Shown: piece after piece, positions 1 to 64,000 of the stretch
Numbering within the stretch: the stretch's first letter is position 1
How the letters are laid out: each line of letters begins with the position of its first letter
NCBI GenBank assembly: GCA_018434685.1
Contig: JAHDOV010000004.1
Coordinates: forward strand, 536,808 to 600,807
Reading direction: 5' to 3'
DNA: 64,000 nucleotides
DNA from: Deltaproteobacteria bacterium
GTDB lineage: Bacteria > Desulfobacterota > Desulfomonilia > UBA1062
Made by a program: the position numbers and the translations under genes
The notes under the pieces: model-generated
What the model saw: the letters and a program-made list of their open reading frames with translations, nothing else
What the model was told of the DNA's origin: nothing
Databases searched by the model: none

Positions 1-80
1 TATATTTCTCCGAGGACGATGTGGTGCGGCACAAGGTGGTGGCCAAGATCATCAGGGCGTACGAAAGGGTATCGCGATGA
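1..80 (+). CDS. PhoH-like ATPase, C-terminal end (partial)
   Basis: The open frame enters from the left edge and ends at the TGA at 78-80, which overlaps the ybeY start by two bases (ATGA). The visible 25 codons contain EDDVVRHKVV followed by IIRAYERV, which fits the conserved C-terminal tail of PhoH/YbeZ-family ATPases (VVRHP-V--IV-AY-). PhoH-like genes commonly sit directly upstream of ybeY, which supports the call. Only the tail is visible, so the ATPase domain itself cannot be checked. Confidence 0.6.
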   Translation, partial: YFSEDDVVRHKVVAKIIRAYERVSR

Positions 81-520
81 TTGTAGTCGATATTCAGGAT
101 CTTCAGGATGTCTTCGCGGTGGACGATGACCTCGTGGGGGACTGGGCTCAGCAGGCGCTCACGCTGCTCGGCCTGGAGAATGCCGAGCTCTCGGTGGTGC
201 TGACCGACAATGCCCACATCCGGGAATTGAACCGGACCTATCTTGACCGCGATCACCCCACCAATGTGATCTCTTTTTCCCAGCAGGAGGGTGGTGGCCC
301 TGAGGGCGAGCATCTCGGCGATATCGTCATTTCCGTCGAGCGGGCGCAGGAAGAGGCAGCGGATTCCGGCATGGAAACGATGGAGCGCCTCATGCAGCTC
401 CTGGTTCACGGTATCTGCCACCTGACCGGCTACAACCATGAAGGGGTCTCCCCGGAAGAGGCCCTGGAGATGGAAGAGGCCGAAAAGCATATTCTAGCGC
501 ATCTCCAGGGTGCCGGGTAG
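77..520 (+). CDS. ybeY: Endoribonuclease YbeY (rRNA maturation factor)
   Basis: This 147-residue protein has the family length and the zinc-binding signature HGICHLTGYNH, with H111, H115 and H121 as the metal ligands. It also has the upstream NVISFS block typical of UPF0054/YbeY. Family knowledge: YbeY is a single-strand-specific, metal-dependent endoribonuclease acting in 16S rRNA 3'-end maturation and ribosome quality control in the cytoplasm. The ATG overlaps the stop of the PhoH-like gene, so the two are probably translationally coupled, in the usual phoH-ybeY order. Confidence 0.95.
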   Translation: MIVVDIQDLQDVFAVDDDLVGDWAQQALTLLGLENAELSVVLTDNAHIRELNRTYLDRDHPTNVISFSQQEGGGPEGEHLGDIVISVERAQEEAADSGMETMERLMQLLVHGICHLTGYNHEGVSPEEALEMEEAEKHILAHLQGAG

Positions 521-540
521 GGACCAGGCAGGACAATCTG

Positions 541-633
541 CTGCGGGAATCCGGTGAAAATCCCGCGCCATGTTCGGTTATACCCATGGTGATCTCCCTG
601 CCGCAAAGGCGATGATGAAGACTCACCCGCGGA
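541..633 (+). promoter_or_regulatory. Possible divergent cobalamin-riboswitch-like element
   Basis: The stretch from 544 reads GGGAAtccGGTGaaaatCC followed by GC, matching the order of the B12-box core (GGGAA, GGTG, AA, CC, GC). About 55 bases later AAGaCtcACCcGC resembles the closing AAG-C--ACC-GC block. The canonical CCCGC/ACTGT and GCCACTG segments are not evident, and GCGGGA/TCCCGC can form a simple hairpin instead. No B12-related gene follows; the next genes are tRNAs. It may be a decayed element or a coincidence. A covariance-model search would decide. Confidence 0.25.
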
Positions 634-786
634 ATAGTTCCTGATAACCCCTCATTGAGCGGGATCCCCCTGTCGGGCCGTCAGCTGACAAAAAAATATA
701 TTCACGGCGCTAATATTGACGGAAAAGTGCAGTTTAATGAATTATTATAAATGGTTATACTATCAAAGGCAGAGTATAAAAAGTTC

Positions 787-815
787 TTGCCATGCCCAAG
801 ACCCTTTGCTATAAG
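787..815 (+). promoter_or_regulatory. Sigma-70 promoter of the tRNA cluster
   Basis: A TTGCCA -35 (787-792) and a TATAAG -10 (810-815) are separated by exactly 17 bases. The first tRNA begins only ten bases past the -10, so the expected transcript start lies right at the tRNA 5' end. An upstream TTGACG at about 717 is a second, weaker candidate. Confidence 0.6.
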
Positions 816-824
816 GCTGACCTA

Positions 825-905
<81 letters not shown>

Positions 906-917
906 CAGGTTGGTTGG

Positions 918-994
<77 letters not shown>

Positions 995-1002
995 GGATAT
1001 AT

Positions 1003-1079
1003 GGTGAGTGTAGCTCAGATGGTAGAGCACAGGATTGTGGCTCCTGTGGTCGTGGGTTCGATCCCCATCACTCACCCCA
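1003..1079 (+). tRNA. tRNA-His(GUG)
   Basis: The extra 5' G (G-1 at 1003) opposite C73 is the histidine identity element. The acceptor GTGAGTG pairs with CACTCAC, followed by C73 and an encoded CCA. The anticodon stem CAGGA/TCCTG has the loop TTGTGGC, giving anticodon GTG. Confidence 0.95.
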
Positions 1080-1092
1080 AACGCAAGGACGT

Positions 1093-1169
1093 GCGCCCGT
1101 AGCTCAGTTGGATAGAGCGTCGGACTTCGAATCCGCAGGTCGGGCGTTCGAGTCGCCCCGGGCGTACCA
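1093..1169 (+). tRNA. tRNA-Arg(UCG)
   Basis: The acceptor GCGCCCG pairs with CGGGCGT, followed by A73 and CCA (1167-1169). The loop CTTCGAA gives anticodon TCG. The anticodon stem TCGGA/TCCGC has a T-C mismatch at the 27-43 pair. The T stem GGGCG/CGCCC is intact. This is the second arginine isoacceptor in the cluster and reads CGN-type codons. Confidence 0.92.
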
Positions 1170-1179
1170 AGAAAGATAT

Positions 1180-1255
1180 GGGCCATTAGCTCAACTGGTA
1201 GAGCAACTGACTCTTAATCAGTAGGTCCCTGGTTCGAGCCCAGGATGGCCCACCA
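1180..1255 (+). tRNA. tRNA-Lys(CUU)
   Basis: The acceptor GGGCCAT pairs with ATGGCCC, followed by A73 and an encoded CCA. The anticodon stem ACTGA/TCAGT with the loop CTCTTAA gives anticodon CTT. It is the last gene of the array and ends five bases before the terminator stem. Confidence 0.95.
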
Positions 1256-1259
1256 CTCA

Positions 1260-1290
1260 AGCCAAGGTCGAAAGACCTTGGCTTTTTCTT
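1260..1290 (+). terminator. Rho-independent terminator of the tRNA cluster
   Basis: A perfect 10-bp stem AGCCAAGGTC/GACCTTGGCT (1260-1269, 1274-1283) is closed by a GAAA tetraloop. It is followed by TTTTC and further T-rich sequence. Confidence 0.93.
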
Positions 1291-1384
1291 TTTCTTTCAA
1301 GTCCTCCGTGAATAGCTATTGACAACTCCAGGCCGGGATGCCAGATGAATTCAGGAAGTATTTGTTCATTTGTTCAGGTGGTGC

Positions 1385-1966
1385 ATGGCCAGAGAAGACA
1401 AGTTGCCCAGGATCTATGAAACCGCGTTGCGGGTCTTTGCCAGATACGGCTACAAGAGGACCCGGGTTGAGGACATCGCCGATGAACTCGGCATGACCAA
1501 GGGAAATATCTACCTGTACGCGGATAACAAGAGAGACCTCTATGAAAAGGCGGTGGCTCATGGACTGACGCGGTGGCAGGCCATGGTGGGCAAGGCCGTT
1601 GCAAGGCTCGATGACCCCATCGAGCAGTTTATGGTCATGTGCAAGAAGAGCTATGTCTACCTGTCGCGCGATGTGTCGCTCAGGACCGTGCTGATCAACG
1701 ATCCGTCGATCTTTCCGCTGTCCCGCCGGGAGGACCCTTTTTCCGAGATCAACCGTGCCTCCATGGATCTGCTCCGGAATGTTCTCTCACGGGGGGTCGA
1801 GGAAGGAAAGTTTCGTGCAGTGGATGTGGATCACCTTACCGAGCTGCTCTTCTCCATCTATGTCATGTTCATCATCAAGACCTATGTCAAATCAGAGGGG
1901 AAATCGTCGCAGAAGATGTTTGAACAGGGTATTGACGTTGTGCTCCACGGTCTCCTGAAGACATAA
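1385..1966 (+). CDS. TetR/AcrR family transcriptional regulator
   Basis: The N-terminal about 50 residues are a TetR helix-turn-helix domain: an ALRVFARYGYKRTRVEDIA block, then LGMTKGNIYLY and the following Y-N-K--L. The remaining helical part is the family's variable ligand/dimerisation domain, and the total of 193 residues is normal. ATG 1385 is chosen because AGGTGG lies 4-9 bases upstream; a TTG at 1370 would add five residues. It stands alone between the tRNA terminator and a long leader, so its target and ligand cannot be inferred. Confidence 0.88.
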   Translation: MAREDKLPRIYETALRVFARYGYKRTRVEDIADELGMTKGNIYLYADNKRDLYEKAVAHGLTRWQAMVGKAVARLDDPIEQFMVMCKKSYVYLSRDVSLRTVLINDPSIFPLSRREDPFSEINRASMDLLRNVLSRGVEEGKFRAVDVDHLTELLFSIYVMFIIKTYVKSEGKSSQKMFEQGIDVVLHGLLKT

Positions 1967-2012
1967 CCCCGGTTCAGCGCCCTCACGCCTGTCCCCGCCT
2001 CACAGGGAAGTC

Positions 2013-2233
2013 TTGACAGCGGTGTACTCCTCTTACATACTGTCTCCGTGTGAAAGAAAGGTATGCCAGGGGCAGGGGAAAAAGGTTCACCCCGCAGACA
2101 AAAGTGTCTGTGCAGGGGGAGGATCGTTTTGGCCGGTGATTTTCAGGCAGGGATGTGGTAGCAATGCACCGGGCAGGCAAGGATACGGTTCTGAGAAAGC
2201 CGAAGTGGCTCAGTTGCGTGCCATTGTGGGAGA
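2013..2233 (+). promoter_or_regulatory. Putative promoter and long structured leader of the PGPGW membrane protein gene
   Basis: TTGACA (2013-2018) and CATACT (2036-2041) are spaced 17 bases apart, suggesting transcription from about 2048. That leaves a leader of roughly 190 bases before the next start codon. The leader includes a perfect hairpin CAGACA-AAAG-TGTCTG (2095-2110 region) and further G-rich segments. No riboswitch class could be assigned by eye. An ORF across this stretch lacks any recognisable protein feature. Confidence 0.35.
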
Positions 2234-2239
2234 TTGGTA

Positions 2240-2716
2240 GTGATCGTTGAATGGATCAGGCTTCATGAAACGCTTCTCGGGTATCTGGGTGTGATTTCGC
2301 TTGTTACCTTTGTCCTGACCATAATACTCATTCCCCTGCTCGTCATACGGATCCCGCCGGATTATTTCCTGTACGATAAGGAGCACCTGAAACAGTTCCA
2401 CCGGCAGCATCCCTTCGTGCGGGTGCTCACCCTGGTCATGAAAAACATCCTGGGCGTCGTGTTCATCGGTGCAGGGATTGCCATGCTGGTGCTCCCGGGG
2501 CAGGGTCTCCTCACCATCCTTATCGGCCTCATGCTGGTCAGTTTTCCGAAAAAACGTGCCCTGGAGTGCCACATTATCCAGAAGGATGGGGTCCTTCGCG
2601 CGATAAACTGGATGCGGACAAAGGCCCACCGCAGCCTCCTTCGGCTGCCCGAGGGAGCAGGGGATCACGCTCGATCGAAAGAGACCTCCTGTGCTGCCCA
2701 GCGCAATGATGACTGA
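2240..2716 (+). CDS. Small integral membrane protein, PGPGW-type (PF09656-like)
   Basis: The protein has about 158 residues and two clear hydrophobic regions: near residues 12-35 (LGVISLVTFVLTIILIPLLV) and a hairpin near 65-92 around the turn LPGQG. That turn corresponds to the PGPGW motif of a small family of uncharacterised inner-membrane proteins. The GTG at 2240 is preferred because GGGAG sits 7 bases upstream; a TTG at 2234 is the longer alternative. The C-terminal about 50 residues are basic and probably cytoplasmic. Function unknown. Confidence 0.7.
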   Translation: MIVEWIRLHETLLGYLGVISLVTFVLTIILIPLLVIRIPPDYFLYDKEHLKQFHRQHPFVRVLTLVMKNILGVVFIGAGIAMLVLPGQGLLTILIGLMLVSFPKKRALECHIIQKDGVLRAINWMRTKAHRSLLRLPEGAGDHARSKETSCAAQRNDD

Positions 2717-2833
2717 GCCCAGGCCGTTTTCGCCACTGATGACTTTTATGGATTTAATTTTTTCTGTATTCTGGCGATAAAGAGATGAGAGACGCAGGAC
2801 GTCTCATTAAAATGAAATGGTAATGAAGACTCC

Positions 2834-3271
2834 ATGAAGACAACGGCAGTAAAACCGATGAAGTGTGAATTCGCCCGCGAGGGACTCCTGTGGGTGGACA
2901 AGATCGCAACCGGCGTGGGGATAATTCTCTTTAACCCCAGACAGAAGCTGGCGGCCGGACTGCATGTCCTCAGAGGCCGTTCCGGCGGGATGGCCCCCAA
3001 GAACCCCGAATATTTTGCCGATACCGCCCTGGTGTATGTCCTGGACGAATTCAAGAAGAAGGACGCGTTCAACGGGATTTCCATTGCCATTGCCGGTGGC
3101 GCCTCCATGCTGTCGTCGTCGGCGAATGAGAATGTCGGAGCGAGCCTCGTGGCAACCGTCAAGGAGATCCTGGCAAGCAATCGTCTTCCCATAAAGGTGG
3201 AGAGTGTCGGCGGCACGAAGCTCAGGACCATGATTCTCAATATTGATGAAGGAAAGATAAAAATCTCGTAG
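2834..3271 (+). CDS. CheD-like protein lacking the catalytic cysteine
   Basis: Length (145 aa) and layout match CheD chemoreceptor glutamine deamidases: a GLHVL segment with H44 in place of the conserved histidine region, YFADTALVYVLDEF, IAIAGGASML, ENVGA, and a final VGGTKLRTMILN block. CheD uses a Cys-His pair on receptor glutamines and also binds CheC. By eye the cysteine position falls on G27 in IATGVGI, so deamidation is unlikely and a binding or regulatory role is more plausible. It lies 48 bases before an HDOD gene. The family call is by motif pattern only. Confidence 0.72.
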   Translation: MKTTAVKPMKCEFAREGLLWVDKIATGVGIILFNPRQKLAAGLHVLRGRSGGMAPKNPEYFADTALVYVLDEFKKKDAFNGISIAIAGGASMLSSSANENVGASLVATVKEILASNRLPIKVESVGGTKLRTMILNIDEGKIKIS

Positions 3272-3319
3272 AGGTATGCCAAAATAAATGGATGAACAGG
3301 AAGGTGTCCGGAGCGCTTT

Positions 3320-4348
3320 ATGAACATACGATGTCCGCATTGTGAGAGAGAGTATACGATTGCCGATGAGCGCCTGAAGGCATACCGGGGTGATATCACG
3401 ATCCCCTGTCCCGGCTGCAAGGGGAAGATCCCGATCCATCTCGGTGAGCCTGCCTGTGCTCCCGGGCCGGCCCCGACATCTCCTGCAGCACAGCCGGATA
3501 CCGAAAGTACGCAGTGCCTGAAGGCCAGGATATTCCGGACGCTTACAGACCTGCCGCCCATGCCCCAGGTTGCCCAGAAGGCCAGGAAGGTCCTCTCGGA
3601 TCCGAATTCGAGTTTTACCGATCTGGCCAGGGTAATAGAAACCGACCAGGGGATCGTGACCCGGGTCCTGAAAATGGCGAACTCGCCCTATTATGGGCTC
3701 AGCGGCAATGTCTCGTCGGTCCAGCATGCCTCGGTGGTGCTCGGGTCCAAGACGCTCATGGAGGTGCTCAACCTGGCCTGTTCATCCGAACTCCTGGCCA
3801 AGACCCTGCCGGGCTACGATCTCGACACGGGGGATCTGTGGATGCATTCCCTTGCCGTTGCCAATGCCTCCCGGATCATTGCGAAGAAGGTGCATCCATC
3901 CCTGGAGCAGGATGCCTTTGCAGCCGGCCTCATCCATGATGTGGGAAAGATCATTCTCGACCCGTATGTCCTGGAGAGGAAGGATGAGTTTCAGGCCTTC
4001 GTCCGGGCCGGGAAGGAATCGTTCCTCTCTGCTGAAAAGCAGATCCTCGGGTTCGATCATGCCGAGCTCGCCTCGGAGGTCTGCAAAAGGTGGAAGATCC
4101 CGGATCATATCGCCCTGTCCATCCGCTGTCATCACGATCCCACCCCCTCCGGGGGCGACGATCTCTCCTACATCGTGCACATGGCCGATGCGGTCGCGCT
4201 CATGAGCGGCATCGGTGCAGGCCTGGACGGCATGCTCTACCGGATTCACGACCACGCAATGGAACACCTCCGCCTCACCCAGGATGATCTCGGTGATATC
4301 ATGGCGGATGCGGCCTCTTTCGTGGAAAAGACAGCGCTCGGCGTCTAG
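3320..4348 (+). CDS. HDOD domain protein with N-terminal zinc ribbon
   Basis: The N-terminus has CPHC (C5, C8) and CPGC (about C30, C33), a MJ0042-type zinc ribbon often found on deltaproteobacterial regulatory proteins. A Pro/Ala-rich linker follows. Residues from about 72 form an HDOD domain (LPPMPQVAQKARKVL, then RVLKMANSPYYGL, and later AAGLIHDVGKIIL). HDOD proteins are HD-like signalling proteins linked to chemotaxis, motility and c-di-GMP control. The CheD-like gene directly upstream suggests a shared signalling role. The enzymatic status of the HD-like site is uncertain. Confidence 0.88.
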   Translation: MNIRCPHCEREYTIADERLKAYRGDITIPCPGCKGKIPIHLGEPACAPGPAPTSPAAQPDTESTQCLKARIFRTLTDLPPMPQVAQKARKVLSDPNSSFTDLARVIETDQGIVTRVLKMANSPYYGLSGNVSSVQHASVVLGSKTLMEVLNLACSSELLAKTLPGYDLDTGDLWMHSLAVANASRIIAKKVHPSLEQDAFAAGLIHDVGKIILDPYVLERKDEFQAFVRAGKESFLSAEKQILGFDHAELASEVCKRWKIPDHIALSIRCHHDPTPSGGDDLSYIVHMADAVALMSGIGAGLDGMLYRIHDHAMEHLRLTQDDLGDIMADAASFVEKTALGV

Positions 4349-4532
4349 CAGGCATGGGGGCCTTCATGGCGGCCGAACCCCGGATGGAAGGCGAGGAATG
4401 CATCACGGGAATCCCGGCCACGTCGCACGACAGGCGCCACACCCCCTCCAGCCGGCTGCGATCAGGGCTCGAACCCTGTTGCCTTTCTCTCCCGTTGTGC
4501 GTATCACCACGATAAGGGGGGAGAAGACCTCT

Positions 4533-5423
4533 ATGAAATCTTTCGAACCGATCAGCCTCGAAAAACAGGGCCCATACCTCGATCGTCTGCAGAAAAGCCG
4601 CATCTGCGCCTCTGACTACAGTTTCATCAACCTCTGGGGCTGGGCATTAGAGTATGGCCTGCAATGGTCATGGGAAGATGACCTGGTGTGGATCAGGCAG
4701 ACCAGGCCCGTCGATGTTCAGTGGGCCCCGGTCGGCCGCTGGGAAGAGATCGACTGGAAAAAGGCTGTTGTGGAAGCGGGCGATGACCCGCTCGAGTTCA
4801 CGCGAATACCCGAGCCGCTGCTCACCGTCTGGCAGGGGCACTTTCAGCACGGGATTCGTGTGGAGGAAGCCCGGGGGCATTGGGAGTATCTCTACGAGGT
4901 GAAAGAGCTCGTGGAACTCAGGGGAAACCGCTTCCATAACAAGAAAAATCTGCTGAACCAGTTTCAGAAGAAGTACGACTTCAGCCTTGTGCCGTTTGGA
5001 GCTGACCTGGTGGAAAAGATCCGCCAGATGCAGCGCCAGTGGTGCATCTGGCGGGATTGCGAGTCCTCGGAAACCCTGTCCGCTGAGAACCGGGTGATTG
5101 AAAGGGTTTTAAGCAGCTGGGACAGGCTCAAGGGAATGACCGGCGGCGTGATCCTCGTGAACGGAGAGATCGCCGCCTTTACCATTGCAGAGGATTTCTG
5201 CGCGGAATCCCTCACGATCCACTTTGAAAAGGGTCTTGGCTCCTATACCGGGATCTACCAGGCCATCAACCAGATGTTCCTCGAGTCCGTGAAGGGATTC
5301 ACCACGGTCAACCGCCAGCAGGACCTGGATGACGACGGGCTGAGAAAAGCCAAACTTTCATACAATCCAAAGGGGTACATTAAAAAATATCGGGTTTCTC
5401 TTAATGCCGGCGACCTCGCATGA
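4533..5423 (+). CDS. DUF2156 domain protein (LPG-synthase C-terminal-like)
   Basis: The 296-residue protein has the DUF2156 pattern: an N-terminal DYSFINLWGW segment, a central RGNRFHNKKNLLNQF block, and a C-terminal GNAT-like fold with GVILVNGEIAAFTIAE and YNPKGYIKKY. The domain is shared with the aminoacyl-transferase part of phosphatidylglycerol lysyltransferases, but no membrane flippase domain is present, so the acceptor is unknown. ATG 4533 is preceded by AAGGGGGGAG. The open frame extends upstream to 4215, but that part overlaps the HDOD gene and has no recognisable protein features. Confidence 0.82.
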   Translation: MKSFEPISLEKQGPYLDRLQKSRICASDYSFINLWGWALEYGLQWSWEDDLVWIRQTRPVDVQWAPVGRWEEIDWKKAVVEAGDDPLEFTRIPEPLLTVWQGHFQHGIRVEEARGHWEYLYEVKELVELRGNRFHNKKNLLNQFQKKYDFSLVPFGADLVEKIRQMQRQWCIWRDCESSETLSAENRVIERVLSSWDRLKGMTGGVILVNGEIAAFTIAEDFCAESLTIHFEKGLGSYTGIYQAINQMFLESVKGFTTVNRQQDLDDDGLRKAKLSYNPKGYIKKYRVSLNAGDLA

Positions 5424-5467
5424 GGTTTTCGATTTTTTTACGGTGAGAATTGTAGTAGAATTTTCCC

Positions 5468-6481
5468 ATGAATATCATGTTTTCTCCGACAAACGGAACG
5501 GCGGAAATCTCCCGGGCAGCGCTCCGGGAGGTTCTGTCACAGATGCAGCATCCCTTCGGCGCAGGCGATGCAGTCGGGGTGAAGCTCCACTGGGGAGAGT
5601 TGGGCAACCACAGCTACCTCCCCCCGGTTTACGCCCGCGAGATCGTGAAATGGCTTCACGACCTGGGGGCGCGGCCCTTTATCTTCGACACGACCGTGCT
5701 CTATTCCGGGGGACGGCGCAGGGCCGAGGATTCCCTGAGGACCGCTGCGGAACACGGCTATACCAGGGAGTTTCTCGGCTGTGACGTGGTGATCGCCGAC
5801 GGCCTCGACGGCAGAGAGGTGGTGGATATCCCGTGCGATCTGAAGCACTTCAAGACGGTGCAGGTTGCTTCGGTCATCGACTCTGCGCAGGGATTCGTCA
5901 TCTTCTCGCACTTCAAGGGCCACCTGGGCACCGGCTTCGGGGGCGCGATCAAGAACATATCCATGGGGTTTGCCTCCCGGGCGCAAAAGCAGCGCATGCA
6001 TGCCGATGCCTCGCCGGTGCTGCTCAAGAGACGGTGCACCAGGTGCCGGATCTGTGTCGATGTCTGCCCCACCGGTGCGGCACAGATGAGCGGCGACGAA
6101 TACCCCGAGTACGACCTGGAAACGTGCATCGGCTGTGCCCAGTGCATTGCCATGTGCCCGGTGATGGCATTGAAGGTCTTCTTCTCGAGCGAAGCCGACG
6201 TGTTCCAGGAAAAGGTCGTGGAGACTGCGGCCGCTGTATGGAAACGAATCAGCGGGAGGACCGTCCTGGTCAATGCACTCATCAAGATCAGCGCTGATTG
6301 CGACTGCCTGCCCGGAGAACAGGAGATCATAGCCCCTGATGTCGGATTCGTCGGGGGATACCATCCCGTAGACATCGATGCCGAATCCATACGCCGGATG
6401 GGAGAAGAACCCCTCACCCGGACAAACCCCCATATCCCCTGGCAGCGGCAGTTTTCCTATGCCGGAGAGATAGGCTTTTAG
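5468..6481 (+). CDS. DUF362 domain iron-sulfur protein
   Basis: The first about 190 residues match DUF362 (VGVKLHWGELGNHSYLPP, then FSHFKGHLGTGFGGAIKNI). Two ferredoxin-type 4Fe-4S motifs follow, CTRCRICVDVCP and CIGCAQCIAMCP, at about residues 190-235. DUF362 proteins are common in anaerobes and are presumed redox proteins of unknown substrate. The ATG lies 44 bases after the DUF2156 gene, on the same strand. A role in electron transfer is inferred only from the cysteine motifs. Confidence 0.88.
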   Translation: MNIMFSPTNGTAEISRAALREVLSQMQHPFGAGDAVGVKLHWGELGNHSYLPPVYAREIVKWLHDLGARPFIFDTTVLYSGGRRRAEDSLRTAAEHGYTREFLGCDVVIADGLDGREVVDIPCDLKHFKTVQVASVIDSAQGFVIFSHFKGHLGTGFGGAIKNISMGFASRAQKQRMHADASPVLLKRRCTRCRICVDVCPTGAAQMSGDEYPEYDLETCIGCAQCIAMCPVMALKVFFSSEADVFQEKVVETAAAVWKRISGRTVLVNALIKISADCDCLPGEQEIIAPDVGFVGGYHPVDIDAESIRRMGEEPLTRTNPHIPWQRQFSYAGEIGF

Positions 6482-6597
6482 AAAGGTCGACCTGGGTTGT
6501 AAAAAGGGTGGCACCGGTTGGCCGGGGCGCATTGCCGTCCCTGTGAACATACGTTTGGTCCCGGGGAGGCCGGTCACTGCGCAAAGGAGGCAGGAGC

Positions 6598-7749
6598 ATG
6601 TCCGCGAAGAATGTCAGGCAGACATCCCGCAGAGGCCGCCTGCTCGTCTGGCTCCTCTTCGCGGCGGTCATCTCCTGGTGGGGCTGCAGCGCACTTTTCC
6701 CGGGAGCGGATCGGTCATCGCCGGATCTTTCCATCAGCGCAACCCCCTGGCCTCAGGCAGACAGGCTCTTTCGCTCCGATCGGCACTGGCTTGGCGGAGA
6801 CGGGGCCTCCTCGGTCGACCTGGGAGATGAGCGGGTGCTGTGGCTCTTCGGCGACAGCTTCATTGCCCCGGGAGAGAACAGGGATCGGCGCAACTCCTCT
6901 GTCGTGAGAAACAGCCTCGCCATCCAGCATGGCTATGACCCTGCAGCGGCATCCATCACCTTTTACTGGGGAGGCGGTGACGAACAGCCAGATGCCTTTT
7001 TCACCGCTGAGGCCGGCAGCTGGCTGTGGCCGGGCTGCGGGGTGAGGGCAGGCAGCGTTCTCCTGATCTTTCTCATGGAGATACAGCCGGGCAGGAACGA
7101 ACTCGGGTTTGAACCTGCGGGGTGGACGGTCGTTCTCATAGATAACCCGGACTCGCCCCCCCCGGAATGGCACCTGGCATGGCCGGAGATCCCTCGGAAC
7201 GATTCCGGGGTCGTGATAGGATCGGCGAGCGCCCTGATCGCGGACGGATATCTCTATGCCTTCGGTGCCCGGTCGCCTGGCCTCGACGTGTACCTGGTGC
7301 GGTGGAAGGTGGCTGATGTCGCAAGGGGCGATCTCCTGCAGATGGAGTGGTGGACAGGCAGCCAGGGCAGGTGGGAGGCCGGCGGCGCACCTGCCAAAAC
7401 ACCCACCCCGGTCTTTACCCGGGGACAGATGGAATTCACCGTTCACTACGATGACGCTGCGCGATGCTTTGTCCAGATTCAGACCGTGAGCCTGACGGAT
7501 CCCCGGCTGGCCTTCCGGAGTGCACCGCGGATCACCGGACCCTGGTCTGCTCCCGAGCCGTTCTATTCGCCTGCAGAAATGGCGGATGCCGAGCTGCTGG
7601 TCTATGCCGGCAAGGCACACAAGGGCCTGGCCGGGGCCGACATTGTCCTGACCTATGCGGTCAATTCCCTGAACCCGGAGAGGCTTCTCGGGGGAGACAC
7701 CATATACTACCCGGTGGTTCTGCAGGGCAGGGTCCTGCAGGAAAGATAG
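6598..7749 (+). CDS. Lipoprotein with DUF4185/DUF5005-like beta-propeller
   Basis: A basic N-terminus and a hydrophobic stretch end at WWGC, a probable lipobox, so the protein is likely a membrane-anchored periplasmic or surface lipoprotein. The mature part begins with the repeated beta-strand pattern DLGDERVLWLFGDSFI and NSSVVRNSLAI, seen in DUF4185/DUF5005-type five-bladed propellers related to glycoside hydrolases. Later blades contain GYLYAFGARS and LVYAGKAH. Substrate and catalytic residues cannot be assigned. AGGAGG-type SD sequence (GGAGGCAGGAGC region) precedes the ATG. The downstream esterase gene may be in the same operon. Confidence 0.62.
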   Translation: MSAKNVRQTSRRGRLLVWLLFAAVISWWGCSALFPGADRSSPDLSISATPWPQADRLFRSDRHWLGGDGASSVDLGDERVLWLFGDSFIAPGENRDRRNSSVVRNSLAIQHGYDPAAASITFYWGGGDEQPDAFFTAEAGSWLWPGCGVRAGSVLLIFLMEIQPGRNELGFEPAGWTVVLIDNPDSPPPEWHLAWPEIPRNDSGVVIGSASALIADGYLYAFGARSPGLDVYLVRWKVADVARGDLLQMEWWTGSQGRWEAGGAPAKTPTPVFTRGQMEFTVHYDDAARCFVQIQTVSLTDPRLAFRSAPRITGPWSAPEPFYSPAEMADAELLVYAGKAHKGLAGADIVLTYAVNSLNPERLLGGDTIYYPVVLQGRVLQER

Positions 7750-7807
7750 GTGCCCCGTGGAATGCCCGCCGGCAGGGCAGGGAGGGGGGAGCGGGAGGCT
7801 CGCGGGG

Positions 7808-8881
7808 ATGGCTCTCGAGCAGCGCCTTGGTGCAGGTGCCCTGTGCCGGGCGATCATCGATGCGCTGATGGCCTTTGAGAAGGTCCAGCGGGCATTTCAT
7901 CCCCTGCTGATTTCCAGGCTGCACGAGCGGCTCATCCCCCTTGTGGGGCCTCTGGAAAAGGCCTTGTTCGATATCGGCTCCACGGGTGAGACCCTGGACT
8001 CCGGCGCCCTGAGGCGCGCCGCTCATCTGATCATCGAGGCCGTGAACCTCTTCGGCCGGTCCGAAGATATCCGGCAGGGGATGGTCAATGCCCTGAGGGC
8101 CAGCCGGAAGGTCTGCCGCGCCCAGGAGATGGTCTATCCTCTCAGGAGCGAGTTCCCGCTCATCAACGGGTTTTTTCTGGAACCTCAGGTCCGGGACACG
8201 GCGGACAGACTCGATCCCGTGAGAACAGTCAGTGATGATCCGGTCGGCATAGAGCATACCGGTCTCGATGGCGAGATGTATGCCCGGGCAGGTTCTTCGC
8301 TCTACGTGCCTGAATCATACGACGGCTCACCCGGCTGGCCGCTTGTGGTTGCGCTTCACGGCGGGTTCGGACACGGCCGGGATTTCCTCTGGACATGGCT
8401 GAGGGAGGCCAGGAGCAGGCGGTTCATCCTCCTGGCACCGAATTCGGGCGGGGAGACATGGTCTCTCGGCAGACCGGAAGTGGATCTCGAACCCCTGGTA
8501 AGGACGGTTGGTGACCTGGTGAGGCGATACCGGGTGGATGAGGGGCGCATCCTGCTGACCGGGATGTCGGACGGTGCGACCTTTGCCCTCCTGTGCTGCC
8601 TGCGCGGACAGACCCCCTTTACCGCGTGTGCGCCCGTATCGGGCGTGCTCGCATCCCCTGACCTTCCCCGGCTGACAGGCCGGCGCATATTCTGGGTTCA
8701 TGGCGCACACGACTGGATGTTCCCGGCAGAGCGGGCCATACAGGGAAGCCGGGTCCTCAGCGAGGCCGGGGCAGACGTGACGCTGCGGATCATCCAGGAC
8801 CTCGCCCACGCATATCCCCGGGAGGAGAACGATGCTGTCCTCGCGTGGTTCGATCCCTCTCTGTCTCTGGCCAGGCACTGA
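7808..8881 (+). CDS. Alpha/beta-hydrolase, carboxylesterase/phospholipase type
   Basis: The C-terminal half is an alpha/beta-hydrolase: an oxyanion segment PLVVALHGGFGHG, nucleophile elbow GMSDG, acid residue in WVHGAHDWMFP and catalytic histidine in DLAHAYP. This arrangement resembles PHB-depolymerase/LpqC-type and phospholipase/carboxylesterase proteins. The N-terminal about 130 residues are helical and unassigned. No signal peptide is visible, so it is probably cytoplasmic. The ATG at 7808 is preferred; a GTG at 7757 would add 17 low-complexity residues. It follows the lipoprotein gene on the same strand. Confidence 0.8.
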   Translation: MALEQRLGAGALCRAIIDALMAFEKVQRAFHPLLISRLHERLIPLVGPLEKALFDIGSTGETLDSGALRRAAHLIIEAVNLFGRSEDIRQGMVNALRASRKVCRAQEMVYPLRSEFPLINGFFLEPQVRDTADRLDPVRTVSDDPVGIEHTGLDGEMYARAGSSLYVPESYDGSPGWPLVVALHGGFGHGRDFLWTWLREARSRRFILLAPNSGGETWSLGRPEVDLEPLVRTVGDLVRRYRVDEGRILLTGMSDGATFALLCCLRGQTPFTACAPVSGVLASPDLPRLTGRRIFWVHGAHDWMFPAERAIQGSRVLSEAGADVTLRIIQDLAHAYPREENDAVLAWFDPSLSLARH

Positions 8882-8980
8882 AAACACCAAGCAAATCCCC
8901 AGGCCCTGGTCCCGGCCAGGAGGTTACTGTTAAAATTCCCGGCTCGATGGTCGATAGGTACATATCGAGGGAAGACATTC

Positions 8981-9511
8981 ATGAGACAGAAGAGCCTGAT
9001 CCCTGTGCTGCTTTTTTTCGCGCTTGTTGCCGGTTGTGCCACTTCGCAGCAGGTGAGGACCATGGAGGTAACCGGGTATTGCAACTGTTCACAGTGCTGC
9101 GGCTGGGAGCGGGGAAGCTGGACGTATCTCAAGCTGGATGTATGGAACAGGTACATAAGTGCCGGCAAGAACGAAGGCGAGCCGTATACCGGCAGGACTG
9201 CCAGCGGGACGAAACCCCACACTCCCCACCCGGGGCTCTTTTCCCTGGACAGCGTGCAAAAGCCGTGGATGATTCCGGTGCGCATAGCATTTTTCCCCTG
9301 GCTGCTGCTCCCCAGGGACGGCACGCTCGCGGCCGACACGAGGTACTATCCCTTCGGGACCCGCATGTATGTCCCGGGCTATGGGTGGGGCAGTGTGGAA
9401 GACCGGGGATCGGCCATAAAAGGGCCGAAACGCCTCGATCTTTATTACGGCTCCCACAGCGATGCCCTGAACTGGGGGCGGCGCAAGGTCGGCGTGCGTA
9501 TCGAGCAGTAG
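8981..9511 (+). CDS. 3D-domain lipoprotein (double-psi beta-barrel)
   Basis: The N-terminus MRQKSLIPVLLFFALVAGC is a lipoprotein signal with the lipid cysteine at about residue 19. The body shows the 3D domain: VTGYCNCSQCCGW, TASG, then a tyrosine-rich YYPFGTRMYVPGYGW, EDRGSAIKG and RLDLYYGSHSDALNWG. The conserved aspartates that name the domain (D in the AADT segment, in EDRG and in RLDLY) are present. The domain occurs in MltA-type lytic transglycosylases and Rpf/YuiC-type cell-wall proteins, so peptidoglycan cleavage in the periplasm is the likely role. GAGGGAAG precedes the ATG. Confidence 0.88.
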   Translation: MRQKSLIPVLLFFALVAGCATSQQVRTMEVTGYCNCSQCCGWERGSWTYLKLDVWNRYISAGKNEGEPYTGRTASGTKPHTPHPGLFSLDSVQKPWMIPVRIAFFPWLLLPRDGTLAADTRYYPFGTRMYVPGYGWGSVEDRGSAIKGPKRLDLYYGSHSDALNWGRRKVGVRIEQ

Positions 9512-9601
9512 AGACGATGCGCACCCGTTCAGCACAGGTCATATCGTACGCATACCTGAGCAAAGGCTATCATTTTTCCCTGATTCCCTGTATAACAGGG
9601 T

Positions 9602-10219
9602 ATGGCTGACCAACAGTCCATACCTCCCCTCCAGGACGACAGCGGCAGGCGTGCGGTGATGGTACCCGTTATGCACCATCCGGGGCGCCACTGTGCCAGC
9701 ACCGGGATCTGCAATCTCATGAATTTTCACGGCATCAAGTGGAGTGAGGCCCTGTGCTTCGGCATCGGGGCAGGCCTCGGCATCTGGTACCTCGACCTTG
9801 CGGGGCCATCCCCGAGCCGGCTCGTCCATGTGCGCTCGGCAGACATCGAGCAGCAGTTCTTCAGACAGATCGGCTGTGCGTCTGACTGGGAAGAATTCGA
9901 TGATCCCGAAGAGGCCGAACAGGCGCTGTGCACCAGGCTGGAGCAGGGCCGCCCTGCCATCATCAGGACGGATATATTTCATCTTCCCTACTACGGTTCC
10001 AGCACCCATTTCCCCGGGCACGTGATCACCGTATGGGGCTACCATGAAGCCAAGAGGGTCTTTTTCCTCACCGATACCGAACGAGAGGAACTGCTCGAGG
10101 TGGGGTTTGAAGACCTTTCCAGTGCGCGCTTTTCCAGCGGGGGATTGTTCGATATGAAGGGGAACATGCTCGCCCCGGGCACACTCCCTGTGCCGGATGA
10201 TATGCCCGGTCGGGCTTGA
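9602..10219 (+). CDS. BtrH N-terminal/DUF4872-like protein, probably truncated by a frameshift
   Basis: Residues 25-70 match the BtrH N-terminal peptidase-like domain (RHCASTGICNLMNFHG, WSEALCFGIGAGLG), and residues 95-180 continue into DUF4872 (GHVITVWGYHEAKRVFFLTD). The frame stops at 10217-10219 after 205 residues, short of the about 320 expected for such proteins. A second frame directly after it holds sequence resembling the C-terminal end of DUF4872. BtrH-type proteins are acyltransferase/peptidase-like enzymes of secondary metabolism. The gene is likely damaged or split. Confidence 0.65.
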   Translation: MADQQSIPPLQDDSGRRAVMVPVMHHPGRHCASTGICNLMNFHGIKWSEALCFGIGAGLGIWYLDLAGPSPSRLVHVRSADIEQQFFRQIGCASDWEEFDDPEEAEQALCTRLEQGRPAIIRTDIFHLPYYGSSTHFPGHVITVWGYHEAKRVFFLTDTEREELLEVGFEDLSSARFSSGGLFDMKGNMLAPGTLPVPDDMPGRA

Positions 10220-10382
10220 CGAACAGATGCGCGAACTCGGCCTGGCCTGGCAGGATCTGGCCATGACCCTGAAGGAGGCCTCCGAGGGGACGACAGCGGA
10301 CTGCAGGGCGGTCTCTGAGCAGCTGCGGGTCGTCTGCGGCAGGGAAGCGGCCTATCATGCAGATGCCCTCTGCCTTGGGTGA
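10197..10382 (+). pseudogene. Out-of-frame C-terminal fragment of the DUF4872 gene
   Basis: This 61-codon frame overlaps the end of the preceding gene by 23 bases in a different frame. It reads LGLAWQDLAMTLKEASE and later SEQLRVVCGREAAYHADAL, similar to the helical C-terminal tail of DUF4872 proteins (W--LA--L--A-E and L--I---E--). The middle of the expected domain is missing, so a deletion plus frameshift is more likely than a simple one-base slip. It has no convincing ribosome-binding site of its own. Confidence 0.45.
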
Positions 10383-10445
10383 ATATCACCGGGATCGTGA
10401 TCGGGCAGGTGTGCGGTGAGCGTTTCGTGAGGCGCGGTGCTCTCT

Positions 10446-10700
10446 ATGAACTATGAACGGATCCAGGTGACCTGTTTGGATGAAACCTCCAGCGAACGCC
10501 CGATCTCGTTCGTGTACCGGGGGAGACGCCTTGAGATCGTGGAGATCACCGACCGCTGGTACGAGGGGGGCGGCAGCCTGTGCAGCCCCGGCCTGAACTA
10601 CTTCAGGGTCCGCACCGATGCGGAGGGTGAGTTCATCCTCCGGTACAACGCGCTGTTCGATGCCTGGGCCCTGCTCATTCCCGATCGTGCTGAGAGATGA
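10446..10700 (+). CDS. DUF6504-like small protein
   Basis: The 84-residue protein has the pattern of small DUF6504-type proteins: RPISFVYRGRRLEIVEITDRW, then a central FRVRTDAEGEFILRY and a final DAWALL. These are uncharacterised cytoplasmic proteins. The ATG at 10446 is chosen; a GTG at 10437 is in frame. GAGGCG lies a little upstream. It sits between the broken DUF4872 gene and a short asparaginase gene. Confidence 0.6.
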   Translation: MNYERIQVTCLDETSSERPISFVYRGRRLEIVEITDRWYEGGGSLCSPGLNYFRVRTDAEGEFILRYNALFDAWALLIPDRAER

Positions 10701-10792
10701 GCGTTCGGTTTCAGTTGCAAACACATGCGTAGTCGGTGCTATAAGAGAACTGGTGGCCCGGGGAAGATATTCCAGGCCTGGGAGCGTACTGT

Positions 10793-11275
10793 ATGAAGAT
10801 AAAGTTTTTCGCGGTCGGCGGCACGATCGACAAGGTGTATTTCGATCAGAAAAGCACCTACAAGGTAGGTGAACCAGGGGTTCATGATATATTGAAAGAG
10901 GCGAACGTGACGTTTGAGTACGAGTGCGAGTCCATCATGCACAAGGACAGCCTCGACATGACCAGGAAAGACCGGAAAGTGGTGCATGACCGGATAAAGG
11001 CCGATGGGAACCGGTATATCATCGTGACCCACGGCACGGATACCATGGTGGAGACCGCCAGGGTGCTGCAGGCAATCCCGGACAAGGTGATCGTGCTCAC
11101 CGGCTCCATGCAGCCGGCCCGGTTCAAGGCGAGCGATGCGGAATTCAACATCGGAACGGCCGTGGCTGCGGTTCAGACATTACCCCCCGGGGTCTACATT
11201 GCCATGAACGGGCAGATCTTCGAGCCCGGGAAGGTGAAGAAGAACTGGGAGCAAAACCGGTTTGAAGAGATCTGA
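10793..11275 (+). CDS. Short asparaginase-family protein (N-terminal domain only)
   Basis: The protein has both threonine motifs of L-asparaginases, VGGTIDKVYF at residues 8-17 and THGTDTM at about 82-88, and the segment VLTGSMQPAR. It is only 160 residues long, whereas classical enzymes have about 330, so the C-terminal domain is absent. No signal peptide is present. Short one-domain members are known in proteobacteria. Whether this one hydrolyses asparagine or another amide is uncertain. GGGAG precedes the ATG. Confidence 0.85.
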   Translation: MKIKFFAVGGTIDKVYFDQKSTYKVGEPGVHDILKEANVTFEYECESIMHKDSLDMTRKDRKVVHDRIKADGNRYIIVTHGTDTMVETARVLQAIPDKVIVLTGSMQPARFKASDAEFNIGTAVAAVQTLPPGVYIAMNGQIFEPGKVKKNWEQNRFEEI

Positions 11276-11350
11276 TCACGGTGCCTACAGTGGAGCAGGG
11301 TTCTCTGCCGGGATGCCGGCACCCTCAGGGAACAGGGGAATAAGAACGCG

Positions 11351-11986
11351 TTGACCATCCTGGCGACCATCTTTGCCTCTTCCTTTGTCCTTGCCCTTTC
11401 AGGCGCCATGATGCCGGGGCCCCTCCTGAGCATAACCATCAGCGAGACCCCGCGCAGGGGAATCATGACAGGCCCTGTGCTCATTGTCGGACACGCCCTG
11501 CTGGAGCTGGCAATGGTTGCAGCGCTCCTGCTCGGCCTGGCACCGTTTCTCAACAGGGACGCAGTCTTTGTCGTGATCGCCTGTGCCGGGGCCGCGATCC
11601 TGTTGTGGATGTCCATCGGCATGTTCCGATCGCTCCCCGCGCTGAGGCTTGATCTCGATGTGGAAGGAGCCCCCAGCACAAACCTTGTCATAACCGGTAT
11701 CCTCCTGAGCCTCGCGAATCCCTACTGGTTCGTCTGGTGGGCAACCGTCGGGCTCGGCTATATCCTGTACTGCAGGGGGTTCGGGCTCCTGGGCGTCAGC
11801 GCGTTCTTCGCCGGTCATATCACGGCCGACCTGGCCTGGTACGGGGCTGTCTCGCTGGCCCTGGGCAAGGGGAGCCATCTCCTGAGCGACACGGCCTACC
11901 GGGCAATTATCGGGGTGTGTGCCGGCATCCTCGTTGTTTTTGCCTGCGTCTTCGCCTATGCCGGCTTGAACAGGATCATCGGCTGA
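11351..11986 (+). CDS. LysE/RhtB family exporter
   Basis: This hydrophobic protein of 211 residues with about six membrane segments carries the family N-terminal signature ALSGAMMPGPLLSITISETPRRG and the later LSLANPYWFVWWATVG. LysE-family proteins export amino acids or related small molecules from the cytoplasm. The TTG at 11351 is used because it keeps the complete first membrane helix, with AGGGGAATAAG upstream; the first ATG, at 11408, would truncate it. Substrate unknown. Confidence 0.88.
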   Translation: MTILATIFASSFVLALSGAMMPGPLLSITISETPRRGIMTGPVLIVGHALLELAMVAALLLGLAPFLNRDAVFVVIACAGAAILLWMSIGMFRSLPALRLDLDVEGAPSTNLVITGILLSLANPYWFVWWATVGLGYILYCRGFGLLGVSAFFAGHITADLAWYGAVSLALGKGSHLLSDTAYRAIIGVCAGILVVFACVFAYAGLNRIIG

Positions 11987-12173
11987 CCGGATCTTCCTCG
12001 CTGTTTGTCCATGAACGGGCCGTGTTTTCGTGATGGTGTGTCCCCTTCAGTGGGCGTAGAGGTCCACCCAGCTCAGAAAAGGCCGTGCTCTCTGGATACC
12101 GCAGGTGCGGATTCTTATATTATACCTTGTGGTGCCACAAACGGTTTCTTGTGCACAGGAAGGAGGGTCGGCT

Positions 12174-13079
12174 ATGTCGGAACGGGCACGGGCAATGGTG
12201 ATGGCCTCGTTTGCGGGAGATTCCCTTGCTTTGGGGGTCCACTGGATCTATTCCACGAGAAGGATCGCCGAAGAGTTCGGCCGCGTCGAGACCTTCTTGG
12301 AGCCGCAGGCAGATTCGTACCACTCCGCAAAGGACAGGGGCGATTTCACCCACTATGGCGACCAGACCCTGGTCCTGCTGCAGTCGCTTGCCGCCAGGAA
12401 GGCCTTTGACCTGGAGGACTTCTCGCTTCGCTGGAAAGGCCTCTTCGAGCATTATCCGGGCTACTATGACGAGGCGACGAAAGGAACGCTGAGCAACTTC
12501 TCACGCGGTGATAGCCCTGCAGCATCGGGTTCGTCTTCGGACGATATCGCTGGTGCCGCACGGATCGCCCCGCTCGTGTACTGCCTGGAAACAGATCTGG
12601 AAACCCTTGTGCGCTCAGCCAGGACCCAGACAGCCATGACGCACGCAGACCCAGACACGGTGAGGGCGAGCGAATTCTTTGCACGCCTCGCCCAGGAGGT
12701 GCTCGGAGGTGCATCTCCCGTGGCCTCGTGCATCGGCATAGCACGGGACCACTTCCTCGAGACCCCCCTGGCAGCCTGGGTCGACGAGGGCCTCGCATCG
12801 ATCGGCGACGAGAGTGTCGCTGCCATAAAGAGGTTCGGTCAGAGCTGTCACACGCCCTATGCATTCCCCGGGATAATCCATCTCATTGCCCGCTATGAGA
12901 CCGACCTGAAAGAGGCGCTGGTCCAGGCTGTCATGTCAGGAGGGGATTCCGCTGCCAGGGGCATGCTCGTCGGCATGGTTTTGGGTGCACATCTGGGGAT
13001 GGATGCCCTGCCCCAGGAGTGGATCTCCTCCATGAAGAAGGCCGGTCAGATCCTGTCCCTGCTGGAAAATCTCGGTTGA
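12174..13079 (+). CDS. ADP-ribosylglycohydrolase-fold protein, J1-crystallin-like
   Basis: The 301-residue all-helical protein has the family start ASFAGDSLALGVHWIY, a central GDFTHYGDQTLVLLQSL, and SDDIAGAARIAPLVY. In classical DraG/ARH enzymes the second motif is a TDDT metal site. Here it reads HYGDQT, as in the J1-crystallin-like branch, so ADP-ribosyl hydrolase activity is uncertain. A strong AGGAAGGAGG lies just before ATG 12174. No ADP-ribosyltransferase gene is visible nearby. Confidence 0.8.
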   Translation: MSERARAMVMASFAGDSLALGVHWIYSTRRIAEEFGRVETFLEPQADSYHSAKDRGDFTHYGDQTLVLLQSLAARKAFDLEDFSLRWKGLFEHYPGYYDEATKGTLSNFSRGDSPAASGSSSDDIAGAARIAPLVYCLETDLETLVRSARTQTAMTHADPDTVRASEFFARLAQEVLGGASPVASCIGIARDHFLETPLAAWVDEGLASIGDESVAAIKRFGQSCHTPYAFPGIIHLIARYETDLKEALVQAVMSGGDSAARGMLVGMVLGAHLGMDALPQEWISSMKKAGQILSLLENLG

Positions 13080-13174
13080 TCTGTCTGCAGGGATGATTCA
13101 GTGAATCATGAAGGGTTGCGACACATGAGGTAGTGCTGGTGAAGGTATGAAGTCCGGACGGGAGCCGATATTTC

Positions 13175-14530
13175 ATGAGAGATGACTACGACCTGACGAA
13201 AAGACCCATTCCCGGCCTGATCAGAAAGATCGCCATCCCTGCCAGTGTGGGCTTCTTCTTCAACACCATGTTCAACGTGGTGGATACGTTCTACGGGGGC
13301 ATGATCTCAACCCAGACCCTGGCAGCCCTGTCCCTGTCCTTTCCCCTCTTTTTCCTGATCATTGCAGTGGGTAGCGGCATCGCCACAGGGGCCACGGCAC
13401 TGATAGCCAACTCCTACGGGGCGGGGGATCTCCCCGGTGCCAAGATGTTCGCCATACAGGGGATTGCCTTCGGTGTGCTGGTCTCGCTGGGTCTGACCGC
13501 CCTGGGAATCCATGCATCCCCGTTTCTGTTCGGGGTCCTCGGCGCAACCGGTGAATATCTCATACAGAGCCTTGTGTACATGAATACGATCTTTACCGGC
13601 AGTATCCTGTTCATCGTCAACTACATGCTCAATGCCATACTCAATGCCCTCGGGGACACGAGATCGTTCCGGAACTTCCTTATTTTCGGATTCTTTTTGA
13701 ACATCGCCCTGGATCCCTGGTTTATCTACGGCGGCCTGTTTCTTCCCCCCATGGGGATCACCGGGATCGCACTGGCCACACTCTTGGTGGAGCTCATCGG
13801 GTGCTTGTACCTGGGAATGCGCGTGGCGAAGACAGAGTTGATCTGCGAGAGGTGTTCGCGTGACATCATCCCGAAAACAGGGCCGTTTCGACAGATTGCC
13901 TACCAGGGATTTCCTGCGAGCATAAATCTCATGACTGTGGGGCTGGGCATTTTCATCATTACCTATTACATCAGCATCTTCGGCAAAGAGGCGGTGGCAG
14001 CATATGGGGTTGCAGTCCGGGTGGAACAGATTATCCTCCTGCCGAGCATCGGTCTGAACATCGCCACCATGGCCATTGTTGCCCAGAACAACGGTGCGGG
14101 CCTGTTTGACCGCATCAGACAGACGCTGAACACCGCGCTGAAGTACGGAGGGGTCTGCATGGCGGCAGGCACGGTGATCATGCTGTTCCTCGGTCCCGGG
14201 CTCATGGGAATATTCACCAGAGATCCTGAGGTGATTCAGATCGGATCGCACTACCTGTCCATTGCGGCATTCATCCTGTATGCCTACGTGATCCTGTACG
14301 TGAGCGTGGCAGCACTGCAGGGCGTGAAGAGACCGGGGTTCCCGCTTGTTATAGGCCTGGCCAGGCAGATTGTCTTTCCCCTTATAGTGTTCTCGCTCCT
14401 GGTCCGCATGCTCGATGTGGGTCTGGGAGGCATGTGGTGGGGTATTTTCGGCATAACGTGGTCTGCGGCGGTGATCACGTTTTTCTACACGCAGTATGTT
14501 CTGAAGAAAGTCATGCCGCACACCTTTTAG
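13175..14530 (+). CDS. MATE family multidrug/Na+ efflux transporter
   Basis: This 451-residue protein with about twelve hydrophobic helices starts with LIRKIAIPASVGFFFNTMFNVVDTFYGG, typical of MatE domains, and has the internal second repeat near residues 245-260 (YQGFPASINLMTVGLG). It is an inner-membrane antiporter driven by Na+ or H+. The substrate cannot be predicted. It lies about 95 bases after the ADP-ribosylglycohydrolase-like gene. Confidence 0.92.
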   Translation: MRDDYDLTKRPIPGLIRKIAIPASVGFFFNTMFNVVDTFYGGMISTQTLAALSLSFPLFFLIIAVGSGIATGATALIANSYGAGDLPGAKMFAIQGIAFGVLVSLGLTALGIHASPFLFGVLGATGEYLIQSLVYMNTIFTGSILFIVNYMLNAILNALGDTRSFRNFLIFGFFLNIALDPWFIYGGLFLPPMGITGIALATLLVELIGCLYLGMRVAKTELICERCSRDIIPKTGPFRQIAYQGFPASINLMTVGLGIFIITYYISIFGKEAVAAYGVAVRVEQIILLPSIGLNIATMAIVAQNNGAGLFDRIRQTLNTALKYGGVCMAAGTVIMLFLGPGLMGIFTRDPEVIQIGSHYLSIAAFILYAYVILYVSVAALQGVKRPGFPLVIGLARQIVFPLIVFSLLVRMLDVGLGGMWWGIFGITWSAAVITFFYTQYVLKKVMPHTF

Positions 14531-14605
14531 ACGAGATCCTCATTCACAAGCACGGTCTTTGCTGGTATTCTCTGGTGCCAAGGAAAAATTGTATGAGGTG
14601 CATGT

Positions 14606-15364
14606 ATGAGATCCACGGCAAAGAGGATTTTTGTGGCAGGCGTTGTATTCCTGACAATTGTGTTTATCGGAGTATTTCTCACCATCAATACCCTGGTCCA
14701 CAAGGGCATCGAGACCATCGGCAGCGGCATCACACAGACAGACCTCAAGGTGGATAGCGTACGGATACTGCTGCTTGCGGGTCATGCCGATATGTCGGGG
14801 CTTCTCATCGGTAATCCCACTGGGTACTCGACACCGTACGCCCTGAGTTGTGCAAAGATTGTCATAGATTTCGAGCCGAAATCGGTATTCTCCGATGTTG
14901 TCATCATAAAACAGATTCTCATCGAGGAACCCGAAGTGATGTATGAAGGCTCGCTCAGGGGATCCAACATTCAGGCCATCAGGCGGAACATCGAATCATT
15001 CTCGCCGGCCGGAGAGGGAGGGAATGAAGCGGCACAGAAAGGGGCCGGGAAAAGGGTCGTGATAGAGAGGCTGCGGATCGGGGACGGGCAGATCCATATC
15101 GGTGCGGCTCCCCTTGAGGGTTCAGCAGCAACGATCCAGCTGCCCGAGATCGAGATGAGGGATATCGGCAGAGACACCAACGGGGCGTCACTGTCCGATG
15201 CGGCCTCAGTGGTGTTCGATATCTTCTCCCGCGCGGTCTTCTCCACGGTGTCCGCCTCGGACAGGTTCATGCAGGAAGGTGCGAGGATTCTCGGAGATGC
15301 GGTTTCAAAGGGTGCGGCCAGGATCAGGGACGGCTTCAGGGGAATCATGGAGGGCAAGCAATAA
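14606..15364 (+). CDS. AsmA-like/DUF748-type membrane-anchored protein
   Basis: One N-terminal membrane helix (residues 7-29) is followed by beta-rich sequence with SVRILLLAGHADMSGLLIGNPTGYSTPYAL and KIVIDFEPKSVFSDVVIIKQILIEEPEV. This is the pattern of the AsmA/DUF748 N-terminal domain of envelope proteins. The C-terminal about 70 residues are amphipathic helix. It is shorter (252 aa) than AsmA itself. A role in envelope lipid handling is known for relatives but is only inferred here. GAGGTG precedes the ATG. Confidence 0.62.
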   Translation: MRSTAKRIFVAGVVFLTIVFIGVFLTINTLVHKGIETIGSGITQTDLKVDSVRILLLAGHADMSGLLIGNPTGYSTPYALSCAKIVIDFEPKSVFSDVVIIKQILIEEPEVMYEGSLRGSNIQAIRRNIESFSPAGEGGNEAAQKGAGKRVVIERLRIGDGQIHIGAAPLEGSAATIQLPEIEMRDIGRDTNGASLSDAASVVFDIFSRAVFSTVSASDRFMQEGARILGDAVSKGAARIRDGFRGIMEGKQ

Positions 15365-15480
15365 GCTCTTGTAAATAAATTTGATTTTGATTTAGCTATA
15401 CTTGATAGCCGATTTATGGCATTTTTTTCTTAGCTGGTTGAATACACAATCGTTGTATATAAATATCGCAGGAGGGCACC

Positions 15481-16239
15481 ATGTTGAATGAGAGAAACGA
15501 GGAAGGCATCATCATTGCGGAATTTGACCACGGGAAAGTCAACTCCATTACTCTCGAAACCCTGAGGAAGCTCAAGGGGATCGTGAAGAGGGCCAATGAA
15601 GACGCTTCGATCCGGGGAATCATCCTTACCGGGGCAGGCAGGACCTTCTCAGGCGGATTCGATCTCCCCATGTTCCTGGGGTTCAAGGATGTTGAAGAGG
15701 TCGCTGCCTTTATCCAGGAGGAGGACGAGATCCTCACCGAGCTCTTCATGTGCAGGAAGCCGGTTGTCTCGGCCATAAACGGCCATGCCGTTGCCGGGGG
15801 ACTGATCGTTGCGATGGCCTCGGACTACCGCATCGTGAAGAACCACCCGAAGATCAATCTCGGTATGAGCGAGATCAAGATCGGCCTGCCGCTGTCCATT
15901 GCCCAGTCGGAGATCATGCGCTTCGGGTTTGACAGCAACAAGAGATTCACAGATGTGATGTATTTCGGCAAGATGGTCAATGTGGAAGCAGCCAAACAGC
16001 TCGATCTGGTGGACGAGGTCGTGGAAGAAGCCGAGCTGATGAACAGGGCGAAGAAGATCGTCGCCAAATGGATCGACAATCCGGGCAGGTCGTTCATCAA
16101 ACTCAAAGAGGGTCTCAGGAAGCCCATCGCGGACAGGATCACCAAGAGGCTTGCGGAAGAGGAGTGGCGTGACAGCCTGAACTGCTTCTTCGACAAGGAC
16201 GTGCGGGGGTCTCTGGAATTCGTCATGTCCATGATGTAG
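15481..16239 (+). CDS. Enoyl-CoA hydratase/isomerase family protein
   Basis: The crotonase fold is clear: KVNSITLETLRKL, the oxyanion-hole segments GRTFSGGFDLPMF and INGHAVAGGLIVAMASDYRI, and NLGMSEIKIGLPL, whose Glu fits the first catalytic glutamate. The second hydratase glutamate region (usually GG-Q) is not conserved, so an isomerase or another crotonase reaction is possible. AGGAGGG lies at ideal spacing before the ATG. The upstream 115 bases are A+T-rich and probably hold the promoter (a TATACT at about 15397), with no convincing -35. Confidence 0.88.
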   Translation: MLNERNEEGIIIAEFDHGKVNSITLETLRKLKGIVKRANEDASIRGIILTGAGRTFSGGFDLPMFLGFKDVEEVAAFIQEEDEILTELFMCRKPVVSAINGHAVAGGLIVAMASDYRIVKNHPKINLGMSEIKIGLPLSIAQSEIMRFGFDSNKRFTDVMYFGKMVNVEAAKQLDLVDEVVEEAELMNRAKKIVAKWIDNPGRSFIKLKEGLRKPIADRITKRLAEEEWRDSLNCFFDKDVRGSLEFVMSMM

Positions 16240-16366
16240 GGCAGGAAAGCTGGAGCTGCCGATAGTGTCAGGGGGCGGTGCGTGCTGCTCCCTGAACACG
16301 CAAAAGGCACGACAGAAAACGGTGATCGGGCAAGGGGCTTGATCGGTCACCAGGCATTCGTACGGC

Positions 16367-16792
16367 ATGATAGAGATTACCGACAGGATCTCTCTGGACG
16401 AGAACGACCTCAGCTGGGAATTCGTCCGCTCTTCAGGGCCGGGCGGGCAGAACGTGAACAAGGTGGCAACCGCCGTGCAGCTGCGCTTCGATGCCGCCCA
16501 TGCCCGGGGCCTCCCTCCGGACGTGCGTACCCGGGTCATGGCCCTGGCAGGCAAACGCCTGACCGCCGACGGGGTGCTCATCATCAATGCCCGGCGCTTC
16601 AGAACCCAGGAGAGAAACCGCGGGGATGCCCTCGAGCGCCTCATAGAACTGATTCGGGCTGCAGCGCATCCGCCCAAGAGACGCATCAGCACAAGACCCA
16701 CGGCTGCATCGAAGGAGCGGAGGATCCGGTCCAAGCAGACCCGGGGCGGGATCAAGGAACGCAGGCGTACCGTCCGGTCCGATCCGGACTAG
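16367..16792 (+). CDS. arfB: Alternative ribosome-rescue factor ArfB (peptidyl-tRNA hydrolase)
   Basis: The catalytic loop SSGPGGQNVNK (GGQ motif) lies at about residues 23-33. The length (141 aa) and the basic, unstructured C-terminal tail (SKERRIRSKQTRGGIKERRR region) match ArfB/YaeJ and not a full release factor. ArfB enters the empty mRNA channel of stalled ribosomes with its tail and hydrolyses the peptidyl-tRNA. It is followed 52 bases later by a GNAT gene. Confidence 0.93.
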   Translation: MIEITDRISLDENDLSWEFVRSSGPGGQNVNKVATAVQLRFDAAHARGLPPDVRTRVMALAGKRLTADGVLIINARRFRTQERNRGDALERLIELIRAAAHPPKRRISTRPTAASKERRIRSKQTRGGIKERRRTVRSDPD

Positions 16793-16844
16793 GGACGCAG
16801 CGGTCTTATGCCCCGAACAGGGGGCGCGCCCAGTTCCCAGGAAC

Positions 16845-17357
16845 ATGTTGATGGATAGCACTTCAGAGCATATCGAGATAATCAGGGCCCGCAACATCGA
16901 TGCCTCTGCCGCCTCTTCGATCATGCAGGAGGCTGCCCTGCGGCTCAAGGAGCAGGGCCAGGAGCTGTGGCTCCAGGAAGAACTCGAGCCTGAGCATCTC
17001 ATAGAACCGATAGCGGCGGGAGAGCTCTACCTGGTCAGGAAAGGGGGCATCCTCGTCGGCACGGTGCTCTTTCAGCTGGAAGACCCGGAGTACTGGCCCG
17101 ATATGCCCCCGGGTGAGGCTGCGTATGTGCACAAGCTCATCCTGAAGACCGGCGTTGCCGGGACCGGCGCCGGCCGGGAGGTCATCGCCTGGGCCCGGGC
17201 CACGGCCCTGGAGTCCGGCAGGACCTTCCTGCGGCTCGACTGCGAGGCGTGCCGCGATCGGCTGTGCGCCTACTATGAGGCCGCCGGGTTCGTCCGGCAC
17301 AGCGAGCGGCAGGTGGGCAGGCACCGGGTGGCCCGCTACGAGATGAGGCTGAAATAA
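16845..17357 (+). CDS. GNAT family N-acetyltransferase
   Basis: The 170-residue protein has the GNAT core: IVGTVLFQ-type strand (GILVGTVLFQLEDP), AAYVHKLILKTGVAGTGAGREVIAW with the acetyl-CoA loop (V---G-G-G), and LRLDCEACRDRLCAYYEAAGF. Substrate unknown. Two ATGs (16845, 16851) are possible starts. It ends about 90 bases before a strong hairpin and converges with the acyl-CoA ligase gene. Confidence 0.85.
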   Translation: MLMDSTSEHIEIIRARNIDASAASSIMQEAALRLKEQGQELWLQEELEPEHLIEPIAAGELYLVRKGGILVGTVLFQLEDPEYWPDMPPGEAAYVHKLILKTGVAGTGAGREVIAWARATALESGRTFLRLDCEACRDRLCAYYEAAGFVRHSERQVGRHRVARYEMRLK

Positions 17358-17448
17358 CACGCGCCAGGCGCAGGACCTGCGACGCCGGGTAAGGGGAAGG
17401 GTTCATCCTTCACACTTCACCGCAGATAGTGTACCCGCGTGGTCACGC

Positions 17449-17483
17449 AGCCGGGGCAGCACGGTTTCCCTGCTGCCCCGGCT
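17449..17483. terminator. Bidirectional hairpin between convergent genes
   Basis: A perfect 12-bp stem AGCCGGGGCAGC/GCTGCCCCGGCT with an 11-base loop lies between the ends of the GNAT gene (+) and the acyl-CoA ligase gene (-). There is no long T run on either side, so termination strength is uncertain. Confidence 0.6.
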
Positions 17484-17496
17484 GTTCTTGTGTGCC

Positions 17497-19290
17497 TCAG
17501 GCCTGATACTGGGCGTCGATGAGGTGCTGGTATTTCTTCAGCACCACCCTGCGTTTCAGTTTCAGGGTCTGGGTCAGGGTGCCGTTCTCCACGGTGAAGT
17601 CGTCGCTGAGGAATACGAACTTCCGCGGGATCTCGTATCCCCCGTACTTGCCCTTGAGGGAGGTGAGCACCTCGTTTGTGATGAGCTCCTGGATCTTCTG
17701 GTTGTTGGCCAGCTCCTGGTGGTCGGTGGGCAGGTTGTGCTCACGGGCGTATTTTTCCAGTACGAGGAAATCGGGAACGACCAGACAGATATTGTAGGGC
17801 TTGTTCTCGCCGTAGATCATGGCGTTTTCAATGTACGGGATGAGCCGGATATCCTCTTCGAGGGCAACGGGAAACACGAACTTTCCGTTTTCCAGCTTGA
17901 ACTGCTCCTTGATCCTGCCGGTGATGAACAGGAAACCGTCTTTGTCGATCATCCCACGGTCCCCGGTCCTGATGCCGCCGTCTTCGGTCATGACCTCGGC
18001 AGTGGCCTGGGGTTTGTTGTGGTAGCCCTTCATGACGTTGGGGCCATAGGCGATGATCTCGCCGTCCGAGGCCCCTTCCTCCACCACGGACCTGTCAATG
18101 ACGGTTCTTGACTTGTCAATGGGCTTGCCCACGCTGCCGATCTTGTAGGCCGTCGGGCTGTTCATGGTGATGGCAGGGGAGGTCTCGGTCATGCCGTAGC
18201 AGTCGTAGATGGGGATTCCCAGGTTGAAGAAGAAGTGCGCGATATTGATATTCATTGCCGCGCTGGCTGTCATGACCCCCCTGAGGCGGCCGCCGAATCC
18301 TTGCCGGATCTTCGAGAACACGAGCCGGTCGCCGATAAAACTCTTGAGGTTTGTCACGAGGTCTGCCCCGCCGTTTTGCTCCATCTCCTGTTTCTTCTTC
18401 GTACTCTCGACCGCCATGACAAAGAGGGCTTTCTTCAGGCCTCCCGCCTCGTTCATCTTGGCCCAGATGCCGTCATAGATCTTGTTGAATACCCGCGGCA
18501 CGGCAATGAGGAATGTCGGGCGGATCTTCTGCATATCCGAGGCAAGGGTCTTCACGCTCTCCATGAACCCGAGGGAGGCGCCGAGATTGACGAAGGTATA
18601 GAGCTCGGCGGTCTGGGCATAGGAGTGGGCCCAGGGCAGGATGGAAAGCCCCCGGTCCTGGTGGTTGAATTCCGGGTAGATCTTCTGGCCGGCAAGGGAG
18701 TTGCTCGTGAAGTTTCCATGGGTGAGCAGAACGCCTTTGGGGTCTCCGGTGGTGCCCGAGGTGTAGATCAGTGCTGCCACCTCGTCCGGGTCCGGCTTGA
18801 TTGAGGGGACCGGGTTGTCCCTGCCGGTCTTCTCGAGCGCGGCCATGGAGTCTTGGCCCTGGTCCTCGATAATGATGATCTTTTCCAGCGTCTTTATGTC
18901 CTGGGAAAAGTCTCTGATCTTTTCATGGATCTCCGGCCGGGACACGAAGAGCACCTTGATGGCGCTGTCGGTGACGATATACTTCCAGATCTGGGGGAGC
19001 TCCGCCTCGTACATGGGGACCCACCGAGCCCCCAGGCCGTAGGCCGCAAAGGCTCCTATGGCCCATTCGGTGCGGTTGTTCGCTATGATGCCCACGGCAT
19101 CTCCCCGGCCGACACCGAGGCTCGCGAGCCCTCCCCGGAGATGGTCCACCCGCGCGCCCACCTCCTTGTAGGTGACCCACTCGTACTCCCCGGCCGCGTT
19201 TTTGGTGCCGAACAGGGTGTTGTCAGGATATTTTTCAACGCTGCCTTCCAAGAAATCCACCAGATTATCCGGTTTGTCGAGCTGATACAT
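17497..19290 (-). CDS. Long-chain acyl-CoA synthetase (AMP-binding, FAA1 type)
   Basis: The AMP-binding signature YTSGTTGDPKGVLLTHGN is at about residue 175. YGMTETSPAI and the later TGDRGMIDKDGFLFITGRIKEQ complete the ANL-superfamily motifs. The length (about 597 aa) and the ending TLKLKRRVVLKKY match bacterial FAA1/FadD15-type ligases that activate fatty acids with ATP and CoA. The ATG at 19290 is chosen because AGGAGGG lies just upstream; an ATG six codons earlier (19308) is in frame. It is transcribed away from the rnz gene. Confidence 0.92.
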   Translation of the reverse strand: MYQLDKPDNLVDFLEGSVEKYPDNTLFGTKNAAGEYEWVTYKEVGARVDHLRGGLASLGVGRGDAVGIIANNRTEWAIGAFAAYGLGARWVPMYEAELPQIWKYIVTDSAIKVLFVSRPEIHEKIRDFSQDIKTLEKIIIIEDQGQDSMAALEKTGRDNPVPSIKPDPDEVAALIYTSGTTGDPKGVLLTHGNFTSNSLAGQKIYPEFNHQDRGLSILPWAHSYAQTAELYTFVNLGASLGFMESVKTLASDMQKIRPTFLIAVPRVFNKIYDGIWAKMNEAGGLKKALFVMAVESTKKKQEMEQNGGADLVTNLKSFIGDRLVFSKIRQGFGGRLRGVMTASAAMNINIAHFFFNLGIPIYDCYGMTETSPAITMNSPTAYKIGSVGKPIDKSRTVIDRSVVEEGASDGEIIAYGPNVMKGYHNKPQATAEVMTEDGGIRTGDRGMIDKDGFLFITGRIKEQFKLENGKFVFPVALEEDIRLIPYIENAMIYGENKPYNICLVVPDFLVLEKYAREHNLPTDHQELANNQKIQELITNEVLTSLKGKYGGYEIPRKFVFLSDDFTVENGTLTQTLKLKRRVVLKKYQHLIDAQYQA

Positions 19291-19617
19291 GATGCCCTCC
19301 TGATTCATTCGATGTGATAACGACCATTTTCAGTACATATAGGGGCTCGTGTCAACATGAATTATGAATCATCAATGTTCTGAATGCCGGGAAAACGCAT
19401 GGGTGCAGTAAATTGTTGTTGAAGAAAATTTGAGAGAGGATCATCCCCCTGTCAGCACGGAGGAAAAACATCCCGTGTGACCCTCTGCCACAGAGGTGTT
19501 CCGGCAGGGGCGGTCCCAAAAGGAGAACGAGGTGCTCCCGGACGGATTGGGTTTATCTCTCGGCCGTGCTGTGTTATGGGAAGGGAAGAAATATGCTGCC
19601 AGGGGTGGACGTAGAAG
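19291..19617. other. Divergent intergenic region between acyl-CoA ligase and rnz
   Basis: About 320 bases without a gene separate the two divergent genes. On the minus strand a TTGACA (complement of 19357-19362 region) lies upstream of the ligase gene, but no -10 stands at normal spacing. On the plus strand AGGAG and GGGAAGGGAAG are present upstream of rnz. No RNA gene or repeat was recognised. Confidence 0.4.
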
Positions 19618-20538
19618 ATGTCTGAACGGAAGCTCATCGTGCTCGGCACGGCAAGCCAGGTTCCTTCACGGACGAGGAACCAGGGCGGGTACCTCCTGCG
19701 TTTCGACGACCAGGGGTTTCTCTTCGATCCGGGTGAGGGCACCCAGCGGCAGATGATCTTTGCCGGCGTCTCGGTCTCCGAGATCACGAAGATATTCATC
19801 ACCCACTTTCACGGGGATCACTGCCTCGGCCTGGCAGGGATCATCCAGCGCATATCGCTGGACCGGGTGAGGCATACCATCGAGGTCTACTACCCGGCAT
19901 CGGGGCAGCAATACTTCGAGCACCTGAGAGATTCCACGCTCTACCACTATGCGGCTTGTCTCAGGCAGTGCCCGGTGGCAGGCCCCGGGGTGATCTTCGA
20001 GGATGAGACCCTGATCATAGAGGCGCAGCGGCTTGACCATGACGTGGACACCTTCGGGTATCGCGTCGGAGAAAAGGATTCCTACACCGTGATTCCCGAG
20101 GAACTGGAGAGGGCAGGGATTCACGGCGAGAACATCAGGAGGCTCAAGGAGACCGGGCGCATGACGCTCGACGGGAAAACCATTGCCATAAGCGAGGTGG
20201 GCACCGTGCTTACCGGGCAGAGCTTCGCCTTCGTGATGGACACCCGGGAATGTCCCGGGGCCTATGAACTTGCCCGCAGCGCAGACCTCCTCGTGTGCGA
20301 GGCCACCTACCTGTCCGACCTGGAGTCGCTGGCCAGGGACTACGGCCACCTCACGGCTGCCCAGGCAGGGAGGATCGCCCGGGATGCCGGGGCGAAGAAG
20401 CTCGTGCTCACCCACTTCTCCCAGCGGTACATCACGGTGGAGGCGCTGGTTCACGAGGCATCACAATTCCATGCCGACGTGGTGGCCGCAGGCGACGGCG
20501 AGCATATCCCCCTGCCGAAGCGGAGACGGCCGCTCTGA
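19618..20538 (+). CDS. rnz: Ribonuclease Z (tRNA 3'-end processing)
   Basis: The metallo-beta-lactamase motif THFHGDHCLGLAGI (about residues 61-74) and the RNase Z features LFDPGEGTQRQ, FVMDTRECPGAYELA, CEATYL and GHLTAAQAG, followed by LTHFSQRY, identify tRNase Z. The 306-aa length is that of the short form. It removes 3' trailers from tRNA precursors. All five tRNAs in this window encode CCA, so here the enzyme would act mainly on other tRNAs or substrates. Confidence 0.95.
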   Translation: MSERKLIVLGTASQVPSRTRNQGGYLLRFDDQGFLFDPGEGTQRQMIFAGVSVSEITKIFITHFHGDHCLGLAGIIQRISLDRVRHTIEVYYPASGQQYFEHLRDSTLYHYAACLRQCPVAGPGVIFEDETLIIEAQRLDHDVDTFGYRVGEKDSYTVIPEELERAGIHGENIRRLKETGRMTLDGKTIAISEVGTVLTGQSFAFVMDTRECPGAYELARSADLLVCEATYLSDLESLARDYGHLTAAQAGRIARDAGAKKLVLTHFSQRYITVEALVHEASQFHADVVAAGDGEHIPLPKRRRPL

Positions 20539-20578
20539 TAAAGCACTTGCCACCTGAGCGGCATACCGGTTCGAAACC

Positions 20579-21514
20579 CTAGGGCGCGAATCCGCCCTGT
20601 TCCTCATCGTCTTCGTCCTGCCCAAACCGCCTCTTGCGCACCATCATCCGCACGTACACCGCCACGGTGAGCAGCGCCGCAGCGACGAACAGGAGCGTGT
20701 AGATATTGCCGGCCAGGAACAGGAGGAGCGATGACCACTTTTGCCGGTCCTGCAGCCATGAGCGCTCCAGTTCCTCGCTCGTGATCATGAGCGACATCTC
20801 GATGGCCTCTGGTGCGGCATTGTTGTTTTTCATGGCCTCGAGGATGTTGAGGATGGCGTTTCTGCCGTAGTGCTCGATGATGTACTCCACCAGGAGCCTG
20901 CTCTGCTCGTAGGCAAGGACAAGGCCCTGCTCGTCGGACGGAAAACTCTTCGAGATCGCATCGAGCCTGTAGAACCTGCCGGAAATCCCTGCCCACCCGA
21001 GCAGGGAACCGCTCCTGCCGGTGAGGATCTCTGCTATGCCGTCGCTCGTCCACTGGGCGACCCCCTCGTCGAGCCACTTGGGCAGGGGCACCGTCCTGAT
21101 CTGGTCGTGGAGCACGAGGTGACACAGCTCGTGCTTGAGCGTGATCCTCAGGGTGAACGGGCCCGTATTCATCCGTGAGTAGTCTATGACGATGAGCTGC
21201 CTGTCCGGCAGGGCGTACGCCACATAGGAGCTGTGCCCGGCCATCTGCCGGAACCGCCCGGAATCCCTGATGAGCACAACCGTGGGCCGCAGATCCACCC
21301 TCCAGAGCAGGGCCGCCTCCAGCTCGGCCCTGATGCCCGGATACATGCCGATGATGTCCTGTGCGGCAAAGTCCAGGGGGGAGTCAAACAGGACCGTGAC
21401 CTGGTTCGATTCCATGGTTGCCAGCGGCTGGGCAGGGGTTGGAGGAGCAAGCAGGATGAAGATGAAAAACAATAGGATGGTCTTTATGATGTGGCTCATG
21501 AGCCTGTGTATCAT
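20579..21514 (-). CDS. Membrane-anchored peptidase MA-like metalloprotease (gluzincin)
   Basis: An N-terminal hydrophobic segment (IIKTILLFFIFILLAPP) acts as a signal or anchor. The catalytic motif HELCHLVLHD is followed 12 residues later by PKWLDEGVAQW, the pattern of peptidase MA-like (M1/M61-type) domains with HExxH and a downstream glutamate. A C-terminal membrane helix (about 30 residues of LLLFLAGNIYTLLFVAAALLT type) and a short charged tail follow. A periplasmic, membrane-tethered peptidase is likely; its substrate is unknown. Several in-frame starts exist between 21499 and 21541. Confidence 0.78.
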   Translation of the reverse strand: MIHRLMSHIIKTILLFFIFILLAPPTPAQPLATMESNQVTVLFDSPLDFAAQDIIGMYPGIRAELEAALLWRVDLRPTVVLIRDSGRFRQMAGHSSYVAYALPDRQLIVIDYSRMNTGPFTLRITLKHELCHLVLHDQIRTVPLPKWLDEGVAQWTSDGIAEILTGRSGSLLGWAGISGRFYRLDAISKSFPSDEQGLVLAYEQSRLLVEYIIEHYGRNAILNILEAMKNNNAAPEAIEMSLMITSEELERSWLQDRQKWSSLLLFLAGNIYTLLFVAAALLTVAVYVRMMVRKRRFGQDEDDEEQGGFAP

Positions 21515-21607
21515 AGCATCAGAGTGATAAATCATAAACACCGGATTGTCTGGAGGGTGTTATACCCTGATGTTTTTTTTATGTACTTTCTTTGCGTGCC
21601 CAAAGAC

Positions 21608-21831
21608 AATTCGTCAGGACAGACGAATTGGACGCGCTTTAGTCGCGCCTGAAGGGTGAGGGGCATGGATGCCGCGAATCACAATTCGGCAGGACAGCCG
21701 AATTGGACGACCGAACGGTCGCCCGCAGGGCGAGGGACATGGATGTCCCGAGTCACAATTCGTTAGGACAGCCGAATTGGACGACCGAACGGTCGCCCGC
21801 AGGGCGAAGGCCATGGATGGCCTGAGTCAAA
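21608..21831. repeat. Three tandem 74-75 bp repeats, each with nested inverted repeats
   Basis: Units begin at 21608, 21683 and 21757 with AATTCG. Each contains an arm pair such as AATTCGTC/GACGAATT or AATTCGGC/GCCGAATT around AGGACA, a second inverted repeat (GACCGAACGGTC), and a third (GGGACATGGATGTCCC, GGCCATGGATGGCC or GGCATGGATGCC). The third stem differs between units, yet both arms change together, so base pairing is kept. Units two and three are nearly identical; unit one has diverged. The function is unknown. Confidence 0.88.
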
Positions 21832-21892
21832 CTACCAAAGAAATACACCCCCACGAAGCCGCTCCGCCGCGGCGGATACGTTCGCTCACTCA

Positions 21893-21968
21893 GGAAAAAT
21901 CAGCTCGCACTTAAACTCGCACAGCTGCGCTGCGCTCAGACAGAATTGCTCGTTTTTCTGATTTTTCC
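21893..21968. repeat. 11-bp inverted repeat enclosing 54 bases
   Basis: GGAAAAATCAG (21893-21903) pairs perfectly with CTGATTTTTCC (21958-21968). The enclosed segment carries GCTCG near both ends and an AGCTGCGCTGCGCT core. It lies at the boundary between G+C-rich DNA and the A+T-rich stretch beginning at about 22.0 kb. No transposase gene is nearby. Confidence 0.55.
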
Positions 21969-22304
21969 CTCCCTCGCTCACCGGTTTCAAGGGGGGAATT
22001 GCGGCTGGTGCTACGTTATTCAACTATGATCTCAAAGCATATCGTTATGTGAGAGGATAGATATCCAGAGATTATGTGCATTATCAGGCGAGATCACATA
22101 GTGATACATTAGCTATAATCAAAAAGACTGTTTCAAAATCCAGAGTTCGTGCCAAACTCACTACACTGTGAACAAAAGGTTATTAATACAAATCTACGTT
22201 AAAGATCTTAACAGAATGTGGGGGAAAATCTGCTAGTCAGATTACACTGAAGACATTCAAGACCATCTCCATACCAGAAAGGAAGTCAATGAGATACTTT
22301 GTAA
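21969..22304. other. A+T-rich intergenic region downstream of the K+ channel gene
   Basis: No convincing gene, RNA or repeat was seen in these 336 bases. The base composition changes from G+C-rich to A+T-rich at about 22,010, which marks the left side of the atypical segment. Confidence 0.5.
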
Positions 22305-23093
22305 TCAAAGTTCTTTCCCGCAATGTGGACAAATTTGCTTAGGCTCCTTGTTTTTTTGAATTGCCTCTATAAACCCGGCTCCCAGAATCCCTGTTGGTAA
22401 GGCAAACATACCGACCCCCAAGATGGCGATGATGCTTGCGCACAACTTGCCCAGAAGGGTTATAGGATAAATATCCCCATAACCAACAGTCGTAAGTGTA
22501 GCAACAGACCACCACATTGCTGCCGGAATACTTGAGAAAGCATTCGGCTGTACTTTATTCTCACAACAAAATAACAGGCTGGAGGACACAACCAAGAGGA
22601 GACCCATCAGAACCGACACTAGAACCAATTCCTCTTTTTTTGACAGGAAGACTTGTTTGATGAGATTAAAAGATGCGTAGTATCGACTGACCTTAGTAAT
22701 ACGGAGAATCCGCAGGAGCCGAATAACTCGGAGAGATAGAAGATCAATTCCGAGGAAAGGAAGGTAGAACGGCAAGATGGCGATAAGGTCAATAAGCAAC
22801 ATTGGCTGAAAGAAAAGACGAATGCGGCCACGAACTCGACCGTTGAATCTGTGATCAACCGTGCATGACCACAGCCGGGCGACGTATTCCAGAGTGAATA
22901 CAGCAACTGATATAATCTCAAATACATTCAGGAATGTGCCATAGCTTTCCTTAACAGATGGAACCGAGTCGATTATCACAACAATGACGTTGAGAAAGAT
23001 CAGTGTTAGGATACTGATATCTATCGCCCTACTTGCTATATCGCCTGGCTTCGCAGCTCCAAAAATCTCCCATGTGCGTTTGCGTATATTCAT
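22305..23093 (-). CDS. Voltage-gated-type K+ channel, six-helix
   Basis: The 262-residue protein has S1-S4-like helices, with an arginine-rich S4 (SLRVIRLLRILRITKVSRY), two pore helices and the K+ selectivity filter TTVGYGD at residues 201-207. The C-terminus ends in a short CPHCGKEL tail, half of a zinc ribbon. Homotetrameric K+ channels of this type conduct K+ across the inner membrane. Its ATG overlaps the stop of the upstream DUF4236 gene by four bases (ATGA), so the two are co-translated. Base composition is lower in G+C than in the flanking genes. Confidence 0.92.
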   Translation of the reverse strand: MNIRKRTWEIFGAAKPGDIASRAIDISILTLIFLNVIVVIIDSVPSVKESYGTFLNVFEIISVAVFTLEYVARLWSCTVDHRFNGRVRGRIRLFFQPMLLIDLIAILPFYLPFLGIDLLSLRVIRLLRILRITKVSRYYASFNLIKQVFLSKKEELVLVSVLMGLLLVVSSSLLFCCENKVQPNAFSSIPAAMWWSVATLTTVGYGDIYPITLLGKLCASIIAILGVGMFALPTGILGAGFIEAIQKNKEPKQICPHCGKEL

Positions 23094-24277
23094 GCAGATC
23101 TCTCTACTAAATAATTTCCCAACAACAGATCAATTAATCGGGCTGTGTAAATTGGAGCATCGGTTTTGAGAAAAACTGGCTGGGATGAAGTTGTCTTCGA
23201 TATTTCGATAATTCCTTCATCTATGTCGACATCAAGATCGGCTATATCTGTGTATCGGATATTGGTCGTACCTTCTCCCACGACGAAAATACGATTGTCA
23301 GTAACCACCATAGTTCCATCGCGCTGAACGGTATATTCGTATCCTGATAGTGATGTCTTGGATTTCTTTCTCTTAAGTACTCTGGCCGAGCACTGGTAGT
23401 ATGCTTTCTCGTTCTTTTGCGTTCGGACGGCCAACTTATCAAATGGAATTGGCTCAAGCGGAAGGCTGAGTTCCTGAGTGTCAATAATCTCGTGTACAAT
23501 CTTCAATTCATGCTGGACCTCGTTCTGGGGTATCCCCAATCCTGAGATGAGATTGCTTAGGGTATCAAGTTCGTCCTTTGTTATTTCTCGATCCTGAATC
23601 GCTTCAAGATAGGCCGCTGAGAAAATATCTTTCTTTGTCTTCGAACGTAACTCAGGACTGATCCTCAATGCTTGCTCGGCAGCGCATATAGTCGAAGATT
23701 CATCTTCTGTTATGAAACCATCATCAAGCACCTTGTCGAGAATAGCTTGATAAACATCAGTCTCGATTTGCTCGATCTCCCTCATAATGTTTTCGCTCTT
23801 GGGTAACTTCATTTGCAATTGACTTAACGATGCAAGCGCTGAGACACTTGGTGGGGACTTGGACATAACAAATATGCTGTCAAGGCTCTTATTGTATTCC
23901 GAGACGAATTTCTTTCTCTGGAAACGAACCAACCAACGCACGGCAAGAAGACCCAAAGCAACCATAATCCCAACAACTATCACGACAGGGTTTTCGGTCA
24001 GCCATAATAAAAGCCAAACGCCAAACACGATGGCAAATACGGCTAGTACAAACTTTACTAAGCCCTCGGGGCCTGCATTAGATTGGCTTGTCCTCGATCC
24101 ACCAGATGGCAGGTATTGTCGGTAGTAGAGACCCTGCCGTCCTGCGTGAACATAAGTTCCGCTAGGCCCGACACCAAATCGAGCACCTTTTACGCCTGCA
24201 GATATGCCAAGGCCGCTCTTCGATAAGTTGAAGCGAACAGGGCCAGCGCGGAAACCTTTTCTCAGGTAAAGACCCAT
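23090..24277 (-). CDS. DUF4236 protein with membrane hairpin, TerB-like and PH-like regions
   Basis: Residues 1-58 match DUF4236 (LRKGFRAGPVRFNLSKSGLGIS, then GPSGTYVHAG). Two hydrophobic helices at about 72-115 follow. Residues about 165-255 contain two copies of an acidic helical motif (DDGFITEDE and DREITKDE) like TerB or EF-hand-like domains. The last about 100 residues are beta-rich and end in an amphipathic helix, like a PH-type membrane or ligand domain (GTMVVTDNRIFVVGEGTTNI). The domain order is seen directly; the TerB and PH labels are by pattern. It is the first gene of a two-gene operon with the K+ channel. Confidence 0.75.
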   Translation of the reverse strand: MGLYLRKGFRAGPVRFNLSKSGLGISAGVKGARFGVGPSGTYVHAGRQGLYYRQYLPSGGSRTSQSNAGPEGLVKFVLAVFAIVFGVWLLLWLTENPVVIVVGIMVALGLLAVRWLVRFQRKKFVSEYNKSLDSIFVMSKSPPSVSALASLSQLQMKLPKSENIMREIEQIETDVYQAILDKVLDDGFITEDESSTICAAEQALRISPELRSKTKKDIFSAAYLEAIQDREITKDELDTLSNLISGLGIPQNEVQHELKIVHEIIDTQELSLPLEPIPFDKLAVRTQKNEKAYYQCSARVLKRKKSKTSLSGYEYTVQRDGTMVVTDNRIFVVGEGTTNIRYTDIADLDVDIDEGIIEISKTTSSQPVFLKTDAPIYTARLIDLLLGNYLVERSA

Positions 24278-25063
24278 TTTCTCTATTGTCCCTCTATAAC
24301 ACTTAATATGCCTAATTCCTTAAAGATAAGATAACAGGGCAATTAAGAAACAACTATATTACATTTTCTTATATTGTATGTGACATGCGCATCAGAAGCA
24401 TTTAAGATATATCATACTTAATGTAGCATGCAATAATTTTATAGATCAAATCCTAGTGATGAGACAAATTCCGGGAGACTAGGTTAATCGGCGGCGGATT
24501 CACATTAAAGTCAATATATCTCAAAAAAAAGGAACCGATTTGTTTTTACCCCTTGTGAACATATCCTTTGATTATAATAACAAACCAACAAGCCAATCGA
24601 AGTATACATAACTATAAGATCTCATCTCTTCAGCCGGATTGAATATACCTGTCATAACTACGTTTTTTCTTTAATCTCTGAAATTCTAATATCTCAGATA
24701 GAAATCTGTAGAAGTCACAGCCTCCTGTCCAGATCAGCAAGGAGATCTAAGCTTCACCGTACAATGATAGCACTCGTATATGGCCGGTTTATCGATTGAC
24801 TTTCCCCAGGGTGGGGTTATCTTTTTATTTGTTAATCTTTATGGATGTATTCTTTGAGTGTTTGTCCCTGAAATGATCCTTTCTTTGCTTTTTACATGCA
24901 CGTTCCTTCGAAGAAGAATTTTGTAGAGGAGTTTTATTTTACCACTACTGAAGAGAAAGGAGGTGAAACCGGGCTGGTTCCATTGAGTTGGCAATGGGGA
25001 TCAGTCTTTCAGCAAATAATTGGGACATGAAAAAAACGAATAAAATCAATTGGGAGGTAAATT
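24278..25063. other. Long A+T-rich non-coding region upstream of the arylsulfotransferase gene
   Basis: These 786 bases hold no plausible gene. They must contain the promoter of the DUF4236/K+ channel operon (leftward) and that of the arylsulfotransferase gene (rightward). One candidate for the latter is TTGACT (24796-24801) with TATCTT (24818-24823), 16-base spacing; a CCCC-AGGGT-GGGG hairpin lies in its spacer. A GGGAGG ribosome-binding site precedes ATG 25064. No tRNA or known RNA was recognised. Confidence 0.45.
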
Positions 25064-26665
25064 ATGCACAGGAAAGTCGTAATGATCGTCTCAGGCCTTT
25101 TTTGGGTGATCATCGTGGCAGCTTTTCTGGCACCTCCGGCAGGCAATTCATTCTGGTACAGCGACCTCGATAAGATCACTGAATATTGTGATGAAGATAC
25201 AGCACAGAACCTGCACAACTATCTGCTTGAAGAAGTTCTGCCGGACCTGGATCGGAACCTGGAGTTGCTGGACAACAGGGAAGGGGACAACGGTGTAACG
25301 GTCTACAAGAAAGGGAGAGCCTGGGAAGGGTACACATTGCTGAGTTCCATCAGGGGACACAAATCTGACAAGAAGCCGCCGGCAGGCGTGGCGGATTTAG
25401 GCTTGTGCGGGGTAATCCTCATCGACATGGAGGGGAACATAGTCAATGATTGGCCTCTCCTGGCTGTGCCTGCCAAGATGCTGCCGGGAGGTCATATTCT
25501 GGGTATGGCAATTACACCGGCGAACGGCCCCCCGGTAAACGGTATCCAGACCCTGATGCAGATGGATTGGTATGGAAATGAAGTATGGCGATGGAGCGGG
25601 CCTCCCGGTGTGATAGGCGGGGCGAGGGTTCACCATGACTTCCAGAGAGAAGGCAATCCTGTGGGCTACTACGTCCCCGGTCAGAATTCATTGGTGAATT
25701 CAGGAAAGACATTGGTCCTGTCAATGGCAGGCAGTCCCCCGGCTGGGACCGTCTCGGCCCCGGGCATCAGTAATTTCCTCTTGCAGGAGGAGGCCATTTA
25801 TGAGGTCGCGGCGGACGGGGCTGTGCTGTGGTCGTGGATTCCCTCGGAGCATTTTGACCAGATGGGATTTGACGAGGCAGCTAAAGATGCAATAATGACT
25901 GTCAGGGTGATGGGCATAGGCGGCGTTGCGGGTGATCCAAACGGCCCCACCGACTGGCAGCACATCAACTCGACATCCTATCTCGGGCCGAATGAGTGGT
26001 ATGCCAACGGCGATCTCCGCTTTCACCCGGACAATATCATCTATGATTCCCGCACTGCCAATTATATTGCCATCATAGCCAGACACGACAATCCTGGAAA
26101 GTGGGTGGCGGGCGATATCGTCTGGCGGGTAGGGCCGCATTACTCACAGGGGTATAACGAGAGCAGGATCGGTCAGATTATCGGACCCCACATGGCTCAT
26201 ATGATTCCGCGACATCTTCCCGGCGCGGGAAACATTCTGGTGTTTGATAATGGGGGCGTTGCCGGGTACGGTTCCCTGTTGCCGGGGATGCCGGGCACCT
26301 ATCCTGCCACGTTCAGAGATTATTCACGGATTATCGAGTTCGACCCGATCACCTTCAAGACAGTTTGGGAGTACACGTGTCCGGAGAAGCGTACCCTAAG
26401 GAACAGGGCCATGGAACGGAAGTTCTACAGCCGGCTTATCAGCGGTGCGCAGCGGCTTCCCAACGGGAATACCCTCATTACGGAGGGCGCCTATGGACGG
26501 GTCTTTGAGGTGAGTCGGCGAGGAGAGATCGTCTGGGAATATATCCACAAGGAGGAGTATGCCGACGGGCAGGGACCTGTCTTGGGATTTCTTCCCAACA
26601 CCGCTATTTATCGTGCATACCGGGTCCCCAAACAGTGGGTTCCGCGCACTAAAGAGTACAAGTAG
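25064..26665 (+). CDS. Aryl-sulfate sulfotransferase (ASST family)
   Basis: An N-terminal signal or anchor (VVMIVSGLFWVIIVAAFLAPP) is followed by a 500-residue beta-propeller with the ASST features: GVILIDMEGNIVNDWP, an early HHDFQREGNPVGYYV, DWQHINSTSYLG and HMAHMIPRHLPGAGNILVFDNG, which carry the histidines expected at the active site, and a C-terminal NGNTLITEGAYGRVFEV. ASSTs move sulfate between phenolic compounds in the periplasm through a sulfo-histidine intermediate, without PAPS. No DsbA/DsbB-like partner is adjacent. It ends just before a strong hairpin. Confidence 0.88.
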   Translation: MHRKVVMIVSGLFWVIIVAAFLAPPAGNSFWYSDLDKITEYCDEDTAQNLHNYLLEEVLPDLDRNLELLDNREGDNGVTVYKKGRAWEGYTLLSSIRGHKSDKKPPAGVADLGLCGVILIDMEGNIVNDWPLLAVPAKMLPGGHILGMAITPANGPPVNGIQTLMQMDWYGNEVWRWSGPPGVIGGARVHHDFQREGNPVGYYVPGQNSLVNSGKTLVLSMAGSPPAGTVSAPGISNFLLQEEAIYEVAADGAVLWSWIPSEHFDQMGFDEAAKDAIMTVRVMGIGGVAGDPNGPTDWQHINSTSYLGPNEWYANGDLRFHPDNIIYDSRTANYIAIIARHDNPGKWVAGDIVWRVGPHYSQGYNESRIGQIIGPHMAHMIPRHLPGAGNILVFDNGGVAGYGSLLPGMPGTYPATFRDYSRIIEFDPITFKTVWEYTCPEKRTLRNRAMERKFYSRLISGAQRLPNGNTLITEGAYGRVFEVSRRGEIVWEYIHKEEYADGQGPVLGFLPNTAIYRAYRVPKQWVPRTKEYK

Positions 26666-26679
26666 GGGTCGTGAACCAC

Positions 26680-26719
26680 GTGAAGCAGGCAGGCTCGGGA
26701 ATGACCCTGCCTGCTTCAC
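26680..26719. terminator. Bidirectional hairpin between convergent genes
   Basis: A perfect 14-bp stem GTGAAGCAGGCAGG/CCTGCCTGCTTCAC with a 12-base loop stands between the end of the arylsulfotransferase gene (+) and the nitroreductase gene (-). No T run follows on either strand, so it may act as a weak or Rho-assisted stop. Confidence 0.6.
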
Positions 26720-26826
26720 GTTCAGATACTCAGAGGGTCATTGCTCTAACAGGTATAGAGCACCCCATGGAGAAGTGGGATTCAGGCCGTCCCTGGACTT
26801 CACCCTTCAGTCGCGAGCAAAGAAGC

Positions 26827-27951
26827 TCATGCCTGTAAGAACCTCTCCACAGGCCTTCTGATGGAAACCGGATCAGGGTAGGAATCCAGATACCCTACCC
26901 GCAGGATGAACTGCGGTTTAATGGCTGACCTGTGGAGCGATGTGTATTGATCCCGCCACTGCTTCTCCTCCAGGATCTGGGTCATGGGGTGTATGGCGAT
27001 GCCCATTTCTCGAACCATGAGCGCCATCCTTTCAAAGCGCCTGCCGGTCTCGATGAGATCCGCCACGGTGTTCCCTTCACTCATGATGATAATCCATCCA
27101 GCCCCTTCTTGTGCCATGGCAGCATAGAGATCAATACCCTGATTCCTGAAGGACGCACCCATCACGTCTTCATTATTCATGAAGGTCCGCACATACCAGC
27201 CGGCAAAGCCCGTAATCTCCATGCTTTCGGTAGTCAATCCATAGCCGTATTTCAGGGCATCGGATTTGCTCAGACGTATGCAGTTTGCAAGCTCTCTCTG
27301 GGCGTCATCCCTGAAGGTCTGATATCTGAAGGCTTCTGCCGTCCAGTCTGCCAGGCACTTCACATGTCTGGACTCCTGATTGAAATAGAAGATATGACCG
27401 GGCCAGACTGCGGTCAATGTATCTGCATGGTCTGCTGACAATGGCCTGTTCTGAAAACCTTTTTTCACGGTCCTGCGTGAGTTGATTCTGCTGATGGGAA
27501 AGTCTGAGGGCGTTGTCTTCGTAAGGGTGAGTTTCACGAGATTTTCATCCGTAGCGCTTGTTCCGATCACTTCCACCCGAGCATCATACCCAAAAGATGA
27601 AGCTGCCGAGCAGAGGTTTTCCACAAAGGCGCCGATGGACAGCATGGATTCGCGGTTCTCCGGATCAACGGCAGGGAGCAGACGGGCCTTGTCTATGCCT
27701 ATAACATATTCATAGGGATTGATCCTTTTGACAAACCATGGCTGCATGTTATGCCCGCTCGGCGCAAGCGATGCCAGAAAAAGGATATCCGCCATAGCCG
27801 GTTCAAGGCCTTCGATCTTGGCAGCCTTGCCCCTGCGGGGTTCGAAGTCTGAACGCGTGACACCGGCACAGGCCCCGAGTATAGGCGACATGCCGACTAA
27901 CAATGCACCGCTTCCTGCCATTTTCAAAAACTCTCTCTTGCTCGTTGTCAT
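26827..27951 (-). CDS. Exported nitroreductase-like (Acg-type) flavoprotein
   Basis: The N-terminus TSKREFLKMAGSGALLVGMSPILGAC looks like a Tat-style signal with KR in place of RR, ending in a lipobox-type cysteine. The body has the Acg-type nitroreductase arrangement: LASLAPSGHNMQPWFVK for the N-terminal FMN site, NRESMLSIGAFVENL, SRRTVKKGFQNRPL, and the C-terminal MGIAIHPMTQILEE. Acg proteins are dimer-deficient nitroreductase relatives proposed to sequester flavin; activity is not known here. It starts 17 bases after the outer-membrane protein gene and is probably in the same TetR-controlled operon. Confidence 0.78.
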   Translation of the reverse strand: MTTSKREFLKMAGSGALLVGMSPILGACAGVTRSDFEPRRGKAAKIEGLEPAMADILFLASLAPSGHNMQPWFVKRINPYEYVIGIDKARLLPAVDPENRESMLSIGAFVENLCSAASSFGYDARVEVIGTSATDENLVKLTLTKTTPSDFPISRINSRRTVKKGFQNRPLSADHADTLTAVWPGHIFYFNQESRHVKCLADWTAEAFRYQTFRDDAQRELANCIRLSKSDALKYGYGLTTESMEITGFAGWYVRTFMNNEDVMGASFRNQGIDLYAAMAQEGAGWIIIMSEGNTVADLIETGRRFERMALMVREMGIAIHPMTQILEEKQWRDQYTSLHRSAIKPQFILRVGYLDSYPDPVSIRRPVERFLQA

Positions 27952-27968
27952 GACGTCCTCCTTACTCT

Positions 27969-28880
27969 TTAAAGATTGAAATCCGCCCCGACACCGATGG
28001 CCATGTACAGCTCACCCTGTCGGTTCCGGTCCTGGATATTTATCCCTATCTGCGAATAAATTCGTGGCTTGTTCATGCCCCGGAACGTGTCGGCAGGAAC
28101 CCAGTAGACTTGACCGCCTACACGTTGCCGCGTTATATCGGCATCCACGGCATGGGTTATCTCATAGTACGGCCCGGCATAAAGAACCGCGGCGCCGGGT
28201 CCCTTCCATGAAGGTACGAGAAATTGAGTCCGGTTGGCAAGCACAGAGTCGCCGTCCTTTACGAGCGTGTCGTATTCCCAATCCAGAAAATATGGACCAT
28301 CTCCGCTGAAACGGTAATATGCCAGGTCGGTCTGGTTCATGATGAGTATGGGACCAGCCTTTCCATAGAAGGTTGGCTGGAGGAGCACACGATGCCCTGT
28401 AGCCTTCTCTTCGGTTCCCTCACGGTCTTCAATCTCATGCCTTCCGAATTTGGCATCAGCATCCGGGAATGAGAGCAACCCGGCGTTTGTCCCGAAGAAA
28501 CGGTAGAGGTCATATTTCAGACGCAGGTTGAAAAAGATCGCAGGCTGCCATTCCCCTTGGAGCGATCCCTTGGCATATGCAGGGTTTACTCCCAGGCCGA
28601 AACCGGTCTGGGTATATCGTGCAGGCACACCCTCCTCTGCCGTCTCCTGGACCCATCTCTGGTAACCGCCGGCCACGAGCATCATGCCGTCCGGGTTCCT
28701 CAGCGCAGCGAGATCGGCCGTCAGTGTGGTTTGAATCTGAGAGGGGGGTGCAGCGGGATTGTCTTCACTTGTGGATGCAAACGCAGGCCATACACAGGCT
28801 GTCTCCATGTACAGAAATATGCACAGGCACACGAGAGAAAATACCTTCAATGTCTTTGTTGTTAATCCCGAATCATTCAT
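27969..28880 (-). CDS. Predicted outer-membrane beta-barrel protein
   Basis: A signal peptide (about residues 10-36, ending at AFAS) precedes a body of alternating hydrophobic/polar strands with many Tyr, Phe and Gly (FFNLRLKYDLYRFF, KAGPILIMNQTDLAYYRF, AAVLYAGPYYEITHAV, YSQIGINIQ), ending in GVGADFNL. This is the layout of a 12- to 14-strand barrel, but no named family could be assigned. GGAG lies before the ATG. A palindromic operator (28898-28915) sits directly upstream, so it is likely repressed by the neighbouring TetR protein. Confidence 0.62.
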   Translation of the reverse strand: MNDSGLTTKTLKVFSLVCLCIFLYMETACVWPAFASTSEDNPAAPPSQIQTTLTADLAALRNPDGMMLVAGGYQRWVQETAEEGVPARYTQTGFGLGVNPAYAKGSLQGEWQPAIFFNLRLKYDLYRFFGTNAGLLSFPDADAKFGRHEIEDREGTEEKATGHRVLLQPTFYGKAGPILIMNQTDLAYYRFSGDGPYFLDWEYDTLVKDGDSVLANRTQFLVPSWKGPGAAVLYAGPYYEITHAVDADITRQRVGGQVYWVPADTFRGMNKPRIYSQIGINIQDRNRQGELYMAIGVGADFNL

Positions 28881-28897
28881 AGTTGTTCTCCTTTGTT

Positions 28898-28925
28898 AGT
28901 CACCTCTTAGTGACTTCATTGTCAA
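28898..28925 (-). promoter_or_regulatory. TetR operator overlapping the promoter of the outer-membrane protein operon
   Basis: AGTCACCTCTTAGTGACT (28898-28915) is an imperfect palindrome with GTCAC/GTGAC half-sites. On the minus strand TTGACAATG (-35 at 28920-28925) lies immediately upstream, the same nine bases as in the promoter of the TetR gene itself. The operator would cover the spacer and -10 region, a position that blocks RNA polymerase. Confidence 0.7.
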
Positions 28926-28931
28926 AAAAAA

Positions 28932-29609
28932 TTACCCCTTGCTCGTGGAGGAGATCAGGCATTGCCTGCAGATCATAGTGATCGCTTCCTCAATACGCTC
29001 CCAACCCTTGTCGCTTCGGATGTCCACCGTGTTGTAGACCTGGGTATCCCTGCTGCGCAGAACCAGATAGCTGACCGCTGCCGAGAGCAGGGTGGTGATG
29101 GCAGCAATATCTGCATCTGCATCGTCAAATTTCGCACCAAGCTCCTTGAACAGCCGTATCGCCATGTCTTCCCTCACCCTCCTGAGCTCTTCGGTGAGCT
29201 CATTCTGCTCCACCATCTCCCAGGCCATGATCTCGATCGTGACAGGCCGACGCCTGAGCGCTCTTGAGAAGTTGATCAACACGGTGGGGATGATTTCGAC
29301 TACAGGCATGGACAAGAGGGTCTCGATGTCACCGCCCAAAAACTCGGATATCGAGGGCCAGAACTCCTCGGATTCACCGAAGGCCCTCAATAGTTCGGGC
29401 ATGCCGCCGAAGTAGCGATAGATGAGTACCTTGTCGATGCCCGCCTCCTTGGCCACCGCATTGATTCCCAGTGCCATGAATCCTTCCCGGGCGAGCAGCG
29501 AACCCACAGCCCTGATAATACCTTCCCGTGTGGCAACACGATCTCGGCTGCGGACAACCTTATCTGTGTGTGCCGCATTGTTTGATCTCTTTTTCATCTT
29601 CGTTGTCAT
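28932..29609 (-). CDS. TetR family repressor of the adjacent operon
   Basis: A basic N-terminal arm (about 25 residues) precedes the TetR helix-turn-helix: REGIIRAVGSLLAREGF, LGINAVAKEAGIDKVLIYRYFG. The C-terminal helical domain has the length expected of the family (225 aa in total). Two palindromic sites sit in its own promoter, and a related site precedes the outer-membrane protein gene 51 bases downstream. The protein is therefore likely an autoregulated repressor that also controls the barrel/nitroreductase pair. The inducer is unknown. Confidence 0.9.
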   Translation of the reverse strand: MTTKMKKRSNNAAHTDKVVRSRDRVATREGIIRAVGSLLAREGFMALGINAVAKEAGIDKVLIYRYFGGMPELLRAFGESEEFWPSISEFLGGDIETLLSMPVVEIIPTVLINFSRALRRRPVTIEIMAWEMVEQNELTEELRRVREDMAIRLFKELGAKFDDADADIAAITTLLSAAVSYLVLRSRDTQVYNTVDIRSDKGWERIEEAITMICRQCLISSTSKG

Positions 29610-29611
29610 AT

Positions 29612-29656
29612 GTCACCCTAAGGTGACTCTTTATCACCGCATGGTGACATTGTCAA
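29612..29656 (-). promoter_or_regulatory. Autoregulatory promoter with two TetR operators
   Basis: On the minus strand the -35 TTGACA (29651-29656) and -10 TAAAGA (29628-29633) are 17 bases apart. Operator two, TCACCGCATGGTGA (29634-29647), lies inside the spacer. Operator one, GTCACCCTAAGGTGAC (29612-29627), starts immediately after the -10 and covers the transcript start. The two dyad centres are 21 bases apart, two helical turns, which would place both dimers on one face of the DNA. Confidence 0.8.
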
Positions 29657-29928
29657 CATAAATAGTTTGCATTTATTTTTATGTCCTGGGGGCCTGGCCA
29701 GACAGCCATCCGGCGGAATTAATTAAGCCGTGAGTGATCCGGACCTTAGAGGGGACGTTTTTTATTTTTTACTCAACGTGATTATAGATCACTGCGGTAA
29801 CTGTGGCTTCTATTGATCCCCTGGAATGTTGAAATCTTCGAAAGAGATCTGTAGTAATGACGTCCTGTGTCCGGAGGAGAGACTGCGGCACGAAAGCTCC
29901 AGGCGCTACCATGCCTGTATCGGAGATA
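29657..29928. other. Intergenic region with no recognised gene
   Basis: About 270 bases downstream of the DUF1796 gene and upstream of the TetR promoter. A small dyad GTGAT-TATAG-ATCAC (29780-29794) and T-rich runs occur, but no clear terminator or RNA gene. Confidence 0.4.
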
Positions 29929-30642
29929 CTATCTTGCTGGATTGTGCACCGTGTCATTTTCATAGAGGATATTGTTCCTGGAGAACATTTCCTGCCATCC
30001 CCGGGGTGAACCGGCGAAGAACTGAGCATCCTCGTAGTTAACGGTCTCGTCCCATGCTATATAGCCCTTTGTGCGCCCAACCATGGGGAATACGGGACAG
30101 TTCGTAACCAATAAACTTATCTGAGATGTAGGGAACAAGTTCTCCAGCAGACTGTAGAGTTGTTCAAAGGTGTTTTTGTCCATGGGGGTTGGGTCCGGGT
30201 CAAGGTGCGGAATATTGCCATCGCGATTTCTTACAAATAAAACCCTTTTGTTTTCCGGGTCCTTGAAGAATCTTTCCACGAGCATGGCATACTTCTGCTT
30301 CAACAGGGGTATCTGCTGGTCTATACAGTCATCGATGATCTTGTCATCCTGCGTCTTTTTAAAATCATGGTGGTAGAGCAGATTATAATATGTATCCCTT
30401 ACGGTAAGCAGGTCGTGTGATACTTCCAGGTTGTTTATATTGAAGAGGTCATGAAACCTGTTTTCCAACAGTTTCCTCAGTGCCTGAAAGGGTGTGATCC
30501 ACCAGTCGAACGGATAGGCCCGTTCGATACCGAAGTAGTCGCGAATGTTCCAGGTCAACTCACAGTTACAGCCAAGACTTATTATTGTATCGAATGTATT
30601 CACTTTTTCAGGTGATTTGAATTGATGCAACAAACGGTTCAT
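29929..30642 (-). CDS. DUF1796 putative papain-like cysteine peptidase
   Basis: The N-terminal half contains IISLGCNCELTWNIRDYFG, with a cysteine-containing motif typical of DUF1796, then YPFDWWITPFQAL. These carry the proposed nucleophile Cys and the DW pair of the family. The C-terminal part has KRVLFVRNRDGN and LLVTNCPVF. DUF1796 proteins are putative cysteine peptidases or glycan-related enzymes of unknown substrate. ATG 30642 has AGG upstream; TTG 30663 and ATG 30654 are in-frame alternatives. Confidence 0.72.
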   Translation of the reverse strand: MNRLLHQFKSPEKVNTFDTIISLGCNCELTWNIRDYFGIERAYPFDWWITPFQALRKLLENRFHDLFNINNLEVSHDLLTVRDTYYNLLYHHDFKKTQDDKIIDDCIDQQIPLLKQKYAMLVERFFKDPENKRVLFVRNRDGNIPHLDPDPTPMDKNTFEQLYSLLENLFPTSQISLLVTNCPVFPMVGRTKGYIAWDETVNYEDAQFFAGSPRGWQEMFSRNNILYENDTVHNPAR

Positions 30643-31075
30643 AATCAGCCTCATTATAATCAAAGTCCCGAATATCGATTAATGGATATGCCATACAGGC
30701 ATTTATTTATCAAGGCGCTGGTAATCAAGAACCATTCACTAAGATAAAAGTGATGATTTCTGCGATACCTGCGTAACCTCCGGAGAAGGGCTGTTTCAAG
30801 GATCTGGAATGGCTTTCTCATGGAAGCCGGTGCGCGAGAGAGGGAAAAAAACGTAAAAACGATCACTTCTGCCTGAGTGGAGTGAAACGGAGCGAGTTCA
30901 TCGCGAGCCCCGGACTCGCCGTGGCGGGTCATATCCGATATGAACCGTGCAGGAGCGGGTTAAACCGCGAGCGGGGCCAGGTATGCTCCCGCCGTCGCTC
31001 CTGAAGGGGCTTCTACAGAAAAGGACCAAGGGCTGGTATTCACGCTGTGATCATCTCTGAGTTCAGAATCCGGTT
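30643..31075. other. Non-coding region between the DUF1796 gene and the flagellar operon
   Basis: No gene was recognised here. A 90-codon minus-strand frame (30660-30932) has no ribosome-binding site and no protein-like features. The distal part (30940-31020) holds G+C-rich inverted segments that may end the flagellar transcript (for example GAGCGGGG and CTCCCGC), without a T run. Confidence 0.4.
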
Positions 31076-31618
31076 CTATTTCTGCTCCGCAACCGTGGTC
31101 TGCTTGTTCCGGTAGTTTGCCAGCCGCTTGGTTATGGCCGCAGCCTTCTGGGTATCCATGTAGGAGAGGATGCCGCCGGCGATGTCGCCCTTCATGTTGA
31201 GGAACACCTCCACCGCGACATCGAGGTCCAGCTGGTTCATGAGACTCGCTGCGGCGTTTGGCTTCATGGACGAGTAGATCTTCACGAGGTGCCTGATCCG
31301 CTCGTCGCTCAGCTGCCGGTAGGAGTCCACTTCGGCCTGGATGGAGGCCTCGAGGGCCTGGAGCTTCTTGATCTTTTCCTCGACCTTGACCTCGAGTTCC
31401 TTCAGTTCCTGCTCCCTGAGGGTGAGCTGTTCCTGGCGCTGTCTGAGCATCTCCCACTGGTCCTGGGGGTCCTGGCTCTGGGCGGTCTCCTGCGGGACCG
31501 GCGCCTGCACCTGGGTTTCTTCCTCCTGGGCTGCGGAAATGGGATTGACGGAAATGTAGAACCCAAGAAAGACAATGTTGATGATCAGTGCTATGAGGAG
31601 GATCTTCTTCCCGTTCAT
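31076..31618 (-). CDS. MotE-like flagellar motor chaperone (MgtE-N domain)
   Basis: An N-terminal membrane helix (residues 5-28) is followed by a Gln/Pro-rich linker, a coiled coil at about 55-105 (LREQELKELEVKVEEKIKKL) and a C-terminal MgtE-N-like domain (IYSSMKPNAAASLMNQLDLDVAVEVFLNMKGDIAGGILSYM). This is the layout of MotE, which assists stator protein MotC and acts in the periplasm. Its ATG overlaps the fliJ stop by four bases (ATGA). It is the last gene of the flagellar operon. Confidence 0.85.
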   Translation of the reverse strand: MNGKKILLIALIINIVFLGFYISVNPISAAQEEETQVQAPVPQETAQSQDPQDQWEMLRQRQEQLTLREQELKELEVKVEEKIKKLQALEASIQAEVDSYRQLSDERIRHLVKIYSSMKPNAAASLMNQLDLDVAVEVFLNMKGDIAGGILSYMDTQKAAAITKRLANYRNKQTTVAEQK

Positions 31619-32055
31619 CTGCTTCCTCCGTGACGTAAGATTGCCATCTCATCGATAAAACGCATCTCTGTTTTCCTCTGCTCCATGTCGTAGCGCTCCA
31701 GATCTATCTCTCTCAAACGTTGTATGGCCTTGTGCTCCCGCTTTGCGCCGATCATCTCGAGCCGCCTTAAATCGAGCTGCTTGAGGGCGGCGGCAAGATT
31801 GGTGTCGAGCTGCCTGATAGTCCCCTCCAGGAAGGCGAGGTAGTCGTGGTACTGTTTGAGCTGGGAAGCTGCCATGCCTTTTTTCATCCTGCGCCTGAGC
31901 TCGTCCTGGAGATTGTTCTTTTCCCCGAGCCGCAGATTTTTCAGGTTCTCGAGATTGAAGTAGTGCCGCTGGGCCAGGGAGAATGCCTGCTGGGCCATGT
32001 TCTCTTTTATCTTGCGTACCTTCAGGAGTGTCTCGAACCGGAATCTGAAGCCCAT
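31615..32055 (-). CDS. fliJ: Flagellar export protein FliJ
   Basis: The 146-residue protein is almost entirely coiled coil, with the N-terminal FRFETLLKVRKIKENMAQQAF and the C-terminal REHKAIQRLREIDLERYDMEQRK typical of FliJ. FliJ binds the FliI ATPase ring and FlhA and promotes export of flagellar subunits. It follows fliI by six bases and overlaps motE. There are no cysteines and no membrane segment. Confidence 0.9.
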   Translation of the reverse strand: MGFRFRFETLLKVRKIKENMAQQAFSLAQRHYFNLENLKNLRLGEKNNLQDELRRRMKKGMAASQLKQYHDYLAFLEGTIRQLDTNLAAALKQLDLRRLEMIGAKREHKAIQRLREIDLERYDMEQRKTEMRFIDEMAILRHGGSR

Positions 32056-32061
32056 CTCTCA

Positions 32062-33387
32062 TCACCCGCTGGTGCCGTTATTCAGGATCTGCCTCATCCG
32101 GCCCAGGGAGTCTTCCAGGGTCACCCTGGTATCCATTCCCTGCCTGAGGAAGGCGCTGATCGGTTTGCTGTGCTGTATCGCCACGTCTATGGCCGGATTG
32201 TTGCCCGAGACGTATGCGCCGATGTTGATGAGGTCCTTTGCATCCTCGTAGACGGCAGAGAGTTCGAGGATCTTTCTTGCACAGTCGAGGTGCTCGCTGT
32301 CGACGATGTCGTTCATTACCCTGCTCACGCTGCTCAGGATGTTGATCGCCGGGTAGTGGTTTTTTGTCGCGAGCTCCCGGGACAGGACGATGTGTCCGTC
32401 CACGATGGAGCGGACACTGTCGGCCACCGGTTCGTTGAAGTCATCTCCCTCCACCAGCACGGTGTACAGGCCGGTGATGCTGCCCTCGGAAGCCGTGTTG
32501 CCAGCCCGTTCCAGGAGCTTGGGCAGCTTGGCGAAGCACGAGGGGGTATAGCCCTTGGTGGTGGGCGGCTCGCCCACTGCAAGGCCGATCTCCCGCATGG
32601 ACATGGCAAAGCGGGTCACCGAATCCATCATGAGCAGCACGTCCTGGCCCTGGTCCCGGAAGTATTCCGCAATGGTGGTGGCCAGATAGGCGCCGCGGAT
32701 CCTGATGAGCGCCGGCTGATCCGATATGGCGGCAACGACGACGGAACGCTTGAGGCCCTCTTCCCCGAGGTCCTTTTCAATGAACTCCTTGACCTCCCGT
32801 CCGCGTTCGCCGATGAGCGCGATCACGTTCACATCGGCCTTGGTGTGGCGGGCCATCATGCCCAGCAGGACGCTCTTGCCCACGCCCGATCCTGCCATGA
32901 TCGCCATCCGCTGGCCCTTGCCCACGGTCATCATGCCGTTGATGGCGGCGATTCCCAGGTCCAGCGGTTCTCTGATCCGTTTCTTCTTCAGGGGATTGGT
33001 ATGGTTGCCGTACAGGGGCATGTCCTGGTCGAGCAGGAGCGGGCCCTTGCCGTCCAGCGGATTTCCCATGCCGTCGATCACCCGCCCCAGGAGACTGGTG
33101 CCCACCCTGGCGACCGGGTCGGATTTCCTGGCGACAATGGTGCTGCCGGGTCCGATGCCGTCGAGGTCACCCAGGGGCATGAGCAGCACCCGTTTGTCCC
33201 TGAACCCCACGACCTCTGCCATGATGGAGCTCTTCATCCCCCGGGAGTAGATCTCGCACATGCCGCCCATGGTGCTGCCCGGTCCGTGCCCTTCCACCAC
33301 CAGTCCGATGATGTTGGTGACCTTGCCGCGAACCTGGATGGGTTCGATCTCTTTGAGAGGGGTGATGAATTTCTTCAGGTCAGTCAT
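32062..33387 (-). CDS. fliI: Flagellum-specific ATPase FliI
   Basis: The 441-residue protein has Walker A GSGVGKS (residues 166-172), an ALIGERGREVKEFIE segment, Walker B LLMMDSVTRFAMS, and the secretion-ATPase block GEPPTTKGYTPSCFAKLPKLLERAGN. This is the normal full-length F1-beta-like ATPase that energises flagellar type III export. It overlaps fliH by eight bases. Confidence 0.96.
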   Translation of the reverse strand: MTDLKKFITPLKEIEPIQVRGKVTNIIGLVVEGHGPGSTMGGMCEIYSRGMKSSIMAEVVGFRDKRVLLMPLGDLDGIGPGSTIVARKSDPVARVGTSLLGRVIDGMGNPLDGKGPLLLDQDMPLYGNHTNPLKKKRIREPLDLGIAAINGMMTVGKGQRMAIMAGSGVGKSVLLGMMARHTKADVNVIALIGERGREVKEFIEKDLGEEGLKRSVVVAAISDQPALIRIRGAYLATTIAEYFRDQGQDVLLMMDSVTRFAMSMREIGLAVGEPPTTKGYTPSCFAKLPKLLERAGNTASEGSITGLYTVLVEGDDFNEPVADSVRSIVDGHIVLSRELATKNHYPAINILSSVSRVMNDIVDSEHLDCARKILELSAVYEDAKDLINIGAYVSGNNPAIDVAIQHSKPISAFLRQGMDTRVTLEDSLGRMRQILNNGTSG

Positions 33388-34045
33388 TTCCTAAGAGCAT
33401 GTCCTTCATGTGATCGATCTGCGACCTGATGGTAGCGTCTATTTCACCGAACTCGGTATGGATAACGATTCCGCCGCGGTCAATGGCGGCATCCTCCGCG
33501 ACCTGGATCGACTTTTTCCCGGAGAGCTTTCTGCCCAGGATATTCTCGATCTCCCGGATGTATTCGAAATCGGAGGGATGGAGCCGCAGGCGGATCTCAT
33601 CGGTCTCGGTCAGGTGGTCTGCCGCCGAGCGGACAGTCTCCAGTATGATGTCCGGCGAGAGTTGAATTGAGCGGTGGATGATCTTCTCGGTGATGAGGAG
33701 GATGATCTCCATGAGCTGGTCCTGGTGCGTCTCGATGATGGATTTTCTCATGGAGGTGAGTTCATCGAGTGCATTCCTGAAGGTGTCGAAGAGGGGCTCG
33801 ATCTTCTTGACGGCCATCTTCCGGCCCTCTGCCTGGCCTTTGTCCATGCCGGAATTGTAGGCCTCCATCTCGATGGCCTCTTTCCGGCTTTTTGCCTCAC
33901 GGATGAGTGCCTCGGCCTCCTTGCGGGCCTCCTCGAGCTTGGTGGGCTTTCCCCGCGACCCCATGTCCTGTATGTCGTAGGAGGTGATGGTGCAGCCGTT
34001 GGCCTGCTTGTCCTTGAGTATGTTAGACGAGGACATCCTCTCCAC
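33380..34045 (-). CDS. fliH: Flagellar assembly protein FliH
   Basis: The central part is a long charged helix (KLEEARKEAEALIREAKSRKEAIEMEAYNSGMDKGQAEGR). The C-terminal V1-ATPase-E-like domain (LMEIILLITEKIIHRSIQLSPDIILETV, then RLRLHPSDFEYI, and DRGGIVIHTEFGEIDATI) matches FliH, the stator that regulates FliI. The start overlaps fliG by 23 bases; an ATG three codons later (34036) is possible. The basic N-terminal 40 residues are weakly conserved, as usual. Confidence 0.88.
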   Translation of the reverse strand: MERMSSSNILKDKQANGCTITSYDIQDMGSRGKPTKLEEARKEAEALIREAKSRKEAIEMEAYNSGMDKGQAEGRKMAVKKIEPLFDTFRNALDELTSMRKSIIETHQDQLMEIILLITEKIIHRSIQLSPDIILETVRSAADHLTETDEIRLRLHPSDFEYIREIENILGRKLSGKKSIQVAEDAAIDRGGIVIHTEFGEIDATIRSQIDHMKDMLLGND

Positions 34046-35039
34046 CCTTTCCGCCTATGACAATCTTGCCAGCCGTCTCGAGCTTTCTGACCACCCGTAC
34101 GATGGTCTGCTGGGCGTTCTCCACGTCGGAGAGCTTCACCGGGCCCATGGCCTCCATATCGTCCACGAGCATCTCGGAGGCACGCGACGACATGTTCCTC
34201 AGCACGAGATCCTTCAGGCTTTCGGTCGCAGTCTTGAGTGCCAGCGCCAGGTCTTCGTTCGTGATCTCCTTGAGGATGGTCTGGATGCCGCGGTTGTCGA
34301 TATGGACGATATCCTCGAAGACGAACATCTTCTGCCTGATCCCCTCGGCAAGATCCGCATCCATCTCCTCCAAGGTGGCGAAGATGTTGTTTTCCGTTGT
34401 ATGATCCATCTGGTTCATGATTTCAGCCACGGTTTCCACGCCGCCGAGTTTCTTGCTCTCGGTAGACCCCATGGCCTCGATCTCTTTCTTGAGGACGTTG
34501 TCGATATCCTCGATGACCCCGGAGGGGACCATGCCGAGATTGGCCATGCGGTAGATGATCTCGGGCTGGAGCTTCTCGGGAAGCTCCTTTATGATCTGGG
34601 CGGTCTTCAGATAATCCAGGTGTGCCAGTACCAGGGCGATGGTCTGCGGGTGCTCGCCCTTGAGATAGTCCACCAGAAGGAAGGGGTCGACCCTCCTGAG
34701 CGCGGAGAATGCCGCGGTATCGGTTGCCTGGGTAATGGATTCGATAATGGGTTTTGCCTTTTCCGACCCGAGCGCGCCCACCAGGGCCTCCCGGAGATGG
34801 TCCATTCCCTTTCCGGTGATCCCGCTGACCTCCGAGCTCATCTGTTGAAACTCGTCCATGATTTCCTGGACCGCATCCACCGGGATGGTGACATCTTCGA
34901 GGCTCGCCATGCGTTTTCCGAGCAGCTTGATCTCGTAGTCGGTCAGCCCCCTGAAGACTTCCCGGGAGAATTCATCACCCATGGCCATGAGAAAGATGGC
35001 AGCCTTCTGGGGGCCATCGATTTTCTTGAGCTTTGCCAT
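34023..35039 (-). CDS. fliG: Flagellar motor switch protein FliG
   Basis: The 338-residue protein has the FliG features: KKIDGPQKAAIFLMAMG at the N-terminus, EHPQTIALVLAHLD (the armadillo EHPQ motif) in the middle, and a C-terminal charged torque helix with LALKTATESLKDLVLRNMSSRASEMLVDDME. The charged residues that contact the stator are in place. It forms the switch complex on the cytoplasmic face of the MS ring. Its ATG overlaps the fliF stop by one base (TAATG). Confidence 0.96.
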   Translation of the reverse strand: MAKLKKIDGPQKAAIFLMAMGDEFSREVFRGLTDYEIKLLGKRMASLEDVTIPVDAVQEIMDEFQQMSSEVSGITGKGMDHLREALVGALGSEKAKPIIESITQATDTAAFSALRRVDPFLLVDYLKGEHPQTIALVLAHLDYLKTAQIIKELPEKLQPEIIYRMANLGMVPSGVIEDIDNVLKKEIEAMGSTESKKLGGVETVAEIMNQMDHTTENNIFATLEEMDADLAEGIRQKMFVFEDIVHIDNRGIQTILKEITNEDLALALKTATESLKDLVLRNMSSRASEMLVDDMEAMGPVKLSDVENAQQTIVRVVRKLETAGKIVIGGKGGEDVLV

Positions 35040-36661
35040 TATACATTCTCCTGCAACCAGGATTTCACGACAGCAGTGGCGGTGTCCATATCATCCCTCG
35101 AGACCTTCTCGATCATCTTGCGCTTTCCTTTGACGAGCTGTTTCATCTCATCGCTCTTTGCCATGACCTCAATCCGGGGTATCTCTTCGGTCTCGATCCG
35201 GTCAAGTTCTTCACTCCCGGCAAGGGCCTTGTGTTTCTCGGATACCTTTTCAACGACCCTGGCCGACTTGAACAGCCAGCGCAGCAGCGGCCGTATCGCG
35301 AAGAAGAGAATAAGCAGCGTGATGAGCAGCAGGATGAGGGGTTTCACGATCGTAATGATGAACTCCCTCTTGCTGGCCTGCTCGGACAGCGCGGCCATAT
35401 CCGTATCTTCCTGTGCAAAGGGCATGCAGGACACCGAGATCGTGTCTTCACGGTCACCGCTGTATCCCACGGCGTGTTTCACCGCGTTTTCTATGCCGGT
35501 GAGCTCTTCGGCCTGCCTCGGGACAAACACCCGGGCCCCCTTGTCATCGGTCTTGTAGTTTCCGTCCACAACCACCGAGATGGTCAGCCGGGTGATATTC
35601 CCCGGGGACTTGATGCGTTCGGTCTGGTTCCGGCCGATCTCATAGTTGCGGACGATGTTGGAGCCCCCCGAACTGGCATTGGCCGGGATGCTGCCAGGTC
35701 CGCCCCTGCCGGTGGGGAGATTGGACTCGGCGCCCGCAATGCCGCCCGTTACCTTGTCCCCTGCGGTGAATTCATTCTTCAATTCCTCGCTCCTGACCAC
35801 CTGCAGTTCGGGATCATAGGAGTCCTCGACACTCTTTACCATATCCATGTTGATGTCGGCACTCACTTTCACGATAGCGGCGGCAGGGCCGACGATCTTT
35901 TCCAGAAGATCCTGCGCCCGCGACTGGAGCAGGTTCTCGATCCCGTGTTTCACATCGAGGTAGTTGTTCGCCAGGGATATGGCCTGCGACTCGTCCCGGC
36001 CCTCGTAGAGGACCTTGCCCCGGATGTCCACGATGCTGATGTTCTCCGGGTCCAGGCCCCGGACAGATTTTGCGACGAGGTACACGATTCCCTGTACCTG
36101 GCCCGGGTTTATCTTCTGTCCCTGCCGGGGTTTGATGACAATGGACGCCTTGGCGGGTTTTTCATCCTCGATGAAGATGCTCTCCTTGGGCATGGCGATA
36201 TGGACCCTGGCATAGTCTACTTCCTCCAGGGCCATGATGGTGTTGGCGAGCTCGTTCTGCAGGGCCCGCTGGTAGTTGATCTTCTGCACGAATTCCGAGG
36301 TGGAGAATCCGGTCTCGTCAAAGAGGGCAAATCCCTTTCCCACCCCGCCCTTGGGCAGTCCCTGGGAGGCGAGGTTGAGCCTGATCTCGTACACGTTTTC
36401 CTCGGGGATCATGATGGCCGTACCGCCCTTGACCAGCTTGTAGGGGATGCGGTTGTCCTTGAGGTTCTGGATGATGAGCGACGCGTCGGCATCGTCCAGG
36501 TCGGTGAACAGATACTGGTACTTGGGGGCAAGGGTCCACATGAGGGTGACGATGATCACGGCAGCTGCCAGGGCGGTCACGCTCAGGAGGGCAAACACCT
36601 GGCCCATGCTCATGCCCGAGAGCCTCTTTTTCATCTGGGTGAAGAAATCGGAGGCCATCAT
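35039..36661 (-). CDS. fliF: Flagellar MS-ring protein FliF
   Basis: The 540-residue protein has two membrane segments, near residues 25-45 and 440-462, flanking a periplasmic portion with the PilF/YscJ-like ring-building motifs (YQYLFTDLDDADASLIIQNL, GYARVHIA-type VDYARVHIAMP). Its cytoplasmic tail ends near the FliG-binding region. The ring anchors the motor in the inner membrane. It overlaps fliE by four bases (ATGA). Confidence 0.95.
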   Translation of the reverse strand: MMASDFFTQMKKRLSGMSMGQVFALLSVTALAAAVIIVTLMWTLAPKYQYLFTDLDDADASLIIQNLKDNRIPYKLVKGGTAIMIPEENVYEIRLNLASQGLPKGGVGKGFALFDETGFSTSEFVQKINYQRALQNELANTIMALEEVDYARVHIAMPKESIFIEDEKPAKASIVIKPRQGQKINPGQVQGIVYLVAKSVRGLDPENISIVDIRGKVLYEGRDESQAISLANNYLDVKHGIENLLQSRAQDLLEKIVGPAAAIVKVSADINMDMVKSVEDSYDPELQVVRSEELKNEFTAGDKVTGGIAGAESNLPTGRGGPGSIPANASSGGSNIVRNYEIGRNQTERIKSPGNITRLTISVVVDGNYKTDDKGARVFVPRQAEELTGIENAVKHAVGYSGDREDTISVSCMPFAQEDTDMAALSEQASKREFIITIVKPLILLLITLLILFFAIRPLLRWLFKSARVVEKVSEKHKALAGSEELDRIETEEIPRIEVMAKSDEMKQLVKGKRKMIEKVSRDDMDTATAVVKSWLQENV

Positions 36662-36951
36662 CTCAGTTGCATCAGCTGCTTGTAGCCATCAACGAGCTTG
36701 TTCGTGGCCGAAATGAGCAGTCGCAGAGTTATATCTGCCTTTTGCATGGTGATCATGGTCTCGTGGATATTCGCCGACTTTCCCTGCACCAGGTCTACAG
36801 CGGCCCTGTCGGATTCCTTGAGTTTCTCGTTTGTCGCTGCCAGGGCCTCCTTGAGGGTGTCGACAAAATCCGTCGAGCTTCCCCTGCCAACGTTCTTCTC
36901 CCCCGGGTTTGTGCCGAGCCGGGTGAAATCTGAGGGATCAATGCGCATCAT
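36658..36951 (-). CDS. fliE: Flagellar hook-basal body adaptor FliE
   Basis: The 97-residue length, the SFVDTLKEAL-type segment (DFVDTLKEALAATNEKLKESDRAAVDLVQGKSANIHETMITMQKADITLRLLISATNKLVDGYKQLMQLR spans the rest) and the terminal helix are characteristic of FliE. FliE links the MS ring to the rod. Starts and stops overlap flgC and fliF by one and four bases. Confidence 0.93.
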   Translation of the reverse strand: MMRIDPSDFTRLGTNPGEKNVGRGSSTDFVDTLKEALAATNEKLKESDRAAVDLVQGKSANIHETMITMQKADITLRLLISATNKLVDGYKQLMQLR

Positions 36952-37352
36952 TACCTCCCGATCGACAAGGCCTTGAGTGCCATGTCCTTTTGTGCCTTGA
37001 CAGCCGTTGTATTGGCCTCGAATGCCCGAGTCGCACCGACCATATTCACCATCTCCTCCATGATGTTGACATTGGGCATGGTTACATAGCCGTTCTCGTC
37101 CGCATCAGGGTTGTCGGGCTCGTATATGCGGGTGCCTTCTCCGTCAGAGTTTACAATCTGCTGGACTACCACGCTGGAAAGCTCGTTTTCGAACTGGTTC
37201 TCCCGGAACACCACATCCTTGCGCTTATAGGGTCCGCCCTCGGCGGTCCTGGTCGTGTGGGCATTTGCGATGTTGGACGAAATGACGTTCATCCTCGTCC
37301 TCTGTGCCCGCATCCCGCTGGCGCTGATATCCATTGCCGTAAACAGGTCCAT
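36951..37352 (-). CDS. flgC: Flagellar basal-body rod protein FlgC
   Basis: The 133-residue protein has the N-terminal rod signature SASGMRAQRTRMNVISSNIANAHTTRT and the C-terminal NIMEEMVNMVGATRAFEANTTAVKAQK. These two helices form the coiled rod core. The start is the ATG at 37352, although the open frame continues upstream through the flgB region without protein-like sequence. It overlaps flgB by one base. Confidence 0.95.
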   Translation of the reverse strand: MDLFTAMDISASGMRAQRTRMNVISSNIANAHTTRTAEGGPYKRKDVVFRENQFENELSSVVVQQIVNSDGEGTRIYEPDNPDADENGYVTMPNVNIMEEMVNMVGATRAFEANTTAVKAQKDMALKALSIGR

Positions 37353-37738
37353 TACTGAATACCCCTTATGGCGTCTTTCAACGCCTGAATCTTGCCCTGA
37401 ACGATATCCGCGGAGGCACTGTAGAGGAGCTGGTTCTGCGCGAGTTTCATCATCTCCCGGTCGATGTCCACGGTGTTGGCGTCGTTGCCGATGCTGGAGA
37501 AGGGATCGTCCCTGACCGTGAAGTTCTCGGAGGTGCCCGCGGTCTGGGAGATGTGCGTGGGACTCGTGGCGGTCATCTTCAGCTGTCCCTCGAGCTCCTT
37601 GGCAAACGCCGTTTCCTTTGCCTTGAACCCGGGGGTGTCGATATTGGCTATATTGCTGGAGATAATTCCCTGCCTGAAGAGCCGATAGTTCATCACCGAG
37701 GTGAGCTCGGTCAAGGCTTTTCCAAATATTCCTGCCAT
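37352..37738 (-). CDS. flgB: Flagellar basal-body rod protein FlgB
   Basis: The protein of 128 residues has the FlgB start IFGKALTELTSVMNYRLFRQGIISSNIANIDTPGFKAKE and the C-terminal VDIDREMMKLAQNQLLYSASADIVQ. The ATG at 37738 is chosen because AAGGAGGAAG precedes it at normal spacing; an upstream in-frame ATG at 37756 would place the ribosome-binding site inside the gene. It is the first gene of the operon, with a sigma-54 promoter 23 bases upstream. Confidence 0.94.
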   Translation of the reverse strand: MAGIFGKALTELTSVMNYRLFRQGIISSNIANIDTPGFKAKETAFAKELEGQLKMTATSPTHISQTAGTSENFTVRDDPFSSIGNDANTVDIDREMMKLAQNQLLYSASADIVQGKIQALKDAIRGIQ

Positions 37739-37760
37739 ACCTTCCTCCTTGATCATGAGT

Positions 37761-37778
37761 AAGCAATACTCGTACCAA
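37761..37778 (-). promoter_or_regulatory. Sigma-54 promoter of the flgB operon
   Basis: On the minus strand TTGGTACGAGTATTGCTT matches the sigma-54 consensus (TTGGCACG-N4-TTGCW) with one mismatch in the -24 box, and GG and GC are exactly ten bases apart. The predicted transcript start is just before the flgB ribosome-binding site. Two sigma-54 activator genes are close by, upstream of this operon. Confidence 0.85.
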
Positions 37779-37833
37779 TGAAGAAACCCTGGATTTATGC
37801 GGGTTCGTATGACGGTTTGTCAGATGTTTTGAC

Positions 37834-39132
37834 TTATACGCCGTCGGAAAATTGACCTTCTGACGTATACTCGTTGAGTTTGTTCCTGAGCGTGCGGATG
37901 CTTATACCGAGCATGGTCGCAGCCTTCGTGCGATTTCCGTCGACCCGGTCCAGGGTCGAGAAAATGAGGTTCTTCTCCATGGCATGGATGGTCGTTCCCG
38001 CTGCCGGGGCCGCCTCGGGCGCTGCAGGCATGTCCATCCCGAACATGATGTACTCGGGTGCTATCTCTGCACCCTCGGTGAGGATCATGGACCGTTCGAT
38101 CACGTTTTCAAGCTCCCTGACATTGCCGGGCCAGGAGTAGTCGCGCAGGGCATCTTTTGCCTCCTGGGTCAGGAGTTTCTTCTCCATGTTCTCCCGACGG
38201 GCGATCTTCTCGATGAAGTGCAGACTGAGCGGGACGATGTCGCCTCTCCTTGCCCGTAGCGGCGGGACGCGGATGGGGATGACATTGAGCCGGAAATAGA
38301 GGTCGTTCCTGAAACGGCCATCCCGGATCTCTTCCTCGATAACCCGGTTGGTCGTGGCGACCACCCTGAAGTCCACGGAGATGGTTGACGATGAGCCCAC
38401 CCGGTCGATCTGTTTTTCCTGGAGCACGCGGAGTAGCTTTGCCTGGAGACCGAGGCTGATTTCCGAGATCTCGTCTAGGAGGATGGTGCCGCCGTTGGCG
38501 AGTTCGAATTTGCCCATCCGGGTAGCATAGGCACCGGTAAAGGCACCCTTGTCATACCCGAAGAGCTCGCTTTCCAAAAGCGTGTCGGGTATGGCTGCGA
38601 GGTTGATCCCCACGTAGGGCCCTGCGCATCTCTTGCTGTGCCTGTGCAGGTGCCGTGCGATGACCTCCTTGCCGGTGCCGGACTCCCCCTGGATGAATAC
38701 CGGTGCCTGGGTCGGTGCCACCCTGTGGATGATCTCCAGGATCTTTTTCATGCCGGCATCTTCGGTTATGAACGCCCCGTTCGCAAAGGGTTCCTGCTTC
38801 CTGGGGGCGTGCAGCAGCGCCGTGAGTATCTCTTTGATTTCGTTGGCCTTGAAAGGCTTTTTGAGATAATGCGAAGCCCCGACGCGCAGACAATCCCCTC
38901 CGGAGCCCTCACCGATGGCGACAATCTCGATGGTTGGGTATACCTGCTTGGTCCCCTCGATCACATCGGTAAAATCATCGGATATGATGGCTATTCCATG
39001 GGGTTTGGGATCGATGGCGCCGAGAAATTTGTCTTTGCTGGTAAAGGGGTGGGGTACCTGTCCCATTTCGCCTATGAGGTCGGAGAGGATATCAACGGTG
39101 GACTTGTCCTGGTCGAGTATGGCTATCGGCAT
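37834..39132 (-). CDS. FlgR/FleQ-like sigma-54 activator with a degenerate receiver domain
   Basis: The AAA+ domain (residues about 120-360) has Walker A GESGTGKE, the sigma-54 contact loop GAFTGAYA, and the R-finger region RNDLYFRLN. The C-terminal Fis-type helix-turn-helix ends NRTKAATMLGISIRTLRNKLNEY. The N-terminal receiver keeps a lysine motif (YLKKPF) but lacks the typical Thr/Ser and the MP--DG block (ISDDFTDV instead), so phosphorylation control is doubtful. It starts six bases after the TPR gene and is probably co-transcribed with it. It likely drives the flgB operon. Confidence 0.88.
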   Translation of the reverse strand: MPIAILDQDKSTVDILSDLIGEMGQVPHPFTSKDKFLGAIDPKPHGIAIISDDFTDVIEGTKQVYPTIEIVAIGEGSGGDCLRVGASHYLKKPFKANEIKEILTALLHAPRKQEPFANGAFITEDAGMKKILEIIHRVAPTQAPVFIQGESGTGKEVIARHLHRHSKRCAGPYVGINLAAIPDTLLESELFGYDKGAFTGAYATRMGKFELANGGTILLDEISEISLGLQAKLLRVLQEKQIDRVGSSSTISVDFRVVATTNRVIEEEIRDGRFRNDLYFRLNVIPIRVPPLRARRGDIVPLSLHFIEKIARRENMEKKLLTQEAKDALRDYSWPGNVRELENVIERSMILTEGAEIAPEYIMFGMDMPAAPEAAPAAGTTIHAMEKNLIFSTLDRVDGNRTKAATMLGISIRTLRNKLNEYTSEGQFSDGV

Positions 39133-39138
39133 GGCAGG

Positions 39139-41763
39139 CTAATTTCCCCCAAATCTGTTCTTGAGCATGTTGTAATCATTGATGTCGGCATGCAGATCCA
39201 GCTCTTTCTGAGAAGTGATCGCTGCATTGAGAAGGACGGTGTCGGTGGTGCCCTGGATGACCTCTGCCAGGAGTGTGCGGGCCCCTCCGGCGTCTCCCAG
39301 AGACTGACCGATCTGTGCCAGGTGATACAGTGCCCAGTACCGGTACGGAGACTGGGGATAGGCGGCGATCATTTCATCGAGGAGTTCCTCTGCCTGGCGC
39401 AGGTCCCCCGAGGCAATGAGCTGTTTCGCCCGCGAGTAGAGGGCCTGCTCGACAATGGGGGAAACCGTCGTGGCACCGGCGGCAATGATCTCCTCGAGCG
39501 TCGCGATCTCCTTGTCCGTTCTGCCCAGCCTCTTATAGATGTCCGCCAGCATGGCCAGGGCAACGAGGGATGTATCATCCCCCCTGGACGTGAGGGGTTC
39601 CAGATACCCTATGGCCTCCTCGAGGGCATTCATGTGATAGAGGAGTTCCCCCCGTGTATCCCTCATGGAGGCGGCCTCTGCACCTTCGGGATAGGATTCG
39701 AGATAGCGGGTATTCCACAGGAGGGCCCCTGCGTAGTCGGCCTGCCGGTAATCCATGGTGAAGAGAATGGCCAATGCCTGCTCCCTTCTCCCCGATTCAC
39801 CTTCTGTGCACGTGACGAGCAGGGGACGAGCCTGGTCCTGGTAGCCGACCCGGTAGAGGGCGTCGCCCAGGATGAACAGGGAATCACTGTCCCTGATATC
39901 CGTCATGAAACTGTCCTGGTACTGGGTGTACAGGTCATATATGGCGTCGTAGTGTTCTTCCCCAGAGAGGGTCTTGAGCCGGGATACGATGGTCTTTTCA
40001 CCCTCGGCCTGGGCATACTGGTGGATGGGGTCGTCTTTCTTCGTGTCGAGCCAGGCCCGGTAGTATGCATCCAGGGCATTGTCCCAATCGCCCTTTCGGG
40101 AAAAGGTCTGGGCAATCCGGATCCTTACAAGGGCGCCCAGGGGCCCCTCCTGATATTCCTCGGTGGTCTTGAGGCTCTCGTAGATATCCATGATCTCGTA
40201 GAACGCCTTGTCCGAGAGGTCGCCGTTTTCGGCAAGATCCTGCTCCAGTTTAATCCGCGCGGTCCTCAGTTTCGCTATGATGCCGCTGTCGCTCCTCGGC
40301 GCGATATTCTCGACCTCGGCAAATACACCTATGGCCTGGTCAGGCTGGCCGAGCTGATACAGGCAGTCTCCCAGTTTCAACAGATTCATTGCCTTATTGG
40401 CGGGGTTGCCGAGATTGATGGCCAGGAGGATATACTCCCTGGCGCCGGCATAATCATTGAGCCGGTAGGATGCCTCGGCAATGCGGGAATAGATATCCGG
40501 GTCATAGCTGAAGAGGGAAGGGTCTTCCTCAAGGGCCTGCCGGTACAACCGCAGAGCCTTTTCATGGGCATTGAGGCCGAGGTAGGTGTCCCCTGCAGTG
40601 AGGAAATAATACCCCCGGTCGGTGCCGGAGAGGGTATCCGGATTAAAGATGCTCCTCATGCGCTTGTCCTGTACGAAGGCATCTTCAAACAGGCCTTTTT
40701 TGTTCATCACGTCGATTTCCTGGATATGGGCCCTAGCAGCGATGTCGTCGGAGGTGGATTCCTTGAGGAAGCGGATGTAGTTGGCTGCCTCGGTATACAT
40801 GTTCGAGCGGAGAAGCATGCCGGTGTATTCGAGCATGGCGAGCTCTCTGGCCGGCCCGGGCGTCATGGCCTGTATGCCGTCGCTCATGAATTTCATCGCA
40901 TCCAGGCTCATGCTCTCCATGCGGTATGGATACGATATCCTCCAGTATGCCCTGCCCAGCAGCACGCTCTCTTCCGGATCGAGGCTGTCCTTATAGCGAT
41001 CCAGGCTGTGGATTGCCGACGCGATATCTCCGTCGTCGAACGAGCTGCGTGCCATGGAATACATCCTGGATCTGCTCAATTGCTCCGTCGTGGTGATTTC
41101 CAGGATGATCTTGTTGTTGATTTCATCGGTCGTTACCTCGAGGGATGCGCGCTCCTGGGCAAGGGAGAAGATTAGGCCCACGCCCTTTTGTGTTTTTATG
41201 GTCCCCGAGTATTCTATATAGGGGGTTCGCGCGAGCTCCTTGTCCATGTCCGCGCAGCGTATATTTCCGTCGAAGAGGAAGTAAACCCGCTTGTCCTGGT
41301 TGTAGCGTATCTCGGGCCACAACTCGGGGTTTATGGAGAACGTCAGGGTAATGCCGTTGTCATGGGGGCTGGTCTCGATGTGCTCGATGGGGCAGGTGTC
41401 CTGCGGCAGGTCGTCTCTGTCCGCAAGGTCGATGATGAAGCGTGGAGGTCTCTCCAGTGTGGTGGTCGTATAGGAAAAGGGTTTCTTCAGGAATATGGAG
41501 GCGGTTTTCCCGTCAAAGAGGAGGTGCTGGATAATGAAGGTCTCGGAAACCGAGGTGGGTTCCCCGACTATGTCGGGAAATTTGACGATCAGTGTCTGGT
41601 CGTCCGGTACGATCACCGGTGCCACGGGCCTGTCCAGATCGAAGACGACCCGGGCCCTCCCGGGGGCGCCTCCCACCTGGAGAGAGCCTGCCCAGGCCGG
41701 ATGAGCCACGATGGCGCACATCAGCAGCGCAGGCAGATACCGTATCCAGCGCCACGCTCTCAT
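39139..41763 (-). CDS. Secreted AMIN/TPR repeat protein of the flagellar control region
   Basis: A signal peptide (MRAWRWIRYLPALLMCAIVAHPAWA) is followed by an AMIN-like beta domain (about residues 28-115, GGAPGRARVVFDLDRPVAP) and a second beta region, then about 15 tetratricopeptide-like helical repeats to the end (874 aa). AMIN domains target proteins to the septum or envelope. ATG 41763 is chosen because it begins the signal peptide and because a sigma-54-like promoter lies just upstream; ATG 41814 and longer frames run into it. The gene is next to two sigma-54 activators. Function unknown, probably periplasmic assembly or scaffolding. Confidence 0.78.
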   Translation of the reverse strand: MRAWRWIRYLPALLMCAIVAHPAWAGSLQVGGAPGRARVVFDLDRPVAPVIVPDDQTLIVKFPDIVGEPTSVSETFIIQHLLFDGKTASIFLKKPFSYTTTTLERPPRFIIDLADRDDLPQDTCPIEHIETSPHDNGITLTFSINPELWPEIRYNQDKRVYFLFDGNIRCADMDKELARTPYIEYSGTIKTQKGVGLIFSLAQERASLEVTTDEINNKIILEITTTEQLSRSRMYSMARSSFDDGDIASAIHSLDRYKDSLDPEESVLLGRAYWRISYPYRMESMSLDAMKFMSDGIQAMTPGPARELAMLEYTGMLLRSNMYTEAANYIRFLKESTSDDIAARAHIQEIDVMNKKGLFEDAFVQDKRMRSIFNPDTLSGTDRGYYFLTAGDTYLGLNAHEKALRLYRQALEEDPSLFSYDPDIYSRIAEASYRLNDYAGAREYILLAINLGNPANKAMNLLKLGDCLYQLGQPDQAIGVFAEVENIAPRSDSGIIAKLRTARIKLEQDLAENGDLSDKAFYEIMDIYESLKTTEEYQEGPLGALVRIRIAQTFSRKGDWDNALDAYYRAWLDTKKDDPIHQYAQAEGEKTIVSRLKTLSGEEHYDAIYDLYTQYQDSFMTDIRDSDSLFILGDALYRVGYQDQARPLLVTCTEGESGRREQALAILFTMDYRQADYAGALLWNTRYLESYPEGAEAASMRDTRGELLYHMNALEEAIGYLEPLTSRGDDTSLVALAMLADIYKRLGRTDKEIATLEEIIAAGATTVSPIVEQALYSRAKQLIASGDLRQAEELLDEMIAAYPQSPYRYWALYHLAQIGQSLGDAGGARTLLAEVIQGTTDTVLLNAAITSQKELDLHADINDYNMLKNRFGGN

Positions 41764-41802
41764 GATTTTCTGGTCGTGTAATTTTTTCACCACGGGGAAT
41801 AA

Positions 41803-41818
41803 TACAACTTTCATGCCA
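41803..41818 (-). promoter_or_regulatory. Possible sigma-54 promoter of the TPR/FlgR genes
   Basis: On the minus strand TGGCATGAAAGTTGTA resembles TGGCAC-N5-TTGCA with T for C in each box, and GG is ten bases from GT. Its position about 40 bases before ATG 41763 suits a promoter. The GC to GT change in the -12 element would weaken it. Confidence 0.5.
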
Positions 41819-41870
41819 TCGGATGGCGCTGGGGGGTGAATTTGCAGCGTCGAGAGGGGGGACGCTGTTG

Positions 41871-43274
41871 CTAGCCCAGGTTTACCTCGGTGGGTTTTTC
41901 GAGTTTCTGTTTCTTTATCTTCTCCACCAGGGTGGTCCGATTCACGTGGAGAAGCTTTGCCGCACGGTTTTTCACCCAGTTGCTCTTGTTGAGGGCCTGG
42001 ACGATGATGCTCTTCTCGAACTCGTTCACCGCGGTGGACAGATCGATGCCGGTTTCCGGCAGGTCGATGAGGGGAACGGCAGAAGAGGCTGCCGCGGATC
42101 CGGACAACAGCTTGTCGGGCAGGTCGCTCAGCTCGACCTCGGCGCCTTCGCACAGCACCACCATGCGCTCGACGATATTTTCCAGTTCCCGGACGTTGCC
42201 CGGCCAGGAGTAATTCATGACAACGGCCAGGGCCTTCTTGCCGAAGCCGGTGAGGACAGAGGCCCCGTCAGGGTTGTACTTGTGGAGGAAATGTTTCACG
42301 AGCAGGGGGATGTCCTCTCTCCGGTCTCTGAGCGGGGGGAGGTTGATGGGGATGACGTTGAGCCGGTAGTAGAGGTCTTCCCGGAATCTTCCTGCCGTCA
42401 CTTCCTCATCGAGATTCCTGTTCGTTGCTGCAATGATGCGCACATCGGCCTTGATGGATTTGACGCCGCCGACCCGTTCGAACTCCCGTTCCTGGATGAC
42501 GCGCAGGAGTTTCACCTGGAGGTTCGGGCTCATCTCCGAGACCTCGTCGAGGAAGATGCTCCCCCCGGAGGCGAGCTCGAAGCGGCCGATCCTGGTCCTG
42601 AATGCGCCGGTGAATGCGCCCTTCTCATGACCGAAGAGCTCGCTCTCGAGGAGCTCCTCGGGGATGGCCCCGCAATTGACCGGGACAAAGGCATTGGTTG
42701 CGCGGTGAGAGTTGTAGTGCAGGGCGCGGGCAACGAGTTCCTTGCCGGTGCCGGATTCTCCCAGGATCAGGACCGTGGAGTCGGTGCACGCGACCTTGTC
42801 GATCATGCCGAAGACCCGCTGCATCCTGTCAGAGTTTCCGATGATATTCTCGAACTTATACCGGGCCTTGAGCTGCTGTTTGAGGTAGGTGTTTTCCTCC
42901 TGCAGCGCCAGGTGTTCGAGGGCCTTGGTCACGACAACCTTGATCTCATCGGCCTTGAAGGGTTTCGTGATATAGTCGAATGCCCCGAGCCTCATCGCAT
43001 CCACTGCGGTCTTTACCGACCCATAGCCGGTGTAAATGATCCCGATACAGTTCAGCTTGTTCTCCACGAGGTAGCGTATGACCCCGAGCCCGTCGATTTC
43101 GGGCATCTGGAGGTCGGTGAGCACGACGTGGAACATGTCCTGGGAGAGCTTGGTGATGGCATCCCTGCCATCGACGGCACTCGTTACCGCATAGTCTTCT
43201 TCCGAGAGTATCTCAGAGAGGTATTCTCTATTCTGGATCTCGTCATCGACGATTAGAATATTATGGCTGCCCAT
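41871..43274 (-). CDS. NtrC-family sigma-54 response regulator
   Basis: A canonical receiver domain (ILIVDDE, phosphoacceptor in LTDLQMP, IIYTGYG, DYITKPF) is followed by an AAA+ domain with Walker [16 protein letters not shown] and [16 protein letters not shown], and a Fis-type DNA-binding helix ([19 protein letters not shown]). The total of about 467 aa is normal. No histidine kinase is in the window, so its signal is unknown. ATG 43274 has AGGA upstream; an ATG eight codons earlier is possible. Likely the phosphorylation-dependent activator for the region. Confidence 0.93.
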
Positions 43275-43368
43275 ACAAGTCCTGTCTCGGGAATGCACTG
43301 TAAAGCATTTTCATGCACGCGTCAATATCTGGACGTTCTGATGCTGTAAAAAAGAGGATTGAAAGGCG

Positions 43369-43650
43369 TTACGATTCGTTGTTTACCCGATCCCTCATAT
43401 CTTTCCCGGACTTAAAGAAGGGGAGTGTCTTGGAATCGACCTTAATCTTCTCACCGCTCTTGGGATTTCTGCCGACATAGGGTCGATAGTCTCTCATAAC
43501 AAAGCTGCCAAACCCCCGTATTTCCACGCGGCGGCTGTCTTTCATTGCTGTTATCATGGAGTTCAGGATCGTGTTGACCATGGATTCGGCTTTCTTTGGA
43601 TGGAGAGCCATACGCATTGAGAGTTCTTCTATCAGTTCCGATTTGTTCAT
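43369..43650 (-). CDS. ihfB: Integration host factor beta-type DNA-binding protein
   Basis: The 93-residue protein matches HU/IHF: MNKSELIEELSMRMALHPKKAESMV and RRVEIRGFGSFVMRDYRPYVGRNPKSGEKI with the DNA-intercalating proline in the NPKSG loop. The MNKSELIE start and IEIRGFGSF-type core are closest to IHF-beta. ATG 43650 is preceded by AGGAGGGG. IHF bends DNA to help sigma-54 activators contact polymerase, which fits its position next to two such activators. It has its own promoter (43683-43710). Confidence 0.9.
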   Translation of the reverse strand: MNKSELIEELSMRMALHPKKAESMVNTILNSMITAMKDSRRVEIRGFGSFVMRDYRPYVGRNPKSGEKIKVDSKTLPFFKSGKDMRDRVNNES

Positions 43651-43682
43651 ATGTCCCCTCCTGTAATGGGTATACACAATTA

Positions 43683-43710
43683 AATATAAGGAGTTGTGTA
43701 GACGTGTCAA
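43683..43710 (-). promoter_or_regulatory. Sigma-70 promoter of ihfB
   Basis: On the minus strand TTGACA (43705-43710) and TATATT (43683-43688) are 16 bases apart, with a 30-base leader carrying AGGAGGGG before the ATG. Confidence 0.7.
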
Positions 43711-43717
43711 GTTTATT

Positions 43718-44437
43718 TTAGGATTTTAATATCTTATGGAGATCGGACAGCTCTGCCGGGGTCAGTTCCCGGACACCTCCCGGGGGGAGATTCCTGAGCT
43801 GGACAGGCCCCACCGAGATCCTCCTGATGGACGCTACTTCCAGTCCCACGGCCTGGGCCATCCGCTTGATCTGGTTCTTGAGGCCCTGTCTCAGCGTGAT
43901 CTCAAGGGTAGATCCTGAGCTGTTATCAAGGAGTTGAACTGCCTGTGCAGGCCTCGTCTTCCGGCCGTCCAGATAAACCCCGCTGCGCATGCGCGCGAGT
44001 TGCTCCTCGGCTGCTCGGGGTATGACCCGGACGATGTAGGTCTTGGGGAGGTCGAAAGACGGGTGATGGATCTTGTGTGCCAAATCTCCGTCGTTCGTCA
44101 GAAGGATAAGCCCTTCAGCGTCAAAATCAAGTCTACCCACCGGAAATACCCCGGCATACCGGGCGGGGATGAGGTCCTTTATGCAGTCTCTGCCCTGGGG
44201 GTCGTCCATGGTGGTGACAACGAACCTGGGCTTGTTCATGGCGAGGTATAGCACCTTCTGGGTGGATACCGGTTTCCCGTCGACGGTGACCTCGTCGGCG
44301 GGTATATTCACCTCGTCCCCGAGACAGGCTGTCCTGGCATTGATGGTAACGCGGCCGGAGCGTATGAGTTCGTCGGCCCTGCGCCTCGATATGGCCCCAG
44401 TGGATGCGATGAATTTGTTGATGCGGATCTTTGGCAT
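43718..44437 (-). CDS. rRNA pseudouridine synthase RluB/RsuA family
   Basis: An S4 RNA-binding domain is at the N-terminus (IRINKFIASTGAISRRRADELIRSGRVTIN). The catalytic aspartate motif GRLDFDAEGLILLTNDG follows at about residue 100, with KTYIVRV and LRQGLKNQIKRMAQAVG further on. This is the RluB/RluE/RsuA type. It converts a specific rRNA uridine to pseudouridine, most likely in 23S rRNA. It starts just upstream of the ihfB promoter region. Confidence 0.92.
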   Translation of the reverse strand: MPKIRINKFIASTGAISRRRADELIRSGRVTINARTACLGDEVNIPADEVTVDGKPVSTQKVLYLAMNKPRFVVTTMDDPQGRDCIKDLIPARYAGVFPVGRLDFDAEGLILLTNDGDLAHKIHHPSFDLPKTYIVRVIPRAAEEQLARMRSGVYLDGRKTRPAQAVQLLDNSSGSTLEITLRQGLKNQIKRMAQAVGLEVASIRRISVGPVQLRNLPPGGVRELTPAELSDLHKILKS

Positions 44438-44517
44438 GGGGACCTGTATATACCAAAAACGGTTGCCTTGTCCATCGGCGCTGCCGGTGCCTGAAGCAGT
44501 GTCTCCGGGCAGGTCTC

Positions 44518-44997
44518 CTAGTGGTGGCTCAGCAGCCGCCTGCAGACTTCGCAGGCTTCCCGGCAGTAAGGCCGGGTGTCGGTGTACACGATGAAGCTTG
44601 CCGTATCATCGATTTCATAGCGCTCCATGCATTCCCGGCAGATCAGCCTGCCGATATTGTCAAGGCAGCCGAGCACGTGCTGCGGGTGTCTGCCCGGCAG
44701 TACTTGCTGCGACCTGATCTCGCTGATCATGCCGAACGCCCCGCACTGAGGGCACACGTAGCCGTCATCGGCACTCCAGAAGGTATTCCTGCAGGAGAGG
44801 TTCGAACAGTAGTACGTGGCAATCCTTTTGTTGTATTTTTCAAAGAGCGCATTGATAATATCCTGGTAGCTGCCTTTATCGATTCCCCCCCGCTGGTTTT
44901 TGTGTGTGCATGAATGGTCGGTGCACCCGGGTTTCGTACACCTCCCGGTGCCTGCATCTTCTCTCGTCTTCTCTTTCAGTGGCTGCTTTTTTTTCAT
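44518..44997 (-). CDS. Cysteine-rich putative zinc-binding protein
   Basis: The 159-residue protein has at least fourteen cysteines in clusters: an N-terminal CTKPGCTDHSC, a zinc ribbon with YYCSNLSC then YVCPQCGAFG, and a C-terminal ICRECM and YCREACEVCRRLL. No family was recognised. It may bind several zinc ions or an iron-sulfur cluster. ATG 44997 is preceded by AAGGAGATG. It lies between the pseudouridine synthase and SfsA genes; function unknown. Confidence 0.6.
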   Translation of the reverse strand: MKKKQPLKEKTREDAGTGRCTKPGCTDHSCTHKNQRGGIDKGSYQDIINALFEKYNKRIATYYCSNLSCRNTFWSADDGYVCPQCGAFGMISEIRSQQVLPGRHPQHVLGCLDNIGRLICRECMERYEIDDTASFIVYTDTRPYCREACEVCRRLLSHH

Positions 44998-45146
44998 ACC
45001 TGCATCTCCTTTCACACGAGAGGCTCTGGTTTCATATACCTATACAGTAAGGTTTGCGGTAATACTTTTCAATGACGGGTGGCCTTTCCGCCATCCCCGG
45101 GCCCCCACAGGCATGAAAAACCTTGAGCCGGAAGGCGGGGATGGCT

Positions 45147-45866
45147 TCACCTCTCCTCGAGACAGAAGGGGATCTTTCCGCCGAGGCCAACCCCTTCGAG
45201 GGTGATGCGTGTCGTATACACGAGGATTTCGACCCCGGCGGCATGTGCCTTCCTGAGTTCACGGGCATACCCGGGATCGATGTGTCCGGCCGGTGCGAAG
45301 CTGCTGCCGTCGGTTCGCTGGACGAGGTAGAACATGACACAGCGGCGGGAGGATTTCACCTCGCGCTGAAGCTCGACGAGGTGCTTGAATCCCCGCTGGG
45401 TGACGGCGTCGGGGAACATGACCAACCCGTTTTCCACAAGCGTGCAGCTCTTGACCTCCACGAGGCAGGGTGTGTGGCCCTCTCCCATAAGGAGCAGGTC
45501 TATCCGGGAATTCTCTCCGTAGGGTATTTCGCTGCGGATGCTCTGGTAGGTGGAGAGTTCCGGGATGAGCCCCTCCTGCAGGGCCTTTTTCACCAGGCGG
45601 TTGGCCATGAGCGTGTTTACCACCACGAGGGACCCGGGCATCTCGATCATCTCGAAGGTGTGGGGAAAATTCCTCTTCGGGTTGGGTGAGCGGGAGAGGT
45701 ACACCCTCCTTCCCGGCTCCAGGCATCCGCGCATGCTGCCCGAGTTGGGGCAGTGAGCCGTGACGGGCTTCCCGTTATCCAGGTGTACATCCACGAGAAA
45801 GCGCTGGTAGCGCCTGATGAGCCTGCCGGGGGTGAGTTCCGGCCAGGTGATGAGCGACTCTGACAT
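45147..45866 (-). CDS. sfsA: SfsA family protein (sugar fermentation stimulation)
   Basis: The 239-residue protein has the SfsA pattern: an N-terminal RRYQRFLVDVHLDNG, HCPNSGSMRGC, the catalytic-like LVEVKSCTLVENGLVMFPDAVTQRGFKHL and VMFYLVQR. Family members have an OB-like N-terminal domain and a nuclease-like fold of the PD-(D/E)XK type; their cell function is uncertain. ATG 45866 begins the conserved sequence. A second upstream frame is only read-through. Confidence 0.92.
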   Translation of the reverse strand: MSESLITWPELTPGRLIRRYQRFLVDVHLDNGKPVTAHCPNSGSMRGCLEPGRRVYLSRSPNPKRNFPHTFEMIEMPGSLVVVNTLMANRLVKKALQEGLIPELSTYQSIRSEIPYGENSRIDLLLMGEGHTPCLVEVKSCTLVENGLVMFPDAVTQRGFKHLVELQREVKSSRRCVMFYLVQRTDGSSFAPAGHIDPGYARELRKAHAAGVEILVYTTRITLEGVGLGGKIPFCLEER

Positions 45867-46065
45867 ACAGAAGCCTGTAGCGCGAAACTGCCGAAAGGTC
45901 CACACCGGAGGGTATCTTTCCCTGGTCAGGCTCTGCGTGGAGTCTTTCGCAGCCGGTGTATGACTGTCAGATCCTGGCGGGTATCACTGAATCCCTGCCG
46001 GTGATGAATCCGAGGCAGCGGGTATCATTTTGACACCGGGAAGGTCTTTCCTGTATAAGACCGGC

Positions 46066-46695
46066 ATGATGAATACGATGAACAGCATGGTTCAGCAGGT
46101 TGTGCTTCTCGTGGTACCGGTGCTCTTTTCCATAACCGTCCATGAGGTCTGCCACGGGTACGCGGCATTCCTCCTGGGCGATCCCACCGCAAAGAATGCC
46201 GGGAGGCTGACGCTCAATCCCATCAAGCATATCGATGTCGTGGGATTGCTCGTGCTGTTCATCACCCGCATGATCGGCTGGGCAAAACCGGTGCCGGTGG
46301 ATCCGAGGTATTTCAGGAATCCCAGGAAGGACATGATGTGGGTCTCCCTGGCCGGGCCGGCTTCCAACCTCGTGCTTGCAGTCCTCTTCGCCCTGGTCCT
46401 CAAGGTCTTCGGCGGCGTGCTCTCGGCATCGTATCTGTATCCCCTGGCGTACATGGTACAGATAACTGTCATGATCAACGTCGGGCTCGCCATCTTCAAC
46501 CTCATCCCCATCCCCCCGCTCGACGGCAGTCACATCCTCGAGGGTCTGCTCCCCTATGACATGGCTGCGGCGTACTCGAGGCTGATCGCCCCCTATGGGT
46601 TCATCATTCTCCTGGTGCTCATCTTCACGAGGGTGGTGGATTACCTGGTGTTTCCCATCATCAGGGCCATAGTGAACATACTGCTGAGCATGTAG
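46066..46695 (+). CDS. Site-2-type zinc metalloprotease (M50 family)
   Basis: The motif ITVHEVCHGYAAFLLGD (HEVCH as HExxH) and the second motif NLIPIPPLDGSHIL lie in predicted membrane helices, as in M50B intramembrane proteases. About five helices are present and the length (about 210 aa) is that of the compact group. It cleaves transmembrane segments of regulatory proteins; its target is unknown. ATG 46066 is used; TTG 46030 is longer. trpS follows after 12 bases. Confidence 0.88.
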   Translation: MMNTMNSMVQQVVLLVVPVLFSITVHEVCHGYAAFLLGDPTAKNAGRLTLNPIKHIDVVGLLVLFITRMIGWAKPVPVDPRYFRNPRKDMMWVSLAGPASNLVLAVLFALVLKVFGGVLSASYLYPLAYMVQITVMINVGLAIFNLIPIPPLDGSHILEGLLPYDMAAAYSRLIAPYGFIILLVLIFTRVVDYLVFPIIRAIVNILLSM

Positions 46696-46707
46696 CAGAG
46701 GAGACAT

Positions 46708-47706
46708 ATGGAGCCAAAACGCATCGTATCGGGAATCAGGCCAACGGGCGATCTTCACCTGGGCCACTACCTGGGGGTGCTGAAAAACTGGGTTGCCCTG
46801 CAGGACGAGTACCAGTGTTTTTATTTCGTTGCCGACTGGCATGCCCTCACGAGCGAATACCGCGATCCATCCATCATCGAGCAGAGCGGCCGGGATATGG
46901 TCGTCACATGGCTGGGTGTGGGGATCGACCCGGAGAAGTCGGTCATCTTCAGGCAGTCCGACATCAAGACCCATGCCGAGCTCTTTCTGCTCCTGTCCAT
47001 GATCACGCCGCTGTCCTGGCTTGAGAGGAATCCAACATATAAGGAACTCAGGGAGGAGCTCAAGGAAAAGGACCTGGGGACCTTCGGCTTCCTGGGCTAT
47101 CCCGTACTCCAGGCCGCTGACATCGTCATCTATCACGCCGACAAGGTACCCATCGGTGAAGACCAGCTTCCCCACCTGGAACTCGCCCGCGAGATCGTCA
47201 GGAGGTTCAATTTCATCTATGGCGAGGCGATCCTCACGGAACCCAAGGAGATCCTTACCGAGGCGCCCAAGGTTGCCGGCCTGGACGGGAGAAAGATGTC
47301 CAAATCCTACAAGAATGCCATCTTCATCTACGAGACCCAGGAGAGCCTGAAGGAAAAGGTGATGCAGATGCTCACCGACATCAAGCGCCAGCGGAGGAAG
47401 GACCCCGGGGAGCCCAAGGACTGCAACCTCTACCCGCTCCACGAGCAGTACACCCAGGAGGCAAAGAGGCAAAAGATCCAGGCAGGGTGCCGGGACGCAA
47501 GCCTCGGATGTGTTGACTGCAAGCATATCCTCCTGGAGAACCTGCTCGGGGAATTCAGCCCTGTCTGGGAGAAGATAGATTATTACCGGGGGCACATGTC
47601 TCTGGTGGATGAGATCCTGACCGAGGGGTGTGCGAAGGCCACGAGGGAGTCGGACAAGACCATGGAAAAGGTGCGCAGCGCGATGCGTCTGGCCAGGCAG
47701 GGGTGA
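46708..47706 (+). CDS. trpS: Tryptophanyl-tRNA synthetase
   Basis: The class I signature GDLHLGHYLG (HIGH-type) and the KMSKS loop (GRKMSKSYKN) are present in a 332-residue protein, as is normal for TrpS. It charges tRNA-Trp in the cytoplasm. It is followed directly by scpA: the stop at 47704-47706 is one base from the next ATG. The trpS-scpA-scpB order is common in deltaproteobacteria. Confidence 0.96.
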   Translation: MEPKRIVSGIRPTGDLHLGHYLGVLKNWVALQDEYQCFYFVADWHALTSEYRDPSIIEQSGRDMVVTWLGVGIDPEKSVIFRQSDIKTHAELFLLLSMITPLSWLERNPTYKELREELKEKDLGTFGFLGYPVLQAADIVIYHADKVPIGEDQLPHLELAREIVRRFNFIYGEAILTEPKEILTEAPKVAGLDGRKMSKSYKNAIFIYETQESLKEKVMQMLTDIKRQRRKDPGEPKDCNLYPLHEQYTQEAKRQKIQAGCRDASLGCVDCKHILLENLLGEFSPVWEKIDYYRGHMSLVDEILTEGCAKATRESDKTMEKVRSAMRLARQG

Positions 47707-47707
47707 G

Positions 47708-48421
47708 ATGATCCAGGGGCAGGCACATGACATGAACAGGGAGTTCGTGCTCCGTCTGCCTGCCTTCGAGGGGCCCCTGGACCTCCTGCTCTACCTCATC
47801 GAAAAGAACCGGTTCACCCTGGAAAACCTCGAGGTCTGTCCCATCATCGACCAGTACCTTTCACATATCGAGACGTTGCGGTCCCTCGATGTATCGCTGG
47901 CAGGCGAATTCCTCGACATGGCATCCTACCTGATCTGGCTCAAGTCGTGCCTGCTTTTGCCTGCCAGGGGCAGTGAGGATGAAGAATCGGGGTTCAATCC
48001 GGCCCGTGAACTCCAGGAAATGCTCATGGCCTATCGGGCCATCAAGCAGGCGTCCCGCGATCTGTCCAACAGGCCCATGCTCTTCAGGGACAAGTTCCTC
48101 AAGGGGAGTTCAAGCAAGGAGCGGAGCCTGTATGTCCTGAGCATGGGGGCCCTCATGCAGGCGATCAATGCCATCAAGTCACGCACCAGGAAGTATGTCA
48201 TGAGCGTGGCGGCCATACAGTACAGCATCGAGGACATGATGGCGCGGATACAGAACCTCCTCAGGGCAAAGGAGCGCGTGGCGCTCGGCGATGTGACCGC
48301 AAGCGGGGATAGGATGGAGATGGTCGGGGCGTTCCTGGCCGGCCTGGAGCTGTCAAAGGCATCGGTGGTGCGGTTGATTCAGCGGCAGTTGTTCTCCATC
48401 ATCTATATTGTCCGCAGGTAG
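47708..48421 (+). CDS. scpA: Segregation and condensation protein A
   Basis: The N-terminal FEGPLDLLLYLIEKNRFTLENLEV and the phrase AGEFLDMASYLIWLKSCLLLP are the kleisin signature of ScpA. The C-terminal part has ELSKASVVRLIQRQLFSIIYI. ScpA bridges SMC heads in the bacterial condensin. ATG 47708 lies one base past the trpS stop; an internal ATG (47732) is an alternative. The length is typical. Confidence 0.92.
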   Translation: MIQGQAHDMNREFVLRLPAFEGPLDLLLYLIEKNRFTLENLEVCPIIDQYLSHIETLRSLDVSLAGEFLDMASYLIWLKSCLLLPARGSEDEESGFNPARELQEMLMAYRAIKQASRDLSNRPMLFRDKFLKGSSSKERSLYVLSMGALMQAINAIKSRTRKYVMSVAAIQYSIEDMMARIQNLLRAKERVALGDVTASGDRMEMVGAFLAGLELSKASVVRLIQRQLFSIIYIVRR

Positions 48422-48475
48422 CAGCCCGAGAGGAAAGCACAAGACAAGGCCGTCACGCGTAACGGGGGAGATGCC

Positions 48476-48979
48476 ATGAATTCTAAGGAGATTGTAGAGT
48501 CGCTCATTTTTTCCATGAGCGGTTCTCTTGCCGTCAAAGATATCCTCAAGGTGATGCCGGAGCTGTCGGAAGAGACCCTGGAACAGCTGGTGGCGGAACT
48601 GAACGCGCTGTACGAGGAGTCGGGCAGGAGTTTTCGTATCGAACGGGCCTCTGAGGGCTATATGTTCGTGACCAGGCAGGAATACTCCCCCTATATCAAG
48701 GCGCTGCACGAACCTTCACGGCTGTCCAATGCCGCTATGGAGGTGCTGGCGGTGATCGCCTACAAGGGACCCTGTACGAAACAGGTCATCGACGGCATCA
48801 GGGGGGTGGACTCGTCGTCTTCCCTGAAAAGTCTCCTGAATCATCAGCTGATCGACATCAAGTCGGGCAAGCCCATGGCCTACTACACGACCACGCGTTT
48901 CCTGGAGTTCTTCGGCCTGAAGTCGCTGGCCGACCTCCCGGACATCTCCCAGTATGAGGAGATCTTCAGCGGCGAGTGA
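48476..48979 (+). CDS. scpB: Segregation and condensation protein B
   Basis: The 167-residue protein has the two winged-helix domains of ScpB: IVESLIFSMSGSLAVKDIL at the start and LSNAAMEVLAVIAYKGPCTKQVIDGIRGVDSSSSLKSLL in the middle, then PMAYYTTTRFLEFFGL. It binds ScpA within the SMC complex. It lies 54 bases after scpA and converges with mog downstream. Confidence 0.93.
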   Translation: MNSKEIVESLIFSMSGSLAVKDILKVMPELSEETLEQLVAELNALYEESGRSFRIERASEGYMFVTRQEYSPYIKALHEPSRLSNAAMEVLAVIAYKGPCTKQVIDGIRGVDSSSSLKSLLNHQLIDIKSGKPMAYYTTTRFLEFFGLKSLADLPDISQYEEIFSGE

Positions 48980-49024
48980 TGCCCGCCGGCATGAACCGGC
49001 CGGATTCCCTGGCCGCGAGCCTTC

Positions 49025-49519
49025 TCAATGAGCATGAGCGCAGTCGCTCATGTCGCCGCCAAGTTTTGACAGGGCATGCGGCAGGGCAGGCAGGATGCTT
49101 CCCAGGCAGTCTTTCACGCCCCCCGGGCTCCCGGGGAGATTGACGATCATGGTCTGCTTCCTCACACCGACAACGGCCCGGGAGATCATGGCATGGGGGG
49201 TCTTCTCGAGGCTCTTCATCCGCATGACCTCTTCCATGCCGGGTATCCGTTTGTCGATGACGCCCAGCGTTGCCTCGGGGGTGATGTCCCGGGGTGAGAG
49301 CCCGGTGCCCCCGGTAGTGACGATGAGGTCGAGGCCGAGTTCGTCGGTCCAGGAGATCAGCCGCTGCTGAAGGATGTCTGCCTCGTCGGGGATGATCTCG
49401 TACATCCTCGTTTCAATACCGTGTTCTTTGAGCAGGTCCTGTATGATCACGCCGCTAATATCTTCCCGTTGTCCTTTCGAACCCTTGTCGGACAGGGTCA
49501 GTACCCCGGCTTTCTTCAT
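49025..49519 (-). CDS. mog: Molybdopterin adenylyltransferase (MoaB/Mog type)
   Basis: The 164-residue protein has VLTLSDKGSKGQREDISG, LIVTTGGTGLSPRDITPEAT, and IVNLPGSPGGVKDCL, the MPT-binding TGGTG and PGSPG loops of the MogA/MoaB family. It activates molybdopterin by adenylation for molybdenum or tungsten insertion. The start is the ATG at 49519, which overlaps the preceding gene by four bases. The longer open frame upstream (to 49699) is not coding. The reading frame ends in the convergent region with scpB. Confidence 0.93.
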   Translation of the reverse strand: MKKAGVLTLSDKGSKGQREDISGVIIQDLLKEHGIETRMYEIIPDEADILQQRLISWTDELGLDLIVTTGGTGLSPRDITPEATLGVIDKRIPGMEEVMRMKSLEKTPHAMISRAVVGVRKQTMIVNLPGSPGGVKDCLGSILPALPHALSKLGGDMSDCAHAH

Positions 49520-49950
49520 CTCTTCACCTCTTTCAATCGCTGCTGGGCGGAAACAACAATGGGCCGCGGTACGGCCCTGCTCCGTGCCAGCTGGGCGAGA
49601 TCCCGCTGGCCCAGGAAGGAGATCTGCCTCAGCGCAATGGTCAGCGGGGTCTTGGGATTGGTCACCAGCGCGAGTTTGATCTGGTAGTTCCTCATCCATT
49701 CGCGGTTTGTGGCGATATGCCTGATGACCTCATCGTTTATCTGTCTGTTGCCTGCAATCATGAGGACCTCACCTTCGGTGATCTTGGGCGAGGAGATGAC
49801 TGCAAGCTGAACCTGTTTGTTCGTGTCCCGCATGAGGATGGATCTGGCCTCTTTGCCGGCTTTCCGGGCCAGATCCAGCTTTTCGGACACACTCATGCTC
49901 TGAATCTTCTGGAACAGGCTCGCAGTGGAATCTGGACCGTCATTTTGCAT
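49516..49950 (-). CDS. Uncharacterised helical-repeat protein
   Basis: The 144-residue protein has no recognised domain name. It contains helices of HEAT- or leucine-rich variant-like character, with repeats such as LQLAVISSPKITEGEVLMIA, EVIRHIATNREWMRNYQIKLALVTNPKTPLTIALRQI, where KLALVTNPKTP recalls the pattern NPxTP seen in DUF2336-like proteins. It overlaps the EF-G paralogue by 11 bases and mog by four (ATGA), so it is tightly coupled to both. Function unknown. Confidence 0.7.
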   Translation of the reverse strand: MQNDGPDSTASLFQKIQSMSVSEKLDLARKAGKEARSILMRDTNKQVQLAVISSPKITEGEVLMIAGNRQINDEVIRHIATNREWMRNYQIKLALVTNPKTPLTIALRQISFLGQRDLAQLARSRAVPRPIVVSAQQRLKEVKR

Positions 49951-52024
49951 CTTTTGCTGCTTTTACTTCCTCCACGAGTTTTTCCTGGATGTTGTAGGGA
50001 ACCGGATCCATACGTGCGAAGCTCATGGTGTAGGTTCCCCGTGCAGAGGTAATGGAGGTGAGCGTCGGTGCATAGGTGAGGATCTCCGCGAGGGGCACCT
50101 GGGCCTTGAGTTCCTGGTACTTGCCCCGGGCGTTCATGCCTTCGATCTTGGCCCTCCTGCTGTTGAGGTCGCCCATGACGTCGCCCATGCAGTCTTCCGG
50201 GACCACGACGGTGATGTCCATGATGGGCTCGAGCAGGATGGGTCTGCACTCGTCCAGGGCCTTCTTCATAGCCAGTGAGCCTGCTATCTTGAATGCCATT
50301 TCCGAGGAGTCGACATCGTGGTACGATCCGAAGTACAGGCTCACCCGGACATCCACCACGGGGTTGCCCGTGAGCGGGCCGCTGGCCATGGCGTCGATAA
50401 CGCCCTTCTCGACTGCAGGGATGTATGTTTTTGGGATTACCCCCCCGACGATGCTGTTGACGAATTCGAAGCCCTTTCCGCGCTCCAGGGGTTCCACCTC
50501 GATCCATGCATCGCCGTACTGCCCGTGGCCGCCGGTCTGCTTCTTGTGCTTGCCCTGCACCTTGGCAGAGGCGGTGATGGTTTCCTTGTAGGGGACCCTC
50601 GGGGTCTTGAGCTCTACCTCGACCCCGAACCTTCTCTTGAGCCGGTCGACCGCGATCTCGATGTGGAGCTGTCCGAGGCCCGAGAGGATAAATTCCCCGG
50701 TCTGATCGTCACGGTAGACCTTCAGGACAGGGTCTTCGTCCATGAGCTTCTGAAATGCCGGGAGGATCTTTTCGACATCGGCCTTGGTTTTCGGGCTGAC
50801 AGCCATGTTCATGATGGTTTCGGGGAAGGCGGGATTCTGCAGCGTGAAGTTCAACGATTCACCCAGGAGGGTATCTCCTGTCTTGGTTTCCTTGAGCTTT
50901 GCAACGGCAAAGATATCACCCGGGCCCACCTGCTCGATGGGTTTCTGTGCCTTGCCTTCCAGCAGGAAGATGGAGCCGATCCGTTCTTTCACGCCCCGGG
51001 AGGCATTGACGAAGTTCGAATCCGGGGTGAGGGTTCCGGAAAAGCACCGGATGATGCTGAGTGCTCCCGTATAGGGGTCGCTCATGGTCTTGAAGACGTA
51101 GCCGCAGAAGATCTCATCTTCCTCGGGTTTGATTTCGCGGGTCTTGCCGTCTTTGCTCTTGAGCACGGGCATTTCGCGGTCTTTCGGGCTCAGGCAGGAA
51201 GCGTTGATGAAATCCATGAGCGGCTGCACACCCATGTTCAGCAGTGCAGAGCCGGCGAAGACGGGAAGGAATTGGCCCTTTGCCAGGCCTGCAGCCAGTG
51301 CGGAGGCAAGTTCATCGGAACTGAGCGTTTCACCCTCGAGGTATTTTTCCATGAGGGTATCGTCAACCTCGGCAAGGTCTTCCACTACCTTGCTGTAAAC
51401 CTCTTCCATGCTGTCGAGCATGTCGGCCGGGACATCTGCCTCGGTGAACGAGCCGGATCCGTCTTTTTCATAGAGGTAGGCCTTTTTCTTCAGGACGTCT
51501 ATGACGCCTTTGAAGCTGTCTTCCGCGCCGATGGGCATGGTCAGGACGAGGGGTTTTATCTCGAAGATCTCTAAGATGTCTGTAAGTACCTGATCAAAGT
51601 CGGCCCGCTCCCGGTCCATCTTGTTCACAAAGCACAGCCGTGCGAGTCCCTCGGCGCTGGCCTTTGACCAGAGATTTTCGGAATGGGGTTTTATGGAGTC
51701 TATGGCATCGATGACGAACAGGGCATTGTCACAGGATTTCAGGCCGAGAATGGCCTCCGAAGAAAAATTGTTGTCTCCGGGTGTGTCCACGAAGAAGACC
51801 CCGGTATTCTTCCACTTATAATTATGCAGTGCGCTGAAAACAGACGACTGCCGTTTCAGCTCTTCAGGCTCGAAATCCAGGACAGAATTCCCGTCGAGCA
51901 CCTTACCCAGTCTGGTGGTTGCCTTTGCGTTGAACAGGAATGCCTCGGCCAGTGATGTCTTTCCCGATCCGGATTGAGATAGAATGATTACGTCCCTTAG
52001 ATTCTCCGTATGATATCTCCTCAT
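49940..52024 (-). CDS. Elongation factor G paralogue with altered G motifs
   Basis: The full EF-G layout is present (694 aa): a GTPase domain with P loop SGSGKTSL, NKMDR, and domains II to V including RVSLYFGSYHDVDSSEMAFKIAGSLAMKKAL and PLAEILTYAPTLTSITSARGTYTM. The usual GHVDHGKT is replaced by SQSGSGKT, and DTPGH by DTPGDNNF, so the GTP-hydrolysis histidine is missing. Such EF-G2-type paralogues are thought to act in recycling or stress, not in general translocation. It has its own promoter (52064-52091). Confidence 0.87.
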   Translation of the reverse strand: MRRYHTENLRDVIILSQSGSGKTSLAEAFLFNAKATTRLGKVLDGNSVLDFEPEELKRQSSVFSALHNYKWKNTGVFFVDTPGDNNFSSEAILGLKSCDNALFVIDAIDSIKPHSENLWSKASAEGLARLCFVNKMDRERADFDQVLTDILEIFEIKPLVLTMPIGAEDSFKGVIDVLKKKAYLYEKDGSGSFTEADVPADMLDSMEEVYSKVVEDLAEVDDTLMEKYLEGETLSSDELASALAAGLAKGQFLPVFAGSALLNMGVQPLMDFINASCLSPKDREMPVLKSKDGKTREIKPEEDEIFCGYVFKTMSDPYTGALSIIRCFSGTLTPDSNFVNASRGVKERIGSIFLLEGKAQKPIEQVGPGDIFAVAKLKETKTGDTLLGESLNFTLQNPAFPETIMNMAVSPKTKADVEKILPAFQKLMDEDPVLKVYRDDQTGEFILSGLGQLHIEIAVDRLKRRFGVEVELKTPRVPYKETITASAKVQGKHKKQTGGHGQYGDAWIEVEPLERGKGFEFVNSIVGGVIPKTYIPAVEKGVIDAMASGPLTGNPVVDVRVSLYFGSYHDVDSSEMAFKIAGSLAMKKALDECRPILLEPIMDITVVVPEDCMGDVMGDLNSRRAKIEGMNARGKYQELKAQVPLAEILTYAPTLTSITSARGTYTMSFARMDPVPYNIQEKLVEEVKAAKDAK

Positions 52025-52063
52025 CTGTCCTCCCTTTGATTACCTGTTTCTAGAGCATAGGCT

Positions 52064-52091
52064 ATTATCTGAAAATAGGGGACCAAGTCAA
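52064..52091 (-). promoter_or_regulatory. Sigma-70 promoter of the EF-G paralogue operon
   Basis: On the minus strand TTGACT (52086-52091) and GATAAT (52064-52069) are 16 bases apart. The start codon is about 40 bases away and is preceded by GGGAGG. Confidence 0.6.
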
Positions 52092-52322
52092 GCAATTGCT
52101 GAGGTATCCAAGGCGAGTATTTATGCCGATAAACGGTGCATGGGCGTGCCTGTGACCGCCATGGGCAGGAAGATGTTACCCCCCCTGATACGCACCGGAA
52201 TCGGGGGGTGTCGTATCCGGCCATGCCCTGCATGCCCGGAGCCGGTGGGTGCAGTGCGGGCGCGGTGGAAAACCGGCATTCGATGGCTGCCTGCCGGTAT
52301 AGGAAGCGGGAGCATGTCAGGA
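52092..52322. other. Non-coding region between divergent EF-G and holB genes
   Basis: No gene is seen. ACCCCCC (52179-52185) pairs with GGGGGGT (52203-52209) in a possible hairpin; GGGCATGG-type stretches follow. No RNA family was recognised. Confidence 0.4.
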
Positions 52323-52351
52323 TTGCCCCATGATGGTACTTGGTATATGAT
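52323..52351 (+). promoter_or_regulatory. Sigma-70 promoter of holB
   Basis: TTGCCC (52323-52328) and TATGAT (52346-52351) are exactly 17 bases apart. The expected transcript start falls at about 52358, only two bases before the holB ATG, which predicts a leaderless or nearly leaderless mRNA. Confidence 0.55.
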
Positions 52352-52359
52352 GGGTTCCC

Positions 52360-53295
52360 ATGTGGAAGGATATCCTCGGTCATACCAGCCAGAAAGAGCT
52401 CCTGAAGGGCTACCTTGCAATGGATAAGGTGCCGCATGCATTCCTGTTTTCCGGTCCCATGGGGCTCGGGAAAACAAGGGTGGCCATTGAATTCTTCAAG
52501 GCGCTCAACTGTCTGGAGCGGCCCGGCGATCCGTGCGATGCCTGCAGAAACTGCGTGAAGGCGAACAGCCTCTCACACCCCGACCTCGTCATGCTCGGGG
52601 CGGATGAGGGCTGGATACAGGTGAAAGAGGTGAGGGCCGTGATCGGTGATATCGCGCTCAAGCCTTTCGAGGCCAGAACGAGGGTCATCATCATGGAACC
52701 GGCGGAACGGCTGAACAAGGCAAGCGCGAATGCCATCCTCAAGACCCTGGAGGAACCGCCGCAGGGGACGGCGATCATCCTCGTCAGCCATAAACCGACC
52801 CTGCTGCTGCCTACCATTGTCTCGCGGTGCCAGATCATCAGGTTTACCCCGCTCGATACCTCCGAGATCACCGGTTCGTGTGTCGATCCAGCACTGCTGA
52901 GGCTTGCCGCGGGCTCCATCGGGGCCCTGCCGAATCTCGACGGGGAGGATAGTGCCTACATCAGGGGCGAGATGGTCAACATCGTTCAGGGAGGCGATCC
53001 CTTTGACCTCCTGGGCAGGTACTTTTCCGGGGCAAATGCGTCAAAGGATGCAGCAGCGACCGTTCTGATCGTTGCGGAGTCCATCCTCAGGGATATCCTC
53101 GTGCTGTACAACGGGGGAGATCAGATAATCAGTGAAGAGCTGAGGGCCTTTCCCGTACGGCAGATGAGTCTGGCTGGCATCGAGGACATAGCACGCTGCA
53201 TCCATGAGACCAGGCGGGGTATGGACGAGAACATCACGCTCAAGGTCGCCATGGCCGAACTGCTCATCATGCTCAGGGACTCTGCTGTCGCCTGA
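52360..53295 (+). CDS. holB: DNA polymerase III delta' subunit
   Basis: The 311-residue protein has the clamp-loader features: FLFSGPMGLGKTRVAIEF (Walker A), a zinc module with CDACRNC, HPDLVML, LNKASANAILKTLEEPP (sensor region) and SRCQIIRFTPL. It is the delta' subunit that starts clamp opening. There is no good ribosome-binding site before ATG 52360, but the alignment to the family starts here (WKDILGHTSQKELL). A sigma-70 promoter lies immediately upstream. Confidence 0.92.
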   Translation: MWKDILGHTSQKELLKGYLAMDKVPHAFLFSGPMGLGKTRVAIEFFKALNCLERPGDPCDACRNCVKANSLSHPDLVMLGADEGWIQVKEVRAVIGDIALKPFEARTRVIIMEPAERLNKASANAILKTLEEPPQGTAIILVSHKPTLLLPTIVSRCQIIRFTPLDTSEITGSCVDPALLRLAAGSIGALPNLDGEDSAYIRGEMVNIVQGGDPFDLLGRYFSGANASKDAAATVLIVAESILRDILVLYNGGDQIISEELRAFPVRQMSLAGIEDIARCIHETRRGMDENITLKVAMAELLIMLRDSAVA

Positions 53296-53337
53296 TCCTG
53301 CATGTTCACCTCGGGGCAGAGACGTGGCCGGATGAGG

Positions 53338-54036
53338 CTACAGCGGCCGGTTCCATTTCGATTTCCGGGGTCTTTTCCTCAGGAGGACATACAGTGCCCC
53401 GGTTCCCCCATCGCAGGGACGGGCCGAACAGAAGGCAAGGACGAGGTGGGAAAGGCTGCCCCTGGTGAGCCAGCGGACAACGTGCTCTTTGAGGACCGGT
53501 CCCTGGCTCGAGGTGAGACCGCGGCCATGAATGACGAGGAGGCCCCGGTACCCCATGGCATGGGCGTTTGAGAGAAAAGAACTCAGCGCTGATTGCGCCT
53601 CTGATATGATGTGTCCGTGGAGGTCTAAGTGGGCCTGGATGGACATCTCGCCGGCCTTGAGCTTTTTGAGTACGGCATGGTCCAGCGTCACGACATGTCC
53701 TTCCAGGTATTCTCCCGTGCAGGTGACATCAAAGCGAGCCTTGCCGTCCACGAGTGCCTGCAGGGTCTGCACGACCTCGTTGTCCTGGTGGCGGATGGTT
53801 TCCCTGATGGACTCTACAATGCTCCCGGCATCAACGGGCTCAGGGACGATGCAGTCGCTCTCGATGGGCCGTACCCCGTCCATGGCGTGCAGAAACAGCT
53901 CTGTATTGTTCGCCGGTGGTTTCTTCTTCGCCGGGGTCTGCGCCGGAGGCGGTTGCTTCTCCGTGCGCTCTTTCTTTATCGCGATGCCCTTGAGTTTCGA
54001 AAAGGGTCTGTGGAAAGGTTCATCCGATTTTGCCAT
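53338..54036 (-). CDS. Smr domain protein
   Basis: The C-terminal 85 residues form an Smr domain: QAHLDLHGHIISEAQSAL, LLVIHGRG (HGRG core) and VVRWLTRGS, ending in FCSARPCDGGTGALYVLLRKRP. The N-terminal about 120 residues are low-complexity and basic, with a PPPAQTPAKKKPPA segment. Smr domains are RNA or DNA endonuclease-like modules seen in MutS2 and ribosome-collision rescue factors. ATG 54036 has AAGGAT upstream. A terminator-like hairpin lies between promoter and start, so attenuation is likely. Confidence 0.87.
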   Translation of the reverse strand: MAKSDEPFHRPFSKLKGIAIKKERTEKQPPPAQTPAKKKPPANNTELFLHAMDGVRPIESDCIVPEPVDAGSIVESIRETIRHQDNEVVQTLQALVDGKARFDVTCTGEYLEGHVVTLDHAVLKKLKAGEMSIQAHLDLHGHIISEAQSALSSFLSNAHAMGYRGLLVIHGRGLTSSQGPVLKEHVVRWLTRGSLSHLVLAFCSARPCDGGTGALYVLLRKRPRKSKWNRPL

Positions 54037-54050
54037 ATATCCTTCATAAC

Positions 54051-54090
54051 AAAAAAAAGAGGCCCACTCAACAAGAGGTGGTAGTGGGCC
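54051..54090 (-). promoter_or_regulatory. Terminator-like hairpin in the leader of the Smr gene (possible attenuator)
   Basis: On the minus strand GGCCCACT (complement of 54083-54090) pairs with AGTGGGCC (complement of 54061-54068) over a 14-base loop, then TC and eight T's (complement of 54051-54058). The T run ends seven bases before the AAGGAT ribosome-binding site of the Smr gene. There is no other minus-strand gene upstream, so the structure would control only this gene. Confidence 0.65.
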
Positions 54091-54111
54091 CAAAAAGGAG
54101 GTCTATAGCCC

Positions 54112-54139
54112 TTGAAAGATATGCTATAGGCTATATACC
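54112..54139 (+). promoter_or_regulatory. Possible promoter of the LysR gene
   Basis: TTGAAA (54112-54117) and TATACC (54134-54139) are spaced 16 bases apart. The intergenic DNA is A+T-rich and shared with the divergent Smr leader, so a LysR-type operator could act here; no single site stands out. Confidence 0.3.
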
Positions 54140-54222
54140 TTATATCGGGGCGCACTTTTATATGTCAAATACAATTATCTTATGATATGCTTAAAGAAAA
54201 GTAAATTAATACAAGGTGTTTT

Positions 54223-55146
54223 ATGAATATACATCAGGTTCACATCTTCAATATCGCAGCAAAGACACTGAGTATTACCAAGACGGCCAAGAAGATGCAC
54301 CTCTCGCAACCGTCGGTCAGTATCCAGATAAAAGATCTCGAAGACTCTCTGAACGTCAAGCTCTTCGAGCGTATAAACCGGAAGATCACCCTGACCGATG
54401 CCGGCAAGGTGTTCTATTCCTATTCGGAAAAGCTGCTGAATCTCATCGATGAAATCAATGCCGTCATGAATGAGTTCAGCTCCGGAGACGTGGGCAAGCT
54501 CGTGCTGGGCACGTCGAACACGATCGGCATCTACGTGCTGCCAAAATACCTCGGGCTCTTCAAGGAGCTCTACCCCAAGGCCGAGATCTCCCTGATGATC
54601 CTCAACCGGCAGGAGGCCCTGGAACAGTGCATTTCCGGGGAGCTCGATTTTGCCTTTCTCCAGGACCCGCCGAAACACCCGGACCTCAATGCCGAGTTTT
54701 ACATGAAGGACGAACTGGTGATCGTCTGTTCCCCGAAACACCGGTGGGCAGGCAGGGACCATCTCACCATCAAGATGCTGGTCTCCGAACCGGAGCAGAT
54801 CATCTTGAGGGAGGAGGGATCGGGCACCAGGGGGCTGATCGAATATGTTCTCAAGCGGTACGGGATCGAGCGCAGGGTTACCATGGAGATGAGCTCTTCG
54901 GAGGGAATCAAGCGGGCTGTCGAGGCGAATCTGGGGGTTGCGGTACTCTCCAAGAATGTCATCAAGACCGAGCTGAGAAACAAGAGTCTCGTGGCCATTG
55001 ATATCAAGGATCTCAACACCAAGAGGGATTTTTATCTCGTGCACAACAAGAAGCGAAAGTTCATGCCGCTCATGGAAAAGTTCTATGAATTCATTCTGGA
55101 AAAGCGCTCGGAGCTGGAAGGCCTGAACCAGGGGCCGATCGAATAA
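54223..55146 (+). CDS. LysR family transcriptional regulator, CysB/Cbl-like group
   Basis: The N-terminal winged HTH has HIFNIAAKTLSITKTAKKMHLSQPSVSIQIKDLEDSL and LFERINRKITLTDAG. The effector domain follows, with GKLVLGTSNTIGIYVLPKYLGLFKELYPKAEISL and SEGIKRAVEANLGVAVLSKNV. The length of 307 aa is typical. These features identify a LysR activator or repressor, but not its ligand. Overlap with the CysB-like group is a weak impression. The Smr gene is divergent; the MscS gene converges downstream with only six bases between stop codons. Confidence 0.93.
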   Translation: MNIHQVHIFNIAAKTLSITKTAKKMHLSQPSVSIQIKDLEDSLNVKLFERINRKITLTDAGKVFYSYSEKLLNLIDEINAVMNEFSSGDVGKLVLGTSNTIGIYVLPKYLGLFKELYPKAEISLMILNRQEALEQCISGELDFAFLQDPPKHPDLNAEFYMKDELVIVCSPKHRWAGRDHLTIKMLVSEPEQIILREEGSGTRGLIEYVLKRYGIERRVTMEMSSSEGIKRAVEANLGVAVLSKNVIKTELRNKSLVAIDIKDLNTKRDFYLVHNKKRKFMPLMEKFYEFILEKRSELEGLNQGPIE

Positions 55147-55152
55147 GGCCTG

Positions 55153-56193
55153 TTACTGCTCGGAGACGTTTTCCACGTGTACGGTCCTGATGGGGAAGGG
55201 TATCACGATGTTTTCCCGGTTGAATCTCCGGTGCAGCCTCTTGATGAACTCGTGTTTTACCAGGTACATGTTCGCTACTTCCCCGGCCCGCATGATGACC
55301 GTCAGGTCGATGCTGAAATCGTTGAAGGTGTGATACCTGATCAGGGGCTCGTATGAGGTGATCCCCGCGACGTCCCGCATCGTCTCCCGTGCCACTTCCG
55401 CAGCCACCCGCTCCACCTGGTCGAGGTCGCTGTCATAGCTGACCCCGACCTGGACCTTCACGGCGATCTCCTTCTGGGGGAGATAATAGTTCGTGATGAC
55501 CGCATCGGCGAGCTTGGAATTCGGGATGAGGACGGTATTGTTGGCAAAGGTGCGGATGCTCGTGTTCCGCCACGTGATATCGCTTACATAACCCTCGTCG
55601 CCGTTGTCGAGCTTCACGAAGTCGCCTGGTTTGAGCTGGTTTGAGGCGATGATCTGTATGCCGGAAAACAGGTTGGCCAGGGTACCCTGCAGGGCCAGGG
55701 CAACGGCAAGGCCGCCGACACCGAGGGTGGTGAGGACCGGCGTGATGGAGATGTCGAGCGACTGGAGGATCATGAGGGCGCCCACGATGAAGACGACCCA
55801 TTTGGAGAAGCTTACCAGGAGAGAGGTGGAGTGGGACTCGTCCGGGGTCTTTCCCAGGTAAACCCTGATCATCTCGGAGCATATCCGGGAAACGACCAAG
55901 GTGGCAGTGGCTATGGCCAGGATCAGCAGCGTTTTGCCCACATTGTTCCTGATGACCGGCGCGATCTCCAGGATGTGATTCGCGAGAAAGAGCCCGGCCA
56001 GTACGGACCACGGGAGGATCATCCCGGAGACGGCCTCGACGAGGATATCATCCCATTTCCACGAGGTCTTCAGGGCGAAGGTGCGCAGCGAGGACATGAC
56101 CCATCGGCGGACAATGAGCCCCGCAAGCCAGAAGACAAACATCACCCCGGCAAAGATGGCCAGATCCTGCACAATCTGTGTATCAATCCTCAT
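55153..56193 (-). CDS. MscS family mechanosensitive channel
   Basis: Three to four membrane helices at the N-terminus end in the pore helix GVGGLAVALALQGTLANLFSGIQIIA, followed by the beta domain (LKPGDFVKLDNGDEGYVSDITWRNTSIRT, then NNTVLIPNSKLADAVITNY) and a mixed C-terminal domain. At 346 residues it is a mid-sized MscS homologue that opens under membrane tension to release osmolytes. The gene converges with the LysR gene, with no terminator between. Confidence 0.93.
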   Translation of the reverse strand: MRIDTQIVQDLAIFAGVMFVFWLAGLIVRRWVMSSLRTFALKTSWKWDDILVEAVSGMILPWSVLAGLFLANHILEIAPVIRNNVGKTLLILAIATATLVVSRICSEMIRVYLGKTPDESHSTSLLVSFSKWVVFIVGALMILQSLDISITPVLTTLGVGGLAVALALQGTLANLFSGIQIIASNQLKPGDFVKLDNGDEGYVSDITWRNTSIRTFANNTVLIPNSKLADAVITNYYLPQKEIAVKVQVGVSYDSDLDQVERVAAEVARETMRDVAGITSYEPLIRYHTFNDFSIDLTVIMRAGEVANMYLVKHEFIKRLHRRFNRENIVIPFPIRTVHVENVSEQ

Positions 56194-56329
56194 GCATCAC
56201 CCCGGTCTTGAACTAGCACAGAAACAGGCCATGGGCAAAGCCTTTTTGGCGATGATAATATGATAAGACGACGTCAATAACATTAACATATTCAATGCGT
56301 TATGAACATCAAAAAAATACTATCTTTTC
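56194..56329. other. Intergenic region upstream of the MscS gene and por operon
   Basis: A short A+T-rich divergent region containing the MscS promoter (no clear match seen) and the start of the por operon regulatory region. No gene is present. Confidence 0.4.
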
Positions 56330-56358
56330 TTGACAGTCCCGGGGCAGGATGATATGAA
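56330..56358 (+). promoter_or_regulatory. Sigma-70 promoter of the por-nuo operon
   Basis: TTGACA (56330-56335) and TATGAA (56353-56358) are separated by exactly 17 bases. The ribosome-binding site GAGGAG stands 8 bases before the first start codon. Confidence 0.65.
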
Positions 56359-56389
56359 TCACCATTCAGAATCTTTTCGAGGAGCACAT

Positions 56390-56941
56390 ATGCTGGAAAT
56401 CAGATTGCATGGTAGAGGCGGACAGGGAGCGGTCACCTCGGCAGAGCTGGTGGCTATTGCAGCGATAAACAAAGGCAATTTCGCTCAGGCTTTCCCCAGC
56501 TTCGGCCCTGAGCGCCGGGGCGCGCCGGTGGTTGCCTTCTGCAGGGTTGACGACAAGAAGATCAACATCCGGGCAAAGGTCTATCATCCTGATGTGGTCA
56601 TTGTCCTGGACCCCGGGCTTCTGACCCTTATCGACCCCACCGAAGGCATGAATGAGAATGGAATCCTGATCCTGAACACGAAGAAGGCCCCCGGGGATAT
56701 AGCTGCGCTGGCCGGGAAGTCTGTCCGGGTGGTCACGGTGGATGCGAATACGATTGCACTGGAGGAGTTGGGACGACCCATCGTGAACACGACCATGCTG
56801 GGGGCCTTTATCAGGGCAACCGGTCTGATCGATATCGAGGATATCAGGGAGCCGCTCATGGAACGATTTGGTTCCAAGCTCGGATCTCGGAATATGAAGG
56901 CCCTTGAGCGGGCGTATAACGAGGTTTTCATTAAGGAGTAG
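56390..56941 (+). CDS. porC: 2-oxoacid:ferredoxin oxidoreductase, gamma subunit
   Basis: The 183-residue protein has the gamma-domain motif GRGGQGAVTSAELVAIAAINKG and the FGPERRGAPVVAFCRV segment typical of PorC/PorG. It is one of four subunits of pyruvate:ferredoxin oxidoreductase in the split archaeal/anaerobe form. The porC-porD-porA-porB order follows. ATG 56390 is chosen because it begins the conserved sequence; GAGGAG lies 8 bases before. Confidence 0.93.
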   Translation: MLEIRLHGRGGQGAVTSAELVAIAAINKGNFAQAFPSFGPERRGAPVVAFCRVDDKKINIRAKVYHPDVVIVLDPGLLTLIDPTEGMNENGILILNTKKAPGDIAALAGKSVRVVTVDANTIALEELGRPIVNTTMLGAFIRATGLIDIEDIREPLMERFGSKLGSRNMKALERAYNEVFIKE

Positions 56942-56945
56942 AACC

Positions 56946-57239
56946 ATGGCAAAACCTATGGAACAGATAAAATGGCAGGAGCTGGAAGTCGGGTCCGTGG
57001 TCGTGGAGGTGGGCAACGCCCTGGAGTACGAGACAGGAACCTGGCGGTCGGAAAAACCGGTCGTCAACAAGACGCAGTGCATCAAGTGCGGGGTGTGCTG
57101 GCTGTTCTGCCCGGATGCCTGTATCGTGAAGGCCCCGGAGGGACATTTCGAGGCGAATCTCACCTACTGCAAGGGGTGCGGTATCTGTGCCAAGGAGTGT
57201 CCGGTCGGCTGTATCACCATGACGGGCGAGGAGGAATGA
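56946..57239 (+). CDS. porD: 2-oxoacid:ferredoxin oxidoreductase, delta (ferredoxin) subunit
   Basis: The 97-residue protein contains two 4Fe-4S motifs, CIKCGVCWLFCPDAC and CKGCGICAKECPVGC. It is the electron-accepting delta subunit of the four-subunit enzyme. The ATG is four bases after the porC stop and the porA ATG follows after three bases, so all are in one operon. Confidence 0.95.
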   Translation: MAKPMEQIKWQELEVGSVVVEVGNALEYETGTWRSEKPVVNKTQCIKCGVCWLFCPDACIVKAPEGHFEANLTYCKGCGICAKECPVGCITMTGEEE

Positions 57240-57242
57240 TAA

Positions 57243-58421
57243 ATGGCTAAGGTACGAAAGGGTATAGAAGTTTCCATTGCCATGGCAGACGCCGTCGCGC
57301 AGGCCAATGTGGATGTCATAGCTGCCTATCCCATTACGCCACAGACACATATCGTCGAACACCTCGCGGAGATCGTAGCAAATGGCGAGCTCGATGCGGA
57401 ATTTGTCCCGGTGGACAGCGAGCATTCCGCCATGAGCGTATGCTGCGGGTCTGCGGCGGTAGGTGCACGGACCTTCACCTCGACGAGTTCCCAGGGGCTC
57501 GCGCTCATGGCCGAGATATTCATCATCTCCGCTGCCATGAGGCTCCCCATCGTGATGGCGCTGGCGAACAGATCGCTGTCCAGTCCGCTTTCCATCTGGA
57601 ACGACCACACGGACACCATGCTGGTGAGGGATGCGGGGTGGATCCATATCTTCGTGGAGAACGGGCAGGAATCCTACGACAACATCTTCACGGCTTTCAG
57701 GATTGCAGAAGACCCGGAGGTCATGCTCCCGGTTGCGGTGAACTTCGACGGGTTCATCCTCACCCACATGATCGAACCCATCGAGTATGAGGATGATGAG
57801 ACCATTGCGGCATATCTGCCCAAGTTCCAGATGAAGAATACCCTGCATCCGGATCATCCGGTCTCCATGGGCTGTTTCGGCATGCCGGAGATCTATACGG
57901 AGGCACAGATGCAGCGTGAGAGCGCGATCCGGGAGTCCTACCCGGTGATCCTGAAGGCATGGGACGAGTGGGGCAAGCTCACCGGGAGACACTATCGTCC
58001 CGTGGAGACCTATCGGACCGAAGATGCCGATTACTGCATCGTGACCATGGGTTCCTACGGAGAAACCGCCATGGAAGTGGTCGATTCCCTCAGGCAGGAA
58101 GGTGAAAAGGTGGGCGTGGTAAAGATCCGTCTGTGGCGGCCGTTCCCGAATGAAGAGTTCTGCAGGGCCGTCCTGGGGAAGAAATCGCTCGTCGTTCTGG
58201 ACAGGGCCATCAGCTTTGGCGGACCTGGCGGGCCGGTTGCATCCGAGCTGCGCTCGGCGCTGTATCAGAAAGAGGGTGCCCCCGTGATCGTGAACACGGT
58301 GGCCGGACTGGCGGGCAGAGACGTGTCCCGCAATGATTTCAGAAAGATCATCCTGGAAGGCAAGGCCAAGGCGCAGCGGGGTGAGACCGAAGGGTTCGAC
58401 CTCTACGGCCTGAGAGGATAA
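57243..58421 (+). CDS. porA: 2-oxoacid:ferredoxin oxidoreductase, alpha subunit
   Basis: The 392-residue protein has the PorA features AAYPITPQTHIVEHLAE, EFVPVDSEHSAM and VVKIRLWRPFP. It binds part of the substrate and CoA and pairs with PorB. The PITPQT motif and the LWRPFP motif favour pyruvate or 2-oxoisovalerate over indolepyruvate; pyruvate is the best guess. It lies between porD and porB with short gaps. Confidence 0.93.
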   Translation: MAKVRKGIEVSIAMADAVAQANVDVIAAYPITPQTHIVEHLAEIVANGELDAEFVPVDSEHSAMSVCCGSAAVGARTFTSTSSQGLALMAEIFIISAAMRLPIVMALANRSLSSPLSIWNDHTDTMLVRDAGWIHIFVENGQESYDNIFTAFRIAEDPEVMLPVAVNFDGFILTHMIEPIEYEDDETIAAYLPKFQMKNTLHPDHPVSMGCFGMPEIYTEAQMQRESAIRESYPVILKAWDEWGKLTGRHYRPVETYRTEDADYCIVTMGSYGETAMEVVDSLRQEGEKVGVVKIRLWRPFPNEEFCRAVLGKKSLVVLDRAISFGGPGGPVASELRSALYQKEGAPVIVNTVAGLAGRDVSRNDFRKIILEGKAKAQRGETEGFDLYGLRG

Positions 58422-58431
58422 GGAGTAAGCT

Positions 58432-59361
58432 ATGGATAGATTCTCGGTTTTTTCTTCGAGACTTGTCGATAAGTCAGAGAATTTCACCTCGGGACACCGG
58501 GCCTGTCAGGGATGTGCCGAAGCCCTGGCCGTTCGCCACGTGATGAAGGCCCTGGGCAGGGACACCATTGTTGCCATGTCCACGGGCTGCATGGAGATCA
58601 TTTCTTCTCCGCTGCCGCTGACCGCATGGAAGGTCCCGTGGATCCACAATGCCTTTGAGAACTCCGCGGCAGTCATCTCCGGGTGCGAGGCAGGCATGAA
58701 GGCCATGATGAGGAAAGGCATTATCCCTCAAAAGAAGATCAACTTCGTGGCCATGGGCGGTGACGGGGCAACTGCCGATATCGGCATGGGACCGTTGTCC
58801 GGAGCCCTGGAGCGCGGACACGACATGGTCTATATCTGCTACGACAACGAGGCCTATATGAATACGGGCATCCAGCGTTCCAGTTCCACGCCCTTCGGTG
58901 CAAGCACCACGACATCCCCGGCAGGAAAGGACAGCATGGGGCAGCACACCCAGAAGAAGAACATGCCCCAGATCGCGGTGGCACACGATATCCCCTATGT
59001 GGCAACTGCCTGTCCGAGCTTTCCCTTCGATCTCATCGAGAAGGTCAAGAAGGCAGCCGAGATGCCCGGCGCTGCATATGTCCATATCCTGTCCGTCTGT
59101 CCGACCGGGTGGAGGATACAGCCGCAGGACGCCATCAAATACGGCCGGCTCGCCATTGATTCCTGCGTATTCCCGCTCTATGAGGTGGTAAATGGGGAGT
59201 ACCGGCTCACCTACACCCCCTACCGGAAGCTCCCGGTTACGGAATACCTCAAGGGCCAGGGCAGATTCAGACACCTGACCGATAAGGAAATTCAGCTGAT
59301 ACAGGACAAGGTCGATCGTGATTATCAAAAGATCTTAAAGCGTTGTGAAGAGGGCAGGTAA
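58432..59361 (+). CDS. porB: 2-oxoacid:ferredoxin oxidoreductase, beta (TPP) subunit
   Basis: The 309-residue protein has GHRACQGCAEALAVRHVM, a CxxC pair of the 4Fe-4S cluster, the TPP-binding GGDGATADIG to CYDNEAYMNTG (GDG...N) and the later PCPTGW-type CPTGWRIQPQDAI. It is the TPP-containing catalytic subunit. Its stop (59359-59361) is followed after one base by the NuoE-like gene ATG. Confidence 0.95.
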   Translation: MDRFSVFSSRLVDKSENFTSGHRACQGCAEALAVRHVMKALGRDTIVAMSTGCMEIISSPLPLTAWKVPWIHNAFENSAAVISGCEAGMKAMMRKGIIPQKKINFVAMGGDGATADIGMGPLSGALERGHDMVYICYDNEAYMNTGIQRSSSTPFGASTTTSPAGKDSMGQHTQKKNMPQIAVAHDIPYVATACPSFPFDLIEKVKKAAEMPGAAYVHILSVCPTGWRIQPQDAIKYGRLAIDSCVFPLYEVVNGEYRLTYTPYRKLPVTEYLKGQGRFRHLTDKEIQLIQDKVDRDYQKILKRCEEGR

Positions 59362-59362
59362 G

Positions 59363-59824
59363 ATGGCAGTAGATACGAAAAAGGTTGACGAAATCATTGC
59401 AGGTTATGAGAAATCCGAGGAATCTCTGTTGGCAATACTGCAGGACTTTCAACGGGAGTTCAATTACGTTCCGGAAGAAGGCATGGAAAAGTTGAGCGAA
59501 CTCTTTGGCGTCCCTGCCAGCAAGATCTATGCGATGGGGACCTTTTACAAGGCCCTCTCCCTGGAGCCTACGGGCAGGCATACCTGCAAGGTGTGTACCG
59601 GTACGGCATGCCACCTCAAGGGCGCTTCCAACGTGGTGGATGTCATCGGGAGACAGTTGAAGATTCGGCCCGGGGAGACGACCAAGGACATGCGGTTTAC
59701 GCTGCAGACCGTGAACTGTGTGGGTGCGTGCGCACTGGCCCCGGTTGTCGTGGTTGATGACAAGGATTATTACGAGGGAGCTTCTCCTCAGAACATTCTC
59801 AAGAATCTCAAGAATTATAAATAA
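59363..59824 (+). CDS. NuoE-like [2Fe-2S] thioredoxin-fold subunit
   Basis: The 153-residue protein has a helical N-terminus with EFNYVPEEGMEKLSELF-like sequence and the [2Fe-2S] cysteines in CKVCTGTACHLKGA and NCVGACALAPVVVVD. It is similar to NADH dehydrogenase chain E and HndA/HoxE subunits. ATG 59363 follows the porB stop directly. It probably works with the next gene as the NAD(P)H-oxidising diaphorase module. Confidence 0.92.
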   Translation: MAVDTKKVDEIIAGYEKSEESLLAILQDFQREFNYVPEEGMEKLSELFGVPASKIYAMGTFYKALSLEPTGRHTCKVCTGTACHLKGASNVVDVIGRQLKIRPGETTKDMRFTLQTVNCVGACALAPVVVVDDKDYYEGASPQNILKNLKNYK

Positions 59825-59845
59825 GGTTTGGGAAGGTTGACTATC

Positions 59846-61705
59846 ATGGAGAGCAGAAAATTAAATTCGGTTGATGAGTTTAATGAGTATAGAGCGAAGA
59901 TCCTCAATTCTCACAAGGGCGATTACCCGGTCATCTACGTATGCGGTGGTACCCCGTGTCTTGCAAAAGGCAGCAGGGCTGTTGCGGAGGCCTTCAGGAA
60001 AGAGATCGAAGCACAGGGGCTCGAGTGCAGGGTTGAATTGAGCCTGAAGATTACCGGATGCCAGGGGTTCTGCAGCAAGGGCCCGGTGGTCAGTTTCGGG
60101 GACGATATCGTATATATGGAAGTGAAGCCAAAGCACGTGCCGGAGATCATCGAGAAGACGGTGAAGCGGGGCGAGATCATCGAGGCGCTCGGGTACAAGG
60201 ATCCCGCAACGGGCAAGAAGGCCGCCACCTTTGATGGTATCCCCTTCTATTCGCACCAGAAGCAGCTGATCCTGGGCGACCTGCGGAAGCTCGATCCCTT
60301 TGAAATAGACGATTACATTGCCAGGGGTGGCTATGCTTCCCTGGATAGGGCCTTCTCGATGGATCCGGATGCAATCATAGACACGATCGAGGCATCGGGT
60401 CTCAGGGGCCGCGGCGGCGGCGGATTCCCCGCCGGGAGGAAGTGGCGGTCGTGCCGGAACATCGAGACCGAGACACGCTATGTGCTGTGCAATGGAGACG
60501 AGGGAGATCCCGGTGCCTTCATGGACAGATCGATCATGGAGGGCAACCCGCATGCCGTGATCGAGGGGATGATCATTGGCGCCCGGGCTGTCGGGGCTCA
60601 TAAGGGGTATGCCTATATCAGGGATGAGTATCCCCTTGCCGTGGAGGCCATGAAGAAGGCGGTGGTGGATGCAACCGCCCTGGGTATTCTCGGGAAAAAC
60701 ATCCTGGGGTCAGGATTCGATTTCGAGGTAAAGATCACCCGTGGCGGCGGGGCCTTCGTGTGCGGAGAATCCTCGGCACTCATGAGGTCCGTGGAGGGAA
60801 AGGTCGGAGAACCGCGGGCCAAGTATATACGCTCGGTGGAAAAGGGGCTCTATGAGCAGCCGACCGTCCTGAACAATGTGGAGACATGGGCGAATGTGCC
60901 GCTGATCATCAACAATGGTGTGCAGTGGTACCGGCAGACCGGTACCGACGGTTCGCCCGGGACAAAGGTCTTCTCGCTGGCCGGCAAGGTGGAGAATACC
61001 GGTCTGGTGGAGGTCCCCATGGGGATTACCATCAGGGAACTGGTGGAGGATATCGGCGGCGGCGTACTCGGGGGCAAGCGGTTCAAGGCAGTGCAGACCG
61101 GCGGCCCATCCGGCGGGTGTATCCCTCAGTCCAAGATGGACCTCCCCATCGACTTCGACAGTCTCACCGATGCGGGGTCCATGATGGGTTCAGGCGGCAT
61201 CATCGTCATGGACGAGGAGACCTGCATGGTCGACGTGGCCAAATACTTCATCTCGTTCCTGGTCGAGGAATCCTGCGGGAAGTGCGCCCCGTGCAGAGAC
61301 GGGCTCCCGAGGATGCTCCGGATCCTCACGGATATCACGGAAGGAAAAGGAAAAGAGGGCGATATCGAGGTGCTGGAGGAGCTGTGTGATGTCCTCTCAT
61401 ACGGCGCCCTGTGCGGGCTCGGAACCTCAGCGCCCAATCCTGTTCTCTCGACGATCAGGTACTTCAGGGACGAGTACGAGGCGCATATCCGGGACAAGAG
61501 GTGTCCGGGTCATGTCTGCAAAAGTTTCATCACCTACCGTATCGATGCGGACGCCTGTACCGGATGTACCCTGTGTGCCAAACAGTGTCCGCAGAAGTGC
61601 ATCAGCGGGGAGAAAAAACAGACCCATGTCATCGATCAGGACAAGTGCATCAAATGCAATGTGTGCAGAGAAGTGTGTAAGTTTGATGCCGTAAGGGTTG
61701 AATAA
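59846..61705 (+). CDS. NuoF-like flavoprotein with N-terminal NuoE-like and C-terminal ferredoxin domains
   Basis: Residues 1-110 form a [2Fe-2S] thioredoxin-like domain (YVCGGTPCLAKG, then CQGFCSKGPVV). The NuoF core follows: GRGGGGFPAGRKW for the FMN/NADH site, GDEGDPGAFMDRSIMEGNP, and ESCGKCAPCRDG for a 4Fe-4S cluster. Two more 4Fe-4S motifs (CTGCTLCAKQCPQKC, CIKCNVCREVCK) end the 619-residue protein. This is the layout of HndC-like subunits of NAD(P)-linked hydrogenases and oxidoreductases. Confidence 0.94.
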   Translation: MESRKLNSVDEFNEYRAKILNSHKGDYPVIYVCGGTPCLAKGSRAVAEAFRKEIEAQGLECRVELSLKITGCQGFCSKGPVVSFGDDIVYMEVKPKHVPEIIEKTVKRGEIIEALGYKDPATGKKAATFDGIPFYSHQKQLILGDLRKLDPFEIDDYIARGGYASLDRAFSMDPDAIIDTIEASGLRGRGGGGFPAGRKWRSCRNIETETRYVLCNGDEGDPGAFMDRSIMEGNPHAVIEGMIIGARAVGAHKGYAYIRDEYPLAVEAMKKAVVDATALGILGKNILGSGFDFEVKITRGGGAFVCGESSALMRSVEGKVGEPRAKYIRSVEKGLYEQPTVLNNVETWANVPLIINNGVQWYRQTGTDGSPGTKVFSLAGKVENTGLVEVPMGITIRELVEDIGGGVLGGKRFKAVQTGGPSGGCIPQSKMDLPIDFDSLTDAGSMMGSGGIIVMDEETCMVDVAKYFISFLVEESCGKCAPCRDGLPRMLRILTDITEGKGKEGDIEVLEELCDVLSYGALCGLGTSAPNPVLSTIRYFRDEYEAHIRDKRCPGHVCKSFITYRIDADACTGCTLCAKQCPQKCISGEKKQTHVIDQDKCIKCNVCREVCKFDAVRVE

Positions 61706-61715
61706 GGATAATGCC

Positions 61716-62444
61716 ATGGAAAATATCAAGATAGTAATAGACGGGAAAGAGGTTGAGGCCATCAGGGACCAGAGCGTCCTCGATGTTGCCCGAGAAAATG
61801 GCATTTATATCCCTGCACTGTGTTACCATCCGGAGGTAGAAGCGAGCGGCGGATCATGCCGGGTTTGTCTCGTTGAGGCACACCAGAACGGTCGCATGAG
61901 ACTCGTGACCTCCTGCAACTACCCTGCCAGAGAGGGCCTGGAGATCAAGACGGATACGGACCTGGTGAGGCGCATACGCAAAGGCGTGGTGGAACTCCTC
62001 CTGTCCCGTGTTCCCGACTCGGACGTGATCCGGGAACTTGCCACGAGAGACGGCATCGAAGATACGAGGTTTTTCAAGGACGAGGGGGACAACTACCGCT
62101 ATAAATGCATCGCCTGCTCCCTGTGCACCCTGGTGTGTGAAGAGGTGGTTGGGGTCAGCGCGATTTCCATGTTGAACCGCGGGTATGAAAAGGAGCCTGG
62201 AACGCCGTACCATAAGGCCTCCCAGGCATGTATCGGGTGCGGTGCCTGTGCGTATGCATGTCCGACGCAGGCCATAGCGATGACCGACGAAGGGGCTCTC
62301 AGGAAGATCTGGGGCAGGGAATTTTCCATGGTCTCGTGCAGTGTATGCGGGAAGCCCTATATCCCCGAGGCCCAGGTTGACTGGATCGTCAAGACAACAG
62401 GAAAAGAGAGATCGTTCTTCGATAAGTGCCCGGATCACCGATAG
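61716..62444 (+). CDS. NuoG/HndD-N-terminal-like iron-sulfur subunit
   Basis: The 242-residue protein has a plant-type [2Fe-2S] domain (CYHPEVEASGGSCRVCLVE), a 4Fe-4S motif CIACSLCTLVCEEVVG and a final CIGCGACAYACPTQAI. It corresponds to the N-terminal part of NuoG or of [FeFe]-hydrogenase HndD, but has no H-cluster domain, so the operon does not encode a hydrogenase. A C-terminal CSVCGKP pair with FDKCPDH may bind zinc. Its start is 10 bases past the NuoF-like stop. Confidence 0.9.
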   Translation: MENIKIVIDGKEVEAIRDQSVLDVARENGIYIPALCYHPEVEASGGSCRVCLVEAHQNGRMRLVTSCNYPAREGLEIKTDTDLVRRIRKGVVELLLSRVPDSDVIRELATRDGIEDTRFFKDEGDNYRYKCIACSLCTLVCEEVVGVSAISMLNRGYEKEPGTPYHKASQACIGCGACAYACPTQAIAMTDEGALRKIWGREFSMVSCSVCGKPYIPEAQVDWIVKTTGKERSFFDKCPDHR

Positions 62445-62697
62445 GGTGTTTCTCTGCGGCGCATGATTCCTGTTGCTCTGTCCGGGAGACCTCGCGAGAC
62501 CACTCACCGGACCACCCATGCGGGGACATGACCGCCGGGTTTCATCCCGGAGGGTGGTGTTCCCGTGGTTTTGCGTTTCCCAGCCGGCAGGTATCCCATT
62601 GCGGCATCTGTCGCGGAGATCCCCCCGGAACTCCCTTGGGAAATCCCACGTCCTGCACCCTGCTGCCATAGCCCCCTGTACCGGGGGCTCGATATGG
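62445..62697. other. Intergenic region upstream of ffh with a terminator-like hairpin
   Basis: No gene was recognised in these 253 bases. AGCCCCC/GGGGGCT (about 62670-62689) forms a 7-bp hairpin near the right end, which may close the por-nuo transcript, without a T run. No SRP RNA was recognised. Confidence 0.45.
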
Positions 62698-62727
62698 TTG
62701 ACAGGATGTGCCGATATCCGATAGCAT
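62698..62727 (+). promoter_or_regulatory. Putative promoter of ffh
   Basis: TTGACA (62698-62703) and TAGCAT (62722-62727) are spaced 18 bases apart. The ATG of ffh lies about 34 bases further, with TAGGAG (62747-62752) as ribosome-binding site. Confidence 0.5.
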
Positions 62728-62760
62728 AGACATCCTTTCAGGGTGTAGGAGACTATAGCA

Positions 62761-64000
62761 TGCTAGAATTGATTTCAGGCGGGTTCAAGAAGGCCCAGGA
62801 TCTGCTCCAGGGCAAGACCGTTATCCAGGAAAAACACATCGAGGAAGCCGTCAAGCAGATACGGATATCCCTGCTCGAGGCCGATGTGGAGTTCCACGTC
62901 GTGAAGTCTTTCATAGACCGGGTCAAGGAAAAGGCCGTCGGGGAGATCGTTCAGACGAGGGTGTCCCACGGCGGGAAAAAACTGCGCGCATCCCCGGATC
63001 AGCACTTTGTCAAGATCTGCTATGACGAGCTCACCAGCCTCATGGGGCCTGTCGACACCTCTATCACCTACGGGCCCCGCTCCGTGACGGCCATCATGAT
63101 GGTGGGCCTGCAGGGCAGCGGTAAGACCACGACCACCGCGAAGCTCGCCCGGTTCATCCAGAAGCAGGGCAGGAAACCCATGCTCGTGGCTGCGGATGTC
63201 TACCGTCCTGCTGCAATCGACCAGCTCAAGGTGCTGGGCAAACGCCTCGATCTGCCGGTCTTCTTCGCGCCGGGCAAGACCCCGCCGCAGATCTGCCGGG
63301 ATTCGCTCGAGGCTGCACAGTTCAAGGGGTACGACGTCGTCCTGTTCGATACCGCGGGACGCACCATCCTCGACGACACCCTCATGACCGAGCTCGAGGA
63401 CATCAAATCGCTGACCAGGCCTGAAAACATCCTGCTGGTCGTGGATGCGATGATCGGGCAGGAATCGGTCAACGTGGCCAGGGAGTTCGATCGCCGGCTC
63501 GACCTCTCGGGGTTCATCCTCACGAAACTCGACGGTGATGCCCGGGGCGGGGCGGCGCTCTCCATAAAGGAGGTCGCGAAGAAACCCATAAAGTTCCTCG
63601 GGATGGGAGAATCTCTGGATCGCCTCGAAGAATTCCGGCCGGAGGGTCTTGCCTCCAGGATACTCGGCCAAGGCGATATCGTCGGGCTCGTTAAGGATTT
63701 CGAAGAGGTCGTGGACGAGAAAAAGGCTGAAGAGGACGCGGAAAAACTCCTGAGGGGAGATTTCACGTATAACGATTTCCTCAAGCAGCTCAAGATCATG
63801 AAGAAGATGGGTTCACTCACCGATATCATCGGGAAATTGCCGCTCGGACAGCTCGGGATTCCGCAGGGTGTCCAGGTCGATGATCGCGAACTGGTGCGGG
63901 TGGAGTCCATCATCAACTCCATGACGAGATTCGAGCGGGAAAATCCGGACTGCATGAACGAGAGCCGTATTGTCCGTATTTCCGCGGGGAGCGGACATCC
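62761..64000 (+). CDS. ffh: Signal recognition particle GTPase Ffh (partial at right edge)
   Basis: The first 413 codons are present before the window ends. The helical N domain (AQDLLQGKTVIQEKHIEEAVKQIRISLLEADVEFHVV) leads into the GTPase domain with GLQGSGKTTTTAKLA, DTAGRTILDD and TKLDGDARGGAAL. The methionine-rich M domain has begun. Ffh binds signal sequences and SRP RNA. The start ATG is preceded by TAGGAG at normal spacing. Confidence 0.95.

Follow-up and report, generated by a model that had tools for sequence, protein, structure and literature searches.

The gene pair and its surroundings

The window analysed here is a stretch of 64,000 nucleotides from a Deltaproteobacteria bacterium of the Desulfomonilia (contig JAHDOV010000004.1). 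It carries two overlapping genes on the minus strand, one encoding a K+ channel and the other a membrane protein, here called the partner. The features of the locus are as follows, with the basis of each assignment in brackets.

22305..23093, minus strand: K+ channel gene, Kv-type with six transmembrane helices, 262 aa (ORF, Pfam, PDB sequence matches, alignments)
23090..23093, minus strand: ATGA overlap of the partner stop codon (TGA) and the channel start codon (ATG) (sequence)
23090..24277, minus strand: partner gene, 395 aa (ORF, Pfam, AF2 model, Foldseek, PADLOC PDC-S48, orthologues); layout of the protein: DUF4236 at 4-53, membrane helices at about 73-93 and 97-118, TerB-like region at about 145-268, PH-like domain at about 288-394
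22120..25050, no strand: A+T-rich segment of 40-45% GC with approximate boundaries, which includes the pair as well as long intergenic stretches (composition)
21574..22119 (approximate), no strand: dispersed repeat adjoining the pair, not part of the module (repeat comparison)

The channel was found as a frame of 262 codons at 23093-22305 (-), where the original prediction had placed it. Its product matched Ion_trans (PF00520) at 4e-30 over residues 22-244 (S1-S6), exceeding the cut-off, and Ion_trans_2 at 1.8e-15. The K+ selectivity filter, TTVGYGD, occupies residues 201-207 and is invariant across the aligned channel homologues, and S4 carries six basic residues, one at every third position (R122, R125, R128, R131, K134 and R137), which are invariant in five homologues. 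The protein ends in a short CxxC tail, CPHCGKEL. Its best PDB sequence matches were KCNQ2/5/4, KCNQ1 and Kv2.1, and against the named NCBIfam equivalog for prokaryotic Kv channels it scored 44.8 bits, far under the cut-off of 300. Pfam detected no RCK/TrkA_N domain in either the channel or the partner. Judged by its sequence, the channel is of the voltage-gated type and belongs to a known kind; the Ion_trans match, the filter and the six-charge S4 confirm that the gene was correctly recognised.

The partner had been described as a DUF4236 domain followed by a membrane hairpin, TerB-like repeats and a PH-like tail, and this layout was recovered by several methods. DUF4236 (PF14020) was matched at 3.9e-14 over residues 4-53, with 53.3 bits against a cut-off of 27; its fold was modelled with low confidence as a beta meander that has no PDB match. 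An AlphaFold2 model based on three orthologues had a mean pLDDT of 71.7, the N-terminal 73 residues being poor. It showed helices at 70-93 and 97-137, followed by six helices between 145 and 268 and, at 292-394, a beta domain that has a helix at its C-terminus. In Foldseek searches the tail of this model matched solved PH-like domains, namely Lam6 and further PH-domain entries, with a best E of 1.8e-4, and in Pfam the bPH_3 model scored 3.6e-4 and 21.4 bits, slightly under its curated cut-off of 23. The middle region, which contains two acidic motifs (LDDGFITEDE and IQDREITKDE), matched the TerB-like part of PADLOC PDC-S48 at 1.4e-10, over profile positions 218-316 only. TerB (PF05099) was not listed for the partner itself at E<=1; among its homologues, however, L112 (27.4) and L250 (26.1), the latter having the same full layout, exceed the cut-off of 24.4. 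A profile of the TerB-like region also retrieved the helical Tic110 in the PDB at 5e-4. The DUF4236 domain and the TerB/PH part are probably both cytoplasmic, since the hairpin and the basic residues after its second helix would place both ends inside according to the positive-inside rule.

The plus strand reads TCAT at 23090-23093, hence ATGA in the coding direction, with the partner upstream and the channel downstream, just as the overlap had been reported. The difference in base composition between the island and its flanks was also reproduced. The pair has 45.1% GC against 56.6% for the remainder of the window, none of 1140 stretches of equal length taken outside the island was as GC-poor, and GC at the third codon position was 45-46% in the pair compared with 81-83% in the left-hand neighbours. 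The island was further said to start beside tandem hairpin repeats. Three tandem 74-nt units with inverted repeats do lie at 21606-21829, but they belong to the dispersed repeat, which is unrelated to the island. As this repeat occurs in many copies in the source genome and in genomes of the same genus, the hairpin repeats are no marker of the island and were ruled out as its boundary or attachment site. No tRNA or RNA element was found at the junction, and promoter-like sites were not in excess of chance expectation.

The left flank, with genes for RNase Z and Peptidase_MA, is conserved within the same family, whereas the pair is not. Neither the partner nor the channel has an orthologue among 23 same-family genomes; a housekeeping orthologue of the channel, which had been named as a possible argument against a dedicated system, was therefore not seen in these close relatives. 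The nearest other channel in the source genome is a 35% paralogue on a different contig. An exact empty site was not found in the relatives, in which the RNase Z/Peptidase_MA side is conserved and the opposite side differs in each. On the far side of the pair, an arylsulfotransferase-like gene (25064-26665) had no DNA match in the 23 same-family genomes, and the acquired stretch may therefore extend beyond the A+T-rich part. In two same-family relatives a K+-channel-like gene (565-579 aa) lies near RNase Z (L207 3743-5482 and L208 8192-9889), at the place where the window has an AMP-binding enzyme.

Recurrence of the pair and of the DUF4236-channel link

GTDB genome contigs were scanned with five related channels and the best 80 loci were inspected. 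The complete pair was present in the same order in 2 of these 80, one from a Sumerlaeota MAG (L081) and one from a Nitrospina MAG (L096), whose partners are 54% and 49% identical to that of the window over the full length. The pairs emerged from this channel-alignment scan; a single-protein scan of genome contigs with the partner gave no match. A fourth copy was found on an IMG/VR contig (L216; partner 50%, channel 62-63% identical). Across these three loci the identity to the window was 49-54% for the partner and 58-68% for the channel, and the two genes either overlap or lie 5 nt apart, L096 having a 4-nt overlap as well (6001-6004). In all four pair loci the GC content of the pair (45, 48, 45 and 39%) was 10-15 points lower than that of the surrounding DNA (57, 60, 55 and 54%). 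A tree of 87 channels, from which L216 was left out, placed the channels of the window, L081 and L096 in a supported clade (100/91) together with one member that has no partner (L080). The pairing is thus real and mobile, and it has been transferred horizontally between unrelated phyla. The full-length pair occurs again in two other phyla and on an IMG/VR contig, and the closest relatives have neither gene; this supports the proposal of a dedicated module of the sensor-channel type.

The pair is nevertheless rare. Beyond the known copies, no further full-length close partner was found among 77 genomes of Nitrospinota, 40 of Sumerlaeota and 64 of Latescibacterota. The refuting conditions that had been proposed gave a mixed outcome: 76 of the best 80 channel loci had neither a DUF4236 nor a TerB-PH neighbour. 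In a sample of 395 genomes from the window's phylum DUF4236 was present in 31, and in only 2 of these (the window and L063) was it beside a channel. Independent occurrence of the two genes, which had been named as a finding that would argue against a dedicated system, was therefore observed for both families. A remote full-length homologue of the partner (L251) also has no channel beside it. Each family thus works alone or with others as well, and neither generally needs the other.

A wider link between DUF4236 and channels was found at other loci. Other DUF4236 proteins lie close to channels of the same subfamily in Treponema, in a second spirochaete, in Hymenobacter and in Aristaeella. In the Treponema MAG (L138) the channel comes first; on the Hymenobacter plasmid (L010) two small genes, and on the Aristaeella plasmid (L014) one gene, lie between the DUF4236 gene and the channel. 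A Salinibacter plasmid (L013) carries the channel with a DUF4236-like/DUF3320 protein, in Margulisbacteria (L112) the gene before the channel encodes a TerB-PH protein that lacks DUF4236, and in the window's own phylum (L063) a DUF4236 gene is divergent from another Kv-type channel. In a survey anchored on the partner, 393 Spirochaetota genomes were searched with the partner alignment instead of the channel, and channels were found to adjoin the DUF4236 genes of L138, L253 and L259. In L259 a DUF4236 gene of a different type from that of the window has an ATGA overlap into the channel (6182-6185). L253 encodes a remote full-length homologue of the partner (22% over 432 columns, E 7e-24); next to it, in divergent orientation, lies a gene for a K+ channel that has an RCK domain. 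DUF4236 proteins of two C-terminal types accompany the channel subfamily of the window, the window type and that of L259 and L014.

By binomial estimates, the chance of a DUF4236 flank in 3 of the best 80 channel loci was about 1e-8, or 9e-6 if two related loci are counted once, and that for 3 of 14 spirochaete loci was 4e-6, one of the three (L138) being already known from the channel scan. These estimates assume gene numbers and treat loci as independent, and they indicate orders of magnitude only; as a rough estimate, the association of DUF4236 with channels is far above chance. The association recurs with two types of channel and several types of partner, which suggests DUF4236 or its membrane anchor as the shared element of the coupling.

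Some further observations were made on these families. The second DUF4236 type (L259, L014, L255, L260, L261) shares a long C-terminal region that is 21-39% identical pairwise, and in L255 it is divided between two genes. In L263, the gene that immediately follows a DUF4236 gene (3121-3801, -) starts like the channel (MVYKNIKKRTFEIIQAS...FDICLIVLV) and then continues with unrelated sequence, so that it looks like a decayed pair. The P. aeruginosa plasmid pHPA0875-2 (L016) has a DUF4236 gene of the window's subtype at 3914-5098, flanked on one side by a giant DUF3320 protein and on the other by a UvrD-like helicase, both of them defence-like. Genes that read as toxin-antitoxin pairs of the HicA/HicB and AbrB/Doc kinds lie near the partner homologues in L251 (5357-6043) and L096 (414-1024). 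Kv-type channels of the same subfamily occur in prophages and phages of Clostridia-like hosts (L141, L146, L157, L222 (Dulem virus 33), L229, L232 and L233), where they adjoin a repressor and, in many cases, an integrase; some show a 4-nt overlap. They are candidates for exclusion genes expressed in lysogens. A close relative of the channel, with 46% identity and a CxxC tail, is encoded by the archaeal tailed virus Halorubrum virus Humcor1 (L221, 5986-6816).

A proposed regulatory subunit and the alternatives

The reading that we favour, and consider probable, is that of a horizontally transferred two-gene module in which the DUF4236-TerB-PH protein is the sensor or regulatory subunit that gates the K+ channel. 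The upstream gene would give a membrane-anchored cytoplasmic protein consisting of the DUF4236 beta domain, the hairpin, the TerB-like helices and the PH-like domain, and this protein would serve as both sensor and regulatory subunit of the downstream tetrameric channel of the voltage-gated type. It is read in this way because a membrane protein with cytosolic sensing domains is translated together with a tetrameric channel, and the joint travel of both genes between unrelated phyla suggests that the second protein controls the channel. The two proteins would then be in physical contact, with regulation running from partner to channel. As to the stimulus, the TerB-like and PH-like parts may detect a change in a lipid, an ion or another ligand, and under membrane, ion or infection stress the partner would alter the gating of the channel. 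The benefit to the cell could lie in the resulting K+ flux or shift in membrane potential, which would slow or protect it.

Alternatively, the pair could serve ion or osmotic homeostasis, with the partner tuning the K+ channel to turgor, Ca2+ or lipid state as a habitat-dependent, transferable accessory trait that has no role in conflict. This we regard as possible but less likely. TerB families have known links with stress and with metal handling, the filter and S4 of the channel are intact, and haloarchaeal relatives of the channel adjoin cation/proton antiporters, a mechanosensitive channel, TrkA-C and universal stress genes; the loci with such neighbours, however, belong to other channel clades in the tree, and the rarity of the pair and its absence from the closest relatives are unlike core homeostasis genes.

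The other functional alternative is conflict with phages or mobile elements, in which the partner would sense infection and open the channel, and the loss of K+ and membrane potential would abort the infection in the manner proposed for RexAB of lambda and gp30/gp31 of Sbash. Sensor-plus-channel abortive systems of this kind exist (PMC6426596; PMC12894663), and their exclusion genes are found beside prophage repressors and integrases (PMC6426596, PMC12894663). Consistent with such a role are the mobility signature in all four pair loci, the copy on an IMG/VR contig, the occurrence of DUF4236 with a channel on plasmids and near an integrase, the temperate-phage relatives of the channel that adjoin repressors or integrases, some with a short overlap, and the match of the TerB-like region to the PADLOC candidate PDC-S48. 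That match, however, covers the TerB-like part only, and PDC-S48 is itself only a candidate family; the channel matched no PADLOC model, most of its relatives stand alone, and the haloarchaeal ones adjoin ion-homeostasis genes. At the locus itself the suggested link to defence was not borne out, as none of the 9 flanking genes in the window had a PADLOC match. An anti-phage role for the pair is only suggestive, and we regard it as rather unlikely. That the two genes are functionally independent passengers, co-transcribed and together merely through joint transfer, is improbable: both families are apart in most genomes, but the full-length pair has been kept at 49-68% identity over several phyla, DUF4236 is repeatedly found with channels of different clades and with an RCK channel, and the genes show 4-nt overlaps.

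A broader and quite tentative extension of the favoured regulatory reading is that DUF4236 marks a new class of mobile conflict or stress systems, spread over several phyla, plasmids and prophages, in which modular membrane sensors (DUF4236 with TerB-PH or other C-terminal domains) would control voltage-gated-type or RCK K+ channels as effectors.

The DUF4236 family has been essentially unstudied, with a single passing mention in 5.39 million open papers, and the recurrent, horizontally moved link to K+ channels offers it a first function that can be tested. A partner that gates the channel would represent a bacterial auxiliary subunit of a Kv-type channel. Should infection be the trigger, the pair would constitute an abortive system whose effector is a selective K+ channel, and this option is directly testable because relatives of the channel in prophages adjoin repressors. 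The open-licence papers searched for the pair, DUF4236 function, PDC-S48 and prophage K+ channels contained no description of the pair or of what DUF4236 does, in keeping with the prediction of an undescribed module.

Comparison with known systems

In the Hailong system, work on which is cited in PMC12483538, the HalA channel is controlled by the nucleotide product of HalB. The window pair is similar in having an ion channel as effector in a two-gene bacterial system, but no nucleotidyltransferase was found in either protein of the pair or among the 9 flanking genes examined. The two-gene logic resembles that of known sensor-channel pairs, lambda RexAB and Sbash gp30/gp31, which consist of a prophage-encoded cytoplasmic sensor and a membrane channel able to collapse the membrane potential (PMC6426596, PMC12894663). 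In contrast to these, the partner is itself membrane-anchored, and Pfam found no DUF4747 (the RexA-type sensor) in partner or channel. RexB and gp31 have four predicted membrane helices each, unlike the six-helix channel of the window. To our knowledge neither has a K+ filter.

PADLOC PDC-S48, a candidate defence gene that combines a DEDDh exonuclease with a TerB-like region, shares the latter with the partner at positions 218-316. The exonuclease forms the N-terminal part of the model (L146), outside this match, and the partner, which has no such domain, carries DUF4236, a hairpin and a PH-like domain instead and lies in another gene context. In RCK-gated channels (MthK, Slo type) a K+ channel is likewise under a cytoplasmic regulatory module, and the partner homologue in L253 adjoins a channel of this kind; in the window pair, which lacks RCK, a distinct membrane protein carrying TerB-like and PH-like domains is the proposed regulator. 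Closest to the channel itself are the prokaryotic Kv-type channels (PF00520; KvAP/KCNQ-like), with which it shares the six helices, the basic residue at every third position of S4 and TTVGYGD, and from which it differs in its short CPHCGKEL tail and in the overlapping gene for a membrane partner. The architecture of this partner and its link to K+ channels appear to be new.
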